From NCBI GenBank assembly GCA_016098155.1, contig JAAAJB010000017.1:67087-131086 (forward strand): 64,000 nt of DNA, read 5' to 3'. A program made the position numbers and the translations under genes. The DNA is from Actinomortierella ambigua. Lineage: Eukaryota > Mortierellomycota > Mortierellomycetes > Mortierellales > Mortierellaceae. Under the pieces are notes generated by a model. That model was not told where the DNA came from, searched no databases, and was given only the letters and a program-made list of their open reading frames with translations. Below, piece after piece: positions 1-64,000 of this stretch (the first letter of the stretch is position 1; each line of letters begins with the position of its first letter).

Positions 1-1672
1 GAGGACAGTGGTGCTGACAGCGACTCGAGCTCAATGTTGTCGTATCGACGATCCATCTCCCGCGTGTCCATGTCGTTCCGTCGTGGGAATAATGTGCCCA
101 ACATTAGTCTTTTCGCGCCCGGGCAGCGACCTACATATGGTGGGACGAGCGGTGGTAATGGTGGTAGTGGTAGTGGCAGTGGCCTGAGCAGTTCTGGTAA
201 CCAAAGGCCAATGTACAACAACCATGGCAGCGGAGCTGCAGCAGCTGCAGCCCAGTCGAATTCACAGCGAATGATTCAGGAGCAGCGTGAGGAGCGGTTG
301 CGTCAACAGCAACACTCGCAACCTTCGGGGTATAGCTCTGGAAAGTCGTCTTCTGGCCAACAACAACAACAACAATATGGATCTGTATCGTCGCTGGCGT
401 CGATCGACCAAGGCGGTAATGCTTCTTCGTCCTCGAATGGCCATGGCTACAAGACGCAGCAGCACTATCAACAGGGGGGCATGATGGAAATTCGGATTCC
501 AGAGCGTAATTCGTCTGCGGATGCATATTCTCCCAAGACTGGTAACAACAATGCATCGTTTCACCGTCAAGGAGCGTCTCCAACCTCCCCACACCCTCAC
601 CATCCAAATCAGCAACAATTACCCTCGGCTCGTCCGAGCCATGAGAGCACCCATACGGATCGGTCTGGACGCTCACAACATCATGCAGGGGGAGGTGGTG
701 GTAGCGGCGCTGGCGCAAGACTCAACCATCTCAACCCAGGCGATGCGCGTAATGTGAACCGAGCACGGTCACCTGGTCCGCCAGGACGGAATAGTCCAGG
801 ACCAGGAGTGGGAGCAGGAGGAGGATACCAACAAAACTACCAAGTGGGATCGGGAGGAGCTGGCTCCTCGCGCCCAGGAGGACCCGGAGCAGACGCAGCA
901 AAGGTGAACCCGCATCCGGCCCATCATCTAGCACAGGGCGGGTACGTGCGACCGGAGGAGGCGTTTGGGCCGTCGAACCCGACGCCGGAGAAGGCGGAGG
1001 ATTTTGTGCGACAGGGCATCGAGTTGCACGAGGTGGGCGAGATTGCCAAGGCGACGCATTTCTTCAAGCAGGCGGCGGAGCTTGGGGACCCGGTTGGCAT
1101 GTTGATGTATGGACTGTCGGTGCGACACGGATGGGGTTGTCAGGCCAACCGGCCGTTGGCGTTCCAGTACCTGCAAAAGTCGGCAGAGCATGCCGTGGGA
1201 GATCTGAAGAGCCGCGACTCGTTTGCGTCGACGGCGGCCAAGGGTGAGCTGGTGTTGGCGATTTATGAGCTCGGCATTTGCTTCCGGCACGGGTGGGGCG
1301 CGGAGAAGAACAAGAAGACGGCGGCATATTACTTTGAGATTGCTGCTAATCTGGTAACGTACCTCGATGTTCTTTTTTTTTGGCGATGTTTCTTGTTCAG
1401 GGGTGCATGCATCAAAAGACTAACATCATTTGTTGTTGTTGTTTTTTTTCGATCTGTTGTTTGTTGTTATTGTTTAGGGCGACCCCGATGCACAGAATGA
1501 TCTTGCATGGTGCTACTACCACGGAGTGGGTGTTAAGAAGGACATGTTTAAGTCGGCCAAGTACTACCGCCTCGCGGCCGCACAAGGCCTCAACACTGTT
1601 GGCAACTCTTGGATCTGGAAGGACAAGTATGGCGGAGCACCGATAAGTCCTGTTGCCGAGAAACCGCAATAG
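1..1672 (+). CDS. Sel1-repeat (HCP-like) protein, 5'-partial
   Basis: Two exons are read: 1-1353 and 1478-1672, with a 124-bp intron (GTAACG..TTTAG). The frame is already open at base 1 with an acidic/serine-rich string before the first ATG at 34, so the true start probably lies upstream of the window. The N-terminal 310 or so residues are low-complexity (Gly/Ser/Gln/His). From about residue 315 of the ATG-34 form, Sel1-type helical pairs follow, with signatures such as GMLMYGLSVRHGWG, YELGICFRHGWG and DLAWCYYHGVGV. The protein ends in GNSWIWKDKYGG, a tail I associate with fungal Sel1 proteins of the Dsf2/Nif1 or Skt5 kind. Sel1 repeats are scaffolds for protein contacts; chitin-synthase activation or a cell-cycle role are possibilities, not shown by the sequence. 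Confidence 0.85.
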
Positions 1673-3472
1673 GAAAAAAAGGGCAAACTCTGCGTTCTTT
1701 TGTGAGAGATATACCCCCCCCCACCACGCACACACACACAACCAAACCACCACTACCGACTCACCAACTTACCAACCATCATCATTACCCATTCAACACC
1801 ACTCACTTGCCTTGCCCAAGTGAGTTCTTCTGCATGTCGTTTTGTTGTCGATTTTCTCTCCTGTCTCTCTCACTCTCTATCTTACACCCACACTTTCTTT
1901 TCCTCGACTGTTTGTTTCGTATTTCATGCGATTCCTACGTTTCCTGCAGTGTTTGCCCGCTGTCTATTGTTTCTCTCTTTTGTCGTTGTTCTTTTTTTTT
2001 CTTTCTTTCATTTGCTTTTCTCTCTTGTTAATGCTATTGCATTTCCTTTACTCGTGGCATCTTACCATAATCACTTCTCCTTCATTGCTCATTGCCTCCA
2101 CTCTTTATTTTTTTTTTCTCTCTCAAGTTTCGATCACATCCATTAAAGACCTCATCCGCACACCCCACTGAGCAAAATTCTACAAGCATCTAAATTCGGA
2201 GCTTTATGTGGAAATGAGAACAAAAAATGTACCTATGAAATATGTTTGAGAACACCGCACTTGGAATGTCATTATCAGGGGATCTTTGATTTCTACAATA
2301 GCGCAATCAGCTAGAGCAGGACCCAGGCTCACAGTCGGATACCCTATTTACCCTCTTAAATAAGTATCCAAGTTTCTACGTCAAGGAGAAAAGAACACAT
2401 TGGTTTTTGTTATATAGTACTTGCCAGATGTAGCTCTCCCCTTCCTTCGACATCTCACCGACGCAGAGCGCAGCAGCGAGTTGTCCTCAAGCTTGTATAG
2501 TCAGTCTAGTCTGACTTTTGCGACTTTGAAGACCGCCTCTAGTTCAATGAAAGAGCTAACGGTCTTGAGAGGGAAACGAACAACCATGGCAGTCTGAAAG
2601 AAAATGGACTTGTTGCTCAGATTGAGTGCATTTAGCATTAAATAAAAATTGAGAGCTGCTTGCAGTTGGTGTCGTTATCGATAACGACATGGTGGACCTT
2701 CCAATTCGGATTGCAAAAGAAAAAAAAAAAAAGCCCGGGAAGCTCTCTCCCAAACTTTATGGATGGTAGTACCGAGCTGTCGATCAATGTGTTTTGTGAC
2801 CAGCGAGAAATGTGTAGTTGTTCGCGACCTGGGCTGTCGCCTTGCATGCATGATACATAGCCTCTTCTTTAATCTTGTGTCGTTCGTTGTTGGCTCCAAC
2901 CCTCTCTCATGGTCTAGCCCCCCTAAAAATGATCGCCAGCATCCAAATGGCAACCACTTTGCATCTATCCCGCCACCAGCAAAGGAAACATTCGGGCAAC
3001 GAAAAAAAGAAATCGTGAGAACAGTTGGAAAATACCTCTTGTGAGGGCAGGGAGAAAGACAGGGTATATCTCAGGCCAGAGTATCTCATTTGGGAACAAC
3101 CAGTTTTCCAAATGAGCTGCTAAAAGGGCGCTATGAGTTGGAGGAGGGGGCGGTGCTTTCGATCTGCTCACGAAATAGTCGCGTCATGCCGCAAAAGGAC
3201 CTTCCCCTCCTCGCTCGATAATCATGCGGTATGGGCTTGACTTTTATGTTTTTGTTGTCAAGCAAGTTCCATCCTCTCTTCTTCCAACTCTTCCTCGATC
3301 CATATTTTTGTTTCCTCGTGCTCTACTCCCTTCTTTCTTTCTTTTTGTTCCCTCTTCACTCCATTACAACGGATGCTTGACGAGCGAGTCAATCATGATT
3401 TGGTTCGAACTGAAGGGGGTCGTCCTTTAGATTTTGTTTTCTTATAAAAAATACATGTAAAAATAGCACTCT
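1673..3472. other. Convergent intergenic region, no gene seen
   Basis: This spacer lies between the Sel1 gene and the 3' end of PET127. The first 500 bases are C/T-rich and probably 3' UTR. The rest contains only short unconvincing frames and poly-A/poly-T runs (for example near 2720 and 2005). No tRNA-like or conserved coding signal was seen. Confidence 0.6.
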
Positions 3473-6400
3473 CTAGCTGGACACGTTACTTGTGGGGTGG
3501 CTGTCGTCACTAGAGGAGGAGGATGATGACGCTGGATCCTTCAAGGTATCTTTGGCCTCGCGACGAAAGGGTGCTCTATCACCAGAATCAGTAGCCACAG
3601 CGCGTCTATGCCTCGACCGGTACGAGTCCGGTCTCTTGAACGAGCTGCCCTCTGCCATTGTTGATCTCCTGCTCGCAAAAGCAGCAGCGCCACCTTCACG
3701 AGGCGATCCATCGACCAAGTTGGAAAGCTTGAGCAAGGGCCTTCCGGTCTGCATACGCCGATAGCGGAAGATCCGGGAGAAGCCCAGCTTGGACAGGTCG
3801 TCGTCCGAGAACCGGCGCTCGGCAAAGTACAGGTTGGACAGGACGACGACAGCGGCAGCCTCTTCCTCTGTCAAGGTCGGGTCCTGCTTCTTGACATCTT
3901 GCCGCAGTCGCGGGTGCGCATCCATCCCGTTCAGGATCCGTACCAGGTTCTCCAACGACACTTTGCCCGACGCGATATCGACCGCCGAGATGGGGTGTAC
4001 TGGACTTGCAACGTCCTTCACCTCCTTGTCCTCCTTGTCCTTGTCCTGGGTGCCCTGGATGCTCTGATCTCCCACTTCGTCTTGGTCTTGTTGACCAGCC
4101 GTGATATAAGGGACGCGTTGGTGGAAATACTCGAGGACCAAGCGCGCGCGGCCGAGAATAGCCCTGTCCATCACTCGGGCATGGACCTCTTCGTCAGTGC
4201 CGTCGGTGGGTTCGTCCAGGGCGCGGAGGATGGTTTCCATGCTGGTGCGGGTGAGCTGTTCGCGCTCGGGGTTATATGGCACCATGCGGAGGCGAGTCTT
4301 GATATCGTCAATGTAGCCAAAGGCACTGGAGAGCGGCCGGTGTTGGCGATGCAGCGCCGAGAGGGCCGTGAGCTCTTGGAGCGAGAGCCTCTCGGTCTTG
4401 CCCTTCATCAGGAGCTCATATTCGGGTTTGGTCAGTGTCACGTCATGGCCGCGAACTTTCATCGTCACGAGGCTGTTGCTCGTCTCTTGAACGGCGTAGT
4501 TCTTGGCGTCCTCGTGGTCACTGTCGCTGCTGCTGCTGCTGCTATTGTTGTTGTTGTTGTTGTTGTTGCGGGGATCGTCGCTGCAGAGTTGGGATAGCTT
4601 GGCGGACATCTTGCTGCGTAGTGTGTCAAGAGAAGGTGTTCGGGGTGCGACGGGGTTCTCGGTATTATGACCATTGCTAGGTGGTGTGTTGCTGCTGCCG
4701 TCATTGGGTTGTCCGCCGGCGGCGGCCAGTGTGGCTCGAGACTTTGCGAGATCTTCAATCTTGACATATCCCTTGGGCTCCCAAACAACGACATCCTTGT
4801 CTCCCTGGAGTCGATCGGCTTCTTCCTCGCGTTGTCGACCCTGTGCACTCATCTTGTGGATGGTGGCCAAGAGGCCGTTGGAGGCTGGTGACGATCGTGG
4901 CTTGACAGCCTCGGAATCGCTCGCGGCAGCCGCAACAGCGGCCTCCTCCTCGCGCTCGTGGGCGCGACAGATATCGGCCTGCATGAGACGCATGCGGTGG
5001 AACTCTTGGAACATCTCAGGCCGCTTGAGCTGCGCAATCTTAAAGTTGAGGATCCAGTCGTCCTGTCCGTGATCGCCCAGATCAAAGGGGCCGATGGTAT
5101 CGATGCCATTGATGGTCGAGAAACAGACAATCTGCCATAACGCCAGCTCGGCGCCTGGTTGAAGCTCCGGAGCACCATGGGCATCAAAGGTGACGGGGTG
5201 GTCGCGACCGAGCGGTAGGGTTTCGACCCAGACGTTCATCCGCTGCGAGAGATCATGGGTGTCGACAGTAATGCGGAGGTCCTGTTCTGGAAATTTGGCG
5301 GTGATCTCGTCCAGAGTGCGATTGAGCAGGCGAAGCTGATTCCGGAAACATTCGTTACCCATGACAGTCGATCCAAAGAGGCGCGAGTCCATTTCCTCGA
5401 GCGAGATGTACTGAAAGCCAAAGATACGGGCAGTGTTGTGAAAGGCGACAAAGATGCCGTCCATTTGACCAATGCGGACCTGGAGACTGTACTTGAGGAA
5501 GGCGGACCGCATCATGTCATAGTACTCACGCTCAAAACTCTCGAGGAACCCGTGCGATTTGCGCAGCTGGTATCCACTGTGTTGTTCATAGTTTTGCACG
5601 TCTAACCGGATTGCGACGGCAGCCCGCGTCTTGAGATCAAAGGTCCGTCCTGGTAGGCGCTCGTCCTCGCAGTCCAGTTGGGAACGCAGCAAAAAGTTGT
5701 CCACGGTGATGTAGTTGAATGCCTCGGGCATGTTGCGCTCCTTTGGTGTGATTTGCCACGAGTTTTCCTTGGTGTAGCGCGAAAATTCATTCGGAGTCGA
5801 AGTCAACATCTTTTCCATCGATTTTCCCTACAAAGATTATTAGACGACCAATAGGCCAAACAATGCTTTTTGTAAGTAACATAAAGAAAGGCTACAAAAA
5901 TAAAACATAGGCACGGGAGGGTCATCCATTGGTTCCACATCATGATAGCGAGTAGACCTACAAGTTCCATCAAAACGGTTGTGCTGTCAAAAGTTTTGTC
6001 CGCGTCGATGGCGTACTGACCGTTGCCTTTATGCGCAAGTATACTGGTGACTGGTGCTCGTGATAACCTAGTGAATCCTCTTGGCTACCATTGATCAAGA
6101 GGCGAATGTGCATTAGCTAAGGTCGACACCCTATAGCAAAACGGCGGATCTTTCAAAGTTGCTTGATAGAAATTCAATGTACAAACCTGGTATGCAAATA
6201 CTCCTGAAAGGTTGGACATCTTCATGGGCTTCCATGCGGCAATTAAGAAATAGAACTGTGAAAGAATCGATGTCATGGACGAAGTCGAGCCCATGTACTT
6301 GGCCTTGTGGAGGCGAGTCATTTCATCCAGGCTTGGGTCTTGAGAAGGGCGCATGTACGCTGGCAGGGCGGTGTAGTCGAAATCTTGAGGCTGGCAGATC

Positions 6401-7356
6401 GATCTGAGATACGGCGTGAAGTTGTAGACAGCAGACCGAGGATCCTGCAACCAGTGTACTCCTGGGCTATTGTCGAAAGAGGGAGATATGAACAAGAGAC
6501 AAGGGTGTCAGTCCATGTTGACACTCCGCTTGAAAGATGGCCTGGAAAACACAAGAGTCCTATGTCGTGCCCATACTTGAAGAGAACACGATCCAGTCCG
6601 TGCTCCAGTTGAGCAATCTTTGGGCGATCTTTGGGTGTGACATCTATGCAGAGAAACGAAATGTAAAGGGTTTTGAGTTTGAGTACTCCGGACTGGTTGC
6701 TTTGGGCCAAACTTTTTTTTTTTTTCCTTGTCCCCCCTAAAAAGGAAGAATGACATGACTGGCATACTCTTGATATCGACCTCCTTGGCCATGATGGTCT
6801 CCCAGCGAGCGGACCCAACCAAATGTTTTCCGTCAATGTCGGGGATGACCTTTGGCGTCTCCTCGGAGCCAGATCCACCCCGGTCTCTCCAACGTGATTT
6901 GCTCGCTTGAATGGCATCGTCAAACTTGTTTGTAAACGGGTCTGTTCCGTCCGGGAATACCTTGTCACTCGCAGCGGCGCCAGCCTTCCGAAATCCCCCT
7001 CCGCCAACGCGCCTGACACGGCGACCCTCGATGGCAGAGACCATCTGATGACCAGAGACAGTTTGTGCGCTCTTCCGGCCTCTGCTGCCGCCTGTTACCG
7101 CCATTGGCCGAGCACGAGCCTTCTTTGTGAGGAGGGTGGCCGAGACGGACAAGGAGCGACAACCTGCGCTGTGCACCAGGGTTGTGCTCCATGGCGAAGG
7201 GGACATGCCTGGTCGTGGCGAGCTCATTGCCCGGAACGCCATGGTTATGGCGCTCATGTTTGAAAGAATTGGCGGGTTGATGCGAGCAAAGGTGGTAGTA
7301 AGAGCAGGGGTAAAAAGGGCTAAAAATCCCCGCCAAAGGAAGGTGTGGTCCGCCAT
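3473..7356 (-). CDS. PET127: Mitochondrial RNA 5'-processing protein Pet127
   Basis: Four exons on the minus strand: 7356-6768, 6643-6577, 6466-6187 and 5827-3473, giving about 1096 residues. All junctions keep frame with GTATGC/GTATGG/GTTTGT donors and TAG acceptors. The N-terminus is Arg/Ser/Ala-rich with few acids, as expected of a mitochondrial presequence. The joined exons give the family core: DRPKIAQLEHGLDRVLF, PGVHWLQDPRSAVYNFTPYL, RSQLDCEDERLPG (about 358-370) and FDLKTRAAVAIRLD (about 375-388), then the QMDGIFVAFHNTARIFGFQY stretch. Pet127 proteins are mitochondrial 5' RNA-processing/exonuclease factors of the PD-(D/E)XK nuclease fold; the D-L-K in FDLKTRA fits the (D/E)XK half-motif (inference). 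The C-terminal half is long and low-complexity, with poly-Asn/poly-Ser encoded by GTT/GCT repeats near 4520-4570. It is divergent from RPA49. Confidence 0.9.
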
Positions 7357-7473
7357 TGTTTACAAGCAGCCCCCCGAATCAACAGTCACGAAGCCATATT
7401 TTTTTTGCTTGTAGACCCAAACAATACCCAAGGCATTGCAACTACTCCCCCACACTCCTTCATTCTCTCAACC
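7357..7473. promoter_or_regulatory. Bidirectional promoter between PET127 and RPA49
   Basis: Only 117 bases separate the two start codons, so both promoters and both 5' UTRs must overlap here. The spacer has a T-rich tract near 7400 and a C-rich stretch near 7447; no clear TATA box is seen. Shared regulation of a mitochondrial RNA-processing gene and an RNA polymerase I subunit is inference. Confidence 0.6.
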
Positions 7474-9487
7474 ATGTCCAAGCGCAAGCAACACGATTCA
7501 GAGTCGAGTGGCCCAAAGCTGGCCCTGGAGTACGCCAAGGCCGATGTCGACGCTGGCGTGGAAGGCCCTTTCCTGGGTATGCGCAGCGAGACTTGAATAT
7601 TCCATAGTGTTGTTCTCTGATGGATAGGAGGACTAACGCCCTCCTCTCTCGCAACCCTCCACGAACAAAATAGCTGTCTTCCCAGGAGTCACTCCTCCAC
7701 AGTCTACCACATTCAACGTTTACAAGACGGCCTCTGACGATGGCAAGGCAAAGCGCAAGAAGCGTATCCTCGAGGCGGACACTGGCAAGGTCGAGTTTGT
7801 CGGCCAAAATTTTGGTGAGAATGCTCGACAGGGTTACTGCAGGTACCGAACCCCGCACAGCGTGTTTTTTTATTACTTCGTTCATTATGTTAAGAGTCTG
7901 ACCAATATGAGAGCGGAAGATTGGCTTGTCTCTAACAACACCCACTGAAAATGTCTCTGTTCTAGATACGTTGTCGCCATTCGCAACAAGAAGACAAACA
8001 AGTTGGTGTTCAAGGACGCGCCTGTCATTGCCATCAACCGCACTGTTAAGGCATTGAAGACGCTGAAGCCCTCCACTGTTGGACAAGAGGTAATTCGCCG
8101 AATATCCGGCTCAGAAGACAAAGAGAGCTCGCCTGTTTGTCGTCGAGAAGAAAAAAAAATGATGTATCACCTAGTTTTAACAGCTGACCACTCTTCCTCA
8201 TTTCACTTGAACGCATCATCTAGTTCATGCTCGCGAAGAACGCTCTGGGAGAGGCTTTCGGTACTAAGAAGATTAAGCAACAGATCAAGTCGGTGGAGCG
8301 CAACGCTGTCAACGTCAACACTCTCGAGACAGTGGCCGACATTTTGCGTGACACAATTGCAGAGAAGACGAGCGCATTGCCATCGAAAGGTAAACGAAGA
8401 GGACATGCTGAAACTGGTGACGAACGTGAAGAGCAATGGGACAGAACGGCCATACCAACAAACTCATATTTCTCTCTTTATTTTTGCACAATGACACCAT
8501 ACAACAACAGAGGAAATCAAGGCGAAGGCTGATGAAGATAGACCCATTCCACCTTACGATATCAATGCCACCAAGGTCGAGGACATTTACAAGCTGGATA
8601 CCCTTATCTCCCCTGCCGAATACCAAATCATCCCCTTCAAGCCACTGCTGGAGAAGGGCGTTCAGCTGTCGACAATCCTGCCCTTTAAGACTTCGAGCTA
8701 CGTCAACGATGGTCTGAAGGCGGCGCTGTCGACAAGCAAGAAGGACCGTCACCGAATCCGTCTGCTTCTGTACTTGTCGTTCTTGATGGCGTTCCGCACC
8801 ATTCCGGATAAGAAGCTGAATAACACTGAGACCGTTAATGCCATCATGGGCAATTGCCCAAGTCTGATCCTCGAGAACTTCTTCCAGCGGTTTACAGAGA
8901 CCCCAGAGTCGGCCACAGGCGACGATCGTCAAAAGTATGTATCTGGCTGTGCTTTGATAGCGAAACAGAGGATCGTGGTTCTCCCTTTCCTCCTCTTTTT
9001 ATTATTATTATTATTATTATTCACACTTTTCCCCTCTGCATTTTTCTTTTTGTTGATATAGGCACACTTTCACACCAAAGTCCAAGGACAAGTTGCTCTG
9101 CTGGATGCTGGCCGTCAGCTTACATTTGGAGAACTTCAACATGGACGCAGCGACTCTGACACACGACCTGTCGCTGAAGCAGACCCGTGTTAACGAGCTG
9201 TTCCGCTCTCTTGGATGCAAGGTCAGCGAGCTGACCCCGACACAGCGATCCCAGATGGGTCTCGAAGCGTCGGATGCCCAGGGCATGAAGCGTGCTGTTC
9301 TCACCGTGCCCCTGACATTCCCCCTGCCCAAACGGTAAGCGACCTTGTCCTTTTAATGTTTATCCGAAGAGCGACGGATACTAGGATGGCAAAATGGCGT
9401 TTGTGTTGAATTGTATCCTAACTACCGTCTTTTTTTTTCTTTGTGTTGATTGTTTGCATTGACAGTGGACCCAAGAAGGCCAAGTAA
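7474..9487 (+). CDS. RPA49: DNA-directed RNA polymerase I subunit RPA49
   Basis: Seven exons: 7474-7576, 7674-7842, 7966-8089, 8224-8389, 8511-8934, 9062-9334 and 9466-9487, giving 426 residues (yeast Rpa49 is of similar length). Every junction is GT..AG and frame-preserving. The N-terminal part carries the dimerisation-domain signatures (FPGVTPPQSTTFNVYK, then EADTGKVEFVGQNFG, then CRYVVAIRNKKTNKLVF). The C-terminal half is the tandem winged-helix region (LLLYLSFLMAFRTIP; LLCWMLAVSLHLENF). The family (human PAF53/POLR1E) heterodimerises with Rpa34 and promotes Pol I elongation on rDNA in the nucleolus. The last exon is tiny, encoding a basic GPKKAK tail. The start has an ACC ATG context and the first codons MSKRKQ are basic, as in orthologues. 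Confidence 0.93.
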
Positions 9488-9990
9488 AGAGGAGAGAGAG
9501 AGTCTCTTTTTCATTACATACAAACTCTCAGCGTGCCGCAGCACGACCATCATCCCACTCATCAATTTTGCATGGCACAATCTCTTGTTTTTTTCGACTG
9601 TATTAAATGTGTTTTTTCATGGGTTCGAGTGTTACTCTAGTTGCGGAGTGTCATCGATTCTATACACTGTGGGTATCAGGTGAAAAGAGTTTTATTGGCT
9701 GTTGCAAAGGTCCTGTGGGCCGACCACACCAGATGCACATTCTTTCCATAGGGTATATCTTAGCCTGCGATGTCTTTCGCCGCTGTGTAAAGTCGCTGTG
9801 CTGCTCGCAATAGCCCCTGCTGCGTTTTCTGCATGTAAGGGATCGTTCCAGGAGGATCCAGTACTTGGAGAACAGGTGAAAGGAAGAAGCAGCGTACACG
9901 CTCCACGAGTTGCGAAAAAGTCATTCCAATAGGCGTGGACTGCGATTAAGTCGTGATGGGAATTTTATAAATATAAAACAAGGACATCTC

Positions 9991-10021
<31 letters not shown>

Positions 10022-10716
10022 GTTGTTCTTCCTCACCTTTTGTCCTTAAAAACCCCCATTTCTCATTTAGATGGGAGTGAGGAGTTTGGAGATATAGAGA
10101 ACTAACAAAGGGAATGCGCAGAGCGAGCGAGCGAGCGAGGGGTAGATTGCAATGGGGACTAGAAAGTCTCCTCTCTCCGAAAGCGCACAATGAGAATCTC
10201 TGTTGGATTCCGGCCTCGGCCATCTATTGTTTTCTCTCTCTCTGCTGGCATGCACGGCCCAGTCTCCTTTTTCTCTGGACATCTTGGTCCTCTCCAACAA
10301 CATACAGACATACATACACGCATATTGCATCAGATACTCACGAGAGTTGGGAGAGTAGATAGACTAAAAAACTTGCATCTGAAATCACGCATGTGCGCGA
10401 CATCTACTACCTAACCCGCCTGTAAAGCTATGCTCCGTGCCTCTCTACTCTATTGAATTGAGGATTATCATTGCCACAAAGAAACTCTTGTCTGTCTTTT
10501 CTCTCTTTCTCTTCTTCTTCTTCTTCTTCCCCTTCTTCTTCTTTCTTCTCTTCGCGCTTTCGTCAATCCCCCCTTCCTCGTCTTCCACCACTACCACCAC
10601 TACCACCACTACCTCAGATCATTGATTTCCCATTCTCAAAATCCCCTTCCCCCTTTCCCCCCTTCCCTTTCACGACTCGCATACAGTCAGCCTCCCTCCC
10701 TCCTTCATTGAAAACC
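9488..10716. promoter_or_regulatory. Long upstream region of the Lys/His repeat gene
   Basis: No gene is seen in these 1.2 kb. A TATAAATATAAA sequence lies at about 9966-9977, followed by a (TC)n run to 10021. Strongly pyrimidine-rich leader sequence (CTT and CTA/CCA triplet runs, 10500-10700) leads to the ATG at 10717. The TATA-to-ATG distance (about 740 bases) would need a long leader or a leader intron. Confidence 0.4.
9999..10021. repeat. (TC)n microsatellite
   Basis: A near-perfect TC dinucleotide run lies just downstream of an AT-rich TATA-like sequence, in noncoding DNA. Confidence 0.8.
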
Positions 10717-12141
10717 ATGCGTTTCATTCTCTCGGCTCTCCTAGCCACCGCGCTTCTTGGCGTCATGGCGACGGCGGATGTCCACGCTGGCCAAGCTCAA
10801 GGTGGTCAGGCAGCGTTCCGTCTGGAGCCGCGCCAATTGCGCAACCACAAGGCTCATCATCGCACACATAAGAGCGCGCATAAGACGCCAAAGGGCGCTC
10901 AGCACAAGAAGAGCGCAAGTGGTGGAAAGCACCACAAGCGTGAGCTGGTCTTTGACCGGCACAACCCTCTGGCAGTGCCTATTGCTGCTGCTGCTGCCGC
11001 AGGAGGTGGCGGTTCGCAGATTGTGTCTGCGCCAGAGGTGCATGCAGGAGTTTACGATGACTCACGCTTCCGCCCACACAACAACCACCACACCCACCAC
11101 GGCGGCAAGAAGAACAAGGGCAAGAAGCATCACGCGAAGAAGGTGCGCAAGCACCGCGCGAAGAAGTCCCACAAGAAGCACTCGAAGCGTGCTCTGGACG
11201 ACCATGCTTCAAAGTCGGCCCATCACAAGGTTCAGAAGAAGAGCCACAAGAAGGGACAGAGTGGCCACAAGAAGCACACGAAGCGTGCTCTGGACGAACA
11301 TGCCCCGAAGGCGGCCCATCACAAGGTGCAGAAGAAGAGCCACAAGAAGGTACAGAGTGGTCACAAGAAGCACACGAAGCGCGCCCTCGATGAACATGCC
11401 CCAAAGGCGGCCCATCACAAGATTCAAGCGAAGAGCCACAAGAAGGGACAAAGCGGCCACAAGAAGCACACGAAGCGTGCTCTGAACGAGCATTCCCCAA
11501 AGGCGGCCCACCACAAGGTGCAGAAGAAGAGCCACAAGAAGGTACAGAGTGGTCACAAGAAGCACACGAAGCGTGCTCTGGACGAGCACTCCTCGAAGGC
11601 GGCCCATCGCAAGGTTCAAGTGAAGAGCCACAAGAAGGGACAGAGTGGCCACAAGAAGCACACGAAGCGCGCTCTGGACAAAGATGCCCCGAAGGCGATC
11701 CATCGCAAGGTTCGCAAGATCCACAAGAAGGGAAAAGTCGGCCACAAGAAGCAGAGTGGTGGTGGACATAAAAAGTTGAACAAGAAGCACCAAAAGCGCG
11801 AGCTGAAGGAGCCGAAAATCGTGTTCCCCTTTGAGACCGAGACCGAGCCAAAGCCGTTGGAGAAGCCGCTGAAGCCGATTGTTGCTGCGGTGGCGCATCA
11901 CAAGGAGGAGTACGAGAAGAAGTTGGTGCAGCAGCCGGAGGCGAAGAAGGACAAGAAGAAGGTGAAGAAGGTGAAGAAGGTGATGAAGGTGGAGAAGATC
12001 GAGAAGAAGGACCATGACGAGGTTGCCAAGAAGGTGGACGAGGAGTTGGACCTGCACAAGAAGAGTCACCACCACCGTCGTTCCGTACAAAAGGCCTCGC
12101 ACAAGAAGAAGGCTCAATCTCATCACAAGAAGGGAAAGTAG
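10717..12141 (+). CDS. Secreted Lys/His-rich repeat preproprotein (Kex2-processed type)
   Basis: One exon, 474 residues. The ATG at 10717 is chosen over an upstream in-frame ATG at 10471 because it starts a clean signal peptide (MRFILSALLATALLGVMATA) and the upstream part is leader-like CT repeats. The mature chain is extremely basic (Lys, His). Its centre (11191-11766) is six 32-residue repeats, each starting ALD(E/D/N)H and ending HTKR or a variant. A Lys-Arg pair closes nearly every unit, and further KR/RR pairs flank the block (HHKREL, HQKREL, HHHRRSV). Repeats separated by dibasic sites behind a signal peptide are the hallmark of fungal Kex2-processed repeat proteins (KEPs), the class that includes alpha-factor-like pheromones and repellents. 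The released peptides would be cationic and histidine-rich, suggesting metal binding, wall/polyanion binding or antimicrobial activity (inference). No enzyme domain is visible. Confidence 0.85.
   Translation: MRFILSALLATALLGVMATADVHAGQAQGGQAAFRLEPRQLRNHKAHHRTHKSAHKTPKGAQHKKSASGGKHHKRELVFDRHNPLAVPIAAAAAAGGGGSQIVSAPEVHAGVYDDSRFRPHNNHHTHHGGKKNKGKKHHAKKVRKHRAKKSHKKHSKRALDDHASKSAHHKVQKKSHKKGQSGHKKHTKRALDEHAPKAAHHKVQKKSHKKVQSGHKKHTKRALDEHAPKAAHHKIQAKSHKKGQSGHKKHTKRALNEHSPKAAHHKVQKKSHKKVQSGHKKHTKRALDEHSSKAAHRKVQVKSHKKGQSGHKKHTKRALDKDAPKAIHRKVRKIHKKGKVGHKKQSGGGHKKLNKKHQKRELKEPKIVFPFETETEPKPLEKPLKPIVAAVAHHKEEYEKKLVQQPEAKKDKKKVKKVKKVMKVEKIEKKDHDEVAKKVDEELDLHKKSHHHRRSVQKASHKKKAQSHHKKGK
11191..11766 (+). 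repeat. Six tandem 96-bp coding repeats
   Basis: Repeat starts fall exactly 96 bases apart at 11191, 11287, 11383, 11479, 11575 and 11671. The first five are close copies; the sixth is degenerate in its second half. Third-base differences between units show that they are not brand-new duplications. Each unit encodes 32 residues. Confidence 0.92.
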
Positions 12142-13881
12142 ACCATCCCCACAAAAAAAAAATGAAAAAGTGAAGGTGCCCTGGATCTCACACCCTTGAT
12201 ACCATCCTTAATCCCTTTCCCTTTCTTTATGGGAACTACTTTCTAAAGACCACAAAAAAAAATAGCAAACATTCCCAATTCTTCATTCATTCTCCCCACC
12301 CCCCCTTTTTTTTTACTTTTTCGCTTTCTGTATACTTTTTTTTCCACTCAAAAGAAACTTGGGTATTCGTTCTCTACTTTTTTTTTTGTTTCCTCTGTTT
12401 CCTTTTCCCAATTTCTACATGACCTTTCTTTTTTGTATATAATTCTTCTTCCGTCCCCTCCATTCACCCTCTGAAAGGTTCTGTAGAAACACGAGAAAGA
12501 ACCGGGGATTCCCTTGCTTTCACCCTCTCCACTTTTTCTTCTTTGCACTCATAAAGAAGGAGAGCACGAGCGAGGGGCAGCAATAGAGATGACACCCTTC
12601 TTGTTCTAATATGAAAACAATAAAATGCCTCTTCCATCAGTCAGAACAAATTGGGTGACGAGAGTAGAGGGGGTGGAAGGGGGTTTTTGATCTGTGAGTT
12701 GGAATATGGAATAGCTTGATGAGAGTGTGGGATGGTAGGAGTCGCTTCTTTTTTTTTTTTTTTTTTTGCCGAGGTTATCTCCAGAACAGCAGCATCGCAT
12801 ATGCATGTGGACATGTTTGCTTTGCTGGGATACATGCGCCCACTGTCGACGCAACACAGCATTTTCGAGAACGTCATATTGCAAGCAGGCGAGTATTCGA
12901 GCATTCAGCAGCTGCACGGGAATCGTCCAGAGTATGTCATAGCTCTTCTTGTGTTCGACAGCAGTAGCTTTGCCCACTGTCGATGGCGATGTACCACCTC
13001 GCTTTTGTTATCTTGCTCTGTCCCTTCAAATCACCCAGTGTAGCTAGGACGCTATGCGTTGGGCCGAGATCACATGACCTGCGAACTCCAGCGGTTGTTT
13101 AATAGGTAAGTTTGCCGTACTGCGATTGCTCCCTCTTTTCCGAATTACTCGCTAAAATGGCAAGTGGATGCGAAAAGGGGCATCCATAGCCAAAGAGACA
13201 CAGAGAGAGACATCCAACCATCCATCGATCTATCCCGGCGACCATCCATCAGCAAACATCGCTTTCCATCGTCCCGTCACCATACCAACCCTAACCAACT
13301 ATCCGACCCGTCCGACCCTCGACTTTGCACTTTTTTTTTCTTTGCGGATTCACCTATTTTCCATGCATCAGGGAGGACCCATCATCAAGTCGCAGGAAGG
13401 GAAACGAAGGAAGGAAGGACCGACTGACGGACGGAGGAGGTCTCAGCCAAACCCAAAGGCGCACTCAAGAAGGCCGCTGTCTGTGTCGGAAGAGAGAGAG
13501 AAAGAGAAACGGCCTCGAGTTTGTGCAAGGGCTAGGCGAACCTCTGATCCACCCCCATCCAAGACGGGACAAGGAGGCGACTACAAAAGCAGACCAATCA
13601 TGGCATCACCAACATCAATCACCTAATGCCTCAACAAGTGCCTCCAACCTTGCAACCCCCTCTCTAGTTCTTTGGAAAGGACATCACGGATGTGCGGATG
13701 GAATCTGTCAACAGCTCTTGGTGGAACTCTTGTCTCTTTGGCTATGGACCCCCCAACCCCTCCCCCAACCTACACTGTCAAAGTCGAACAGGTTCAAAGG
13801 AGCAACTCGGAAAGACCGCTAACCAGCCATACGGGGAACCTATCTTTCTGTCCCACCCTCTATTTCTTATGGACCTTATAG
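12142..13881. other. Intergenic region and unresolved leader/exon 1 of eL14
   Basis: The first 500 bases are 3' UTR-like (poly-A and poly-T runs). The missing first coding exon of the eL14 gene should lie in the last 800 bases. Candidate ATGs there (for example 13157, 13361, 13594) do not give a short exon ending at a strong donor in the right phase, so I leave it open. One GTAAGT donor sits at about 13106. An open frame at about 12800-13043 has no recognisable homology. Confidence 0.4.
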
Positions 13882-13899
13882 CGTTCTCTCACTTTCCAG

Positions 13900-15141
13900 C
13901 GTGTCGTTGAGGTCGGCCGTGTCGTCATGGTCAACTACGGTGCCGATGCCGGCAAGCTCGCCGTCATTGTCGATATCATTGACCACAACCGTGTATGTGT
14001 TCCCTCCCTGCAGACTTTCAGGATTTCTTTTCAAATCACCAACCTCCCCCATCAGACTCTGGAGGGAAGGGGAGGGTATCGTTTTTTGTTGTCGGCTCTG
14101 GAGTGAGATCATGGAAACAAGGCCAGTCGTTATGGTGTTGAGGAGTCTGTCGACGGGATCAAGGCGTTATCAGTGCACTGATCAGCAAGGGACATCCTAT
14201 CGGCATCAAAGGGGCATGAGAGGAAGGCTGTTCTACTCTACGACCGAGAGAGAAAGAAGAAAAGAGAGGGGAGTGAGAGAGAGGGAGACAACGGCGCATA
14301 CACCCTAAGTGTTCTTTTTTCAGGAGCAACTGTGGCGAGTCGACACTGCGCATCACAAGAAACACCCGCTTTACTCATGCAACGACAGTGTCATCTCGAA
14401 AGAGAAAGAAGGGAGTCTAGGCATCTCGCGGGAGAGTAGTGATGGATGACACTGGATGTCACTTCCTTTCTTTCTCATGAGAGGTCTCTTCTCTGGGAAG
14501 GATCGCCTTTGGGAGACTAGTTGCCACGTTTTTGGAAGGCGACTCTTGACAACAACAGCAGCCCCCCCCCCCCTTTTTCGATACCTGCAGGTTTCCCACA
14601 GTTGGATCGACTTTAGCGTTTCGTTCCCCTGGGGACTTGCCCCTCCGCCCTTTTCCTTTTTACCTCTTTTGAAAAAGCATTGGTTCAGAAAACTTACCCC
14701 CCACCCTCTTCTTTCCTCCTTTCTTTCTCTCCATAGGCCTTGATTGAGGGTCCCACCACCGGCATCTCCCGCCAGGCCTACGCCTTCAAGCGCCTGACCC
14801 TGACCCCCCTTGTCGTCAAGATCCCCCGCGCTGCTGGTGCCAAGGCTCTTAAGGCTGCCATCGAGAAGCAGGATGTTGCTGGCTCCTGGGCCAAGACCGC
14901 CTGGGCCAAGAAGATTGCTGCCCGTTCCAAGCGTGCCTCCAACTCTGACTTTGACCGCTTCAAGCTGGCCAAGTTCAAGCGCGTCGTAAGTGTCATCAGA
15001 AAGAAAAAAAAATGGAAACACAAAATGTGGGTGACTTTGAGAGAGAATAACGAGTTCTAACCTGCTTCTCTTTTTTTTTTTTTTTTTCTTAACTAGCGTC
15101 GCGAGATCGTTGACAAGGCTGTCAAGGCCACCAAGGCTTAA
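13900..15141 (+). CDS. RPL14: 60S ribosomal protein eL14 (first exon not located)
   Basis: Three exons are clear: 13900-13992, 14737-14985 and 15097-15141. They encode [14 protein letters not shown], then [17 protein letters not shown], then [20 protein letters not shown], and a C-terminal half with [18 protein letters not shown] and [13 protein letters not shown]. This is the eL14 family: an SH3-like KOW-type N-terminal barrel followed by a helical, basic C-terminus on the 60S subunit. The start codon and the few preceding residues must lie on an upstream exon. The codons just before the 13899 acceptor read TFQ, which would also align with eL14 starts (VFRR/TFKR), so the acceptor could instead be at 13881. 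Intron 13993-14736 is 744 bases, far longer than most introns here. The gene ends 330 bases from the convergent aminotransferase. Confidence 0.9.
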
Positions 15142-15471
15142 ATTTTGTCCTAGGTGAAATTCTTCCCTTCCTTTCTCCCTTACCAGCTGGTCCGCAATAA
15201 AAACCGATTGGAAAAAAAAATATATCTGTTTTGCAGACACGCGTTCTTTCATATGTTTCGAAGTTGGGGGGGGGGGGAGGGGGTATTTTTGTGCAAGTGT
15301 GGTATATAATTTCACCCCCTGCCATTTAGGATGTCATGGAAGACAAAAAAAAAAAAAAAGGACGAAGCCACATGTCTCATGAAATCTTGGACGTTTTCTG
15401 GGGTATCTATTCGTGGTGTTTCCCTTTAATTGATTGCGAAAAAAAAAAGATGCGTGTATGTGTATGTTGTT
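15142..15471. other. Convergent 3' region between eL14 and aminotransferase
   Basis: The 3' UTRs of two convergent genes meet here. An AATAAA-like poly(A) signal lies at about 15197 for eL14. Poly-G (about 15268), poly-A (about 15344) and short AT-rich runs are present; no gene is seen. Confidence 0.5.
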
Positions 15472-17904
15472 TTACAGATCCTTCCAAGCATTGATGAGGA
15501 CATCGGTTTGCTTGGGTTCGCGGACAGCGATACGGACAAAGGTCGGACGATCATATCCGGGCTTGCCGCTGCGGACAGGGACACCGGCCTGTTTGGCCAG
15601 GGCGACGGCCCTCTCGGCGACGGCCTCAGACTTGAGGTCAGCCCAGACCCAGGACAGATAGGGCTTTCCAAAGTATTCCCATGGCTGGTTATGTTGTGCC
15701 TTTTGGGCGGAGAGGCCCTTCAGACGTTCGATCAGCTGAGCACGGTAGATCGGGGTCAGACGCCAGGTATCTTCCAGGTATTGCTTGTCCCGGACGACCT
15801 CGTCCATAAAGGCCAGGGCGGGGCCATTGACGGACCATGGGACCTGGATGCGCTTCAGAGCCACGCAGTGGTCGACGGTTGGGCAGACGATGGAGCCGAG
15901 ACGCAGACCGGTGCAGGACCAGATCTTGGTCCAGGAGTGGATGACGTAGATCGAGATGTTACGCTGTCGGTAGGTCTGCTCCAGGAACTCGGTCTGGGCC
16001 GTCATCGAGTCTTCGCGGAAGTGAGGGCCTAGCCAGATCTGCATCGATTCGTCTATGAACCCCATCGGAGTCGCGTCCCGTAGGAAAAAGAGAGATAGAA
16101 TAAGATTGAGAGATTAGAGAGAGGAAAAGAAAGTTATGAGAAATGTGTTTGGAAAATCACATGAAGCCCCAGGGTTGTGGAAAATGTGTGGAAAAAGGAA
16201 AAGGGGGGAGATGAGTTATTAAAAAATCGAAACCCAGCCAGCTGATCTTTTAGTCATCTACTATCAGGCTGTGTGGGGGAAATGGCCATCTGTCTGGCAG
16301 TCCTCGCAAGTCGAGTAGGAGTATCCAAACACATGAAGAGAGGTATATGCTCTCATGGTGCCTTTGCTATTCTTTTTACCCCAAAAACAGGGAAAAGGGA
16401 TGCCGCAGAGGGCTCTCACCGATTCTTCAGAGAGAAATGGAGGGACAAATGGACACACCTTGTGTCGCGTGTCCAACCCAAGGGGTCAACAAGTATGTGA
16501 GTAGTTCCTACTCTGAGAAAAAGAAACCCCTCCATGGACTTACCAATGACAACGACACCATTGTCCTGGACATTCTCGAGGATCCAGGTCTTGAGCTCCT
16601 CGACCGACTTGTAGTCACCAGTGGGGTTGCAAGGGTTGACAATGCAGACAACGTTGGCTTTATCATCGCCCTTGGGGCACAGGATATCACGGCCGTTGGT
16701 CTCTGCAGAACGCTGATACTCCTTGTACTATTAACAAGCAACAAAAAAAAAACAGATGTGGCGTATTAGGAACGTCTCCAACCATTCGTAATGTTGTGTT
16801 GTCTCATTATCACACCACTTTTCGTTCTGTGACAAGCTTAAAAAAAAAGTTTGATGGGGCACAGATCATAAACAACCGCAGGATAATAAAAAGTGTTTCT
16901 GAGAGCATAGTTTCCATTGCCTGGTCCATATCAAGGTTGTTGTGGCTCTAGCTCACGAGTCAGCATCACTCCCCCCACTCTCCTCTCCCCTCTCCAAGCA
17001 TCATCATCTTCATTACCTGGACATCCCAAGGACCAGCCTTCCAGGTGCCTCCAGGAGAAGAGCGAATGACAAGATCAATCAACTCTGAAGCGCCGTTGCC
17101 GAGCAGTAGACGATCGCGGTGCATCTCCCAACCCCTGGGCCAGATCCACTCGGCCAGCGAGGACTTTGCGGGCTCCTGGTTGGCAGGAGGGTAGTGGTGG
17201 CAAGTAGTGATCTAGAAAGGAGGAGAAGGAGGATTTGTCAATTGGCTAATGTTAGCTTACCACAGTTCGATGTTAGGTCTGCAGGGTTGGAGATGAGGAG
17301 AAGGGATGGTGGGGTGGGGGGGTGGGGGAAGGAGAAAAGTTCTTTAGCCACCGATTAGATCAGAAAACCATGTGCTAGTGGTCAATCCTATGACTTTGAA
17401 AGACGTTGCCGAGATGAATGCAGAGAGAGAGAGAGAAAAAAGGGGTTGTTGTTGAAGGAAGCCATGCATGGCGTTGCATTTGTTGTGTTGGTGTGCAGCA
17501 TTTTGGGTGGGGGTGATCGTTCTCTTGGGTTTCCACCTCTCAACCCCCCCTCCTCATTTCTCCACGACGGTTATCAGCGGGTAGGTTCCTGAGCAAAAAG
17601 ATGATTTGACTGATGGAGGGGGTTTGCTCCTGTGTCGTTGTCAATACGGCCAGATCTGTCTACAATCCACCTCTTGATCCAAATGGGAGACATGGCAACA
17701 ATGACAGAGAAAAAAATAGGAATATTAGAGCCTTACAGCATCACGGGCAGCCTGCAAGGCTTTCGCCGGCGTGCCGAGGAGGTTGGTCGTCACGGAAAAG
17801 TCCTCAACAAAGTTGTTGAGGAACTTCCAGTCCTGTCCTCCATGGAACTGCTGTGTCTTGGTGTCCCAGACGGTTGTGTTGACGGGCTCTGCAGAGGTGG
17901 GCAT
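15472..17904 (-). CDS. PLP-dependent class I/II aminotransferase (HisC-like fold)
   Basis: Four exons on the minus strand: 17904-17737, 17211-17017, 16727-16544 and 16052-15472, total 375 residues with intact phases. Fold-type I aminotransferase motifs appear in order: a GNGASELIDLVI helix (cofactor phosphate end), NPCNPTG (substrate/cofactor loop), VVVIDESMQIW (Asp pairing with the pyridine nitrogen), SWTKIWSCTGLRLG (Lys as the Schiff-base residue) and TFVRIAVR near the C-terminus (Arg for the substrate carboxylate). The size and the S-x-T-K-x6-G-L-R-L-G motif resemble histidinol-phosphate aminotransferase and CobD-type enzymes more than aspartate aminotransferase. The substrate cannot be told from the sequence. 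No targeting peptide is evident, so it is probably cytosolic. Confidence 0.85.
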
Positions 17905-20589
17905 GGTCGAATTGTTGCAAGGGACGGGAGGATGAGTGTGATGAGATGTGATGGAGAAAGAGATGAGAAAGGAAAAAAAAAGAAGAGGGCTGGTTTCAAT
18001 TTTTTTTTTTTGGGGAAAAGGAAAATGATGGCGACGGTGCGGAGAAAGGGGAAACTCTTGTTCTGCTCCACAAAAGGGTAGGTCGATTTGAACCAATTAT
18101 TGTCGTTCATAAGTAGGCGATGAGCCCATTGTTGACCATCAAAACGCGCTGTTGCCTCGAGGCCGAGAAGAGTTGGTGGAGTAGGGGGGGACAAGGTAGC
18201 ATCGATAGAATGGCCAGCAAGCAACAAACCTCTTCTACGGATGTACATATCTCCTAGAGCTGGGTTGAGTGGGCGGCTAGCAAATATGGAGAGGGAGTAC
18301 CAGGATCAAGCTGGAGGCTGCTGCATGTCCTTGTTCTGGTCTGTCTTTCCTCAGAGAGGCGTGTCGAACAAAAGCCCCCCTCCTTTTTATTGTCACAGAC
18401 AATAATGTTTGTTGATATGTGCTTGTGTGGTTTGTTTCCCACGAGTAAGTGTGATCCGCAACGGTGTAGTGAAACAGACCATTGAGCCTCATTACACAAG
18501 GCGTTGAATGCACATCGTGGAGCAATATCAAGCATTTTTATTTTACGCAGTCGCGCAAGATGGGGCTGAGTGAGCAACAACACAGGTGGTTCTATTGACA
18601 CGACCGTTGTTCTTCCGAAGGTAGCCCTAACGAGCAAGAAGTCGTTGAGGACGGGATCCACAGCATCGGGTGAACCAGAGAATGAACCGCAAGCCAAGCA
18701 TTTTCAAGAATTTCCCATGTACTTCCCGACATGCAAGATAGCGGAAAGAGTATGGGGGTAAAGCTGAGGATACATAATTCAAGATGTTATCAGCGTTTGG
18801 GGACGTAGCATACAATGCGCGTCATTGTTTCCAAGGTCTGGGTAGACTATATCAAGGTTGTCAGCCAGATTTTACTGTTCCGTTGGATGGCCAATAGTCA
18901 TGATGTAATCCATCTAGATCTTGACAACCATGGGATGTTTTGGATGATACGCCCCACACCAACAGTATCTAACGTAGCCGAAGGTGGTGGCTAAGCTAAG
19001 CGTGAGGCCTCGGTGGAGAATGAGGACCCGGCTGGCCGAGGATGCGACTTTGGTTGTACTCTCTGCAGTGACTGGTGATGTTGTTGAGTGGGGTCATGCT
19101 TTGGTGATCATGGTGGATGAATGCCTATCGGGGGAGGAAGGAAGGAGTGATGCGAGGGCCCGAGGAAAAGATAGGTGCAAAGAAGGAGGCGCAGAGAGGA
19201 AAAAAGAGAGAAGGGAGGCAGAAAGTATGCCAGCTTTAGATACGAAACGCATTCATGACACAGGTAAATGGCACTAGGGTAGAGTGGAGGCTCGAATCAA
19301 TGACACGCCAAAACAAATGCTACAAATGTGGTATTTTTACTTGCGCCTTCTCCCATCTTGTACCTTTCCTTCCTACCAACGACATTCACGTCGATGTCCT
19401 ATCGCCTTTCCCCACAATAACAGCATGTCCTGAAGTACCTACTAGACGAGACAGCCTATCAGCAGTTGGCCACTCCAATCGTCTCTCCCCCTCCGCCACC
19501 ACCATAGTAGCCCACGGAAGCCGATTCCTGACTGCTGCTCCTCAGGTCATCCCGCTTTGATGCAGGGCCTCATGGCGTGGCTGGCCAGAGAGCTTACGAA
19601 CCTGGCGCATTCAAGTCTGCATGCGAGGCAGACAACCTCCCCTGTACCGTTTACTTCGACACAGCACAGTTGCAAGGCGGGCGGATGGCTATCACTGCTG
19701 ACTCGGATGCCTCTGTCTCATCTCTCGCTTCTTCTTGCGACCCTCTTGTGCTTTTTTCCTTTTCTGCTACAAACAGACAGTAGGCACGTCTACATGAGGA
19801 GGGAAGGGTTAGGCTGTCGGGTGACTTTGTCGACGCTGCAGTCTGAGGGAGCTGTGGACATGTACTATGATAACACGGGTCAGATGTACGCGTATCACAG
19901 CTATGATGGCCTTCTCATCTCGCACGGAATAGGTTGCGCATGCGTGGCTCGCGGAAGGGAATCAGGAACGAAAGAGATAGGCAATAGGAAAACAGCTGCT
20001 ATTCCGAAGGATTGAGTGGCTCCGCTAATGTCAAAGTCATGAACCAAAGCCGTCCTATAAAGGTAGTTAGTTAGGCCATAACCTTCCCTTACACAAAGGC
20101 GATTGTGACAAGATGAGACGCAGCCTGCTGGAGGCCATCTGAGAACTTTGGCTGGTGGTTTGCTGCCATGCTGCTGTAGTGTCTGTCTAGACAGAGCTGT
20201 TGAAGGTCCTTGACAAGGTCTTCAAAGCATGACATCCTGACTGCATCCTGCGCTTCATTTCCTGAGCTCCTCCGAGGGATTGGCTGAGCTCTGATGCAGC
20301 CTCATATGCCCTCGTATGCGCAAAGAAAACAATACTCCTCGCTAAAATGTCATCACTCGAGGCGTTGCTCATTGTCCCCGATGTTGCCCTTCTATGCAGT
20401 TCTGACCTGTGGTTCTGTCCTTTAATGCTATCGTTTGATTCTCGCGATGTCCTTTTACGCACGCACTTGGCACACGTGACATTTTTTTTAGCGTTCGTGG
20501 ACTGCTGACAAGTACACCAAAAAAAAAAAAAAAACCTCTGCGCGCGACCTTCTGCACCTTTGCACACCTTTGCAGCACCTTCTTCCAGC
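17905..20589. other. 2.7-kb region without a convincing gene
   Basis: The first part is the aminotransferase promoter. Scattered open frames (18570-18761 plus, 18254-18697 minus, 18984-19277 plus) have no recognisable family. A coding-like patch at 19541-20015 is listed separately. The last 120 bases before 20590 are the sorting-nexin leader, with a 15-A run at about 20520-20534. Confidence 0.4.
19541..20015 (+). pseudogene. Possible gene remnant or unannotated small gene
   Basis: Two neighbouring frames look more protein-like than the surroundings. One (from about 19559) contains AGQRAYEPGAFKSACEAD and DNLPCTVYFDTAQLQGG. The other (from about 19790) contains CRVTLSTLQSEGAVDMYYD and GQMYAYHSYDGLLISHGIG. 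They could be two exons joined through the pyrimidine-rich stretch ending in ACAAACAG at about 19780, but I find no good start codon or donor. No family is recognised. It may be a chance frame. Confidence 0.2.
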
Positions 20590-23208
20590 ATGAGCGACTC
20601 GGACTCGGAATCACGGAGCCACCACAGCGGCACCCCTGCGGCCTACTATGAGCCTCCAGAGTACACGGCCTACACCACCATTCCTCGTGCTGCCCCCGGC
20701 AGCCAGTGCTGCTCCATTAGCAACTTCATTCACCAGGACCCAACTCCCATGCTCCTCATCACCTCTGCCACAAAGGTTGCCGATGGTCTCACTGCTGGCA
20801 CTTTTGTCGCCTACACCATCAAAGTCGGGGTAGGTGCTCTCTCTGCCCCCCCTCTTTCTCAAGCCTCACTCTATCTTGTTCTTTCCTGTCTGTTTTATGC
20901 CCCTGTTTCCCGCTGTCTTTTAGAGGACTGACTGGTTTGATGAATGGGCGACTCTCTCTCTTTCTCTCTCTCCTTCTTCTCTACTGCGTGACAGGATACA
21001 GAGGTGCGACGAAGATACTCCGAGTTTGAGGCCTTGCGCAAGGTGCTTTGCCGTATCTACCCCACGCTCATTGTTCCTCCCATTCCCGAGAAACACACTA
21101 TCTGTAAGTGACGATCTAAAAGAGGATCAAAACGAAACATGAAGAAAAAGCCTTGCCAATGAGCAGTGACGTTTGATTGATTGTAACCGCGTGAACAAAA
21201 AAAACGCGCACGCGTGCGCTTTGTGCATGTGCTTTGTTGTCGTACTAGCCAACTATGCCAACATCCCAAACAAGAGCAAGGAGGATGCTGCCATGGTCGA
21301 GAAGCGCAAGCGGATGCTTCAAAAGTTTTTGAACCGCCTTGCCCGCCACGACATTTTATCCTATGAGCACATTTACCATCGCTTCCTCGAGAGCGGTGTT
21401 TCTTGGGTATGTCTTTACAATGTGTCCCCTCTTCCTCCTCCATTTTGAACTAAGGAGCTGCAAGTAGCTGATACTCATCCTCTGTTGATTTTACTCCCTT
21501 TCCCTGCATCTATCTCTCTATATTGCTAGTCCGAGCTGATGCACAGCCCGCCAGTGTCGACATTGCCAAAGAATGCGCTCAGCGCCTCTTTGACCCCGAG
21601 CACGTCGGCTGCGTCGCTGTCGCGCCAGTCTTCTGTACCGTCGACCCCGACTGTCTCGTCCCACTCTTCACCGGGACCATCTACGGCTCCTCCAGCACCC
21701 TTTCCGCTTGTGCAGCCACCCGACCCTCGCTTCATCGACAGCGAGGTCTTTACGCAAAAGTTTGCCAACCATTTGGGCGGAAGCATGGATCGAAGCCAGA
21801 AGAAGGTTGTGCGCAAGCTTGGAGGTAAGCGTTTTTTTTTTTTTTTGCTGTTTGACTGGGGGGTTCGCGTTTTTGTTCATCTTGTTAACATGTGATTGTG
21901 TGTTATTGAACTTTGCACATTCTGATAGAAATTGCCAACGACAACTCGGAGCTTGGAGCGACTTTGAATGGATTCAGTTTGAGCGAGTCGGATTGCGTAC
22001 CACTTTCCAATGCGATTGAAAAGGTTGGCCAGGCAGTCGACTCGAGCTTCATGGCCACCACTGCCCTGGTAAGCTGTCTACTCAACTCTTGTATCTTTTT
22101 TTTCCTGGTTGTTCATTGGAACTAACAGTTGAACATTTTTTTTTCACGATTGTTTAGATGCAAACTCTAGATATCAGTGTCAATGAACCCTTGCAGGAGT
22201 ACATTCAGTATGCGGCGATCATCAAAGCGATCCTAAAGTTCCGACATATGAAGCACATCCAATCGGAGACAACTGCTGATCAGCTGGAGACGAAGCGAAA
22301 CTCGCTCGAAAATCTAGAGCGGATGGAGGGGGAGGCCAAGAGGATCGAAGATGCACTGAAGCGCGAGCGTGGCAATAGTGGACCATTGCCCACGACTACT
22401 ACCACTGCCACTACCACCACACCATCATACTCGACTGACCACCACCATCAACATCACGACACGACCAATGGCGACGATGTTGCAGAGGCCACGTTTGTGA
22501 ATGACGAGGCTCTATCGCACGAACACGATAGTTTTGGAGCCGGTGAGGAGCCCGAGTCGCATTCTAGACAGCAGAACGACGGCAACCCTTATGCAAGACC
22601 ACCCCCGCCGTCGTCCAACCCCTATGCTCATCTGCACTCTAGTACACCCAAGCGTCGGAGCACAAGGCTAAACGTCTTTAGCGCGCTAAGCCATACCATT
22701 CATGGTATCATCGATGTTGACCCCGAAGCCACACGTCGCAACAACATTGGGAAGACCCGTGATGCTATTGTTCAGGTACGCGCGGAGAATAGGAAAAAAA
22801 GGGAGGAAGGATTTTTTTTTTCACTGGTGTACTCACTCGTTCAACTACGTGGAATTTTTTTTTGTTTCGTCTAGCTGGAGGACCAATTGGAGACGACAAA
22901 TGCAGATTTGGACAAGATTTCACGCGCCATCCAGGCGGATCTCGATCGATTCCAGCGTCAAAAGATTAAGGATCTTCGAGAGATCTTGTTGGCGTATGCC
23001 AAAGCGCATCAAAAGTGGTGTCAAAAGGTAAAGAGGAGTCGAGACGTCAGTCTACTACTGGAGGAGAAGGAAAGAGAGAGTCTGAAAAAATGGGTATTGG
23101 CAACTGATGATACTCATCTCCCTCCCCCCCTCTTCGTCTTGTATTCATAAATAGAATCTCGGTTCGTGGCAAGAGGCAAAGGATACCGTCGAGAGCATTC
23201 AAATCTAG
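20590..23208 (+). CDS. PX-BAR sorting nexin, Snx41/Atg20 class
   Basis: Eight exons: 20590-20829, 20995-21103, 21249-21406, 21530-21824, 21929-22068, 22158-22775, 22875-23027 and 23155-23208, encoding 588 residues. The PX domain (about 55-165) has the RRRYSEFEALRKVL helix with its phosphoinositide-binding Arg-Arg-Tyr-Ser pattern, the proline loop VPPIPEKH, and KRKRMLQKFLNRLARH. A Ser/Pro linker follows. The rest (about 270-588) is a BAR-type coiled coil, with a low-complexity Thr/His insertion (about 22380-22460). Snx41/Atg20 proteins (animal SNX7/SNX30 relatives) bind PI3P with Snx4/Atg24 and act in endosome-to-Golgi recycling and selective autophagy. The order PX, linker, BAR with insertion supports Snx41/Atg20 over Snx4; the choice between Snx41 and Atg20 is not made. 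Confidence 0.85.
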
Positions 23209-23752
23209 TGCTTCGCCTTCATATTTGTACAAGTTGATTTTTTTTTTCGTCAATGTCATTGGAGATGAGGAGCAGGAAAGGGAAGGAGTGAGGTAGAGTG
23301 ATGTGCATTTCTGCACTGCGGCAGTCAGCAACCAGTCTGAAGCTAACTCAGTCAACAAAACTGCAATAAAAGCAAAAATATGTGGCTCCGCAATACAGTT
23401 ATAGTGGAGATGAGGGATCGGGGCACATTGGTGGCAATATTAGTCAACCGGAGTAAAGTTTGGGTGCTTCGCATTTTCTGCCGGGGCGCCTCTTTGCATA
23501 GAAGAAAATTTTGCTGCGCGAAAACACCACTAATCGGAGCACATGACTCACGCGCTATTCCTATGAAAGTTTACACAGACAAGAGTTACTGCTTGGCGTG
23601 AGTGTGTGTATGTCCGCTTGCTTGCGTGTTCCCACGAGTGTTGGTTGCGTATATAAAAGTCCCACGGGGTTTCTTTCTTTTTCTTTTTGTTTTAAACCAT
23701 CCCACCCCCCCACCATCCTTCTCTTTTATTCACACACACACATACACACAAA
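23209..23752. promoter_or_regulatory. Upstream region of the ICL/PEPM-family gene
   Basis: This 544-bp spacer includes the sorting-nexin 3' UTR. No gene is seen. The downstream end has a TATA box (23650-23659) and a T/C-rich leader ending in a CA-rich run. Confidence 0.5.
23650..23659 (+). promoter_or_regulatory. TATA box
   Basis: TATATAAAAG lies 94 bases upstream of the ATG at 23753, followed by a pyrimidine-rich initiator-like tract. This spacing suits a short 5' UTR. Confidence 0.6.
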
Positions 23753-24550
23753 ATGTTCCCACCAGCCAAATTGAACGACCTTGCGCTAAAGTTCCGGGCC
23801 CTGCACGAGCCAGGCAACCCGCTGGTGGTGACCAACGTCTACGACGCTGCAACGGCCGGCATCGTGTGCTCCATCCCGACCGTGAAAGCCGTCGCCACGG
23901 CCAGTTATGCGATCGCAGCCGTCCAAGGCGTGGAGGACAACGACATGACCAAGGCCCAGAACCTGGCCGCGATCCAAACCATTGCTCGCGTCGTCGTCGG
24001 CACCGGTGCCCAACCGAACCCGATCCCGATGACGGCCGATATGCAGGACGGATACGACGATGTGGCCGACTCTATCCGTCAGCTCCTAGCGCTGGGAGTC
24101 GTGGGCTGCAACATTGAGGATGTCGACAACACGACGGGAAAACTGCGATCGCTCGAGGAGGCCACGGCGCGGATCCGACTGGCGGTCGAGACGGCCAAGG
24201 AGATGGATGTGCCGGCGTTTGCGGTCAATGCACGAACGGATGTGCTGGCCTATGAGGGAGGGACGATCGAGGAGGCGATTGCGCGCGGCAAGGCGTTCTT
24301 GGCGGCGGGCGCCAACACGGTGTTTGTGTGGGGAGGACCCCGCGGGCGTGGGTTGTCGTCGGCGGAGGTGAGGCAGTTGGTCCAGGCGTTGGATGGACGG
24401 CTGAATGTCATTATGAAGCAAGGCGAAGGGTTCCTGAAGGTGCCGGAGATCCGACAGCTGGGCGTGGCGAGGATCAGTATGGGCCCGGGGCTGTTCTTTG
24501 CCGCGATGAACGCGTACCGGACTGCTGCAGAGGCAGTGCTTTCATTGTAG
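23753..24550 (+). CDS. Isocitrate lyase/PEP mutase superfamily protein
   Basis: One uninterrupted exon of 265 residues. It has the (beta/alpha)8 ICL/PEPM features: NVYDAATAGIV at strand 1, PMTADMQDGYDDVADSIRQ (acidic metal-binding region; the canonical family motif is D-x-D/E-x-G-Y-G), GCNIEDVD, FAVNARTDVL and ARISMGPGLFFAAM. Members are Mg2+-dependent C-C or P-C bond lyases/mutases acting on alpha-oxycarboxylates (2-methylisocitrate, oxaloacetate, carboxyphosphonoenolpyruvate and similar). The short length without the isocitrate-lyase insertion and the lack of the KKCGH loop argue against true isocitrate lyase. It is intronless and relatively GC-rich among intron-bearing neighbours, which could reflect bacterial origin (inference). 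The substrate is unknown. Confidence 0.85.
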   Translation: MFPPAKLNDLALKFRALHEPGNPLVVTNVYDAATAGIVCSIPTVKAVATASYAIAAVQGVEDNDMTKAQNLAAIQTIARVVVGTGAQPNPIPMTADMQDGYDDVADSIRQLLALGVVGCNIEDVDNTTGKLRSLEEATARIRLAVETAKEMDVPAFAVNARTDVLAYEGGTIEEAIARGKAFLAAGANTVFVWGGPRGRGLSSAEVRQLVQALDGRLNVIMKQGEGFLKVPEIRQLGVARISMGPGLFFAAMNAYRTAAEAVLSL

Positions 24551-25456
24551 TCGTCCATATCAAATAAGAGTCGAAACTAGTGCAGCAACCCACAGTAACC
24601 AAATTGGTTGGCAAGATCCTTTTACGTTTGTGTTCTCCCCCTTTGTTCGTTCTCTAGGCCGTCACTGCCTTCTTGTTTGTCTCGTGTCTCTAGCTGCCGC
24701 TTGATTTTCATGCTTCCTCCCTTATGACTAACAACTGATGTGGAGGCTTGTCGAATGGTTGTCGCCGTGCATGAGGGCAGGCGTACCCGTCCAGTCAAAA
24801 CGTATCCATCGGTCAATACAACGCTGGGTTCGGTTCTGAGAGATCCAAGCCAAGTGGCTGGGCAATTGCAACTGCAATTTGAGTGTCCGTCATAAACCGT
24901 CTTCCACCATCAAACCCTGGTAGCGCGTGCTACACGGAATATCACCATTGCCTGAGGGATTCAGCCACCTTCGCTACCGGCATTGCCTGAATGTTCTTTC
25001 AACCACTCGACCGCCACTCGTCGTCCTTGTTACCGGTACTCTAGCCCCATCGCCGCCCGGCTCGCTGTGTATTTGGATCGGGCCCGTTGTTTGAGTGTCG
25101 TGCTGCTCCGGTGTTGGGCGAGAGTAGCAAAGGTGGTCACAACCGTCTAGTTGTCATTAAAGATCTTGATGGACCTATTGCGGGGGCCTATATCAGTCTT
25201 TTCGAGCAGACCAATCATTCGGCCTTTGTTGACAAAGCGAAAGTCCTTCCGTTTGACCGTTGAGGAGGCCGTGTGTCTCCACCACGTACGTGGTCATTCT
25301 GCTGCCGATAGTTCTGTCCACAGCCAAGCGAACAACACCAAACGTCATCCACACTTTTTCAGTGCCAGCGTTCGAGAGAGAGCCATTAGAGTATATATGA
25401 TGGTCTGGTCTGGTACTGCTGTAAGTCGAATTAGACATCCGTTGTAGTGTTAGCAT
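24551..25456 (-). pseudogene. Decayed RNase H region of a non-LTR retrotransposon
   Basis: On the minus strand a frame at 25456-25193 carries IYSNGSLSNAGTEKVWMTFG, similar to the first RNase H motif (usually Y-x-D-G-S) with Asn in place of the catalytic Asp. Further along the same strand, in shifted frames, are VEWLKEHSGNAGSEGG (like the V-K-G-H-x-G-x-x-G-N-E motif) and RWIRFDWTGTPALMHG, typical of the tail of fungal LINE polyproteins. Stops and frameshifts lie between them. I read this as a dead LINE 3' part; no reverse transcriptase core was found nearby. The first 100 bases are the 3' flank of the preceding gene. Confidence 0.45.
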
Positions 25457-25708
25457 GGGTAAAACCTTATTTAGGATACATGTGGGAGCGCGTCAGTGCA
25501 TTGTGGCTTAGCCCAGGTCAAATGAAGAAGCCGCCCGCGTCTCCATTATCCCTTTCACACTCTTCATTGTTCGACCCTCGCACATTGGCAATTGCTTTTC
25601 GCGTTTCTCACTCAGCATACACTTTCTCGCAAGGTATGCCATCAGTGCTTTTTATATATTTTTTTATTTTATTTTATTTTTTATTTTTTTTTTTTTTCAT
25701 TTCATTTG

Positions 25709-26115
25709 CTTCTACTGTGTTTTTGAGGGTGGGATGTACGCGCAGTCAACGACTCTACATTCATACGGGTGCAGACTCTCAGTCTCTGTCCAGATGGACT
25801 CGGTCTCTGGTTAATGCTCATTGTCGCCCCAAAAGTACAGTCAACGACCCTACATTCATACGGGTGCGGACTTTCAGCCACTGTCCAGAAGGTTTCTGCG
25901 TCTGGTTATGCTCACTGTCGCTCATCTGATGCCTCAAACGTGCGGGCAGAAAGAAGCTATTGCACTTTTATTACTCCTACTGTGTCTCTGAGGGTGGGGT
26001 GTATAGTCAACGACTCTACATTCATACGGTGCGGACTTTCAGCCACTGTCCAGAAGGTTTCTGCGTCTGGTTATGCTCACTGTCGCTCATCTGATGCCTC
26101 AAAGATGCGGGCAGA
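25709..26115. repeat. Partial tandem repeat, dispersed element
   Basis: The phrase TCAACGAC(T/C)CTACATTCATAC occurs at about 25746, 25841 and 26007. It is followed in the last two copies by almost identical sequence (GGACTTTCAGCCACTGTCCA, GTTTCTGCGTCTGG and so on) for about 100 bases. The upstream CTACTGTGT..GAGGGTGGG block is also repeated (25709 and 25975). A unit of about 260 bases with an internal partial copy explains this. It is noncoding. Confidence 0.75.
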
Positions 26116-28640
26116 AATGGAGTCCTTCGACCAATTGAATAATGTTGTGGAGTTTGATTTCCTTACATATGCCTCATTTTAACTATCGTTTATCAAGATT
26201 GAAAATTAGCATGAAGTCTTTCAAGGAGTTCGTACTTAACGACACTCATGGGCATACCGCATTTGAGAGGATGTATTCCTGTCTTGTGGCAAGTATTGGC
26301 CGGGCAAGGCGATGAGACTGCGAGGCAATTTAGGCTTGACGTCAATCAGTGTCGAAAGGAGTACCACGAGATGCTTGTACAAGGAAACATTAGTTGCTCT
26401 TAGGCGTCAATAGTCTTTTGCTTGGAAACCATCCGACTCAGTTGTGAGTAACCATATGAGAGCAACAAGAGGGCATCCGCACCAACCTTGCCAGAAGGAA
26501 CGGCATTGAATGATCATGAGCTGGCGATTATGGATGAAATGTCGACGTCCATAGCAGTTGAACCTCTGGCCGAAAGAGGTACATATGAAGTTAAATTACT
26601 ATTTGATTGTAATGGGTAAAGCTCTGTTTATGAACTCGTGATTCTCATTGTTATATATATTCTAACTGACTCTTTGATAGCTCTTCGCTGATAGCCTCGA
26701 CACCCCTTGGGCTAGTCACACCGAGTGTTGATGAGGGAGAACGCGCCGAGAATGACTCGAGCCCTGATCCTGGTGACGTCCGTGCCCAAAATAGGTTTCT
26801 TGTAGGCGTGAACGACCCGAGCTCTACAACAAGTAAATCATATAGTGGATCTATGATCGGATTGAAGACTTGCTTTACTAGACGTAGATATCGCTCATGC
26901 GCTTTCTGCAGTTTCTCGACCAACGAAGGGAAAACGAAAGCGAGCGCCAAAAAAAACAGACCAAAGCTGCCTCGATCGCTGAGTCTTCAAAAAGCTAAAC
27001 ACAGGCGCACAGAGCAACGGACAAAAGTGAGTCCAGCGAGTGGAAACAGGGCAGGAAACTAAACCTTTGAGCGTTTTTAATGCTAAAATGACTCAACACT
27101 TCATTTAAATTAGCGCCACGACGATTTGGATGAAACAAAAGTTTTGGAAGTTGACTTCAAGCGGCCGCTGTATGGAAGACGTCTTGTTTGATGCCGCGAT
27201 GAAAGGATGTGCAACTGTCAAGTAAGATCCCACTCCTCCATGTTTGAGCATCCTTTTTTTTTTTTTTTTGGCATTTGTCAACATCGACTCATCTGTATTC
27301 TAAATGCTTCGATAGGATGCGATCATCAGCCAGGTGGTCTTGGTACAAGAGGATATCTTGTCGCGCCTTACATCTGCGTGTGGCTATTCTCATACTAGCC
27401 AAGGACAGATGTGGATCCTCTCCTTCAAAGCTGGCGTTTCTACGACAACGCAGATCTCGAAGCAAAGGTGGATCTTGCAAGTAGGCCAGAGCACTGCTTT
27501 CGGGTCCAAAGCGCGATTTACGTGCTCCAAAAAAGATAAAAACGCGCGAAAAGTACAATCTTTTATTTCACAGGCTTGTGAAAAATCAACCATTGCCAAG
27601 TACAGCGAGTGTGCTCAGCGGTGAGAAGCAGCAACGACAAAGAGTAACAGTGACTCTAGCGATGACTCGTAGTTATATCAACCATTGCAGCGATGCTTCA
27701 TGTATGCCCCGGCTCTCTGCAGCTCCCCAGTTCAATCAGATAGTGACTATTGGTGAAGACTTACTTATTCATTCACTATATTAAAAGTGACAACCATAAA
27801 AAAATAGTGCATTTGAGGAGGAGACCGACTGCGCGGTCCTGCAATGGAAACCCATGATGTTTTTGGATTGCAACATTTGAAGTTATAAAGCTTGTCGCTT
27901 GCATGGCATTGAAACGACGCAACAAAGCGCCTCTACTGCTTAACATGTACAAGAACACAAACAGCCCTTCTGTTAACCATGCGATCTTGGCGAGTATGAG
28001 TGAGGAGTCGAAGCTCTATTAGTATTCAACAAAGTATTGGAAAAGGCAGTAATTGTCGCGTTCTAGTACGAATTCTTACCCTCAGGCGTTCAGCCATTGT
28101 CCAGTGGATGATGGCTTTGGACTATTTCCTACTAAATGTCCGAATTGACTACTAACTCGGATTACTGTTGCGGTCTTCACCCAGCTCACGTTCTCCTAAA
28201 TGGATGAACAGCCCAGCGCTTACTGAATTCTGCTTCAGTACGATAAGAAGCGCCGACAACGAAGGGTCAAAAAGCAACATCTATGAGTGCTAAGCTGGCA
28301 CATGCCAGCTCTTTAGGCTTCATCCTGCCCTGTATTTCTTTCAAATTCGTACCCCGTCTCTCTCCTCCTGTCTCGTGTACCAGCATCATGCTCAAGTTTC
28401 ATCACACCTTTCTTTTTTCTTCAACACCTCCTCTTCCAATTAGCATGCCTTTGAATACTCTCCCTTGATCCTTTTGACTGCGCCATGCACCCTGATCCTT
28501 TTGACCACTTCTTGATCCTCTTGCCCAGTTCTCGAAGTCGAAATGGTAATGGTGACCACCTGATTTTTTTTATTTCTCTCTCTATGCATAAATGGCAACT
28601 CTGGCTGTTGTTTTTTGTCTTCTTTACCATCCTCTTCACG

Positions 28641-28649
28641 TATATAAAG
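28641..28649 (+). promoter_or_regulatory. TATA box
   Basis: TATATAAAG lies 166 bases upstream of the ATG of the small secreted Cys-rich protein at 28807, in an otherwise AT/C-rich spacer. Confidence 0.6.
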
Positions 28650-28806
28650 AGGCCACACCTGCCCAACGCCCTGCATCGACACACATCTGATTCAACCCAA
28701 TAGACTCAACAGCATTCCCAGCGCTCGTCGTAACTACTGCAGGAGTCATCACTCACAACATATAAATCACACAAGTCACCATATTTCTCAAGATTAGCGA
28801 GCAGCG

Positions 28807-29052
28807 ATGCACTTTTTCAAATCCTCCACGTCGGCGGTTTTCCTCCTGTCGGTTTCCACCTTTTTTACGCTCAGCCTGCTATTGCTAACTGCCTCCCAAG
28901 CTATGGCTGCCCCAGTGGCCGATGCCGAACCTGCCTCTGAGCCTGTCAGCAAAATATGTGCGTGTCCTGCCGTTTACTGGGAGTGCAAGTGTGGATCTTG
29001 GGAAGATGATTGCGGGTGTTTACATTGCATTCGTTGTCCCTGGGGTCGTTAG
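28807..29052 (+). CDS. Small secreted eight-cysteine protein
   Basis: One exon, 81 residues. Residues 1-34 are a strong signal peptide (hydrophobic FLLSVSTFF..LLLLTASQAMA, cleavage likely after Ala34). The mature peptide of about 47 residues has an acidic spacer and then eight cysteines in the last 31 residues: C51, C53, C60, C62, C69, C71, C74 and C77, that is CxC-x6-CxC-x6-CxC-x2-C-x2-C. Three Trp residues are present. The paired CxC spacing recalls metallothioneins, while secretion and size fit fungal effector-like or antimicrobial peptides. No family is recognised. The gene sits alone in transposon-rich DNA with its own TATA box, a setting common for fast-evolving secreted peptides. Confidence 0.75.
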   Translation: MHFFKSSTSAVFLLSVSTFFTLSLLLLTASQAMAAPVADAEPASEPVSKICACPAVYWECKCGSWEDDCGCLHCIRCPWGR

Positions 29053-29171
29053 AATATATGGTTCATCTGTTATCGTCCAGTCGATGAGAACGGAAATGTC
29101 CCTTTCTGAAAGAATCTTGGAGTGTATTGACAACACTTGCACATTTAGGCCAGCATTTTGGCACTGTTTTT

Positions 29172-29232
<61 letters not shown>

Positions 29233-29647
29233 CGTTGGCAAACCTAGTACAAAGGAGGGCGGGGGACTCATGCGCTGAGGTCCCCAGCTACATGAGCGAG
29301 ACCGATCCTTCTAGCAAGGCGTGAGACAAGGTCGAGTACTCGTTCGGCCATGCTTAAGCGTGAAATTTCAGTCTTTAAACACCCTTCTTCATTCAAACCA
29401 AGTGCAAGGAGGACGTGGCCAAAGCATCGAGTTGGGTCATGGCATGCGTGGTACTGTACAGCTTTTATTTGCGACAAACAGCAGCTATGGGCTTCAAGAG
29501 TTTGGCGAGCACTCGACCGATGACGATCCTGAGGAACGGTTTGCACAAGATCAAGAAGAGGCGTAACGATCGCATGCAAGCGGTACGTAAAAAAGGGTAA
29601 ATCGTAGGCGCGTACCCTTGCGCGCACGAGGGTAGTTTATTTCTTAT
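29053..29647. other. Spacer with (AG)n microsatellite
   Basis: This is the 3' flank of the eight-Cys gene and of the minus-strand Myb-like gene. Apart from the AG run, two overlapping frames on opposite strands (29268-29627 minus, 29321-29566 plus) look weakly coding-like, but neither is recognised. Confidence 0.4.
29175..29229. repeat. (AG)n microsatellite, 55 bp
   Basis: A perfect AG dinucleotide run follows the eight-Cys gene. Confidence 0.95.
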
Positions 29648-30682
29648 TTATTTTGTTTGAATTCTTGGAACAACGATCGTTTCCAGCAGCGTCTTCATCG
29701 CGATATTTTGGCCAAATAAAGCATCTCTCTGTTCCCAAAAAGCCTCCACCTCTTTCTGAAAGAGCTCCCTCTGCTTCATGAAAGACTCCTTCTCCTTCAT
29801 GAAATACTCCTTCTCTTTCTTGAAGTCCTCCTTCTGCCTTTTAAAGTCTTCTTTCTCGTCCAACAGGTCTTGCAGGCGTCGATTGAACATGTCTTCCTGT
29901 GTTCTCTGTCGCCTCGCAAGAAGATCGTTGGATGTCCTCTCTCGCTCGATATACCTCGCGGCCATCGACATGTCTTGAGCCTGTGCATTCTGGGCTGCTT
30001 GTTGGATTGATTCTAAGCACTCTAAGATCTTCAGTATTTCCGAGTCCTTGCTATATCGTGCGCGCTTGGTGTCATGCCTACTGCCAGAATCTGTCAATGC
30101 CTCCGGGATGATGGGCGGCCTTGTGATGATGTCCTCCTTAGAGTGGCGCATTGGGAGAGGGTTCTTGATGAGGCTACCTCTGTATATGGCGTCAAATCTG
30201 TCGTAGTATGGGCAGATGGCCAGCATCGATGCACAAAGTGTGGTCTCGTCCGTACCGCCTCCACCTGTGGCATTGGTCAGCGCCCTTGCCGAGTCATACT
30301 TTTCTTCGCAGTACTGAATCTTGGACTTGACCTGCTCGCGCGTCCATGCGACGCCTTGCTTGGAGCTGACATAGTTGGCAATCTCGTCATAGATGGCGAC
30401 CATTTTTTTGCCAGTTTTCTTGTTGTTGAACTTGGCATAGTTATGTGGGTTGGTCATCCAGTCAACAAAGGCGTCCATACCAGGTGAAGACCAGAACTGA
30501 CTGGTTGTAGCTGCATTCTGTGTCGGTTGTTCTGGAGGCTGAGATGCGGGGTGCTGGATAGGAGCAAATGGTGTGTGCGATGGGGTAGGTTGTGCCTGTG
30601 AGTGAGTCGCGATGGATGGAGCAACGTGAATTGGTGTGATGGTTGGCTGTTGACCTTGGCCGTCTTGATGTTTGCGCTTCAT
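29648..30682 (-). CDS. Myb/trihelix-like coiled-coil protein, transposon-related type
   Basis: One exon, 344 residues. Residues 1-65 are Pro/Gln/Thr-rich. Residues about 65-170 form a tryptophan-bearing helical domain (WSSPGMDAFVDWMTNPHNYA, then VAWTREQVKSKIQYCEEKYD) resembling Myb/SANT- or trihelix-type DNA-binding domains. Such domains are found in the second protein of PIF/Harbinger transposons and in fungal proteins derived from them. A linker with a basic patch (KRARYSK) follows, then a long charged coiled coil (about 225-325) with repeated KE(K/D)xxFxK phrases that arose by short internal duplication. No DDE transposase is adjacent; a broken one lies 31 kb away at 61.7 kb. It could be a domesticated gene or the remains of a transposon. 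DNA binding is inferred from fold resemblance only. Confidence 0.7.
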   Translation of the reverse strand: MKRKHQDGQGQQPTITPIHVAPSIATHSQAQPTPSHTPFAPIQHPASQPPEQPTQNAATTSQFWSSPGMDAFVDWMTNPHNYAKFNNKKTGKKMVAIYDEIANYVSSKQGVAWTREQVKSKIQYCEEKYDSARALTNATGGGGTDETTLCASMLAICPYYDRFDAIYRGSLIKNPLPMRHSKEDIITRPPIIPEALTDSGSRHDTKRARYSKDSEILKILECLESIQQAAQNAQAQDMSMAARYIERERTSNDLLARRQRTQEDMFNRRLQDLLDEKEDFKRQKEDFKKEKEYFMKEKESFMKQRELFQKEVEAFWEQRDALFGQNIAMKTLLETIVVPRIQTK

Positions 30683-31057
30683 GCTGTGTTGACTTTGAAA
30701 TTACGGGGGGGGGGGGAGGCTGTGAAATACCAAGTGGGGGAGGGGGGGGGAAAGAAAACTTGTGGTTATTGATTTGCCAGAAAAGAAGCGGATACTCGAG
30801 GGTGGGCGAGGAAGCATGGGAAGGAGGCGAGCAGGCGAAAGGCACACCTTGAGGGCTGCCAGCCGCCTGTAATTGTTGCAGGGAAAGGTAAGATTGACAT
30901 GCCAAGAGTTGGTTTGGAGAGGTGAAAGAGGTGAAGTGAGGTGAAAAAAGACACCGTTCCTGTAGACTCGTAACTCTTGGCCAGACCTTGTTTTGCCAAA
31001 ATACGAATACGATTATTCTCTATACTACAGAGCCTCCCTCAACAGCGGATGAGGAGA

Positions 31058-31215
31058 AATCGTATACGAATAATAGTTTTTTGACAAGCAAGTTCTGACC
31101 AATGGTCCCCCCTTATCTCAAGGTTTACACAATTTTCTCGGCACAACATGAAGCGCAAGCATGGAGACGGCCAATGTCAAACCTTGTACGGTTATTCGAT
31201 TATTCGTATATGATT
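31058..31215. mobile_element. Small inverted-repeat element with a copy of the Myb-like gene start
   Basis: A 19-bp sequence at 31058-31076 is repeated in inverted orientation at 31197-31215 with 17 of 19 positions equal (core TATACGAATAAT). A third related motif (ATACGAATACGATTATTC) lies just outside at 31001. Inside, on the plus strand, 31148-31180 reads almost as the first 33 bases of the neighbouring Myb-like gene (which starts at 30682, minus). The arrangement looks like a small nonautonomous element or a TIR remnant that captured the gene's 5' end. No target duplication was identified. Confidence 0.5.
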
Positions 31216-31349
31216 CTGCTGATCGTGCTTGACTGAAGAGAGTGGGGGGACGTGAACGGCGTGTTTGTGACCAATCTCAAGAATAGTCTCGAATGACAGA
31301 GCAGGCTGAGAGTGTGTGCAGGGGTGGGAAAAAGATGGCCCTCGGTTAG

Positions 31350-31356
31350 TATAAAT
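31350..31356 (+). promoter_or_regulatory. TATA box
   Basis: TATAAAT lies 84 bases upstream of the ATG at 31434. Confidence 0.5.
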
Positions 31357-31433
31357 CTCTCGGGCATCCACCCCCTTGCGTCTTACCATCCCTTACCCCT
31401 GCCACGCATCCCTTCCCCTACCTTTTTTTCACC

Positions 31434-31760
31434 ATGGATCTTCACAAAATCGTTGACAATCTGAAGCACAGTGAGCTCATGGCTCAAATCAGAGAGGAGG
31501 CAAAAGACAGGCACCTTTACACTGATGCGCCGAGGCATACGAGTGAAGGCTTTGATGACCTATTAGAGACGTTTCTGGAGCTGGATTTTGATGATAGCAC
31601 GGTTGGCGACGATATGGCAGACATTGGTCTTTTTGATGGAAGTTTCATTGAAAGATGGAAGGCTGACGTGAGGGCGAACCCAGGCATGAGCGCAGGCAAG
31701 AAGAACCGGATGGAGGCTGCTTTAGATGCGCTTCAAAAAGTAATTAATGACAATTTGTGA
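31434..31760 (+). CDS. Small acidic protein of unknown function
   Basis: One exon, 108 residues, with a CACC ATG start context and a TATA box 84 bases upstream, so it is probably a real gene. The middle is strongly acidic (DDLLETFLELDFDDSTVGDD, with Asp/Glu clusters). The flanks are predicted helical (KIVDNLKHSELMAQIREEAK; NRMEAALDALQKVINDNL). It has no cysteines, signal peptide or membrane segment. No family is recognised. It sits head-to-head with the Myb-like gene across the inverted-repeat element; a functional link is speculative. Confidence 0.55.
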   Translation: MDLHKIVDNLKHSELMAQIREEAKDRHLYTDAPRHTSEGFDDLLETFLELDFDDSTVGDDMADIGLFDGSFIERWKADVRANPGMSAGKKNRMEAALDALQKVINDNL

Positions 31761-32279
31761 CCAACTGGCTCTCGTCCCCCGCCTAAGGACCTTGACCTCC
31801 CCTATCACCCCCTTGGCCCCATCTTCCAATCTTATCTCCACCGTCTTCTTCCCTGCCTCCCACGCCTATCTTCAGAATTGGTCCTCCCCCTCCACATGTT
31901 CGTAGTAGTTCACGCTCGCTTATTCAGTACATCCACCCACTTTAAAAGATTTCTACTTTTCTGACCTGTGACAAGGACACACCAGTCCATAACACAATGT
32001 GTAGCTTGGGCTTCATTTTTGAGAGACTTCGCCGAGCAGGATAATCCAAAAAAAAATATGAAGTGTATATGTTGAATCCCGCCTCGTTAAGCGAGACGCA
32101 TCGGCTGAAAAAAAAAAAAAAAAAAAAAACTCGCCATATAGGCCTGTCCAACAGCACTTGTACCGTTTGTTGATGACAATTCTTTTATCGTTCTTGCTCT
32201 GAGCAATCTTGACAGTATGCTACAAGTGAACAGGCGACACTTACTCCCGCAGGTGGTGCCGTAGAATATCTTTGACATT
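31761..32279. other. Convergent 3' spacer
   Basis: A C/T-rich 3' UTR lies downstream of the acidic orphan gene, then a poly-A run (32108-32129) and AT-rich sequence near the end of the membrane-protein gene. No gene is seen. Confidence 0.5.
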
Positions 32280-33665
32280 TCAATCCATATGCCTTTGCTC
32301 CTTGTTCTGATCAAGATGGATCCCGGCCTTGGCAGCGGCATTGAGCGTCTTGACTGTTGCCGGGCTACCGACGGTGTCCTGACGCTCCTTCCAGGCCAAG
32401 AACAGCGGCAGCACCGTGCTCACCGACAGCAACGGCATCCACGCCGTCAGGATCCAGCCCACAGCGGCCTTGCCCATGCTCGCGCTGGTGCGCACCATGA
32501 CAATGGCCGCCAGGAGATTGTTGAACACTAGGTCCGCACTAATGGATGTCTGACAATGGTTGTCCCAAAGAGCCCAGTAGAGGTCCTTGACCGACAATGC
32601 TGGCTGAGCATGCAAGTGGCTGCTGCTGCTGTCGCGGAGACCACTGTAATGGAGGAGACTTTCAAAGATGTTGCTAAAGCGAACATTGTTGCCAAAGGTC
32701 AGGAAAGGTAAAGTGTACGCAAACTGGCTGACGAGTGCAATCAAGGCGAGCAGGATGTATAGGCGAGGCAAGGTCATGCGGCCGCTCCAGCCACCCCGGG
32801 TCAGGCGCGGATCAAATGAAAAGAGTGCCGGGATGAGGAAGAAGGCATGGGTGAGCATGAGGTTGATGGTGAATCGCTTATCGGTCGTTGCGAAAAAGGG
32901 TGTGAGTAGGACCGAGATCTCGCCGAGTAGGATGGTAAGGACGAGCCAGCCAGGGACAGAGCGGGCATGGCAGGTGGTCGTGGTCCGTTTAATGGAGTTG
33001 TTGGAGGATCGCTGTTGTTGTTGTTGTTGTTGTTGTTGGCGGTCCTGATTGTCCAGCTGAGCCAGGAACAAGGGGCCGCCGACAGACATGCTGCCAAAAA
33101 ATCCCAGGAGCACAAACCACCATGTCGGAGTCCATGTGCGCTTCTTAAAGTTGTTCTTGGTCCTGTTTTGGTGGTTGTGTTCTTCCACCTCCAGACGCAG
33201 CGACTGGCCCTCGACCGACCAAAAGGTCAGCAGTGTACCCGTGCCGATCAACAGCTGGCTGCTCCACCACCACTTGGAGAGATTGTCTGTGACGAGTGCA
33301 TATGCCTTTACACTATGGAACAGAGAGAGAGAAATAGGAAAATTAAGGTGTGAGGTATTGAGCTAAAAAAAAAAAAAAAAAGTGAGCAAGGGGAATGAAT
33401 GAGGGACGAGAGGGAGGACGACTTACAAGAGGTCCGACTCGAGGATAAAACGATCGAGATTGCTGCCGAGGGCAACATACTCGACATGGAACCAGGAGAG
33501 AATGTAGTACCACGTGGTGAAGAGAGACGCGGTGGCAATGAGAATGTAAAAGGCATTGCTGGCAGTGAGTCGCGTCCGATAGATGCACACAAAGAGCGCC
33601 GAGAGCACCGTTGTGAAGTAGGCTGCTATTGATGCCACAGCCTTGTAGTAGAGCGTGCTCGCCAT
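32280..33665 (-). CDS. Multi-pass membrane protein, unknown family
   Basis: Two exons on the minus strand: 33665-33427 and 33312-32280, 423 residues. The ATG at 33665 (MASTLYYKAVASIAAYF) is chosen over an upstream in-frame ATG because the hydrophobic segments begin there and the upstream frame runs into promoter sequence. About eight hydrophobic segments are seen, for example VASIAAYFTTVLSALFVCIY, SNAFYILIATASLFTTWYYI, WWFVLLGFFGSMSVGGPLFL, WLVLTILLGEISVLLTPFF and VGWILTAWMPLLSVSTVLPL. A poly-Gln linker encoded by TTG/GTT repeats (33017-33038) lies in a cytosolic or luminal loop. No transporter signature is recognised. Confidence 0.75.
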
Positions 33666-34188
33666 GGAGAAAGAGAAAGGGAATGGAGGAATGGGGGAGT
33701 GAGAAAGAGTGAGAGAGAATGAATGAATGTTGAGAGACAATAAAGACGAAGGACCGTTGACAAAAACAGGGGTATCAAGCCACATCATTGTGCGCGGCCT
33801 GATGTTACGCGAAACGGCGCAAGCGCGTGGTGCAGACGCGCGATTTACAGGAATAGAAGTCAAAAGTGGCGCCTCTTGTCTTACAGCCGCCGATCTCTCG
33901 TGGTTACCCCCACTCATGGTTGCCCCTCTTCCTCCCTCCCTCTGCTGCCTCTTCATGTGGCTCGAAGGCGGGGATCAAAAGCTTTGTTTCGAAAGGGGGA
34001 GAGTGACAATGAACAGAAAGGGGGTGCACAAGGAGGTGCACACAGATACACGCAGTCTCAGCAGAACAGGAGAGGAGTGCATCCCACCTGGAGATGAATT
34101 TTCTTTTTGTCCCTCTCTTTCTCTCTCTCTCCTGGAATGCCAACGATGCTACCTGAACGACTATTTCCAGCCATCGGCATCAAAGGAG

Positions 34189-34221
<33 letters not shown>

Positions 34222-34545
34222 GAGGAGGAGGGGTCAAGCTCAAGTACGTTTTTTCCCCCCAGGCAGCGGTAGGAGGCGCTGGGACACAACTGACCATCCT
34301 TTATGGATGGACGTACAGGATGGACCCATTTGAACAAAACAGGAAAGAAAAGAAGCAAAGGAACCAGGCGACCAAACCCTGGTTCCCATCATTTTCTTCT
34401 TCTCTTCTTCCACCAACACACACACGCACACACCATCTTCTGAGCCACCCTTCCGTTTTTTTTCCCTTTCGTTTCTTTATCTTCCTTTCCTTTTCTCCCT
34501 TCTTCCCGTTCTTCCCTGGTCCGTTGCAGAATCGGCGCCACCATC
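33666..34545. promoter_or_regulatory. Divergent promoter region
   Basis: This 880-bp spacer separates the membrane protein (minus) from the GPI-type protein (plus). It contains an (AG)n run at 34201-34224, a CA-rich stretch near 34420 and a T/C-rich leader. No gene is seen. Confidence 0.5.
34201..34224. repeat. (AG)n microsatellite
   Basis: A perfect AG dinucleotide run in the divergent promoter. Confidence 0.9.
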
Positions 34546-35400
34546 ATGACCTCTCGCTCTCATCACCACCACCACCGCCACTACTACCTGCGCTTGTTTT
34601 TATTCGCAGCGGTGGCGATGCTCCTCCTCTGCACACCGCCAGGGTCAGCGCAGATCAACAACAGTGGCGTCCTAGTCGAGAACCCAACCAAGGAGCGTGC
34701 CATCACGCACGATAGTGCGCCAGCCAGTGTTCCAGGCACAACACACACGGTCACGGCCCCACCGCCAGCCATCATCACCATCTACATCAATGGCTCGATC
34801 CCACTGAATGGAACCCTGATCAACATCACGGCACCTCCAATACTGCCACCGACCACAACGTCGTACGTCCTCCCACCCGTGCCGGTACAGCCGTTTACGA
34901 CGCAAGGGATCGGCGCGTTCCCGACGCCGAGCGGACCGTTGCCACTGCCGACAACACCGGCATGGTTCCCGCAAAACATTTCGTCCTGCACAATGTGTTA
35001 TGGCCAGTTTCAGACGCTGTCGCGGTGCAACGCCCTGGCCAACGAAGGGCTGTTTCCCGTGACGACAAACACGACGTATGCAGAGCTGATGCCGTTCTTG
35101 AAATGCATTTGCACTTACAAGGCCCTGGACATGTACCCGTACTGCATCGATTGCTTGAGCCGCACCCAACAGCTGAATCAGCTCAATGTCTTGCAGGCGT
35201 ATCATCTGGAGAGCTACCAGGATGCCTTTCATCAGCTCTGTGGCTCCACGTTTAACGGCAACAAGATCCCAGGCAGCAGCGGTGCTGTCTCCACCAAGTT
35301 GTTGTCGTCCAGGCATGGAATCGTCGGCCGATGGGTGCTTCCCCTCACGCAACTCGTCCTTGGCGGAGCCGTGGCCATGATTAGTTTTGTTTTTGTCTAG
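34546..35400 (+). CDS. GPI-anchor-type secreted Cys-rich protein
   Basis: One exon, 284 residues. A His-rich start (a run of five His) precedes a signal sequence (LRLFLFAAVAMLLLCTPPGSA). A Pro/Thr-rich stalk with several N-glycosylation sequons (NNS, NGS, NGT, NIT, NIS, NTT) follows. Then comes a domain with eight cysteines in about 85 residues (SCTMCYGQ, SRCNALANEG, LKCICTYKAL, PYCIDCLSRT, HQLCGST). The protein ends in a small-residue cleavage site (GSSGA) and a hydrophobic tail (LTQLVLGGAVAMISFVFV), the usual GPI-addition signal. A surface or wall location is inferred. The cysteine domain resembles CFEM-type layouts loosely, but the spacing does not fit well enough to name it. Confidence 0.75.
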   Translation: MTSRSHHHHHRHYYLRLFLFAAVAMLLLCTPPGSAQINNSGVLVENPTKERAITHDSAPASVPGTTHTVTAPPPAIITIYINGSIPLNGTLINITAPPILPPTTTSYVLPPVPVQPFTTQGIGAFPTPSGPLPLPTTPAWFPQNISSCTMCYGQFQTLSRCNALANEGLFPVTTNTTYAELMPFLKCICTYKALDMYPYCIDCLSRTQQLNQLNVLQAYHLESYQDAFHQLCGSTFNGNKIPGSSGAVSTKLLSSRHGIVGRWVLPLTQLVLGGAVAMISFVFV

Positions 35401-35572
35401 AACAGGCGTTGCGTACGTACGTGCTATTATTTCTTAGTAGAGATTTGAACAACATAGCATCAAACAGCAACTCTTTCGTCTTTTTCTTTGGGACCCACAT
35501 GGCGCAATGTTTTTTTACTCCATCTTCTGTTGAACAAAAAAAAAACAGTTGTATGAATGTTCGCAATCCCTA

Positions 35573-36332
35573 TTAGAACAACCCTTGCTGGACCCAGCCA
35601 TGGACCATGTCCCGAACACGGTCACGGACGACGGCCGAGGGCGCATCGATAGAGGCGACATCGTACGGTGGCTGGATGGTGACAACGCCCATGATGCGGA
35701 TGATAGTCGTGATATCATCTCCTTGGTTTATGTCGACAGGGATGCGATGGCTCTCAAACAGTTGAACGAGCTTTGCACGGCGTTCTTGGGCGAGTTCTGG
35801 GTTGTCGATCATCCCCAGCTGCGGTGGACTACACATGAATCGATCCATAGCCTCCGTCGATATCCTGTCTTTGGAATCAAAATCTATTGGAGAGTGTGTG
35901 TATGTGGGGGCAGGGAATTTCAGTGTGATTGAAAGGTTTTTACAGCTGTTGTAGATGCAATGGTTCATATATCTCTCTTGCCCTTTTCTGTGGGGGCTCT
36001 TTTTTTTTTCTTCTTACCGATGGTAACCTTGGTAATGGCATCTCGTCTTACAGCAATGAGCTCCACCTGGCTGTCACTGTTACTGTTGGGCCTAGTTTCC
36101 AGGAGACATGAGGAAGAGTGAGTCGCCAAAACACCGCGACAAAAGTCATTACTTTGAAGAGCCTTATTAGCATTATTCCTTACAGCTGAATCAGCAGGAC
36201 AGTATGGGTCTGAGGGTCAATGGCATGGAGGTGGCCCTCATAGACCTTGCCCTTGAGAGCCTCGATGCGACATGGTGCTCCGAGGCCACGGTAGATCTCT
36301 TTCAGGTGGTAGCCATGGATTTTAGTGCTCAT
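35573..36332 (-). CDS. Gemin6-like SMN-complex protein
   Basis: Three exons on the minus strand: 36332-36184, 36091-36018 and 35883-35573, 177 residues (human Gemin6 has 167). The N-terminal part is Sm-like: CRIEALKGKVYEGHLHAIDP, then HTVLLIQL, then VELIAVRRDAITKVTI. The C-terminal part carries the feature I recognise in Gemin6: ERRAKLVQLFESHRIPVDIN, then IRIMGVVTIQPPYDV, then VVRDRVRDMVHGWV, matching the human HIPI..GVLTIDPPYGP..LSRVQDLIEG pattern. Gemin6 pairs with Gemin7 in the SMN complex, which loads Sm rings on spliceosomal snRNAs in the cytoplasm. It is divergent from a splicing factor of the CWC16 family with 114 bases between starts. Confidence 0.8.
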
Positions 36333-36446
36333 GAGAAGGAGACAGCGAACAGTCAATGGTTGGAAAGGCAGCAAGTCAATTTTTTGGTTGGACCCTTTTT
36401 TAAGCCGTTTCCTTTTCATTTCTCCATTAAACACATTCGCTGCACA
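36333..36446. promoter_or_regulatory. Bidirectional promoter: Gemin6-like / CWC16-like
   Basis: Only 114 bases lie between the two start codons, so core promoter elements must be shared or interleaved. The stretch is T-rich on the plus strand (TTTTTTGGTTGGACCCTTTTTT). No TATA box is seen. Confidence 0.55.
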
Positions 36447-37920
36447 ATGGCCGAGCGCAAGGCAACCAACAAGTACTACCCGCCAGACTGGGATCCCTCC
36501 AAGGTTGGTTTTACTCTGTTGGCTCAACCTACCCGCGTCATGCCATTCTTTCATGCAGAAGTTCAGCCATCTAACCGCAAAAAAAAAAAAAAAACTTGTA
36601 AATTTGATATAGGGTTCCATCAACAAGTATGTGGGTCAGCACCCTTTGCGTGAGCGAGCACGGAAACTGGACCAGGGCATTCTAATCGTGCGGTTTGAGC
36701 TACCCTTCAATATCTGGTGCAACGGCTGCGAGAATCCCATCGGGCAAGGTAAAAGCGATATACTTGGCCCTTTTTCTTTGGTGTTGTGGTTTCGTTGGAA
36801 TCTCCATATCATTCAACCTTTGTTACTCAATCTCACCCTCAACAAAAACATTATTCTCCGTTATTTTAGGCGTGCGATACAATGCAGAGAAGAAAAAGGT
36901 CGGCAACTATCATTCTACGCCAATCCTCAGCTTTCGCATGAAGTGCCATTTATGCGATAATTGGTTTGAGATCCGGACAGACCCAAAGGTACAACGCATT
37001 TCATTTTTAATTTGCTCCGCAACTTCTTCGGAATATCACAACTGTCTCTTTTTATATGCTCACATGCTACACCCTTCATCTTCTAGAACACTGCCTATGT
37101 CGTGACAGAAGGGGCACGCAAGAAGCATGAAGACTTTGACGCCGCGGACGCGGAAACAATCTCGCTGGATACGCAAGAAGAGCTGGAGCGACGCACAGCC
37201 GACGACTTTGCCAAGCTAGAACATGCACGGCAGGACGAGCTCAAGGCGCATGCGGGGGTGACCCTGTTGACGCGATTGCAGCGACTGAATGATCGACAAT
37301 GGGCAGACCCTTATACGCTTTCCCAACGGTTACGTCGAGGGTTTCGGGAACAAAAGAAGGCCAGGGTCAAGGAAGAGGCTGCCTGTCAACAGTTGGCTGA
37401 TCGCATCGGGTTTAGGTTCAAGGTCTTGCCGGAGAATGACCAAGATCGTGCCGCCGCCGCGTCCAAAGTTGGTAGCTTTGGTGCTGGCAGACAAGAGGTG
37501 CTACAGCAACGGATTGCACGGGCCAAGACTCGCGGATTGTTTGATGCTCAACCACCCCCTCCACCAACGTCGTCGACGACATCGTCAGAGATGACACATG
37601 CAATCGTTCCCTTTTCTTCTTCTTCGTCTTCTTCTTCTTCCTCGTCATCATCCGTCCTCCGCAACAACGATCAACGCCCCAGCTCTGGATCGACCATGGA
37701 GCATCTAGCTCAGACGGTGAAAGCCAACACGCGGCTAAAGACTGACCCGTTCTTGGCCTCGACATCGTCAAAGTCGTTTGCGGGCCTGGTGGTCAAGCAA
37801 GCAAATGATGCAGCGGCAGGGGCGGCGGCCAAGAGTTTACAGTCAACGGCTGTCTCTGCCACAACGCCAAAGACAGGTGGTGGGCTTGTCAGCTACACCA
37901 CGGATAGCGATAGTGAATAA
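36447..37920 (+). CDS. CWC16/CCDC130-Saf4 family splicing factor
   Basis: Four exons: 36447-36503, 36613-36748, 36870-36988 and 37087-37920, 381 residues. The N-terminus is near-invariant for the family: MAERKATNKYYPPDWDPSK, HPLRERARKLDQGILIVRF, FNIWCNGCENPIG, GVRYNAEKKKVGNY, FRMKCHLCDNWFEI. The two Cys pairs, C55/C58 and C90/C93, form the family's zinc site. CWC16 members are Yju2 (CCDC94) and CCDC130/Saf4. The HPLRERARKL and R/T-D-P signatures and the longer tail fit CCDC130 (YJU2B)/Saf4 better than Yju2. They act in the catalytic spliceosome in the nucleus. The C-terminal tail is Ser/Ala-rich with a poly-Ser run (encoded near 37617-37650). Confidence 0.88.
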
Positions 37921-38252
37921 CGGGACGGATGGATCGTGATAGGAAAGGGAGGGTAGGAGGGATGTGAAGCGCCCTCCAAAAGCACCCACCCCACCCTTTT
38001 TCCCCCTTTGCTTCTTCCCTGTACAATATTTTCTATTTCGCCCTGTATATATAGCTAGTTTCATTATTCTCCACCACAACCAAGTACTTTTTTTGTCTAA
38101 TAATTGGATTCAGCCTCAGGCTGTAGTATAAAAAGGACGACTGATTCTCCCCTTGTTGCAGTTTAATAGATTCGGAATTGTGGAGTGTGTGGCGGGACGG
38201 GATCCTGCCAACCCCGCTATGTACAAGATGTTGTTGGAAGTAGATCGCGGGT
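37921..38252. other. Convergent 3' spacer
   Basis: The 3' UTRs of the CWC16-like and FAM32A-like genes meet here. AT-rich signals occur near 38040-38110. No gene is seen. Confidence 0.5.
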
Positions 38253-38956
38253 TTATCCTGGTCCGACCTTGGGAATATCGTAATGCTCCGTCATTTCTTC
38301 CAACTTCTTGTTCAGCTCCTATTGTCGGGTAAATCAGTCAGCAAAACAGTTTTCGAAAATAAAAAAGAATGAGTCTCTAGTGGTTGAACCGTTCCATCTT
38401 TGGCACTATCGATTTACACCCTGCATGCTCACGTACTGCGACCTTTTCCTTGTGGGACTTCATTGCTGACTTGAGCACCTTTTCTTCTTGCTAGTAGTGT
38501 CAAAGAAGAATACCAGTGGTTTGAGTATACCTCTGCGGAAAATTAACAATAAACAACCAGGGATAGGGCATTTTGTCCAACTTACGCGCTTCCGTTGGAC
38601 CTCTTCAAACTTGAGCTGGGCTGGCGTCTTTTCAAGGACTCGTACTGGTTTTGAAGATGTCGCAGGAGACCCTTCTCTGTCGTCCATGGCGGCTTTCACC
38701 TTGGAAGGATCCATCTTTTTCTTCTTCCTATACGCACAGAGACAAGCAAAAAAAAAAAAAAAAGTACCACGCTGGTCAGCCTTCTCTTCATTCGTTCTCG
38801 TCCATCTGGTATCCTGTCCATGGTCCATGGTAGTGAATGAATGAATGAATGAATGCGAGGAATGCAAAAGACTGATGGATGAGCATACTTTTTGGTGACA
38901 CCTCCGCCTCCCCTGAACTTGAGGGCACCACCACCGACACTCTCATAGTCTGCCAT
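38253..38956 (-). CDS. FAM32A: FAM32A-like protein (exon-ligation factor)
   Basis: Four exons on the minus strand: 38956-38889, 38727-38586, 38490-38437 and 38318-38253, 109 residues (human FAM32A has about 112). The start MADYESVGGGALKFRGGGG and the basic patch VTKKKKKKMD match the family's G-x-LK-x-KG and poly-Lys region. Then comes KTPAQLKFEEVQRKR (family KTPAQ-x-x-F-E), the KSHKEKV motif, and the signature C-terminus LEEMTEHYDIPKVGPG. Human FAM32A inserts its C-terminus into the active site of the post-catalytic spliceosome and supports exon ligation. The gene is divergent from the zinc-finger gene at 39225. Confidence 0.88.
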
Positions 38957-39224
38957 GCTAGTATTGCATGTGTTGGTGGAAGTCGAATGCGGACTGTTGC
39001 CAGTCTTTTTGAATGCAATTTTGCTCAGGCGGTGGCTTGTGGATGCACAAGACTTTATCCCCCGTTTGTTTGAATGTGTTTACTTTTTTTTTTTTGAGTC
39101 TCTTTTTTTCCTCTTTGCACCTGCTCACCTTCACCTCTCCCACCCTCTGTCTAGACCTTTTCTTTCACTCCTTCCCCTTCCCCCCTCTGTCTTCCTTTGA
39201 TCCGCCCCTAACACACTTTCAACA
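38957..39224. promoter_or_regulatory. Divergent promoter: FAM32A / zinc-finger gene
   Basis: 268 bases between divergent starts; the plus-strand side is a long T/C-rich leader. No TATA box is seen. Confidence 0.5.
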
Positions 39225-40322
39225 ATGCTGAAACGAGCTACACGCGAGCTGGCCAAGAGTGTCCTGAACAAGGAGGTCATGCCTACGGGCAACGAGGAGG
39301 AGGATTCTCGGATCGCTCTCGAGCAGTTTGCCCAATTGCAGGCTCTGGGCGACAGCGATGACAGCGATAGCAGCAGCAGCGACGACGACGACGACGACGA
39401 CGACGTTGCGGATGACGTCGATGACGATGAGGAGGATCTCGACGCAGATGAGCAGAAGGAGCTGGACGAGTATATCCAAAAGTTTGAAGGCAAGGCGGCC
39501 AAGGAGGACCGCGGATCGGACGACGAGGATGCTTCCGACGACGATGAAGAAGGCGATGACGAGGACGACGACGAAGATGGAGCATCGGAGGCAGAGGAGG
39601 AAGAAGAAGGAGAAGACACCCACTACCGCTGTAAGCTCTGCCCTAAGAAGGTCCTGAAGAACAAGCGGATGGTCGAGGTGCATCTCAAGGGCAAGGAGCA
39701 CAAGCGCAACCTGCGCGCATTCAAGCGGGGGATGAAGACCGAGCGCACAGCCAACGAGGTTGCCAAACTGGTGGCCAAGCACGCCAAGAAGAAGGAGAAG
39801 GGTCTCGAGAAGAAGGCCCAGCGCCTGGCGGCAAAGAAGCTAAAGCTCAAGGAGAAGAAGCGCAAGGCTTGGGAGCGCAAGATGGCGGCTGCCGGAAAGT
39901 CGATTGATGAGGCAAAGGAAGACAAGAAGGCGGACGCCAACAGCAGCAGCACCACCACCACCAAGACTACTACCACCACCACCATCACCAAGAAGAGCGA
40001 GTCGCAGCCAAAGAAGGATCTGCCCAAGAAGACGAAGACTCAGGCGGTGGAGGCACCGTCCAAGGGCGCCAAGAAGGGAAAGAACGAGACTCCAAAGGTT
40101 GAGGCGGCAACAAAGACGACGAAGAAGTCAATCACGACGCAAAAGGATTCGGCAGCCAAGACAGAGACTCCCAAGAAGGAGGAGAGTGCTGGAAAGGTGC
40201 AACCAAAGAAGGAGGGCTCCAAAACGGATGCAGCACAGAAGAAGGTCCAGTCAAAGCGGCAGGCGGACGAAACTGGAGAGACTGCCAAGGCGACCAAGAA
40301 GCAAAAGACTGCAAAGGCATGA
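39225..40322 (+). CDS. Acidic/basic protein with one U1-like C2H2 zinc finger
   Basis: One exon, 365 residues. Residues 45-131 are a long acid tract (poly-Asp/Glu/Ser). A single finger follows, YRCKLCPKKVL..MVEVHLKGKEHKRN, with C136, C139, H153 and H159 (C-x2-C-x13-H-x5-H), the U1/matrin-like type that binds RNA. From about 160 on the protein is highly basic and helical (KHAKKKEKGLEKKAQRLAAK), ending in Lys/Thr repeats of the kind seen in nucleolar proteins. A role in pre-ribosome or snRNP handling is plausible. The neighbouring splicing genes make the latter attractive but do not prove it. Confidence 0.8.
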   Translation: MLKRATRELAKSVLNKEVMPTGNEEEDSRIALEQFAQLQALGDSDDSDSSSSDDDDDDDDVADDVDDDEEDLDADEQKELDEYIQKFEGKAAKEDRGSDDEDASDDDEEGDDEDDDEDGASEAEEEEEGEDTHYRCKLCPKKVLKNKRMVEVHLKGKEHKRNLRAFKRGMKTERTANEVAKLVAKHAKKKEKGLEKKAQRLAAKKLKLKEKKRKAWERKMAAAGKSIDEAKEDKKADANSSSTTTTKTTTTTTITKKSESQPKKDLPKKTKTQAVEAPSKGAKKGKNETPKVEAATKTTKKSITTQKDSAAKTETPKKEESAGKVQPKKEGSKTDAAQKKVQSKRQADETGETAKATKKQKTAKA

Positions 40323-41243
40323 TCTGGATATTCCCTTCTCCCCCCCCCCTCATTTTTTTTGCATGCCCAGTAAACCATGTACCATATCTTTGTTTGATCG
40401 CGTTCTTCAGTGTCGCTGGGGTTTAGTGTCAAATGCGACGTGTAGAAATGGCGCCTTCTTCTCCGTTCCCCTCACACGTCGATCCGGATAACAAACGAGC
40501 TGTACGTTTGGCTTTATCCGTGGAATGAACGACCTGAATCGAATGTCATAGCCCTATAGCCCCTATCCAAGAAGAACTATATGGCTAAAACATCCAGACC
40601 TCAGAAAGAAAAGTGGAGGCTCTATTCGGATAAGAACGAAGCGAGTATCTTTGATTGTGCTGCCAGCGACTTTTACGAGGAAAAGCTTCAGAGTAGAAGC
40701 TTCGGAACCTCCACCTTCAATCTGACCCCTTTGAGAAGATGGTTCGGCACCGTTCTCTCAAGATCAGAGTTCAGCAGTACAACCTAGGATGTGGAGTGGT
40801 GAGCTTCGGCGACCTTGGGTACTTTACACCAGCCTTTGTTGGGCTGAAGAAGAGTGAGCTTACCTTTGATACTTGTGTGTGTCCAAGCATGTTTTTTTTT
40901 CTTCTTCGTCTGTATGCCGTCAACTGGCTTAACTGCCACATGGTAGAAAGACCAAGGTAGATACCGTCGCCATCGTCTTTGCCATGGTATGTGAACGCGA
41001 GACACTGGGTGTCTCGTCGGCTTCCAGCGATCCGTCGACGTCATATGGTCGGCAGGTCCGCCTCTCGGTGACATATTCCTCCGCTGGGTCTCTGGCTCAC
41101 TTCTCACTTCTCTATATACACCTCACACGCCTGCTTGCTCACATATACGCCTCCCATCCTACCATCCTCCCATCCCCCCATCCCCTACCATACCACACCA
41201 CACCCTTCCCCATCCCCTCCAACGCTGACACCATACCCTCACT
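40323..41243. other. Intergenic region upstream of CNOT3
   Basis: This 920-bp spacer has a weak frame (40581-40787) without recognisable homology. The last 150 bases are a C/T/A-rich leader ending in CACT ATG. Confidence 0.5.
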
Positions 41244-44200
41244 ATGGCGTCCAGGAAACTACAAAGTAATGCGCATTCCCTGTCCCTCTCCCCTTTGGAC
41301 CTAAAAACAACCCCCAACGTGCTCGCGCATCTTGGCGGAGTGCCTCCTCTAGGAAGATGACCACCCTCTTGTTGGCAGCAAGGCAGCCTTACGACATGCA
41401 ACGTGCACACAAATCCCTCCTGCCTGACATCCTCTTGACTAGGGCCATTCATACTCATTCATGTTGCTTCCTCTTTCTGTTTCTTCTCGAAACGACTCTT
41501 TTTGTTCATTGCGCGCCCATTATCTGCCCTTCCTACCTGTCCATGCTGCCCATCCACATATGCCCAACCTTTTCCTCCCTTCATCATGCGCGGGCACTAT
41601 GGTGGGAAATTTGCTTCTCTTTTTTCGTTGAATGTGCTTTTCACATATTCTCACAGCCGAAATCGACAAAGTGCTAAAGAAGGTTGCCGAAGGTGTCGAG
41701 ACCTTTGAAGAGATCTTTGACAAGATTCAGACATCAACAAATACGAATCAGAAGGAGAAGTATGAGGCCGACCTCAAGAAGGAAATCAAGAAACTGCAAC
41801 GGCATCGCGATCAGATCAAGACATGGATCTCTTCTAACGACATTAAGGACAAGCGGGCCCTCATGGACAACCGCAAGCTCATTGAGCAGGTAAACCCAGT
41901 ATTTCGTCTTTGGGTTGCTCACGATTTTTCATGAGTCAAAGCATGTGCCAACACTAACATCTTATCTTATTCTTTCTCACTTTCTTTCTTCCTTCCTTTC
42001 GAATGTCATAGCAAATGGAAAAGTTCAAGGCTTGCGAGAAGGAAATGAAGACAAAAGCATATTCCAAGGAAGGTCTGAGCATGTCGGCAAGGTTAGACCC
42101 CAAAGAGAAGGAAAAAGCAGATCTGTGCGGGTGGGTAAACGACCGGGTCGAGGCCCTCAACATTCAGATCGAAGGACTCGAGGCAGAGGTCGAGACATTA
42201 CAAAGCGGTGCAAAGAAAAAGAAGGACCCATCACGAGAGCGGATTATCGAGCTGGAAGAGAAGATTGAACGGCACAAGTGGCACCAAGGCAGGCTGGAAC
42301 TGATCTTGCGTTTGCTCGAGAACGGCCAGATTGACATGGAAAAGGTCCAGGCTATCCAAGAAGACGTCAACTACTATGTCGATGAGAACACGGTAAGTTT
42401 TTCACTCTCTCTTTCTTCTTCTTTATGAGGAGCGATTTGTGTGCGTGTGTTTTTTTTTTCTTGTTGTTGGCCCATGTACTGCGGATCAAATCCAACCTGA
42501 CCATAGAGTCGACTGTCTTTATGTATGTGTGTCTTTTTCTTTTCTCATACTCTCGTAGGATCCTGACTTTGCAGAAGACGAGGAGATTTACGAAGACTTG
42601 AATCTGGAAGAAGAGGAAGAGTTCTTTGGTGGTGTCACACCTTCAGCCGCGGCCAAGGATGCGGAAAAGGATGAGTTCCATGACGATTTTGAAAAGCCAA
42701 GTAAGGATCACAAGGATGAGCACGAGCAACCCAGTAAACGACAAGTCAAAGATCCGGAACCAGAGCCGTCACCGCCTCGAAAACCGACAAAAAGTAGGTG
42801 GTATTTTCTATGCTTGACACACATCAAGAAAACACGAGAGGAAGGAGAAGAGGAGCCAACCCAATAGCGATGGTATCGTGCACCAATATCAGCATCACTA
42901 CATCACTACTGACGAATCTACCAACGATTATCATCCTGATTTGTGAATAGAACCGTCAATGTCGGAAAAGGATACAAAACCAACATCAACACCGACGCCG
43001 ACATTTGTCACCAAACCCACAGGGACACCAGTGCGACCAGGACCAGCACCGCGGACAATGTCGGTGGATGCTCCAGCTGTACAGTATGCCGCGGCTGCTG
43101 CTGCAAACTTGCCAACAGAATCACCAAAAGTGACCAATGCCACCGTGGTCGCTGCATCACCCAAGGTTACCTCGGCCGTTGCATCCTCAACACCAATAGA
43201 CGAAAAGCCTCCATCTGCACCATCCTCGACCATCAAGTCACCCATCACCTCTGCAGCAGCAACAGCGGCTATTGTGACCCCTGCAGCACCCACATTGCCT
43301 GAGACGCAGGCTGCATCCCCTCAGGCTGCTACGCAAACAACATCGGTAGCACCAACATTGGCAGACTTCAAGGCCGCCAAGGAAGAGACATCATCTGCCA
43401 AGGAGACGCCCTCAGCCTCTGCTGCGCCCTCACCTACCGTTGTTCTGCAAGAGGTGCGAATATGTTTTTTGTTTTATTCACCATGTGATGAGCTATCTTG
43501 TTTTGTGGCATGGTCATTGTAATGTTGGACCCCTGTATCTCTAATCTATTTTCCCATTCCGAATACAATCTTTTATAGAAGGCCGAGGGTTCACCGACAC
43601 TAGAGACGGCAACAGCACTTCAGGACGCTCCTCAGCCACAACTGCAGCATTCTACACCTGCACTTGAACCTGCACCTGCACCTGCATCAGTCGCTGCACT
43701 TGGAACTGCTCCTGTATCACAACAGCAAAGTCAACTCCACCAGCCCTCGACGGTCGAGTCGGAGATTCGTCTGCCCGCAGCCTTGGCAGACTTGGCCCAT
43801 TCGTTCGAGGCATCCAAAGAGCGTGCTCTGTCGAAAGAGATGGGCTTCTTTGTCCACCAGATGCTTGAGGCCAGCTACCAATTTGTTCCCGAGCCAATGG
43901 ATACGGAGCGGTACGTTGTCATGAAAGTGTGCCTATGGCGGAGACCTTTTTTTTTTGGCGGGTGATTTTGAGCGCCCAAATATTTGGTCGATTCTATTTA
44001 TTGAGCCAAAACCTAATTTTGATGAACACTCCTTTTGGCTGCATGATGACATTGAAATGATAGCCCAAAGTTTTACCAGCCCAAGAACCCGTATCCTACG
44101 CCATCGTACTACCCTCAGTCACCTCCCCAAGGCCTGTTTGACTCTGCTGCCATGTTTGAGAAGTTTGATATCGATACCCTGTTCTTTATCTTTTACTATC

Positions 44201-44566
44201 AGCAAGGCACCTACCAACAGTAAGTCATCCATCTTTCGCCATTGAGGCATTCTATTCTTAATATGCTAGTTTGTCGGTTGTAGTTAGTTTGCAACATGTC
44301 TAACCACTCACTCTCTACCCCCTTTATTTTGGTTTTCTTCTTTGTGACATAGATACCTGGCAGCACGCGAGTTGAAGAAGCGGTCATGGCGTTTCCACAA
44401 GAACTACTTGACATGGTTCCAACGGCACGAAGAGCCCAAGGCCATCACGGACGACTATGAGCAGGGCACGTACATCTACTTTGACTATGAGGGAGCATGG
44501 TGCCAACGCAAGAAGAGCGACTTTCGCTTTGAGTACAAGTTCCTGGAGGACGCTGAACTCATCTAA
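41244..44566 (+). CDS. NOT3: CCR4-NOT complex subunit 3 (Not3/Not5)
   Basis: Eight exons: 41244-41265, 41657-41889, 42012-42392, 42559-42793, 42951-43453, 43579-43910, 44064-44219 and 44353-44566, 691 residues. The first exon is only 22 bases (MASRKLQ + 1 nt), and joining it gives the diagnostic [20 protein letters not shown]. The N-terminal Not3 coiled coil (1-230) is highly conserved ([27 protein letters not shown]). The middle is a Pro/Ala/Thr/Ser-rich linker (about 270-530). The C-terminal NOT box (about 560-691) has [36 protein letters not shown] and [20 protein letters not shown]3 dimerises with CNOT2 on the Not1 scaffold and links translation to mRNA decay. Fungi often have Not3 and Not5 paralogues; the choice is not made here. 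Confidence 0.93.
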
Positions 44567-47500
44567 GCGAGATGGGTACATTTAAAAAATGAAAGAAAGG
44601 GGGGGGGGGACTCATGTCGCTCCCATTGCATTGGGAAGACGGAATCAAAACAAGTCGAAGCGTAAGGGGGTATTCTATGCTATCTTTCCGCCACTATAGT
44701 CCCCCCCTCTTCCTCCTCATCCTGTCTTTCATCCCGTACACGTTTTATTATGGGTTCCCTTCTTGCCTTGCCTCTCCCCTCCCCCCAAAACTGTTACCAT
44801 CTTGTCTATCACTCTCTTTTTCTTGCCTTCACCTTTCGCCCTTTCCCTTTCCTTTTTTATTTCCTCTTTTGCTTCTGTCCAAATGTAATACTATCGGTCC
44901 TTTTGCTCTAAGCCATGTCGTGTTTGTGATGTTGGTTCGGGCTGCTCTGGCATGGCCCGTGTCGGAATAGCTGTTTTGTCTATTTAGTCGAACGCATGTA
45001 GAATTCATTGGTCACCAACGCACAGCTCGTACAGATGCAGGGCGGAGTAACGTGGACAGGTCAGTTGGACGAGGAAGCGTGTAGGCTCCATTGGGGACAA
45101 GGAGCCATTCGAAAAAGGGAGAGAGAGAGAGAAAAGAGGAATGAAAGAAAGGGGCGATAAGCAGATGGACGAACAACAACTACTTTCGACCCTGCGTGTT
45201 TCGGTTGTTTGTGCATGGTTTGCTTCTGATTTATTGTAGATAGAAGAGAAAAAAAACGTGTCGGTGAGGGTTGGCCCAGACCTCCCCTCAATCAATTGCG
45301 CTGGCAGCGTCTGTGTCGTCGGGATGAAAGGATAGACGAGTGGGGTGGTGGGTGCAAACAATGTTGCTGGGAGAAAAAAAAAGTTAAAAAAAGGCGCGCT
45401 CAGACGTTCATGCGTACAAGTGGCAATGCCCCCCCCCCGCCCTCTCTTCCCCGCACCTGTCCATCTTTGTCAAAAGCGACAGTAAACCGCGAAGGATCCA
45501 TCCCTCGCGACATGGCTAGTTGTGTAAGTAGACTGCTCGAGTTATTTTCAGATTGGACAAACAGAACCATGGAGAAGGGACCAGAAGGCCCCTCTCTGTT
45601 CTCTCTCCATTCCTGTCGTCATTACTTGGATCTAGGGAGGGGGGTAGGAGGAGGGGGCGAGAGAGGAGAGCGAGAAAGCAAGAGAGAAAGCGAGAAAGAG
45701 AGAGAGAGAGAGAGAGAAGAGGAAGGAAAGAAGGCAAGAAAGAGACCTCAGCCTGCAACCCGCGCCCCCTCCATCCGACAGCTCTTTCTCACCATTTTAA
45801 GAGAAGGAACAAGAATGAACCACAGGTATACGCCCAAGGATGATGCACTGTGCACTGCAACAGAACACCGCAGTGGCTGTCTGCTATGCGCACACATCTT
45901 GGCATTGACCTCACATACATACATTTCTCACTCTCTAGGCCATCATTCCAAACATATCAATCACCAGTTGGACCATCTTGATTTCCCACCATGGGGGGGG
46001 GGGTAGTTCCTCTGCAATGGCTCGAAAAAAAAAGACGTCGCGACCAAAGGCTGCCACATGCGCGCGGAAGAGAACCATCGACGAGGGCGACCACGAGAGA
46101 GAGAGAACAAGAAAAGAGGGCTTATGAGTAGAGAAGGGGGAGAGGGGAGGACAAGCGCGTCTGCCCTCAAGAGAAAAAGAAGCATCCCTACTGCATGCGT
46201 GTGGCTGGATGAGGGAGCCAAGTGACCTAATTTTCGTGTATTCAGACAAGTCTACTCTCTCTCACTCTATCTCTCTCTGTGTGTGTCTGTGTCTGTGTGT
46301 GTTTCTCTCTGTCCGTCTGTCTGTGTGGCTATTCTTCACCACTAAAAAGGATAGGAGCGACAACAGCAACGGCGGCGACTACAACAACAGCGGACTGGAC
46401 TGCAGGCGACAGCTTGTACGTCCCTCCATTGGCAAAGGACTCGAATGAACCGGTATAAAAAGAACCCCAACCCCACAAGTACGCGTCCCCGCTCTTCTCC
46501 CTCTCTCTCTTTCTTTCTCAATCTCTGCACTCCATCTTTGGTAGACTTGACTTGTATTCTGTTGCTACTCTTTCTTGTTCTTTTCGTTCTTCTGCTCTTT
46601 GTTCTACTACTTTGTCTCTTTCCCCTTCCCCCCCCCCTCCCCTCTCTCTCCTGCTCAAAACAAGAGTCTCCGTTTGGGGCGTTGCTCCCACTTTATTGTT
46701 TAAATCTCCTTCATCCTTCACAACCCCCTTTCCCCTATTGTCGTCCTTGTCCAGTTGGACACCAGTCGACCCTTTCTGTGAGCAATATCAAAGAAGTAAT
46801 ACCATCTTCTGCCTCTTTGGACCGCCCATTTGTTCCTTTTACTCTCCCTCCCTCCCTTTTCCTACCCTACCCACTCCCTTTCACCCACCGACCACACCCC
46901 TCCCCTTCCGAATCAATAGACCCACTTTGTTGAAGCCCCCCTCTCATCGTGTAGGCTTCTTTTTACGACAATACCGAGATTCTTCATCCGCACCTCTTGA
47001 GGTCAACCACCCACCACGCATCATCGCGCAAAGGGGGAAGGTGCTATCCGAGAATCCGCATGGTGTTGTAGCACACCTCAATTTGCTGCCCTGGTCAAGC
47101 TCAGCACCTATTGGAACGCGACATTTACAGAGAAAAACACCTTACCGACCATCTGTCCAGGATCACCACCACCCTTTGTTGTTGTCACCACATTTGGTTC
47201 TTTGGTCTACCCTATCCTGAGTAAGTGACCCAATATCCCTGTTGTTGCACGTCACTTGCTGGTGGTGGTGGTGTAAAACTTACCCATAGTAGAGCGAAAA
47301 ACCAAAGAAAAAAAACCACAGTCTATGACGCTTGGGAGGGGGACCAAGCGACTTTTTTTTTCAATTATCTATCTCTCTACCACTTTATCCTTCTCGACCC
47401 CTGCCCTCTATCCATCCATATTGATCAGGACCCCCGGAATTACCTCTCCACACAGAACGAGATAGCTCACCTTCATTTCATACACATACCCTCCTGTCTG

Positions 47501-47619
47501 TACCCACCACACACACTACTAGTTTTGAGTGTGTGTGCTTTCATCTCCCTCCTTTTCATTCTTCTTTATCTGTTATCGTGAGCTCTTTTTTTCTTTTTTT
47601 CCCTTCCATTTTGTTCACG
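44567..47619. promoter_or_regulatory. 3-kb pyrimidine/purine-rich region with probable leader of the next gene
   Basis: No coding gene is convincing; the long open frames here (46445-46933, 46552-47220) are translations of CT-rich sequence. A GA-rich tract lies at about 45695-45717. A TATA box (TATAAAA) at 46454, a pyrimidine-rich stretch after it, and a GTAAGT donor at 47221 followed by more pyrimidine-rich DNA suggest a long spliced 5' leader for the gene at 47620. Confidence 0.4.
46454..46460 (+). promoter_or_regulatory. TATA box of the 47.6-kb gene (candidate)
   Basis: TATAAAA is followed by AGAACCCC and a CT-rich initiator-like tract. It lies 1.2 kb from the ATG, so it requires a spliced or long leader. 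Confidence 0.4.
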
Positions 47620-50600
47620 ATGATCCGTAGAGCAGCCTATCAGAATGTGGCATTGGTCCACTTGCCTGCCTCGACGGTTCTCGGTATGGATCCGACGTAT
47701 TTGACCGGTGATGCAGCGGCCATTACTGCTGGTATCTCGCCGACCTCCACCAGACGACCAAGACGACGACGACAGCGACTACTCTCCCATCTGACTGAGG
47801 GAGTCGACTATTATCTGTATGAGATTCCGGTGCATCTGTTCAAGAATGCTCGACGGGGTGTCCTCGTCAAGGACCTCGAGCGACGCGCTCAAGGCCCAAT
47901 TGAGCTCGTCATGACCAACTCTGGTGGCCAGGTTCTCTTTCACAGTCCACCCGTATCATTGCCATCGCCACTGCCCTCTCCATCTCCATCGCCATCGCCA
48001 TCGCCAATGCCCTCGCCGTTGCTGCCGCCATCTTACTTTCCCCTTTCTACATCTCAAACCTTTCACGAACGACGGCAGCCCACGCACCACCGTAGCCAAG
48101 ACAGTATTAACCTCATCCACGGTAACAGCTCCATCAACAACAGCAGCAGCAACAACCTTATCCACACGACAAACCAACTGGTGCAACAGCAACAACAACA
48201 GCACAGCCAAGGGACATCCAACGTGCAGCCAGACATACGGTTTATCCCTGTGGTCGAAACACACGAGGGGCGGAGGCAGAAACATCGCAACCAACCAAAT
48301 CGGCACGCGCGTGTTCCACAGCTTCATGAAACTGCAACAGCGAGAAACTGTGTGGATGATGGTGGTCGTGGTGGGGGTAGTCGCAGTGTACCACGCTCCG
48401 ATAGCGGCTGGTATGAGTCCTCCTCCTCGTCTTCCTCGAGCGACAATGATACACATTACGAGGGGAGTATGTATCGGCTGGCTCCTTCTGCGATGGCAGA
48501 TAGTAGTGATGAGGAACAAACAGACGAAGATGAGGAGGAGGATGTCTGGATCGTGGTACAGGCTGACCCGGTTCTTCCACCACGCCCGGCATTTCAGCCA
48601 GATACACCACTGCCTTCCTACTACAGCCACGCTCATATTAATAGCAACAATGGAAACAGCCCTAGCAACAACAACAACAACAGCATCAGCTACGCATCTG
48701 CACAGGGATACGATGACCATGAAGAGAGGTGTCGAGTGCCCTCCTATAGAGCAACTGCCTCGACAGTCGACATGCAACGTCTCAACGAGGTGCAACCGCC
48801 GCCATATCTACAAGAGTCGACGACAACCTCGACGTTTCATGCCCCTCCTCTTCCTTACCATGGCACTGATGGTAGTGCAACGGTCCCTCCACCCATCCCC
48901 CCGCGTCCTCGATGTAACATCACGCCGTCATCCTCAATGCGCGTTCGTGCATTCCATCCGGCATCCTCTCCGTCAAAGGCGTCGCACCCTTCCCCCAGCT
49001 ATATTCCACCGCCCCCTCCGTACTCGCTCCCTAGTCATAGATCGGCGGCTGTTCTTCCGACGATGACAACAACGTACTCGTCTCTAGGTAGTAGGTCGGC
49101 GGTTGTTCTTCCGACGATGACAACAACAACAACATCACCATACTCGTCTTCAGATAACAGATCGGCGGTTGTTCTTCCGTCAACAACTACAACCACAACT
49201 ACACCTGCAACCATGCACGATAATCAGCGTGTTCTCCCGCACGTACCTCTGACAGCATCTCCGAGGATGTGTGCCACGCTGGCGCAACGAGATTCTCCCC
49301 TCGATAGAATAGATGGCGCCTCTAATCATCATCAACAACAACCACGGCGACAACCACGACGACAACAACAACAACAACGAGCACAACCGCAACAGGAGCA
49401 GCCACCCCTTTTTCAACATACACAGCATAACAGTGTCCATTTGGAAGAACGAGGAGGCATTCCTTCAGTGTCTCGGAACATGATTCGCTTGCAAGGTAAA
49501 AAATGCCTCTTGTTTCTTTCTCCTCATTTGCACACATATACATACGTACATGTCATTGTCTGAAAAACAATCAACAGAACAACAGAGGATGTCAGGTCTT
49601 ACTGCTATATTGCTTCTAGACACTCTTTTTTTTCGTGATTTCTCAGGAACATGTACCTCCCCCTCTTCCCTACCCCTACCTTCCCCTCTCTCCTATGCAT
49701 TTCCTCCATGACTGATTGATACAAACCACATCTTCTTTTCTCTTGTCTTTATGTATGTATGCATTCGTTGATGTGTGTGTGTGATTTTGCTTCTTTCGAT
49801 GCATTATTTATATGCGCGCAACGCGTATGCGTGTATGTTGTGAAAAAAAATCTAGGTGTTAGCATACACAATCGTGAAGAAGGCGGCAGCAGCAGCAGCA
49901 GCAGCAGCAGCGGAGGTGGCGGCGCAGAGGATCGTCATGGTCCTTTTGTTTCGCGTCCTTTGCATCATCATCATCGTCATCAACAAGAACAACAACACCA
50001 AAAACAACAACACTCTCATCGTGGTGTTCAGGCCACCCCTGCAGCCACCCCCTGGACCACCACCACCACCACCCAAGTACCAGCAGCAGCAGCAGCAGCA
50101 ACAGTAACAGCAATAGCAACAGCAGCTGCGACAGCGGTCGCAGTAGCCGCCTGCTCGTCCTCAGCTATCGCTCTGGACAATAGTCCGACCGGGCAGTCCG
50201 ATTTCGATGCACAAAGAGGTCGTCGGTTGGACACAATTGGGGGGTCCGTGTCGTACAACAGTAGCAGGTGGACATGTTCTTCTTCTATTTGTGGTTCGTC
50301 GTCGTCGTCATCGTCATCATCATCATCGCGGTCATCCCTATGGTCGGTGTTGTTGCCGTCGCCAGAGGCCGGGATTAGCCGGAGCCATGGAGCACACAGG
50401 TATGGGCAACGTGTACCAACGAGTTACAAGGGGAGGAGGAAGAGGGTGAGGAGAAGAAGAACAAGGTTAATGAGGGGTGTTGAGAGAAAGAGGTCTATCC
50501 AGGAAAGGAATAGAGCAACCAAAGGAGGGAGAGACAGACGGAGAGAGAGAGAGGGGCTCTGTTTTTGTGCGCACAAGGGGTCAGGTCAGTGCTCTAATTG

Positions 50601-50655
50601 GGGAAGGAGCAAGGTCGGATGGACAACCCAAAATCACACGCCTGCACACACATAA
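47620..50655 (+). CDS. Low-complexity PPxY-motif protein, unknown function
   Basis: Read as two exons, 47620-49495 and 49856-50655, about 891 residues. The N-terminal 110 residues are ordered-looking (VDYYLYEIPVHLFKNARRGV, then LVKDLERRAQGPIELVMTN). The rest is Ser/Pro/Gln/Asn/His-rich. Three PPxY motifs are seen: PPSY at about 136-139, PPPY at 393-396 and PPPY at 465-468. These bind WW domains such as those of Rsp5/Nedd4 ubiquitin ligases. Three copies of a 20-odd-residue unit with S-A-(A/V)-V-L-P lie at 49040-49195. The second exon (GVSIHNREEGG then poly-Ser, His, Ala runs) and especially its GA-rich end after about 50400 are uncertain; a GTATGG donor at about 50400 could shorten it. An adaptor role is inference. 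Confidence 0.6.
49040..49195 (+). repeat. Three tandem coding repeats
   Basis: TCGGCGG(C/T)(T)GTTCTTCCG recurs at about 49042, 49095 and 49162, each followed by an ACA/ACT-rich Thr-coding run. Unit length varies from about 53 to 67 bases through Thr-repeat expansion. Confidence 0.75.
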
Positions 50656-51089
50656 AAAAACTCCGCCAGACCCAGGGCGCCCTTCCCTTCATTAGGAGAT
50701 TCGGAAAAAGTTGGGGGAGAGAGTGAGAGAGGAAGAGAGTGATCCTGTGCGGGTATGGGGAAAAGAAGTGGCAGTGAGGAAAGGCGGAAGGCAACAAAGT
50801 TGGAGCGAGTACATACGAGTGAGTGGTAGTGTCAGCGGGTATGGATATTATTTGTGTGAGGATGGGGTGTGAATAGAGCACATGGACGTACAGTGGCCAT
50901 GAGTGGACGTGCATTCTCCAGCCAATCATACGCCGTCTACGGAACACTCGTGTTGAATCCTGGGAAATGGTTGGCTAGCGTGGGTCGTTTCTTTTTCCCC
51001 CTTTTGGGTATCGATTCATCGTTGCTTTTGTTGTGTGTGTCGCCTGTCGGCATGCGACAATCCATCCTCAAGGGCAGAGAAAAAGAGAT

Positions 51090-51155
<66 letters not shown>

Positions 51156-51768
51156 AAAAAAGGAGGGAGAAGAAGCACTACTCGATAAAACAGAACAACA
51201 CCAAGCCCACGCTACATGACTGAAGGTCGTAGCCCAACAGCAGTAACGCAGGGAGTGTGTGTGTGTGTGAGATAGAGGAAAAAAAAAGAAGCTCTGGCCA
51301 ACGAGAGGGCAGCTTCGAGACCATCCACCCTTGCCCCATGCCCCTTCTTTGGAATCTCTGTTGAGGAATGGCTGAGGCGGACAACAGTGAGAGAGTGAAT
51401 AAAGCGTGCTTGTTATTCATGGGCAGACATAACAACTCCCTTTTTTTTCCCTTCTGACCCTTTCTTTCTCTCTTTTCTCATCTCGCACTCCCTTTCACCG
51501 ATTCCTTTTCTCAACACTGACATTAACCCAGAAAAAACAAGACCTAACCACCACCACCACCGCACTCTTCTCTTTTTTTCCCTCCATACCAATTCGTCCC
51601 ATCCCACACCCTTACCTGCCTTCTCCACTCCTTTTACTCCCCCCTTCTCCCTCCTGCCCTCTCTGCCTCTCTGCCTCTCTCCCCTCCAGCAGTTCGGTCG
51701 ACAGTTCAGGCCAGCCACCTTCTCAGCAACTACACCGACAACACCTGCAGCAGCCAATCAATAAAACC
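50656..51768. promoter_or_regulatory. Intergenic region and leader of the 51.8-kb gene
   Basis: No gene is seen. A GA-rich 3' flank, a 55-bp AG run (51094-51148) and a strongly C/T-rich leader (51440-51740) lead up to an AAAACC ATG start. Confidence 0.5.
51094..51148. repeat. (AG)n microsatellite, 55 bp
   Basis: A perfect AG run, almost the same length as the one at 29175-29229. Confidence 0.95.
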
Positions 51769-54379
51769 ATGGCCGACTCTTCCCTGGCGCGCGACGAGCT
51801 TGTCAGTCTTGCCCGGGCAGTCATCGACACTCTCTCCTCTGCCCAGACCGCACGCACCTCTACCACTGTCTCACTAGACTGCATGTCTCAACCATCCGGG
51901 CCTACGCAGCCCCTCCATGCTCAGGAGCAGCAGAAGCAGCGACAGCTTGACCAACAACAACAACTAGAGCAGCAAGACAACTACGCCCTCGAAAACGATG
52001 CATTGCTCCGTCTGCAGGGGTTAGTCAATAGAGCGAACACAGTCATTGACCAGTATGATCAAGACCAACAACAACAACAAACACAGCAGCACAGGCCATA
52101 CCGCCGCTGGTCGGCGTCGTCCTCATCGTCGCGGGAACAGCCCCGCCCTGAAGTGAACACCACTACCGATATTGCCATGATGTCGCCAGAGTCGACGCCG
52201 CTGACTTCCCCCGTCCTGTCGGCATCCCCAACAATTACACTGCAGCAGCAGCAACAGGCACCACCCATCAAGCAAAAGCCAAGCAAAAAGTCAATCTTGA
52301 TGCGATCGACTAGCCTCCTCAAGCGGTCACGATCCCGCCGGACCGATGCCGCGACGAACACTACTACCCCTACCCTTGCTACTACTACTGCTGCTGCCAC
52401 TACTACCTCTAGTGGTGGCACCGCAACTGCAGGAGAGCCCCCTCTGTCGTCATCGTCGTCCTCGTCCTTGTCCGTGAACCACTCCAGTACCCATCCTCCC
52501 CTCCTCCAGCGACACAACACGAGCACTAGTAGCAGTAGTAACACTACCACGACTCCACTGTTACCGCTTTCGCCGCCTTCGTCGCCCCCGACTTTAGCGT
52601 CGGTGACATCGCCTTCATGGGCCCCGCTGCCTGCCGCTGCTATCCAGCCACTGCCGGCCACGGCCTTGGCAGCAGCAGCAGCAGACCAACAGCAGCAGTC
52701 ACCGGCGACGCCAAGGAAGAGGGCCACGACATTTACGACGACCGTGACAACGACGTTGCCGACGGAGCGAGTCAAGAAGAACCGCCGGCTGTCGCTTCTG
52801 TCGGGCATCTCGCCGTCGTCGCTGTTCCAACGGCTCACGCAGAACAACAATGCTGGCCCCTTGTCGCCAACGATGGCTCCTTCTTTGTCCAAGCTGCGCT
52901 CAGCCCCGTCTCCCTCCTCCTCCTCTGTGAAGCGAAACTCTTGGGCCCCAGGTGCTTTTGCGTCGGTGTCGGGATCAAGAAAGTACAATGAGGTGGACGA
53001 CGACGATGATGACGATGATGATGATGAGGACGACGATGATGATTCTCACAATGTTGTGCGAGCTTACTTGGACGACGATAGTGAGAATGGAGGCTTTGAC
53101 GACGAGGATAGCTCGAGCACGAGCGACGACGATTCGGATTCGGACTCGGATTCGGATGATGACGAGTCGTGCGAGTCGGAAGAGGACGAGGAGGACGAGT
53201 CGGAGGAGGACGTGTCGGACGATGATAGTGACAGTGATGATGAGTTTGTCAACCGCCATCCAAGCCAAGCACAGGTGGCGTTCCGTCAGCAAGAGCAGCA
53301 GCACAGACATCGGCAGCAGCAGCAGCGACAGCTGCAGCAACAACAGCAGCTGCTGCAACAGCAACAAAAGTCGGCGCGACGTACCAGCAATATCTTCCGC
53401 CGCCGGACCGAGGCCGTGGTCTCGTTTGCAGAGGTCGACCACGACATCCCTCCACCATCTTATGAATCGGCCACAACGAACCATTCCCATCGCGGCACCA
53501 CTGCCGCATCCACATCTTCCCTGTCTTCTTCCTCTTCATCCTCATCGGCTTCCCGCAACCATACCCTGGCTGTAATGACCCCGTCCCGGTATCTTCAACC
53601 CAACAACTCTTCCTCAGCAACGACCGCCGCTATGTCAACAACAACAACCATCCCTTCGTCTGTCATGATGATGGACTCGATGCTGTCAGACACGCCTCGT
53701 CGACGCCTTGGCGTGTTGATCCAGCTACTGCTGCAATTCGAATCGTACGTGCTCGACAGCTTCAAGACGACCGAGTTTCTAGCTCGCTATCCACAGCAGC
53801 AGCAGCAGCAACAGCAGCAGCCAAGCATCATCAGTCCTGTCCGGACCGGTTCCCTGCCCCCTATTCTCCTTCCAACAGCATCACCTACTGTCGTCAATCC
53901 GGCATCGACCTCGTCCCCATCCACCTCCAGCACCTCCTCGCTCGCGTCTTTGACCTCGGCCTTCCGCCGAACACGTTCTCTCTCCCTAAAGTCCTCTGGT
54001 CCGTCCAAGAAGAAAATGATGGGATCATCAGCCCTAAAGCCCACAAGCGCCCCCATCCAGCTTCCTCCTCCTCCTCCTCCGCTCGTCACCATGACCTCCA
54101 ACCGTGACCGGTGGTTGAAGCGTCAGCCCGAGACCATCTCGTCGTTTGCGCACTGGTTGATCGAACTCCAAGAGTCTGGTATCCAACCCCAGGCCATGAG
54201 CGCGTCCTGGCGTCGTGGTGGCGGTAGCGGTGGTGGTGGTTCCTCGGAGGCAGCCATAGCCCGGCGGAGCAACAGCACCAAGAGCAACGGCAGAAACAGT
54301 TGGCGACCCGTCTCGCCGCTCTCGCCGCCGTTGTCGCCTCGACCTGGTGATGGTACTACCTCCGGCGCGGGCACGGGCG

Positions 54380-54419
<40 letters not shown>

Positions 54420-54747
54420 TGCTGCTGCTATCTATAGCCCAGGCCCTAGCCCTACGATGAAGCCACTCTTGTCAAGATCGGCGACGTTGTCGCTGAGCGG
54501 ACTGCAGTACGAGACGGAGGCGAGCTGGCGACAGCGGACGTCGGAGGCGTTGTCGGAGATGGACCTTGCGTATGCGATGCTGGCGCTAGAGCAGCATTGT
54601 GTCTATGGATTGGATAGTGGACGATGGAGCCGACGCGGTGGTGGTGGAGAGGGCGTAGGTGTTGGGGATGGAATGGGAGGAGAGGAAGGCATTGCGCCGA
54701 GGGTTCTGTGGAGGCAGAAAGTCCAGGCGTTGATTCCGATCGCTTAA
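51769..54747 (+). CDS. Large Ser/Gln/Thr-rich protein with acidic block, unknown
   Basis: One exon, 992 residues. Most of it is low-complexity: poly-Gln runs, poly-Ser, poly-Thr, a 90-residue Asp/Glu/Ser block (about 405-492, encoded near 52985-53240) and a (GTG)n run encoded by 54370-54420. Small ordered islands are visible: the N-terminus (RDELVSLARAVIDTLSSAQT; LRLQGLVNRANTVIDQY), a basic Ser patch (SKKSILMRSTSLLKRSRSRR), a helix-rich island at about 645-680 (RRLGVLIQLLLQFESYVLDS), and the C-terminus (SEALSEMDLAYAMLALEQHC). RxxS and SP sites suggest kinase control (inference). No family is recognised. Confidence 0.65.
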
Positions 54748-55689
54748 AAACTAAAAAAAGAATCGGGGTCTTTTTCCTTGACTCTCACTTTCCCTCTCTT
54801 CACGTTTCTATTTTCTTTTTGTCACCTTGAAGAAAAAAAAAAAAAGAAGAAAAAAAAAAGTATAGTACGTTAGCCGTAGGTTTCTTTACCCCCCCCCCAC
54901 CTCCCCAAACTCCCTCCCCCCACCCTCCACGGCAAACATACACATGTACATTTTACAATTTTGATATAAAAAAATTAGTCAAAAAAGGAGATATCTTCCC
55001 ATGGGTTCTTTTGCTGGCTTGTGAACGCGCACGATCCCCTTAGATTTTTTTCCCTAGGAAACTAGAGCGATGCACCAGCCTCCCAACCTTCTTTCCCCCT
55101 ACCCCTGCGTCTGGTCCTACAGGGTCCTTGCGCTGAAACCAAGCTTGCCCCGAAGGGTTGGGATGCCATCTCACTTTTACCTCCTCCCTCCACGGTATCC
55201 TATTCTTTCCCCTGTTGTGAACAGCATTGATCCCTCGTCTCCCGTTAATGGGATACAAGAAATGGAGAGTTGTAAAGAAAAAAAAATAGTTGTCGTCTTG
55301 CTTCCTCCGCACTGTAGCTCACCATCGCTTCTAAGGAGAGCGGGTTCAAAAAAAACGAAAAGAAAAGAAAGTGTAGAATTAAAAAGAACAAGAGATAGTG
55401 CATAGTGCATGGGAACTTTTTTTCTTTTTTTATGTTTTTCGTCAAAGCTTTGTTTGGGGAAGAGTTAGGAGGAGGGGAGGGGAAAAAAAGAGGACGCGTT
55501 TGCAATGCGTCCATTGTATAATGCATTGTGCTGGTGGGAGGTTGTCTGTGCAACAATACTGCAACTAATTTTTTTTTTTGGTTGTTTTGTTTGCCCTTGG
55601 CTTTTCTGCTCTACTTCCAACTCTTTGGCTCAGCTCTTTTCTCACACTATCTTTTTTTTTTTCCTTTCCCTTTTTTCTTTTCCTTTCTT
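54748..55689. other. Convergent intergenic region
   Basis: Poly-A, poly-C and poly-T runs (54830-54900; 55650-55680) with no gene seen. The 3' UTRs of the plus-strand 992-residue gene and the minus-strand transporter lie here. Confidence 0.5.
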
Positions 55690-58600
55690 CTAAACAGCCT
55701 CAATGCCCCTCAGCGGCTGGCTAATCCCGTCCTGGCACATGCCCGGCCGACAATGCTCGCTCGGCGTGACCGAATGGGTCTCGAGCTGGATGGTCGAGTG
55801 ATGGATCTGGAACTGGCCACAGACCATGTTCTGGGCCTCGGTCAACACGCGTTCGTAATCGGCAATGGTCAGGACCTGACCCGTCGTCGCATTGAACGAA
55901 TGCAGCTGCAGATGGACGGCCAGGGCCGGTTTGCCGACCGTCAGGTTCCACACGTGCAGATCGTGCACGATCGACACTCCCTCAATCGCTCGCAGCGCCG
56001 CCTCGACCTCCTCCGGGTCAATGTGCGTTGGCGTGCCCTCCATCAGGATCCCGAGCGAGTCCCACACGAGACGGTATGTCGTAAACATGACCAGGATCGA
56101 GAAGAAGATCGTGCAGATCGGATCCACGAGCGTCCATGTCGGCTTGAAGATGATGATGACCGACGCGACCAAAACTCCCTATTTTTTTTTTTTTTTTAAA
56201 AAAAAAGGAGGAAAAGTATATGAGAGGCGGAAAAAAAAGAGAGTGGCAGCGGCTTGAATCGGCCACAGAAGGACAGCAAGATAGATAGATAGAAAGAAAG
56301 AAAGAAAGAGCGTTCTTCCTGCGTTTTCACATTCATCTACAGGTGAGCCGTGAAAGGCAGAAAACCTCGGTGGCCTTAAACCCCGCTCAAGAATATTGTC
56401 CAAATACAATCAAATGGTGCTCAAAATGTATATTTGCAGTCCGGAGAAAAAAAATAGAGGTACTTACCACGGACGAAATCAGGTCGCCAATGACATGAAG
56501 GGTTGCCGCCTTGATATTAATGTTGACCTCCTATTGAAAGAGACGAAAAAATTGGCGTGAGTGAGTGATAGTGGTGGGGTCAGGACCTGAATTACGATAG
56601 ATCTCTCTGCAAACAAGGTGAAACATGAGGTGGTTTGGCAGGACTGTGTTGTGTGTGAACCATGTGGCCACCGCGCGTGTAGGGTGACACAACAAAAGGG
56701 GTTGGGTCATTTTTTGGTGCTGGGGTTACCCGATAAAAAAAAAAAAGGAACCACCTGTGTTTCGCTGCTGGTGAAGAAGAGAGAGAGAAAAGAGAGAGGG
56801 GGGGGGGCAACAACAAACAAGCAATAAAACATGCCATGTTTCTTGTTCCCCCAACCCCGCGCCACTGTGTCGCACAAAATGGCGATGGTGTGACCCCCTT
56901 GTTAGGGGCTGCTGCCAGTTCCCCCACCTGTGCATTTACCTTCTTTTGCGCAGCGGAATGGCTATGATGGCTATGGCTGGCACCTTCTTCGTGCGAGTGG
57001 TGGTGGCCGTTGAGCAATGGCTCGCGTTCCTGGTGAGTATGAGAGTGTCCCTCGCTAGGTCCGTGACTATGTCCGTGTCCATGACTGTGCCCGTGATCGT
57101 GTCCGTGTCCGTGTCCAAGGGCGAAAGCGAGCCTAATTTGTGGGTCGATTGAAGATAAAAGGCGAGTTAGCTACAAGAGCGTATTCCCAGGCATTTGAAC
57201 TAAAAAAAAGTGGCGTGCATTGTCAACACAGAAGCTGCGCTTTTTGATCTGGTCTGGTATTGGTCTGGGGGGGGAAGAGAAGGGTGGTGTGATCTCACTT
57301 CTCCAACAAATCCCTCACCCTCCCCCACACAACCACCGCAGAAGCAGTGGGGCTGAACGAAAGAGAGAAAAAAAAACAAATAGTAAGATCAACTTCCAAA
57401 GTACACATACACAATGTTGACTCCAACGCCAATGGCGGCGACGATGGACATGGATTTGCCGTCAATAGGGACCGGGTTACGGATGCGCGCGACAGCCTCG
57501 AGGAGGAGGACAGCAGTGAGGATCCAGATGATGAAGACAGAGATGACCGCGGCAAGCACCTCTGCACGGTGATATCCAAACGAATGGCGCTTGGTCGCCG
57601 GCTGTTCAGAGAGCCAGATGGCAGCGAGCGACACGATGAAACTGACCACATCTATATGATTTGTGTGACAAGGTTTATCAGATGAGAGAGGGTAAGGCGT
57701 GCACGAAGCACAAACCGAGAGTTTGTATACATGTATATAAAAAAATAGGGGGAGAAAAGAAAGGAATAGGGCATTAGTATCATGAGTTCCAGCGATCCTG
57801 GACCTGCACAGCATCTTCCCACCCTATCCAGGCTCATAGATCGACAATCTTCTTTTTTTGTCTTGTTTGTCTACTTTGTAGCGTTGACGAAGACTGAAAA
57901 AAAAGGGGGAGGATGGGTGGGATGAGTTGCATCTCTCCCTCTCCTTCATGATATGACATGACGAGGAGAGTGTGTGAGTGAGGGAAGGAGGGAGCGAGCG
58001 AGCGAGGGAGGGAGAGAGAGAAACAGAAAGAGCCGTTTTGTGATTCTAGTACAATGACGGGTACCAAGGGGGGGGGATATTATAATAAAATGTACGAGAT
58101 AGTCCACTCGCCGCGTGTTTTGATGTCATGTTGTCTCTCACAAGTCTGTCTGTGTGCCATTTTGTCTGTCAGTGTCAAGTTTGTCGGGGCATGTCTGATA
58201 GTGTCTGCCCCTGTCTGGGGTGCTATCTCACAAGTTCCCTCCCGCATTCTGGGGGGGGGGGCAGGGGACGGGGAAACAGCAAAGAGATTCACACACGCAC
58301 ACACATACACGCACATGCAACAGACAGCATGATTTGGAATTTTCACTCTGGACGGTAGGATGGGTTGAATGGCTCACTCTCTCGCTCGCTCTCACCCTCA
58401 CACGTTCTCACTCTCTCACTCTCTCTTTTGCTTCCTCTCTCATATCTCATGTACACATCAGTACATTTATATACTCAACCATGCACAATAAAAGAGATAT
58501 CCATGGCGTTGTTTTTCTTTTGTTTTGATGTGTTTTTGTTGCAGTGATTGGTGGTGGTGGTGGTGGTGGTGGCCCTTCGGGCCAAGCAGCAAGAGATGCC

Positions 58601-59422
58601 AGACCAGAGCCATTGAAAATAACAATTCTCCTCTCTCTTCCTTTTTAACTCTTGTGCGTGCGCTCTCTCACTCTCTCTGTCCCTCTATCCTTAAAGATTC
58701 TCTCCTTCCAGCACCTCTCCTCACACACTCCAAAAAAAAAAGTCTGATTAAGAGACGTTACCGGACAGGAGATGGAAGCCATCACTGATCAAGGCGAGCG
58801 ACTGGGCATAGTAACCGCCGACGAGCTCCAGGACAAAGAAGCAGAGGCACAGACAGGTGACAAAGACCAGCTTCTTCTTGTTCTTCTGCGACTCGCCCGT
58901 AATCAACACGCCCTTGCAGGCGATCGGTGGTGGCGTCAAAGGGCGCAACGAGGGTGACCCCTCCTGCGTGAAGCTGCTGTCGCTGCTGCCGCCATTCTTG
59001 TTGGCGGTGGTGCCTTCGCTGGGGATATGGCAGTGGCTGTGTCCATGGCCAGGGTTATGCACATGTGCGTGGTTGTCGTGGCTGTGAGCATCAGTCTTGT
59101 GCGGGTGTGCTGTGTAGATGTCATCATGGCTGCTGCTGCTGTAGTTGTTGTTGTTGCTACCATAGCCACTCAAGACGGTCTGGTTCAACGGCGTCGAGGG
59201 TGGAAGGGCCTCTCTATCCACCACAGGGATCGACGATGTCGGCAACTGGGCCGGTGACAGCTTTGGGGACGACTGAGCAGACGGGACAGGGGACGTCGAG
59301 GGTGAGGTTGTGTAGTTGGCGGCAGACACTGATGATGCCGCTGCGTTTGCTGGAGAGCCAGCCTGGGACTGGCTCGTGGATTCAGCCTTCTTGCTGCTCT
59401 TTCTCTTTCCCTTTGCGCCCAT
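55690..59422 (-). CDS. Zinc/cation diffusion facilitator (CDF, ZnT/Zrc1 type)
   Basis: Five exons on the minus strand: 59422-58762, 57651-57411, 57132-56940, 56530-56468 and 56178-55690, 548 residues. The N-terminal 170 residues form a Ser/Pro/His-rich cytosolic tail. Then come six membrane segments with the CDF zinc site: H217-x3-D221 in SDGFHLLSD (split by intron 1) and H377-x3-D381 in HVIGDLISSV. The loop between TM4 and TM5 is a long His stretch (HGHGHDHGHSHG and more), typical of zinc-moving members. The C-terminal domain (GVSIVHDLHVWNLTVGKPAL) is the ferredoxin-like dimer domain. The protein exchanges zinc for protons, loading the vacuole or secretory organelles. Intron 1 is 1110 bases, the longest in the window. 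Confidence 0.9.
57652..58761 (-). other. Long first intron of the CDF transporter
   Basis: GTAACG..CATATAG. It is rich in short (GAGC/GAGG), TGTC and CACTCT runs on the plus strand. No coding frame or clear RNA gene is seen inside; a GGTGGT run lies at 58550-58572. Confidence 0.6.
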
Positions 59423-61708
59423 GGTGATGGTGAGATGGAATTCGGGAGTGATGGAGGGATGGAGAGACGCTGAAAAAGAGATGTGTGTGTGTGTCGGTGT
59501 GTGATGCGCTCAAGAAAAGGAAACGAACCCAAAAAAGAAGAGCTGAGTGAAAAAATAAAGACTAGCTGATCACCTTCAACAGTCACATGACAAAAATGGT
59601 AGGGAACAAAGAAGAGGTGAAGAAAGGTGGGCCAAGCAGCACGGAACAAAAACCGTGCGAGTGTGTGTGAGGGTGTTAGTGGATGTATGTGTTTCTATAT
59701 CATAGGAAAGGGGTGTGGGAGTTGTATTGTCCTTCATCATTGGATGCCTCTGTTTGTCAAGAAAATGGGGGATGTGGTTCCTCAAAGTTCAAACACCGTC
59801 CCCAACTCCAGTGTCAACATGGTGGATGCATGGCTATTGAGGGGGGGGTGAGCGTGTGGGTCCTGTCAGCCGATGCACTCCATAAGCAGTGGCTCAAAGC
59901 CCTCCACTTTCTTTACTTGACGTGCCAAGAAAAAAAAAGAAAGCACGTCAGTGTTCTTCCCATTTACCTCCATTGCACAAACATTGTTCATACAATAGCG
60001 ATCTGGAGCAGTAACCCGTTTGTTTCTCCAGCGTATCGGGTAGCTCATCCGCCGCCATTTGTATTGTTTATTTTTCACAATAGTAAGCTGCATTACATTA
60101 CAACAAAGGAAGAAAAAGAAGCCCACGTTTGCTCATTGTACAACCTGTCAAAAAAATTGACAGACTTCTGAAACAGCGCCTCTCCCTGTCGTTCATTCTG
60201 CGCTGCGCTTATCTCTTCATTCTACATACAGGTCGGAAGCACACACGCATTACTCCGTCTACCCCATCTGTCCTCCTCTTACTGCACTGTACTCTACTGT
60301 ACTTGGCAGGACCCACGCCCCCCACCCTTCATCCCCACTTGTTGGCGCTTCTCTGATCCCAAAGTCGGAGAAAGAAAAAAAATAACGGCGCCAACTGTCG
60401 TGATGACGACTTTTTCTTTTTCAATCCCACACAAGGCCCGATGCTAAAGCCAGAGCCAAAAAAGACAAACTCTAGACAATCCTAAAGGCAGAAATAAAGT
60501 AGCGTGAAAAAAGGTCGTTATTGTTACTGTTCTTGTCTTCAACGTTGCCTTTTTGTTTGCTGTTGCACACAGACGCCTGATGAAGAGATCTTCGTGGACA
60601 AAGTCACCTTTTCCTCTACGCCGTTCGACCGTTAGCATATTCCCTATGTTTAGCAAGTCGGCTTAGCTACAAGAGTGCGAAATGAAGCTCAAATACAAGA
60701 ATATGGAGAGATAAAACTCGTTTGTGAGGTGTCAAGTCGACTAAGCCATGTATCACACATGTTCAAGAGCACTGGTTGCGCCCTTGACCGAAAAGCTTGT
60801 CCTTGTGGGCACTGCACTGCGGTGACCACCTCCCCTCCCCCATGTTCACTGGATCAGACAGCACCCTCGCCTCCCCCAAAGTAGTAAAGATGAAAAGATG
60901 TCGTGGCAGTCAGCATGCCAGTACAGTACAGAAAGTACAAGGGCGCAAAAATGGGTCGCGATGTGATGCGGATAGGTCACCAGGTGCGACTCCTATGATC
61001 TCTCTCAGAAACACACCTACGGCTTAGTGCCCTTTGGCATATGCCCTCTAGCTCATCTGGGAAGTGGGGGAGGAGGGGGGCCAGACAAACGGTGGCAAAG
61101 ATACCGATCCTCTTTCAGTGAACTTCTATTTGAAGACTCTGGAGGAATTGTAGTGACTTCTACGCGACATGGATTATTGGTGGCACTGGGTGCAATGTGG
61201 TGGCTGAAAGAGTCGACACAGAACAACTTCACAAGCTACAGGATCTACAAGCAAAAAAGTAAAATGTGTGTACGTGATGTGGACACGCACAGGGAGAGAA
61301 AGACGAATTTGAACATAGAATTTGAACGCGACTGGCAGCATGTATCATGGCCGCCATAAAGGCTCATGGTCGGAGCCTCACCTACCAAAACCTGGTCTAT
61401 TGAGGTGTCCGGAACTGGCCCTCTGGACCAAGCCCTGGGTCTTGATCCCCAAGAAGGGAACGTTCTTCGTCTGTGGGTCTGAAACTCGCCCTGAATTTTA
61501 CGTACACACACTTGTCGGTCTGTAGGCTCGTTAAAACGAATATCTAATTGGCTGGAATGCTGATGGTTTGGTCATATAACAACAGAAGAGGGGCCTACAA
61601 GCCTCACAGCCCCCAACTCTGTTTATCTCTCTTTCAGCAACCATCAACATTTCAGGAGCTCGCCTCACCGAGCACGAGAGCCTGACAAGGTCGCTTGCAG
61701 GACTTGCA
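59423..61708. other. 2.3-kb region upstream of the transporter and transposase
   Basis: The first few hundred bases are the CDF promoter/leader. Open frames at 59683-60171 and 61245-61511 have no recognisable family. AT-rich and poly-A segments are scattered. The left end of the DDE transposon may lie between 61000 and 61700, but no inverted terminus was identified. Confidence 0.4.
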
Positions 61709-62900
61709 TTGACTTTTGCGTTCGATTACCATTCGGATATGGATATGCGCTGTTGTCTTTTCGATCCAGATCCAGCGCCTCTTATCGTCATACTTCTTCT
61801 CCTAGAGCAGCAATCGCGTCGCCTGGAACCTCGACTGTCTCTCTATCGTCCAGTCAGCCTCATAGACAGCCTCCTGAAATTCTACTCTCCTGAGCACTTT
61901 AATACTGTCTTGGAGTTGTTCCCGGCTCAGTTCCACACTCTGGCTAATCTGATCGAGAGGCATCCCGTCTTTCAAGCATCGTCCACCGGACAACGTCAAG
62001 TCCCTGTCAAAGACCAGCTCGCAGTCGCTCTCCTGTGCCTCGTCAAATCACAGCCATACGATTCCATCGTCGCCCGATTAGCGATTGATCAAGGGGCTGT
62101 GGTCGAACAAACCTCTCGCTGCGTAAAGGCGATCACCAGCCTTTATGCAAAGTTCATCGTATGCCCAGGTGTCGCGGAGCGACAGGAGACCAGCCAAGCC
62201 TTCGCAAATGCCCATGGGTTCCCAGGATGTGTCGGCGTCATCGATGGCACCACCTTTCCCTTCCGCGCATCGCCCTCCTTTGATTCGTACCGGTGGACGC
62301 CACGCAAGGGCGAGTTTGCCGTAGGGGCCACGGTTGTTTGCGACCATAGGGGGCGGATTCGCCTTTTCAACGTCGGTTACCTCCCCAAGGTCGGCGACAG
62401 TTCGGCCTATGGTTATGCAGAGCTACCAGAGATGCCCGACGTGTTCTTCGATGACGACCAATACCTCCTTGCAGACAATGTGTACCCGTTGCGGCGAAGA
62501 ATCATCACAGGTTTTCGCAAGAAAGAAGTGTCCGAGCCGGCCAACAAGGCTTTCACGGATGCTCAAGCAAGGAGCTCGAGCTGTCATGCTGAACACCATC
62601 GAGCAACTCAAGAAAAAGTTTCAGAGCCTGTCTAGTGTCCCTCTCGACGTGGAGAATGATGACGATATCGATAAAGTCGGTCAGTGGTGCCTTGCTTGTG
62701 CCATCCTTCACAACTTTGCTCTGCTGTGCGATTGGGAGACTGGTGAGCTGCGTGGCGCTTCCAATAACTTTGGTAGGGAAGCGAGTGTACGCTATGAGAT
62801 GCATAAGAGGCACCTGGCTCTAAACCGCAACTATGTGGTCGCCGGAGATACTAGAGCACATGGAGTAGAACGACGCGAGCAGCTCATGGGATTTAGTTAA
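61709..62900 (+). pseudogene. HARBI1/DDE-type transposase, frameshifted
   Basis: Two overlapping frames together make one transposase. The first (61709 to about 62570) has an N-terminal helical part (VPVKDQLAVALLCLVKSQ; YDSIVARLAIDQGAVV), then CVGVIDGTTFPFRAS (first catalytic Asp) and YLLADNVYPLRRRI (second Asp, in the HARBI1-like G/A-D-x-x-Y-P-L position). The second frame (about 62570-62900) continues with MLNTIEQLKKKFQSL (Glu in the third catalytic position), WCLACAILHNFALL and a short C-terminus. A change of frame near 62570, without splice signals around it, cuts the Glu off from the two Asp. The family is PIF/Harbinger-like (DDE_4/HARBI1 fold). The element looks inactive as it stands. 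Confidence 0.7.
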
Positions 62901-63130
62901 AATAATACTCATAATAAAAAAAAATAAGTATCATTTTAACTCAATCCTATGGGTCGCTCGCGTCGTTCTATTCCGCGTGCTCTAGTATCTATGGCGACAA
63001 CATAATTCGGGTTTAGAGCCAGGTGCCCCTTATGCATCTCATAGCCTACACTCGCTTATCTATCAAAGTCATTGGAAGCGACACGCAGTTCACCAGTCTC
63101 CCAATCGCACGGCAGCACAAAGTTATGAGG
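62705..63130. repeat. Imperfect palindrome of about 205-bp arms
   Basis: The left arm (62705-62909, the transposase 3' end plus its stop and downstream TTAAAATAATACT) is repeated in inverted orientation at 62927-63130 around an A-rich loop of 17 bases. The right arm, read on the minus strand, gives the same C-terminal protein with substitutions and an internal stop. It looks like two tail-to-tail copies, one truncated. Confidence 0.85.
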
Positions 63131-64000
63131 TACGAAGGGTAACACAATAGGGTCTTAGATGTGAGGGGATGTGGAAGCTGTTTGCAGGTAGTTTGCCAAA
63201 GTTGTCGACCCTTCATCTCGTTGACCCGACGCTGGATGTCGTGCTCCTCCATCATCCATTCCAGTCTACTAGTGTCCGCTCGCAACTTGACATCTCTATC
63301 GCGCAACACAACATTCAGTCGATTTGCCCGTCTTTGAGTTCAGTGCGCCAAGTGGCGGAGGTTGTGATGGAGGTCACTCAGCATGGTATTACGTCAATAG
63401 CTTCTCTGTGTCTGTCGCAGCTGACCTTCTTTTCGATGAATGGATGCACTGTACCTTCAGAGTAGAGTTATCTGGCATTCTCGGGATCGGATAACAAGGC
63501 TATAAGGTCATCGATCTCGTGTTGGGAGAAGAGGTCTCTGTGCCTGACATTTCTCGGGAAGCACAACGCCCCTCAGGTATGGCTCTCCTGGAGCTATCCA
63601 AGTGTCAGTGGTCATTGGCAGGAAATGACAGTTGACGTATGCCATGAACAGATGTGTGGGTTCAATGCCAATCAACCCCCCACAATGAGACAGCAACAAG
63701 GACATGGACAACAGCATACTTCGAAATGATGCGTAGATGTCAACGCATTACTTCGAAATCTGCTGTCGTCCGTGTCCTTGTTGCAGTCCTTGTCGCTGCT
63801 ATTGCCCCTGTCCTTGTTGTTGCCCTTGTCCATGATGCTCACTGTATTCTTGTCCTCTGTCTTTCTATACGTACCAATGTTCCTATCCATGTCTATGTGC
63901 ATGTCCGTGTTCATGCTCTTGGCTTAGCCTTTTCGTTACTGATGACCTTGTCCTTGCCCTCCTGATCCTTGCTACTATCCATGTCCATGCCAGTGTCTAC
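62901..64000. other. Transposon-flanking DNA
   Basis: After the palindrome's right arm, a minus-strand frame (63309-63130) has a coiled-coil-like phrase (LEWMMEEHDIQRRVNEMKG). Another minus frame (63717-63508) is protein-like but unrecognised. No intact gene is seen. The end of the window is a degenerate short repeat. Confidence 0.4.
63765..64000. repeat. Degenerate TGTCC(T/A)TG-type short repeat
   Basis: Many copies of GTCCTTG, GTCCATG and GTCCGTG in irregular spacing up to the window end. The same kind of phrase (GTCCGTGTCC) appears inside the CDF His-rich exon near 57060-57120, where it encodes His-Gly; here it is outside any recognised gene. Confidence 0.55.

Follow-up and report, generated by a model that had tools for sequence, protein, structure and literature searches.

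The window, a 64,000-nucleotide stretch of an Actinomortierella ambigua contig, carries on its forward strand an open reading frame (ORF) of 474 codons and a stop (10717-12141 in the ORF listing of the window). The ATG at 10717 is the earliest in frame within an open stretch that starts at 10462. The encoded precursor begins with a leader of signal-peptide type and contains a tandem array, for which TRF reports a period of 96 bp, 6.1 copies, 85% matches and a score of 818 at 11169-11753. ORF, leader and array had all been part of the original prediction and are borne out, the leader by its conservation in all seven members of the family described below. The parts of the gene are collected in Table 1.

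Beyond residue 22 the chain is very rich in Lys and His, as had been predicted: its 452 residues comprise 110 Lys (24.3%), 65 His (14.4%) and 22 Arg (4.9%), with 35 KK pairs and with neither Cys nor Trp. Pfam assigns no family over threshold to the 474 residues; a CoA_trans match was below threshold (E 0.16) and was rejected. A search by sequence found no solved structure that resembles the precursor. Five models from structure prediction have a mean pLDDT of 49, with values below 50 across nearly the whole array, and helix is modeled only at residues 2-26 and 420-472. The second helix, which is Lys/Glu-rich, is perhaps spurious, and the array is predicted to be disordered and hence accessible. 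The gene appears to be single, as both the whole protein and the leader retrieved only themselves from the source genome (33.8 Mb, 846 contigs). Opposite the repeat lies an antisense ORF (10979-12154, reverse strand) of 391 aa, rich in Ser, Cys and Pro, which most likely just mirrors the AAG/CAC codon bias.

Table 1. Features of the precursor gene and its downstream neighbor (window coordinates).
Feature	Position	Strand	Remarks
Precursor gene	10717..12141	+	474 aa + stop; no Pfam family above threshold
Putative signal peptide, residues 1-20	10717..10776	+	AxA/D-or-N motif; cleavage point placed by eye
Short conserved propeptide, residues 21-39, ending F-x-L-E-x-R	10777..10833	+	F34, L36, E37, R39 invariant in 7/7
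First basic/His segment, residues 40-75, KR end	10834..10941	+	R75 invariant in 7/7 as KR or RR
Segment 76-158: VPIA stretch, then basic run ending in array-opening KR	10942..11190	+	
Repeat unit 1, 32 aa, KR end	11191..11286	+	
Repeat unit 2, 32 aa, KR end	11287..11382	+	
Repeat unit 3, 32 aa, KR end	11383..11478	+	
Repeat unit 4, 32 aa, KR end	11479..11574	+	
Repeat unit 5, 32 aa, KR end	11575..11670	+	
Divergent unit 6, 43 aa, KR end	11671..11799	+	
C-terminal segment, 113 aa, more acidic residues	11800..12138	+	RR at residues 454-455
Downstream neighbor, matches to the RPL14 part of P0007	13882..15138	+	tblastn; first RPL14 exon not located

The tandem array and its basic pairs

The KR pairs of the precursor begin at residues 74, 157, 189, 221, 253, 285, 317 and 360. 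Six of them follow each other at intervals of exactly 32 residues, or 96 bp, and so delimit five complete units; the next unit is diverged, with 43 residues. The expectation that KR closes the units held, also for unit 6; that of six repeats spaced exactly 96 bp holds for five, the sixth being divergent and longer. KR pairs are no more frequent than composition provides (8, against 5.4 on shuffling; p = 0.14), so their number alone proves nothing and was not used as evidence. The [KR]R sites do exceed chance in their sequence context, in the persistence of this context in relatives and in their regular placement.

Comparison of the five exact units in all ten pairs gave a mean pS of 0.35 and a mean pN of 0.067, as pairwise values without a term for gene conversion. 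In the same units the Arg codon of the closing KR varies only between CGT and CGC, and the preceding Lys codon is invariant. The units are under purifying selection as protein, because pN is far below pS and the closing Arg codon changes only synonymously. Gly and Val alternate at unit position 22, which suggests growth of the array by double units. A peptide of about 30 aa from each exact unit would carry 7-8 Lys/Arg and 5-6 His, with 1-2 residues that are acidic.

A leader family in Mortierellaceae and its site code

When the whole protein was searched against 5.8 billion proteins, none of the 7996 candidates that were scored reached E <= 0.001, probably because low-complexity words crowded the candidate list. 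Residues 1-130 as the query led to proteins of Mortierella sp. GBA30 (P0002, E 1.9e-3) and M. alpina (E 0.11). This direct similarity of the window leader is weak, and the other relatives were reached via P0002, whose residues 1-75 match proteins of Dissophora globulifera, Modicella reniformis, Linnemannia gamsii and L. zychae (E 4e-18 to 4e-11); M. alpina is absent from the latter matches. The family as used here, the window protein and six relatives, was assembled by the leader only; more distant members, or much longer or shorter ones, may exist, and some of the public gene models of the relatives may be wrong. The genera of all six relatives belong to Mortierellaceae, a family common in soil and in association with roots.

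Alignment of the seven N-termini reveals 19 invariant columns, which include the core of the signal peptide, F34, L36, E37, R39 and R75. The AxA/D-or-N cleavage motif and the F-x-L-E-x-R propeptide are common to all seven members, and processing at R39 of the propeptide is possible. R75 is the second residue of the KR or RR that ends the first basic segment of every member. The Lys content ranges from 11 to 24% and the His content from 5 to 19%. The best self-match falls at 32 residues in the window protein (36% of positions) and at 44 in M. alpina (39%). Weaker self-matches are seen at 45 residues in Dissophora (23%), at 8 in L. zychae (21%, then 38 and 43) and at 38 in GBA30 (17%), and a clear period is absent from L. 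gamsii (17% at 13) and Modicella (11%). The original prediction had named relatives that keep the repeats and lose the KR pairs as an outcome that would speak against it. This was mostly not seen: by eye, M. alpina has KK at a single unit boundary, with KR at the neighboring ones, and Modicella and L. gamsii, which have no clear repeat, are uninformative. The motif H[RH]K, with 12 matches in the family against 0.36 expected on shuffling, was tried as a tie between the repeats of the window protein and those of the relatives. It was rejected, as 11 of the 12 matches lie in relatives and the one of the window protein (residue 391) is outside the array.

Pfam finds no family in five of the six relatives. 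In the sixth, the L. zychae model P0007 (FBU30_000699), it finds only the RPL14 domains (PF01929/PF00467) to which the family protein is fused; the fusion is probably an annotation error. RPL14 matches begin about 1.7 kb downstream of the precursor gene in the window, on the same strand, which shows that the precursor-RPL14 neighborhood is common to the window and L. zychae, the two that the comparison covered.

The basic pairs of the family differ in what follows them. The pattern [KR]R-x-[LIVM] is present at 34 of 45 KR/RR sites in the seven members, compared with the same context at 7 of 95 KK sites (Fisher p 3e-16; neither the sites nor the relatives are independent, so this and the p values below are too small, with a clear direction). 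The relatives alone give 25/36 against 5/62 (p 3e-10), and in the window protein all nine sites conform. Elsewhere in the family the x-[LIVM] context follows none of 31 RK sites and 249 of 1913 residues overall; 5000 shuffles gave a mean count of 5.1 and a maximum of 14. Nine long stop-to-stop ORFs of the window, hand-picked as likely genes, served as controls and show the signature at 8 of 44 KR/RR sites (Fisher p 4e-8). If each four-residue context is counted once per protein, 32 of 42 [KR]R sites have it. The counts by relative are 5/7 (P0002), 6/8 (P0003), 4/4 (P0004), 3/8 (P0005), 2/3 (P0006) and 5/6 (P0007); P0005 and P0006 fit the site code poorly, and neither has a clear repeat.

Acidic residues are also unevenly distributed. 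At least one occurs within P1'-P4' of 8 of 9 KR/RR sites in the window protein versus 3 of 32 KK sites, and of 26/45 versus 25/92 in the family, the KK totals leaving out a few sites near C-termini. By position, the family has an acidic P1' at 14/45 KR/RR and 3/92 KK sites, and an acidic P2' at 0/45 and 19/92, respectively. Cleaved Kex2 sites are described, in a passage of PMC2515848, as enriched at P1'/P2' in acidic and small residues (Ala, Val, Leu), with basic residues underrepresented. The eight KR sites of the window protein are followed by AL (six) or EL (two) and fit this rule, while the absence of acidic residues from P2' of KR/RR sites contradicts part of the published preference.

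Probable processing of the precursor and the alternative readings

The precursor is probably a Kex2-processed repeat protein (KEP), whatever its function. The original prediction of such a precursor gains support from the x-aliphatic context at the [KR]R sites of relatives, from the synonymous-only change of the Arg codon and from kexin and S10 sequences in the genome. One genome ORF combines S8 and P_proprotein domains, with a hydrophobic run after the P-domain as seen by eye. The contig of this ORF has two more P-domain matches at a distance of about 4.4 kb (including C9:43599-43968), one of them with an internal stop. These two are probably two exons of a single gene, and the P-domain matches 4.4 kb apart perhaps represent two tandem kexin genes. 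Candidates for Kex1 are the matches to its family, the S10 carboxypeptidases, on four contigs.

From these elements we infer secretion, cleavage and trimming, and likewise every step of function. The signal peptide would direct the chain into the ER, kexin would cut the largely disordered chain after the KR/RR sites that bear the x-aliphatic context, and the trimming of basic ends would fall to a Kex1-like carboxypeptidase. The release would be of about five near-identical peptides of about 30 residues (of the type ALDEHAPKAAHHKVQKKSHKKVQSGHKKHT), a longer sixth and the flanking peptides. The KK pairs inside the units could be cut too, which would yield smaller peptides.

In its repeats, the precursor agrees with a published definition of KEPs. 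This definition, of Le Marquer 2019, as given in a passage of PMC6339444, comprises at least four KR/RR fragments of which at least three are similar, repeats over at least 15% of the length, a signal peptide and no membrane segment. Judged from its sequence, the precursor has eight KR and one RR, five near-identical 32-aa units that make up about 34% of its length (5 x 32 of 474 residues) and a leader conserved in 7/7 members with the AxA/D-or-N motif, this last judged from sequence and conservation. The genome supplies the Kex2 protease in the form of the S8 and P_proprotein ORF, by sequence. The definition of Umemura 2020 calls for three or more repeats, each of 8-100 aa, between basic pairs, and counts KK and RK as well (PMC7329392, in part). 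By its site positions, the precursor would agree with it if the sites are KR/RR; KK and RK sites would split the units further.

Were the protein instead to stay whole, as a disordered basic protein of the surface or wall, the KR pairs would be a by-product of Lys-rich repeats. We regard this as unlikely, although composition alone would account for as many KR pairs and the 35 KK pairs attest to the Lys-richness. Passages of PMC2515848 add that Kex2 leaves some good-looking sites uncut and cite a yeast Pir4 mutant that was unprocessed after KR/D was changed to KR/A, the form in which six of the eight KR sites of the window protein read. A by-product of Lys-richness would not readily account for a context that marks KR/RR and is missing at KK sites, also in relatives with other repeats, nor for an Arg codon that changes only synonymously; the predicted disorder would, in addition, make the array accessible. 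An artefact is very improbable, whether through an intron at 10940-11002 (+) or through a DNA satellite that happens to read as an ORF. The 63 nt of this stretch are in frame, run GTGAGC...CAG with GT..AG ends that look canonical by eye, and have no counterpart in P0006; five of the six relatives, however, align with the [DNE]-L...VP-like sequence encoded here, and an intron is unlikely. Even with such an intron, the frame, the KR pairs and the array would be unaffected, and both the low pN relative to pS and the leader conserved in six other proteins argue against the artefact.

Within the KEP reading, the question turns to what the peptides would do. Conservation extends to the leader, the site code and the general character of the cargo, which is basic and usually His-rich, but not to its exact sequence. 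As the sequence changes while Lys and His stay high, a bulk physicochemical role is favored over that of a receptor ligand, with antimicrobial action as an almost equal rival. Our working guess, which we hold with reserve and would not call the likely answer, is that the peptides, once released, act at the hyphal surface as polycations to which anionic polymers or metal ions bind. Antimicrobial peptides against soil competitors, a reading that overlaps with that of a KEP and that we rate as somewhat unlikely, would be cationic, His-rich and histatin-like. The charge of the units and the drift of the cargo between genera at sustained Lys and His are what such peptides would show, whereas the array is modeled as disordered and not helical, and Pfam supplies no family beyond the RPL14 domains of P0007. 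Moreover, KEP peptides of Coprinopsis were assayed for inhibition of bacterial growth, and the passages of PMC9769878 report no specific function. A signal or pheromone with its receptor is highly unlikely. The general layout is common to alpha-factor precursors (PMC6339444, in part), but the sequence is not conserved across genera, the units are longer than the 9-24 aa of the alpha-pheromone class in the same source, and none of the eight KR sites is followed by the XA/XP start of Ste13-type processing.

Beyond the single precursor, we propose tentatively, at somewhat less than an even chance, that Mortierellaceae keep beside RPL14 a chassis for peptide delivery, in which leader, propeptide and cleavage code would be retained and the tandem Lys/His-rich cargo replaced in each genus, so that polycationic and possibly metal-loading peptides specific to the lineage would be secreted. 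If a fixed leader and site code with changing cargo is true, the released peptides would be predictable from sequence and could be found by mass spectrometry, and the family would be a test case for the turnover of repeat precursors.

Known repeat precursors and the rest of the window

The precursor is ordinary in kind and new in cargo. It shares with KEPs a leader that resembles a signal peptide, three or more similar fragments flanked by KR/RR, exact units over about one third of the protein and a kexin sequence in the genome. It differs in its very Lys/His-rich cargo, in a common leader combined with genus-specific repeats and in the marked x-aliphatic rule. The Tyr-containing core of cyclised KEPs (ustiloxin-like RiPPs) is absent, as Tyr occurs twice in the 452 residues and in none of the six units. 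PF11807 (UstYa/DUF3328) gave no match in the whole genome or in any of 14 controls, a negative of little weight.

The comparisons with individual systems draw on passages of the cited papers, and the differences are by description. Rep1 of Ustilago maydis likewise has Kex2 sites between repeats of similar length in a single precursor and a longer C-terminal product (PMC4617103, PMC2515848); its peptides of 35-53 aa are amphipathic and form amyloid-like fibrils on hyphae, whereas those predicted here are hydrophilic, highly charged and disordered. Hum3 of U. maydis has repeats of 31-36 aa with putative Kex2 motifs, and Rsp1 has hydrophilic repeats of 18/21 aa with such motifs (PMC4617103); Hum3 carries a hydrophobin domain, and the window protein has no Pfam domain. 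The SP7 family of Rhizophagus irregularis and GpRIC of Geosiphon are also secreted proteins with repeats or biased composition and with [KR]R sites, from early-diverging fungi (PMC5293756, PMC8786786). The SP7 repeats are shorter (6-16 and 7-8 aa) and the proteins locate to the host nucleus (PMC4617103), and GpRIC are relatives of Gly/Asn-rich proteins (PMC8786786). CaEce1 of Candida albicans, a secreted polypeptide precursor as well, is cut by Kex2 in vitro and has seven repeats that the source calls less conserved (PMC2515848).

The expectation that the products differ from those of known KEPs thus fails for length, given Rep1, Hum3 and the larger peptides known for Mucoromycota KEPs (PMC6339444, in part). 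For composition it may stand: the Lys/His-richness does look unusual against the few described examples. No literature on such peptides of Mortierellaceae was found; the main texts of two KEP surveys do not name Mortierella, which their supplementary tables may list. Titles, abstract openings and passages on His- or Lys-rich Kex2 peptides and on Mortierella antimicrobial peptides likewise yielded nothing on this precursor family.

Elsewhere in the window, ARAGORN with the bacterial code found no tRNA, and the sole Rfam match is an isolated 155-base segment of eukaryotic LSU rRNA (RF02543, 91.5 bits) at 28154-28308 on the reverse strand. An ORF at 61580-62635 (+) encodes a protein that resembles a transposase of the Harbinger/DDE type. 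The ORF at 58748-59509 (-) has a His-rich stretch and a membrane-like segment and, by eye, resembles a cation-efflux transporter.
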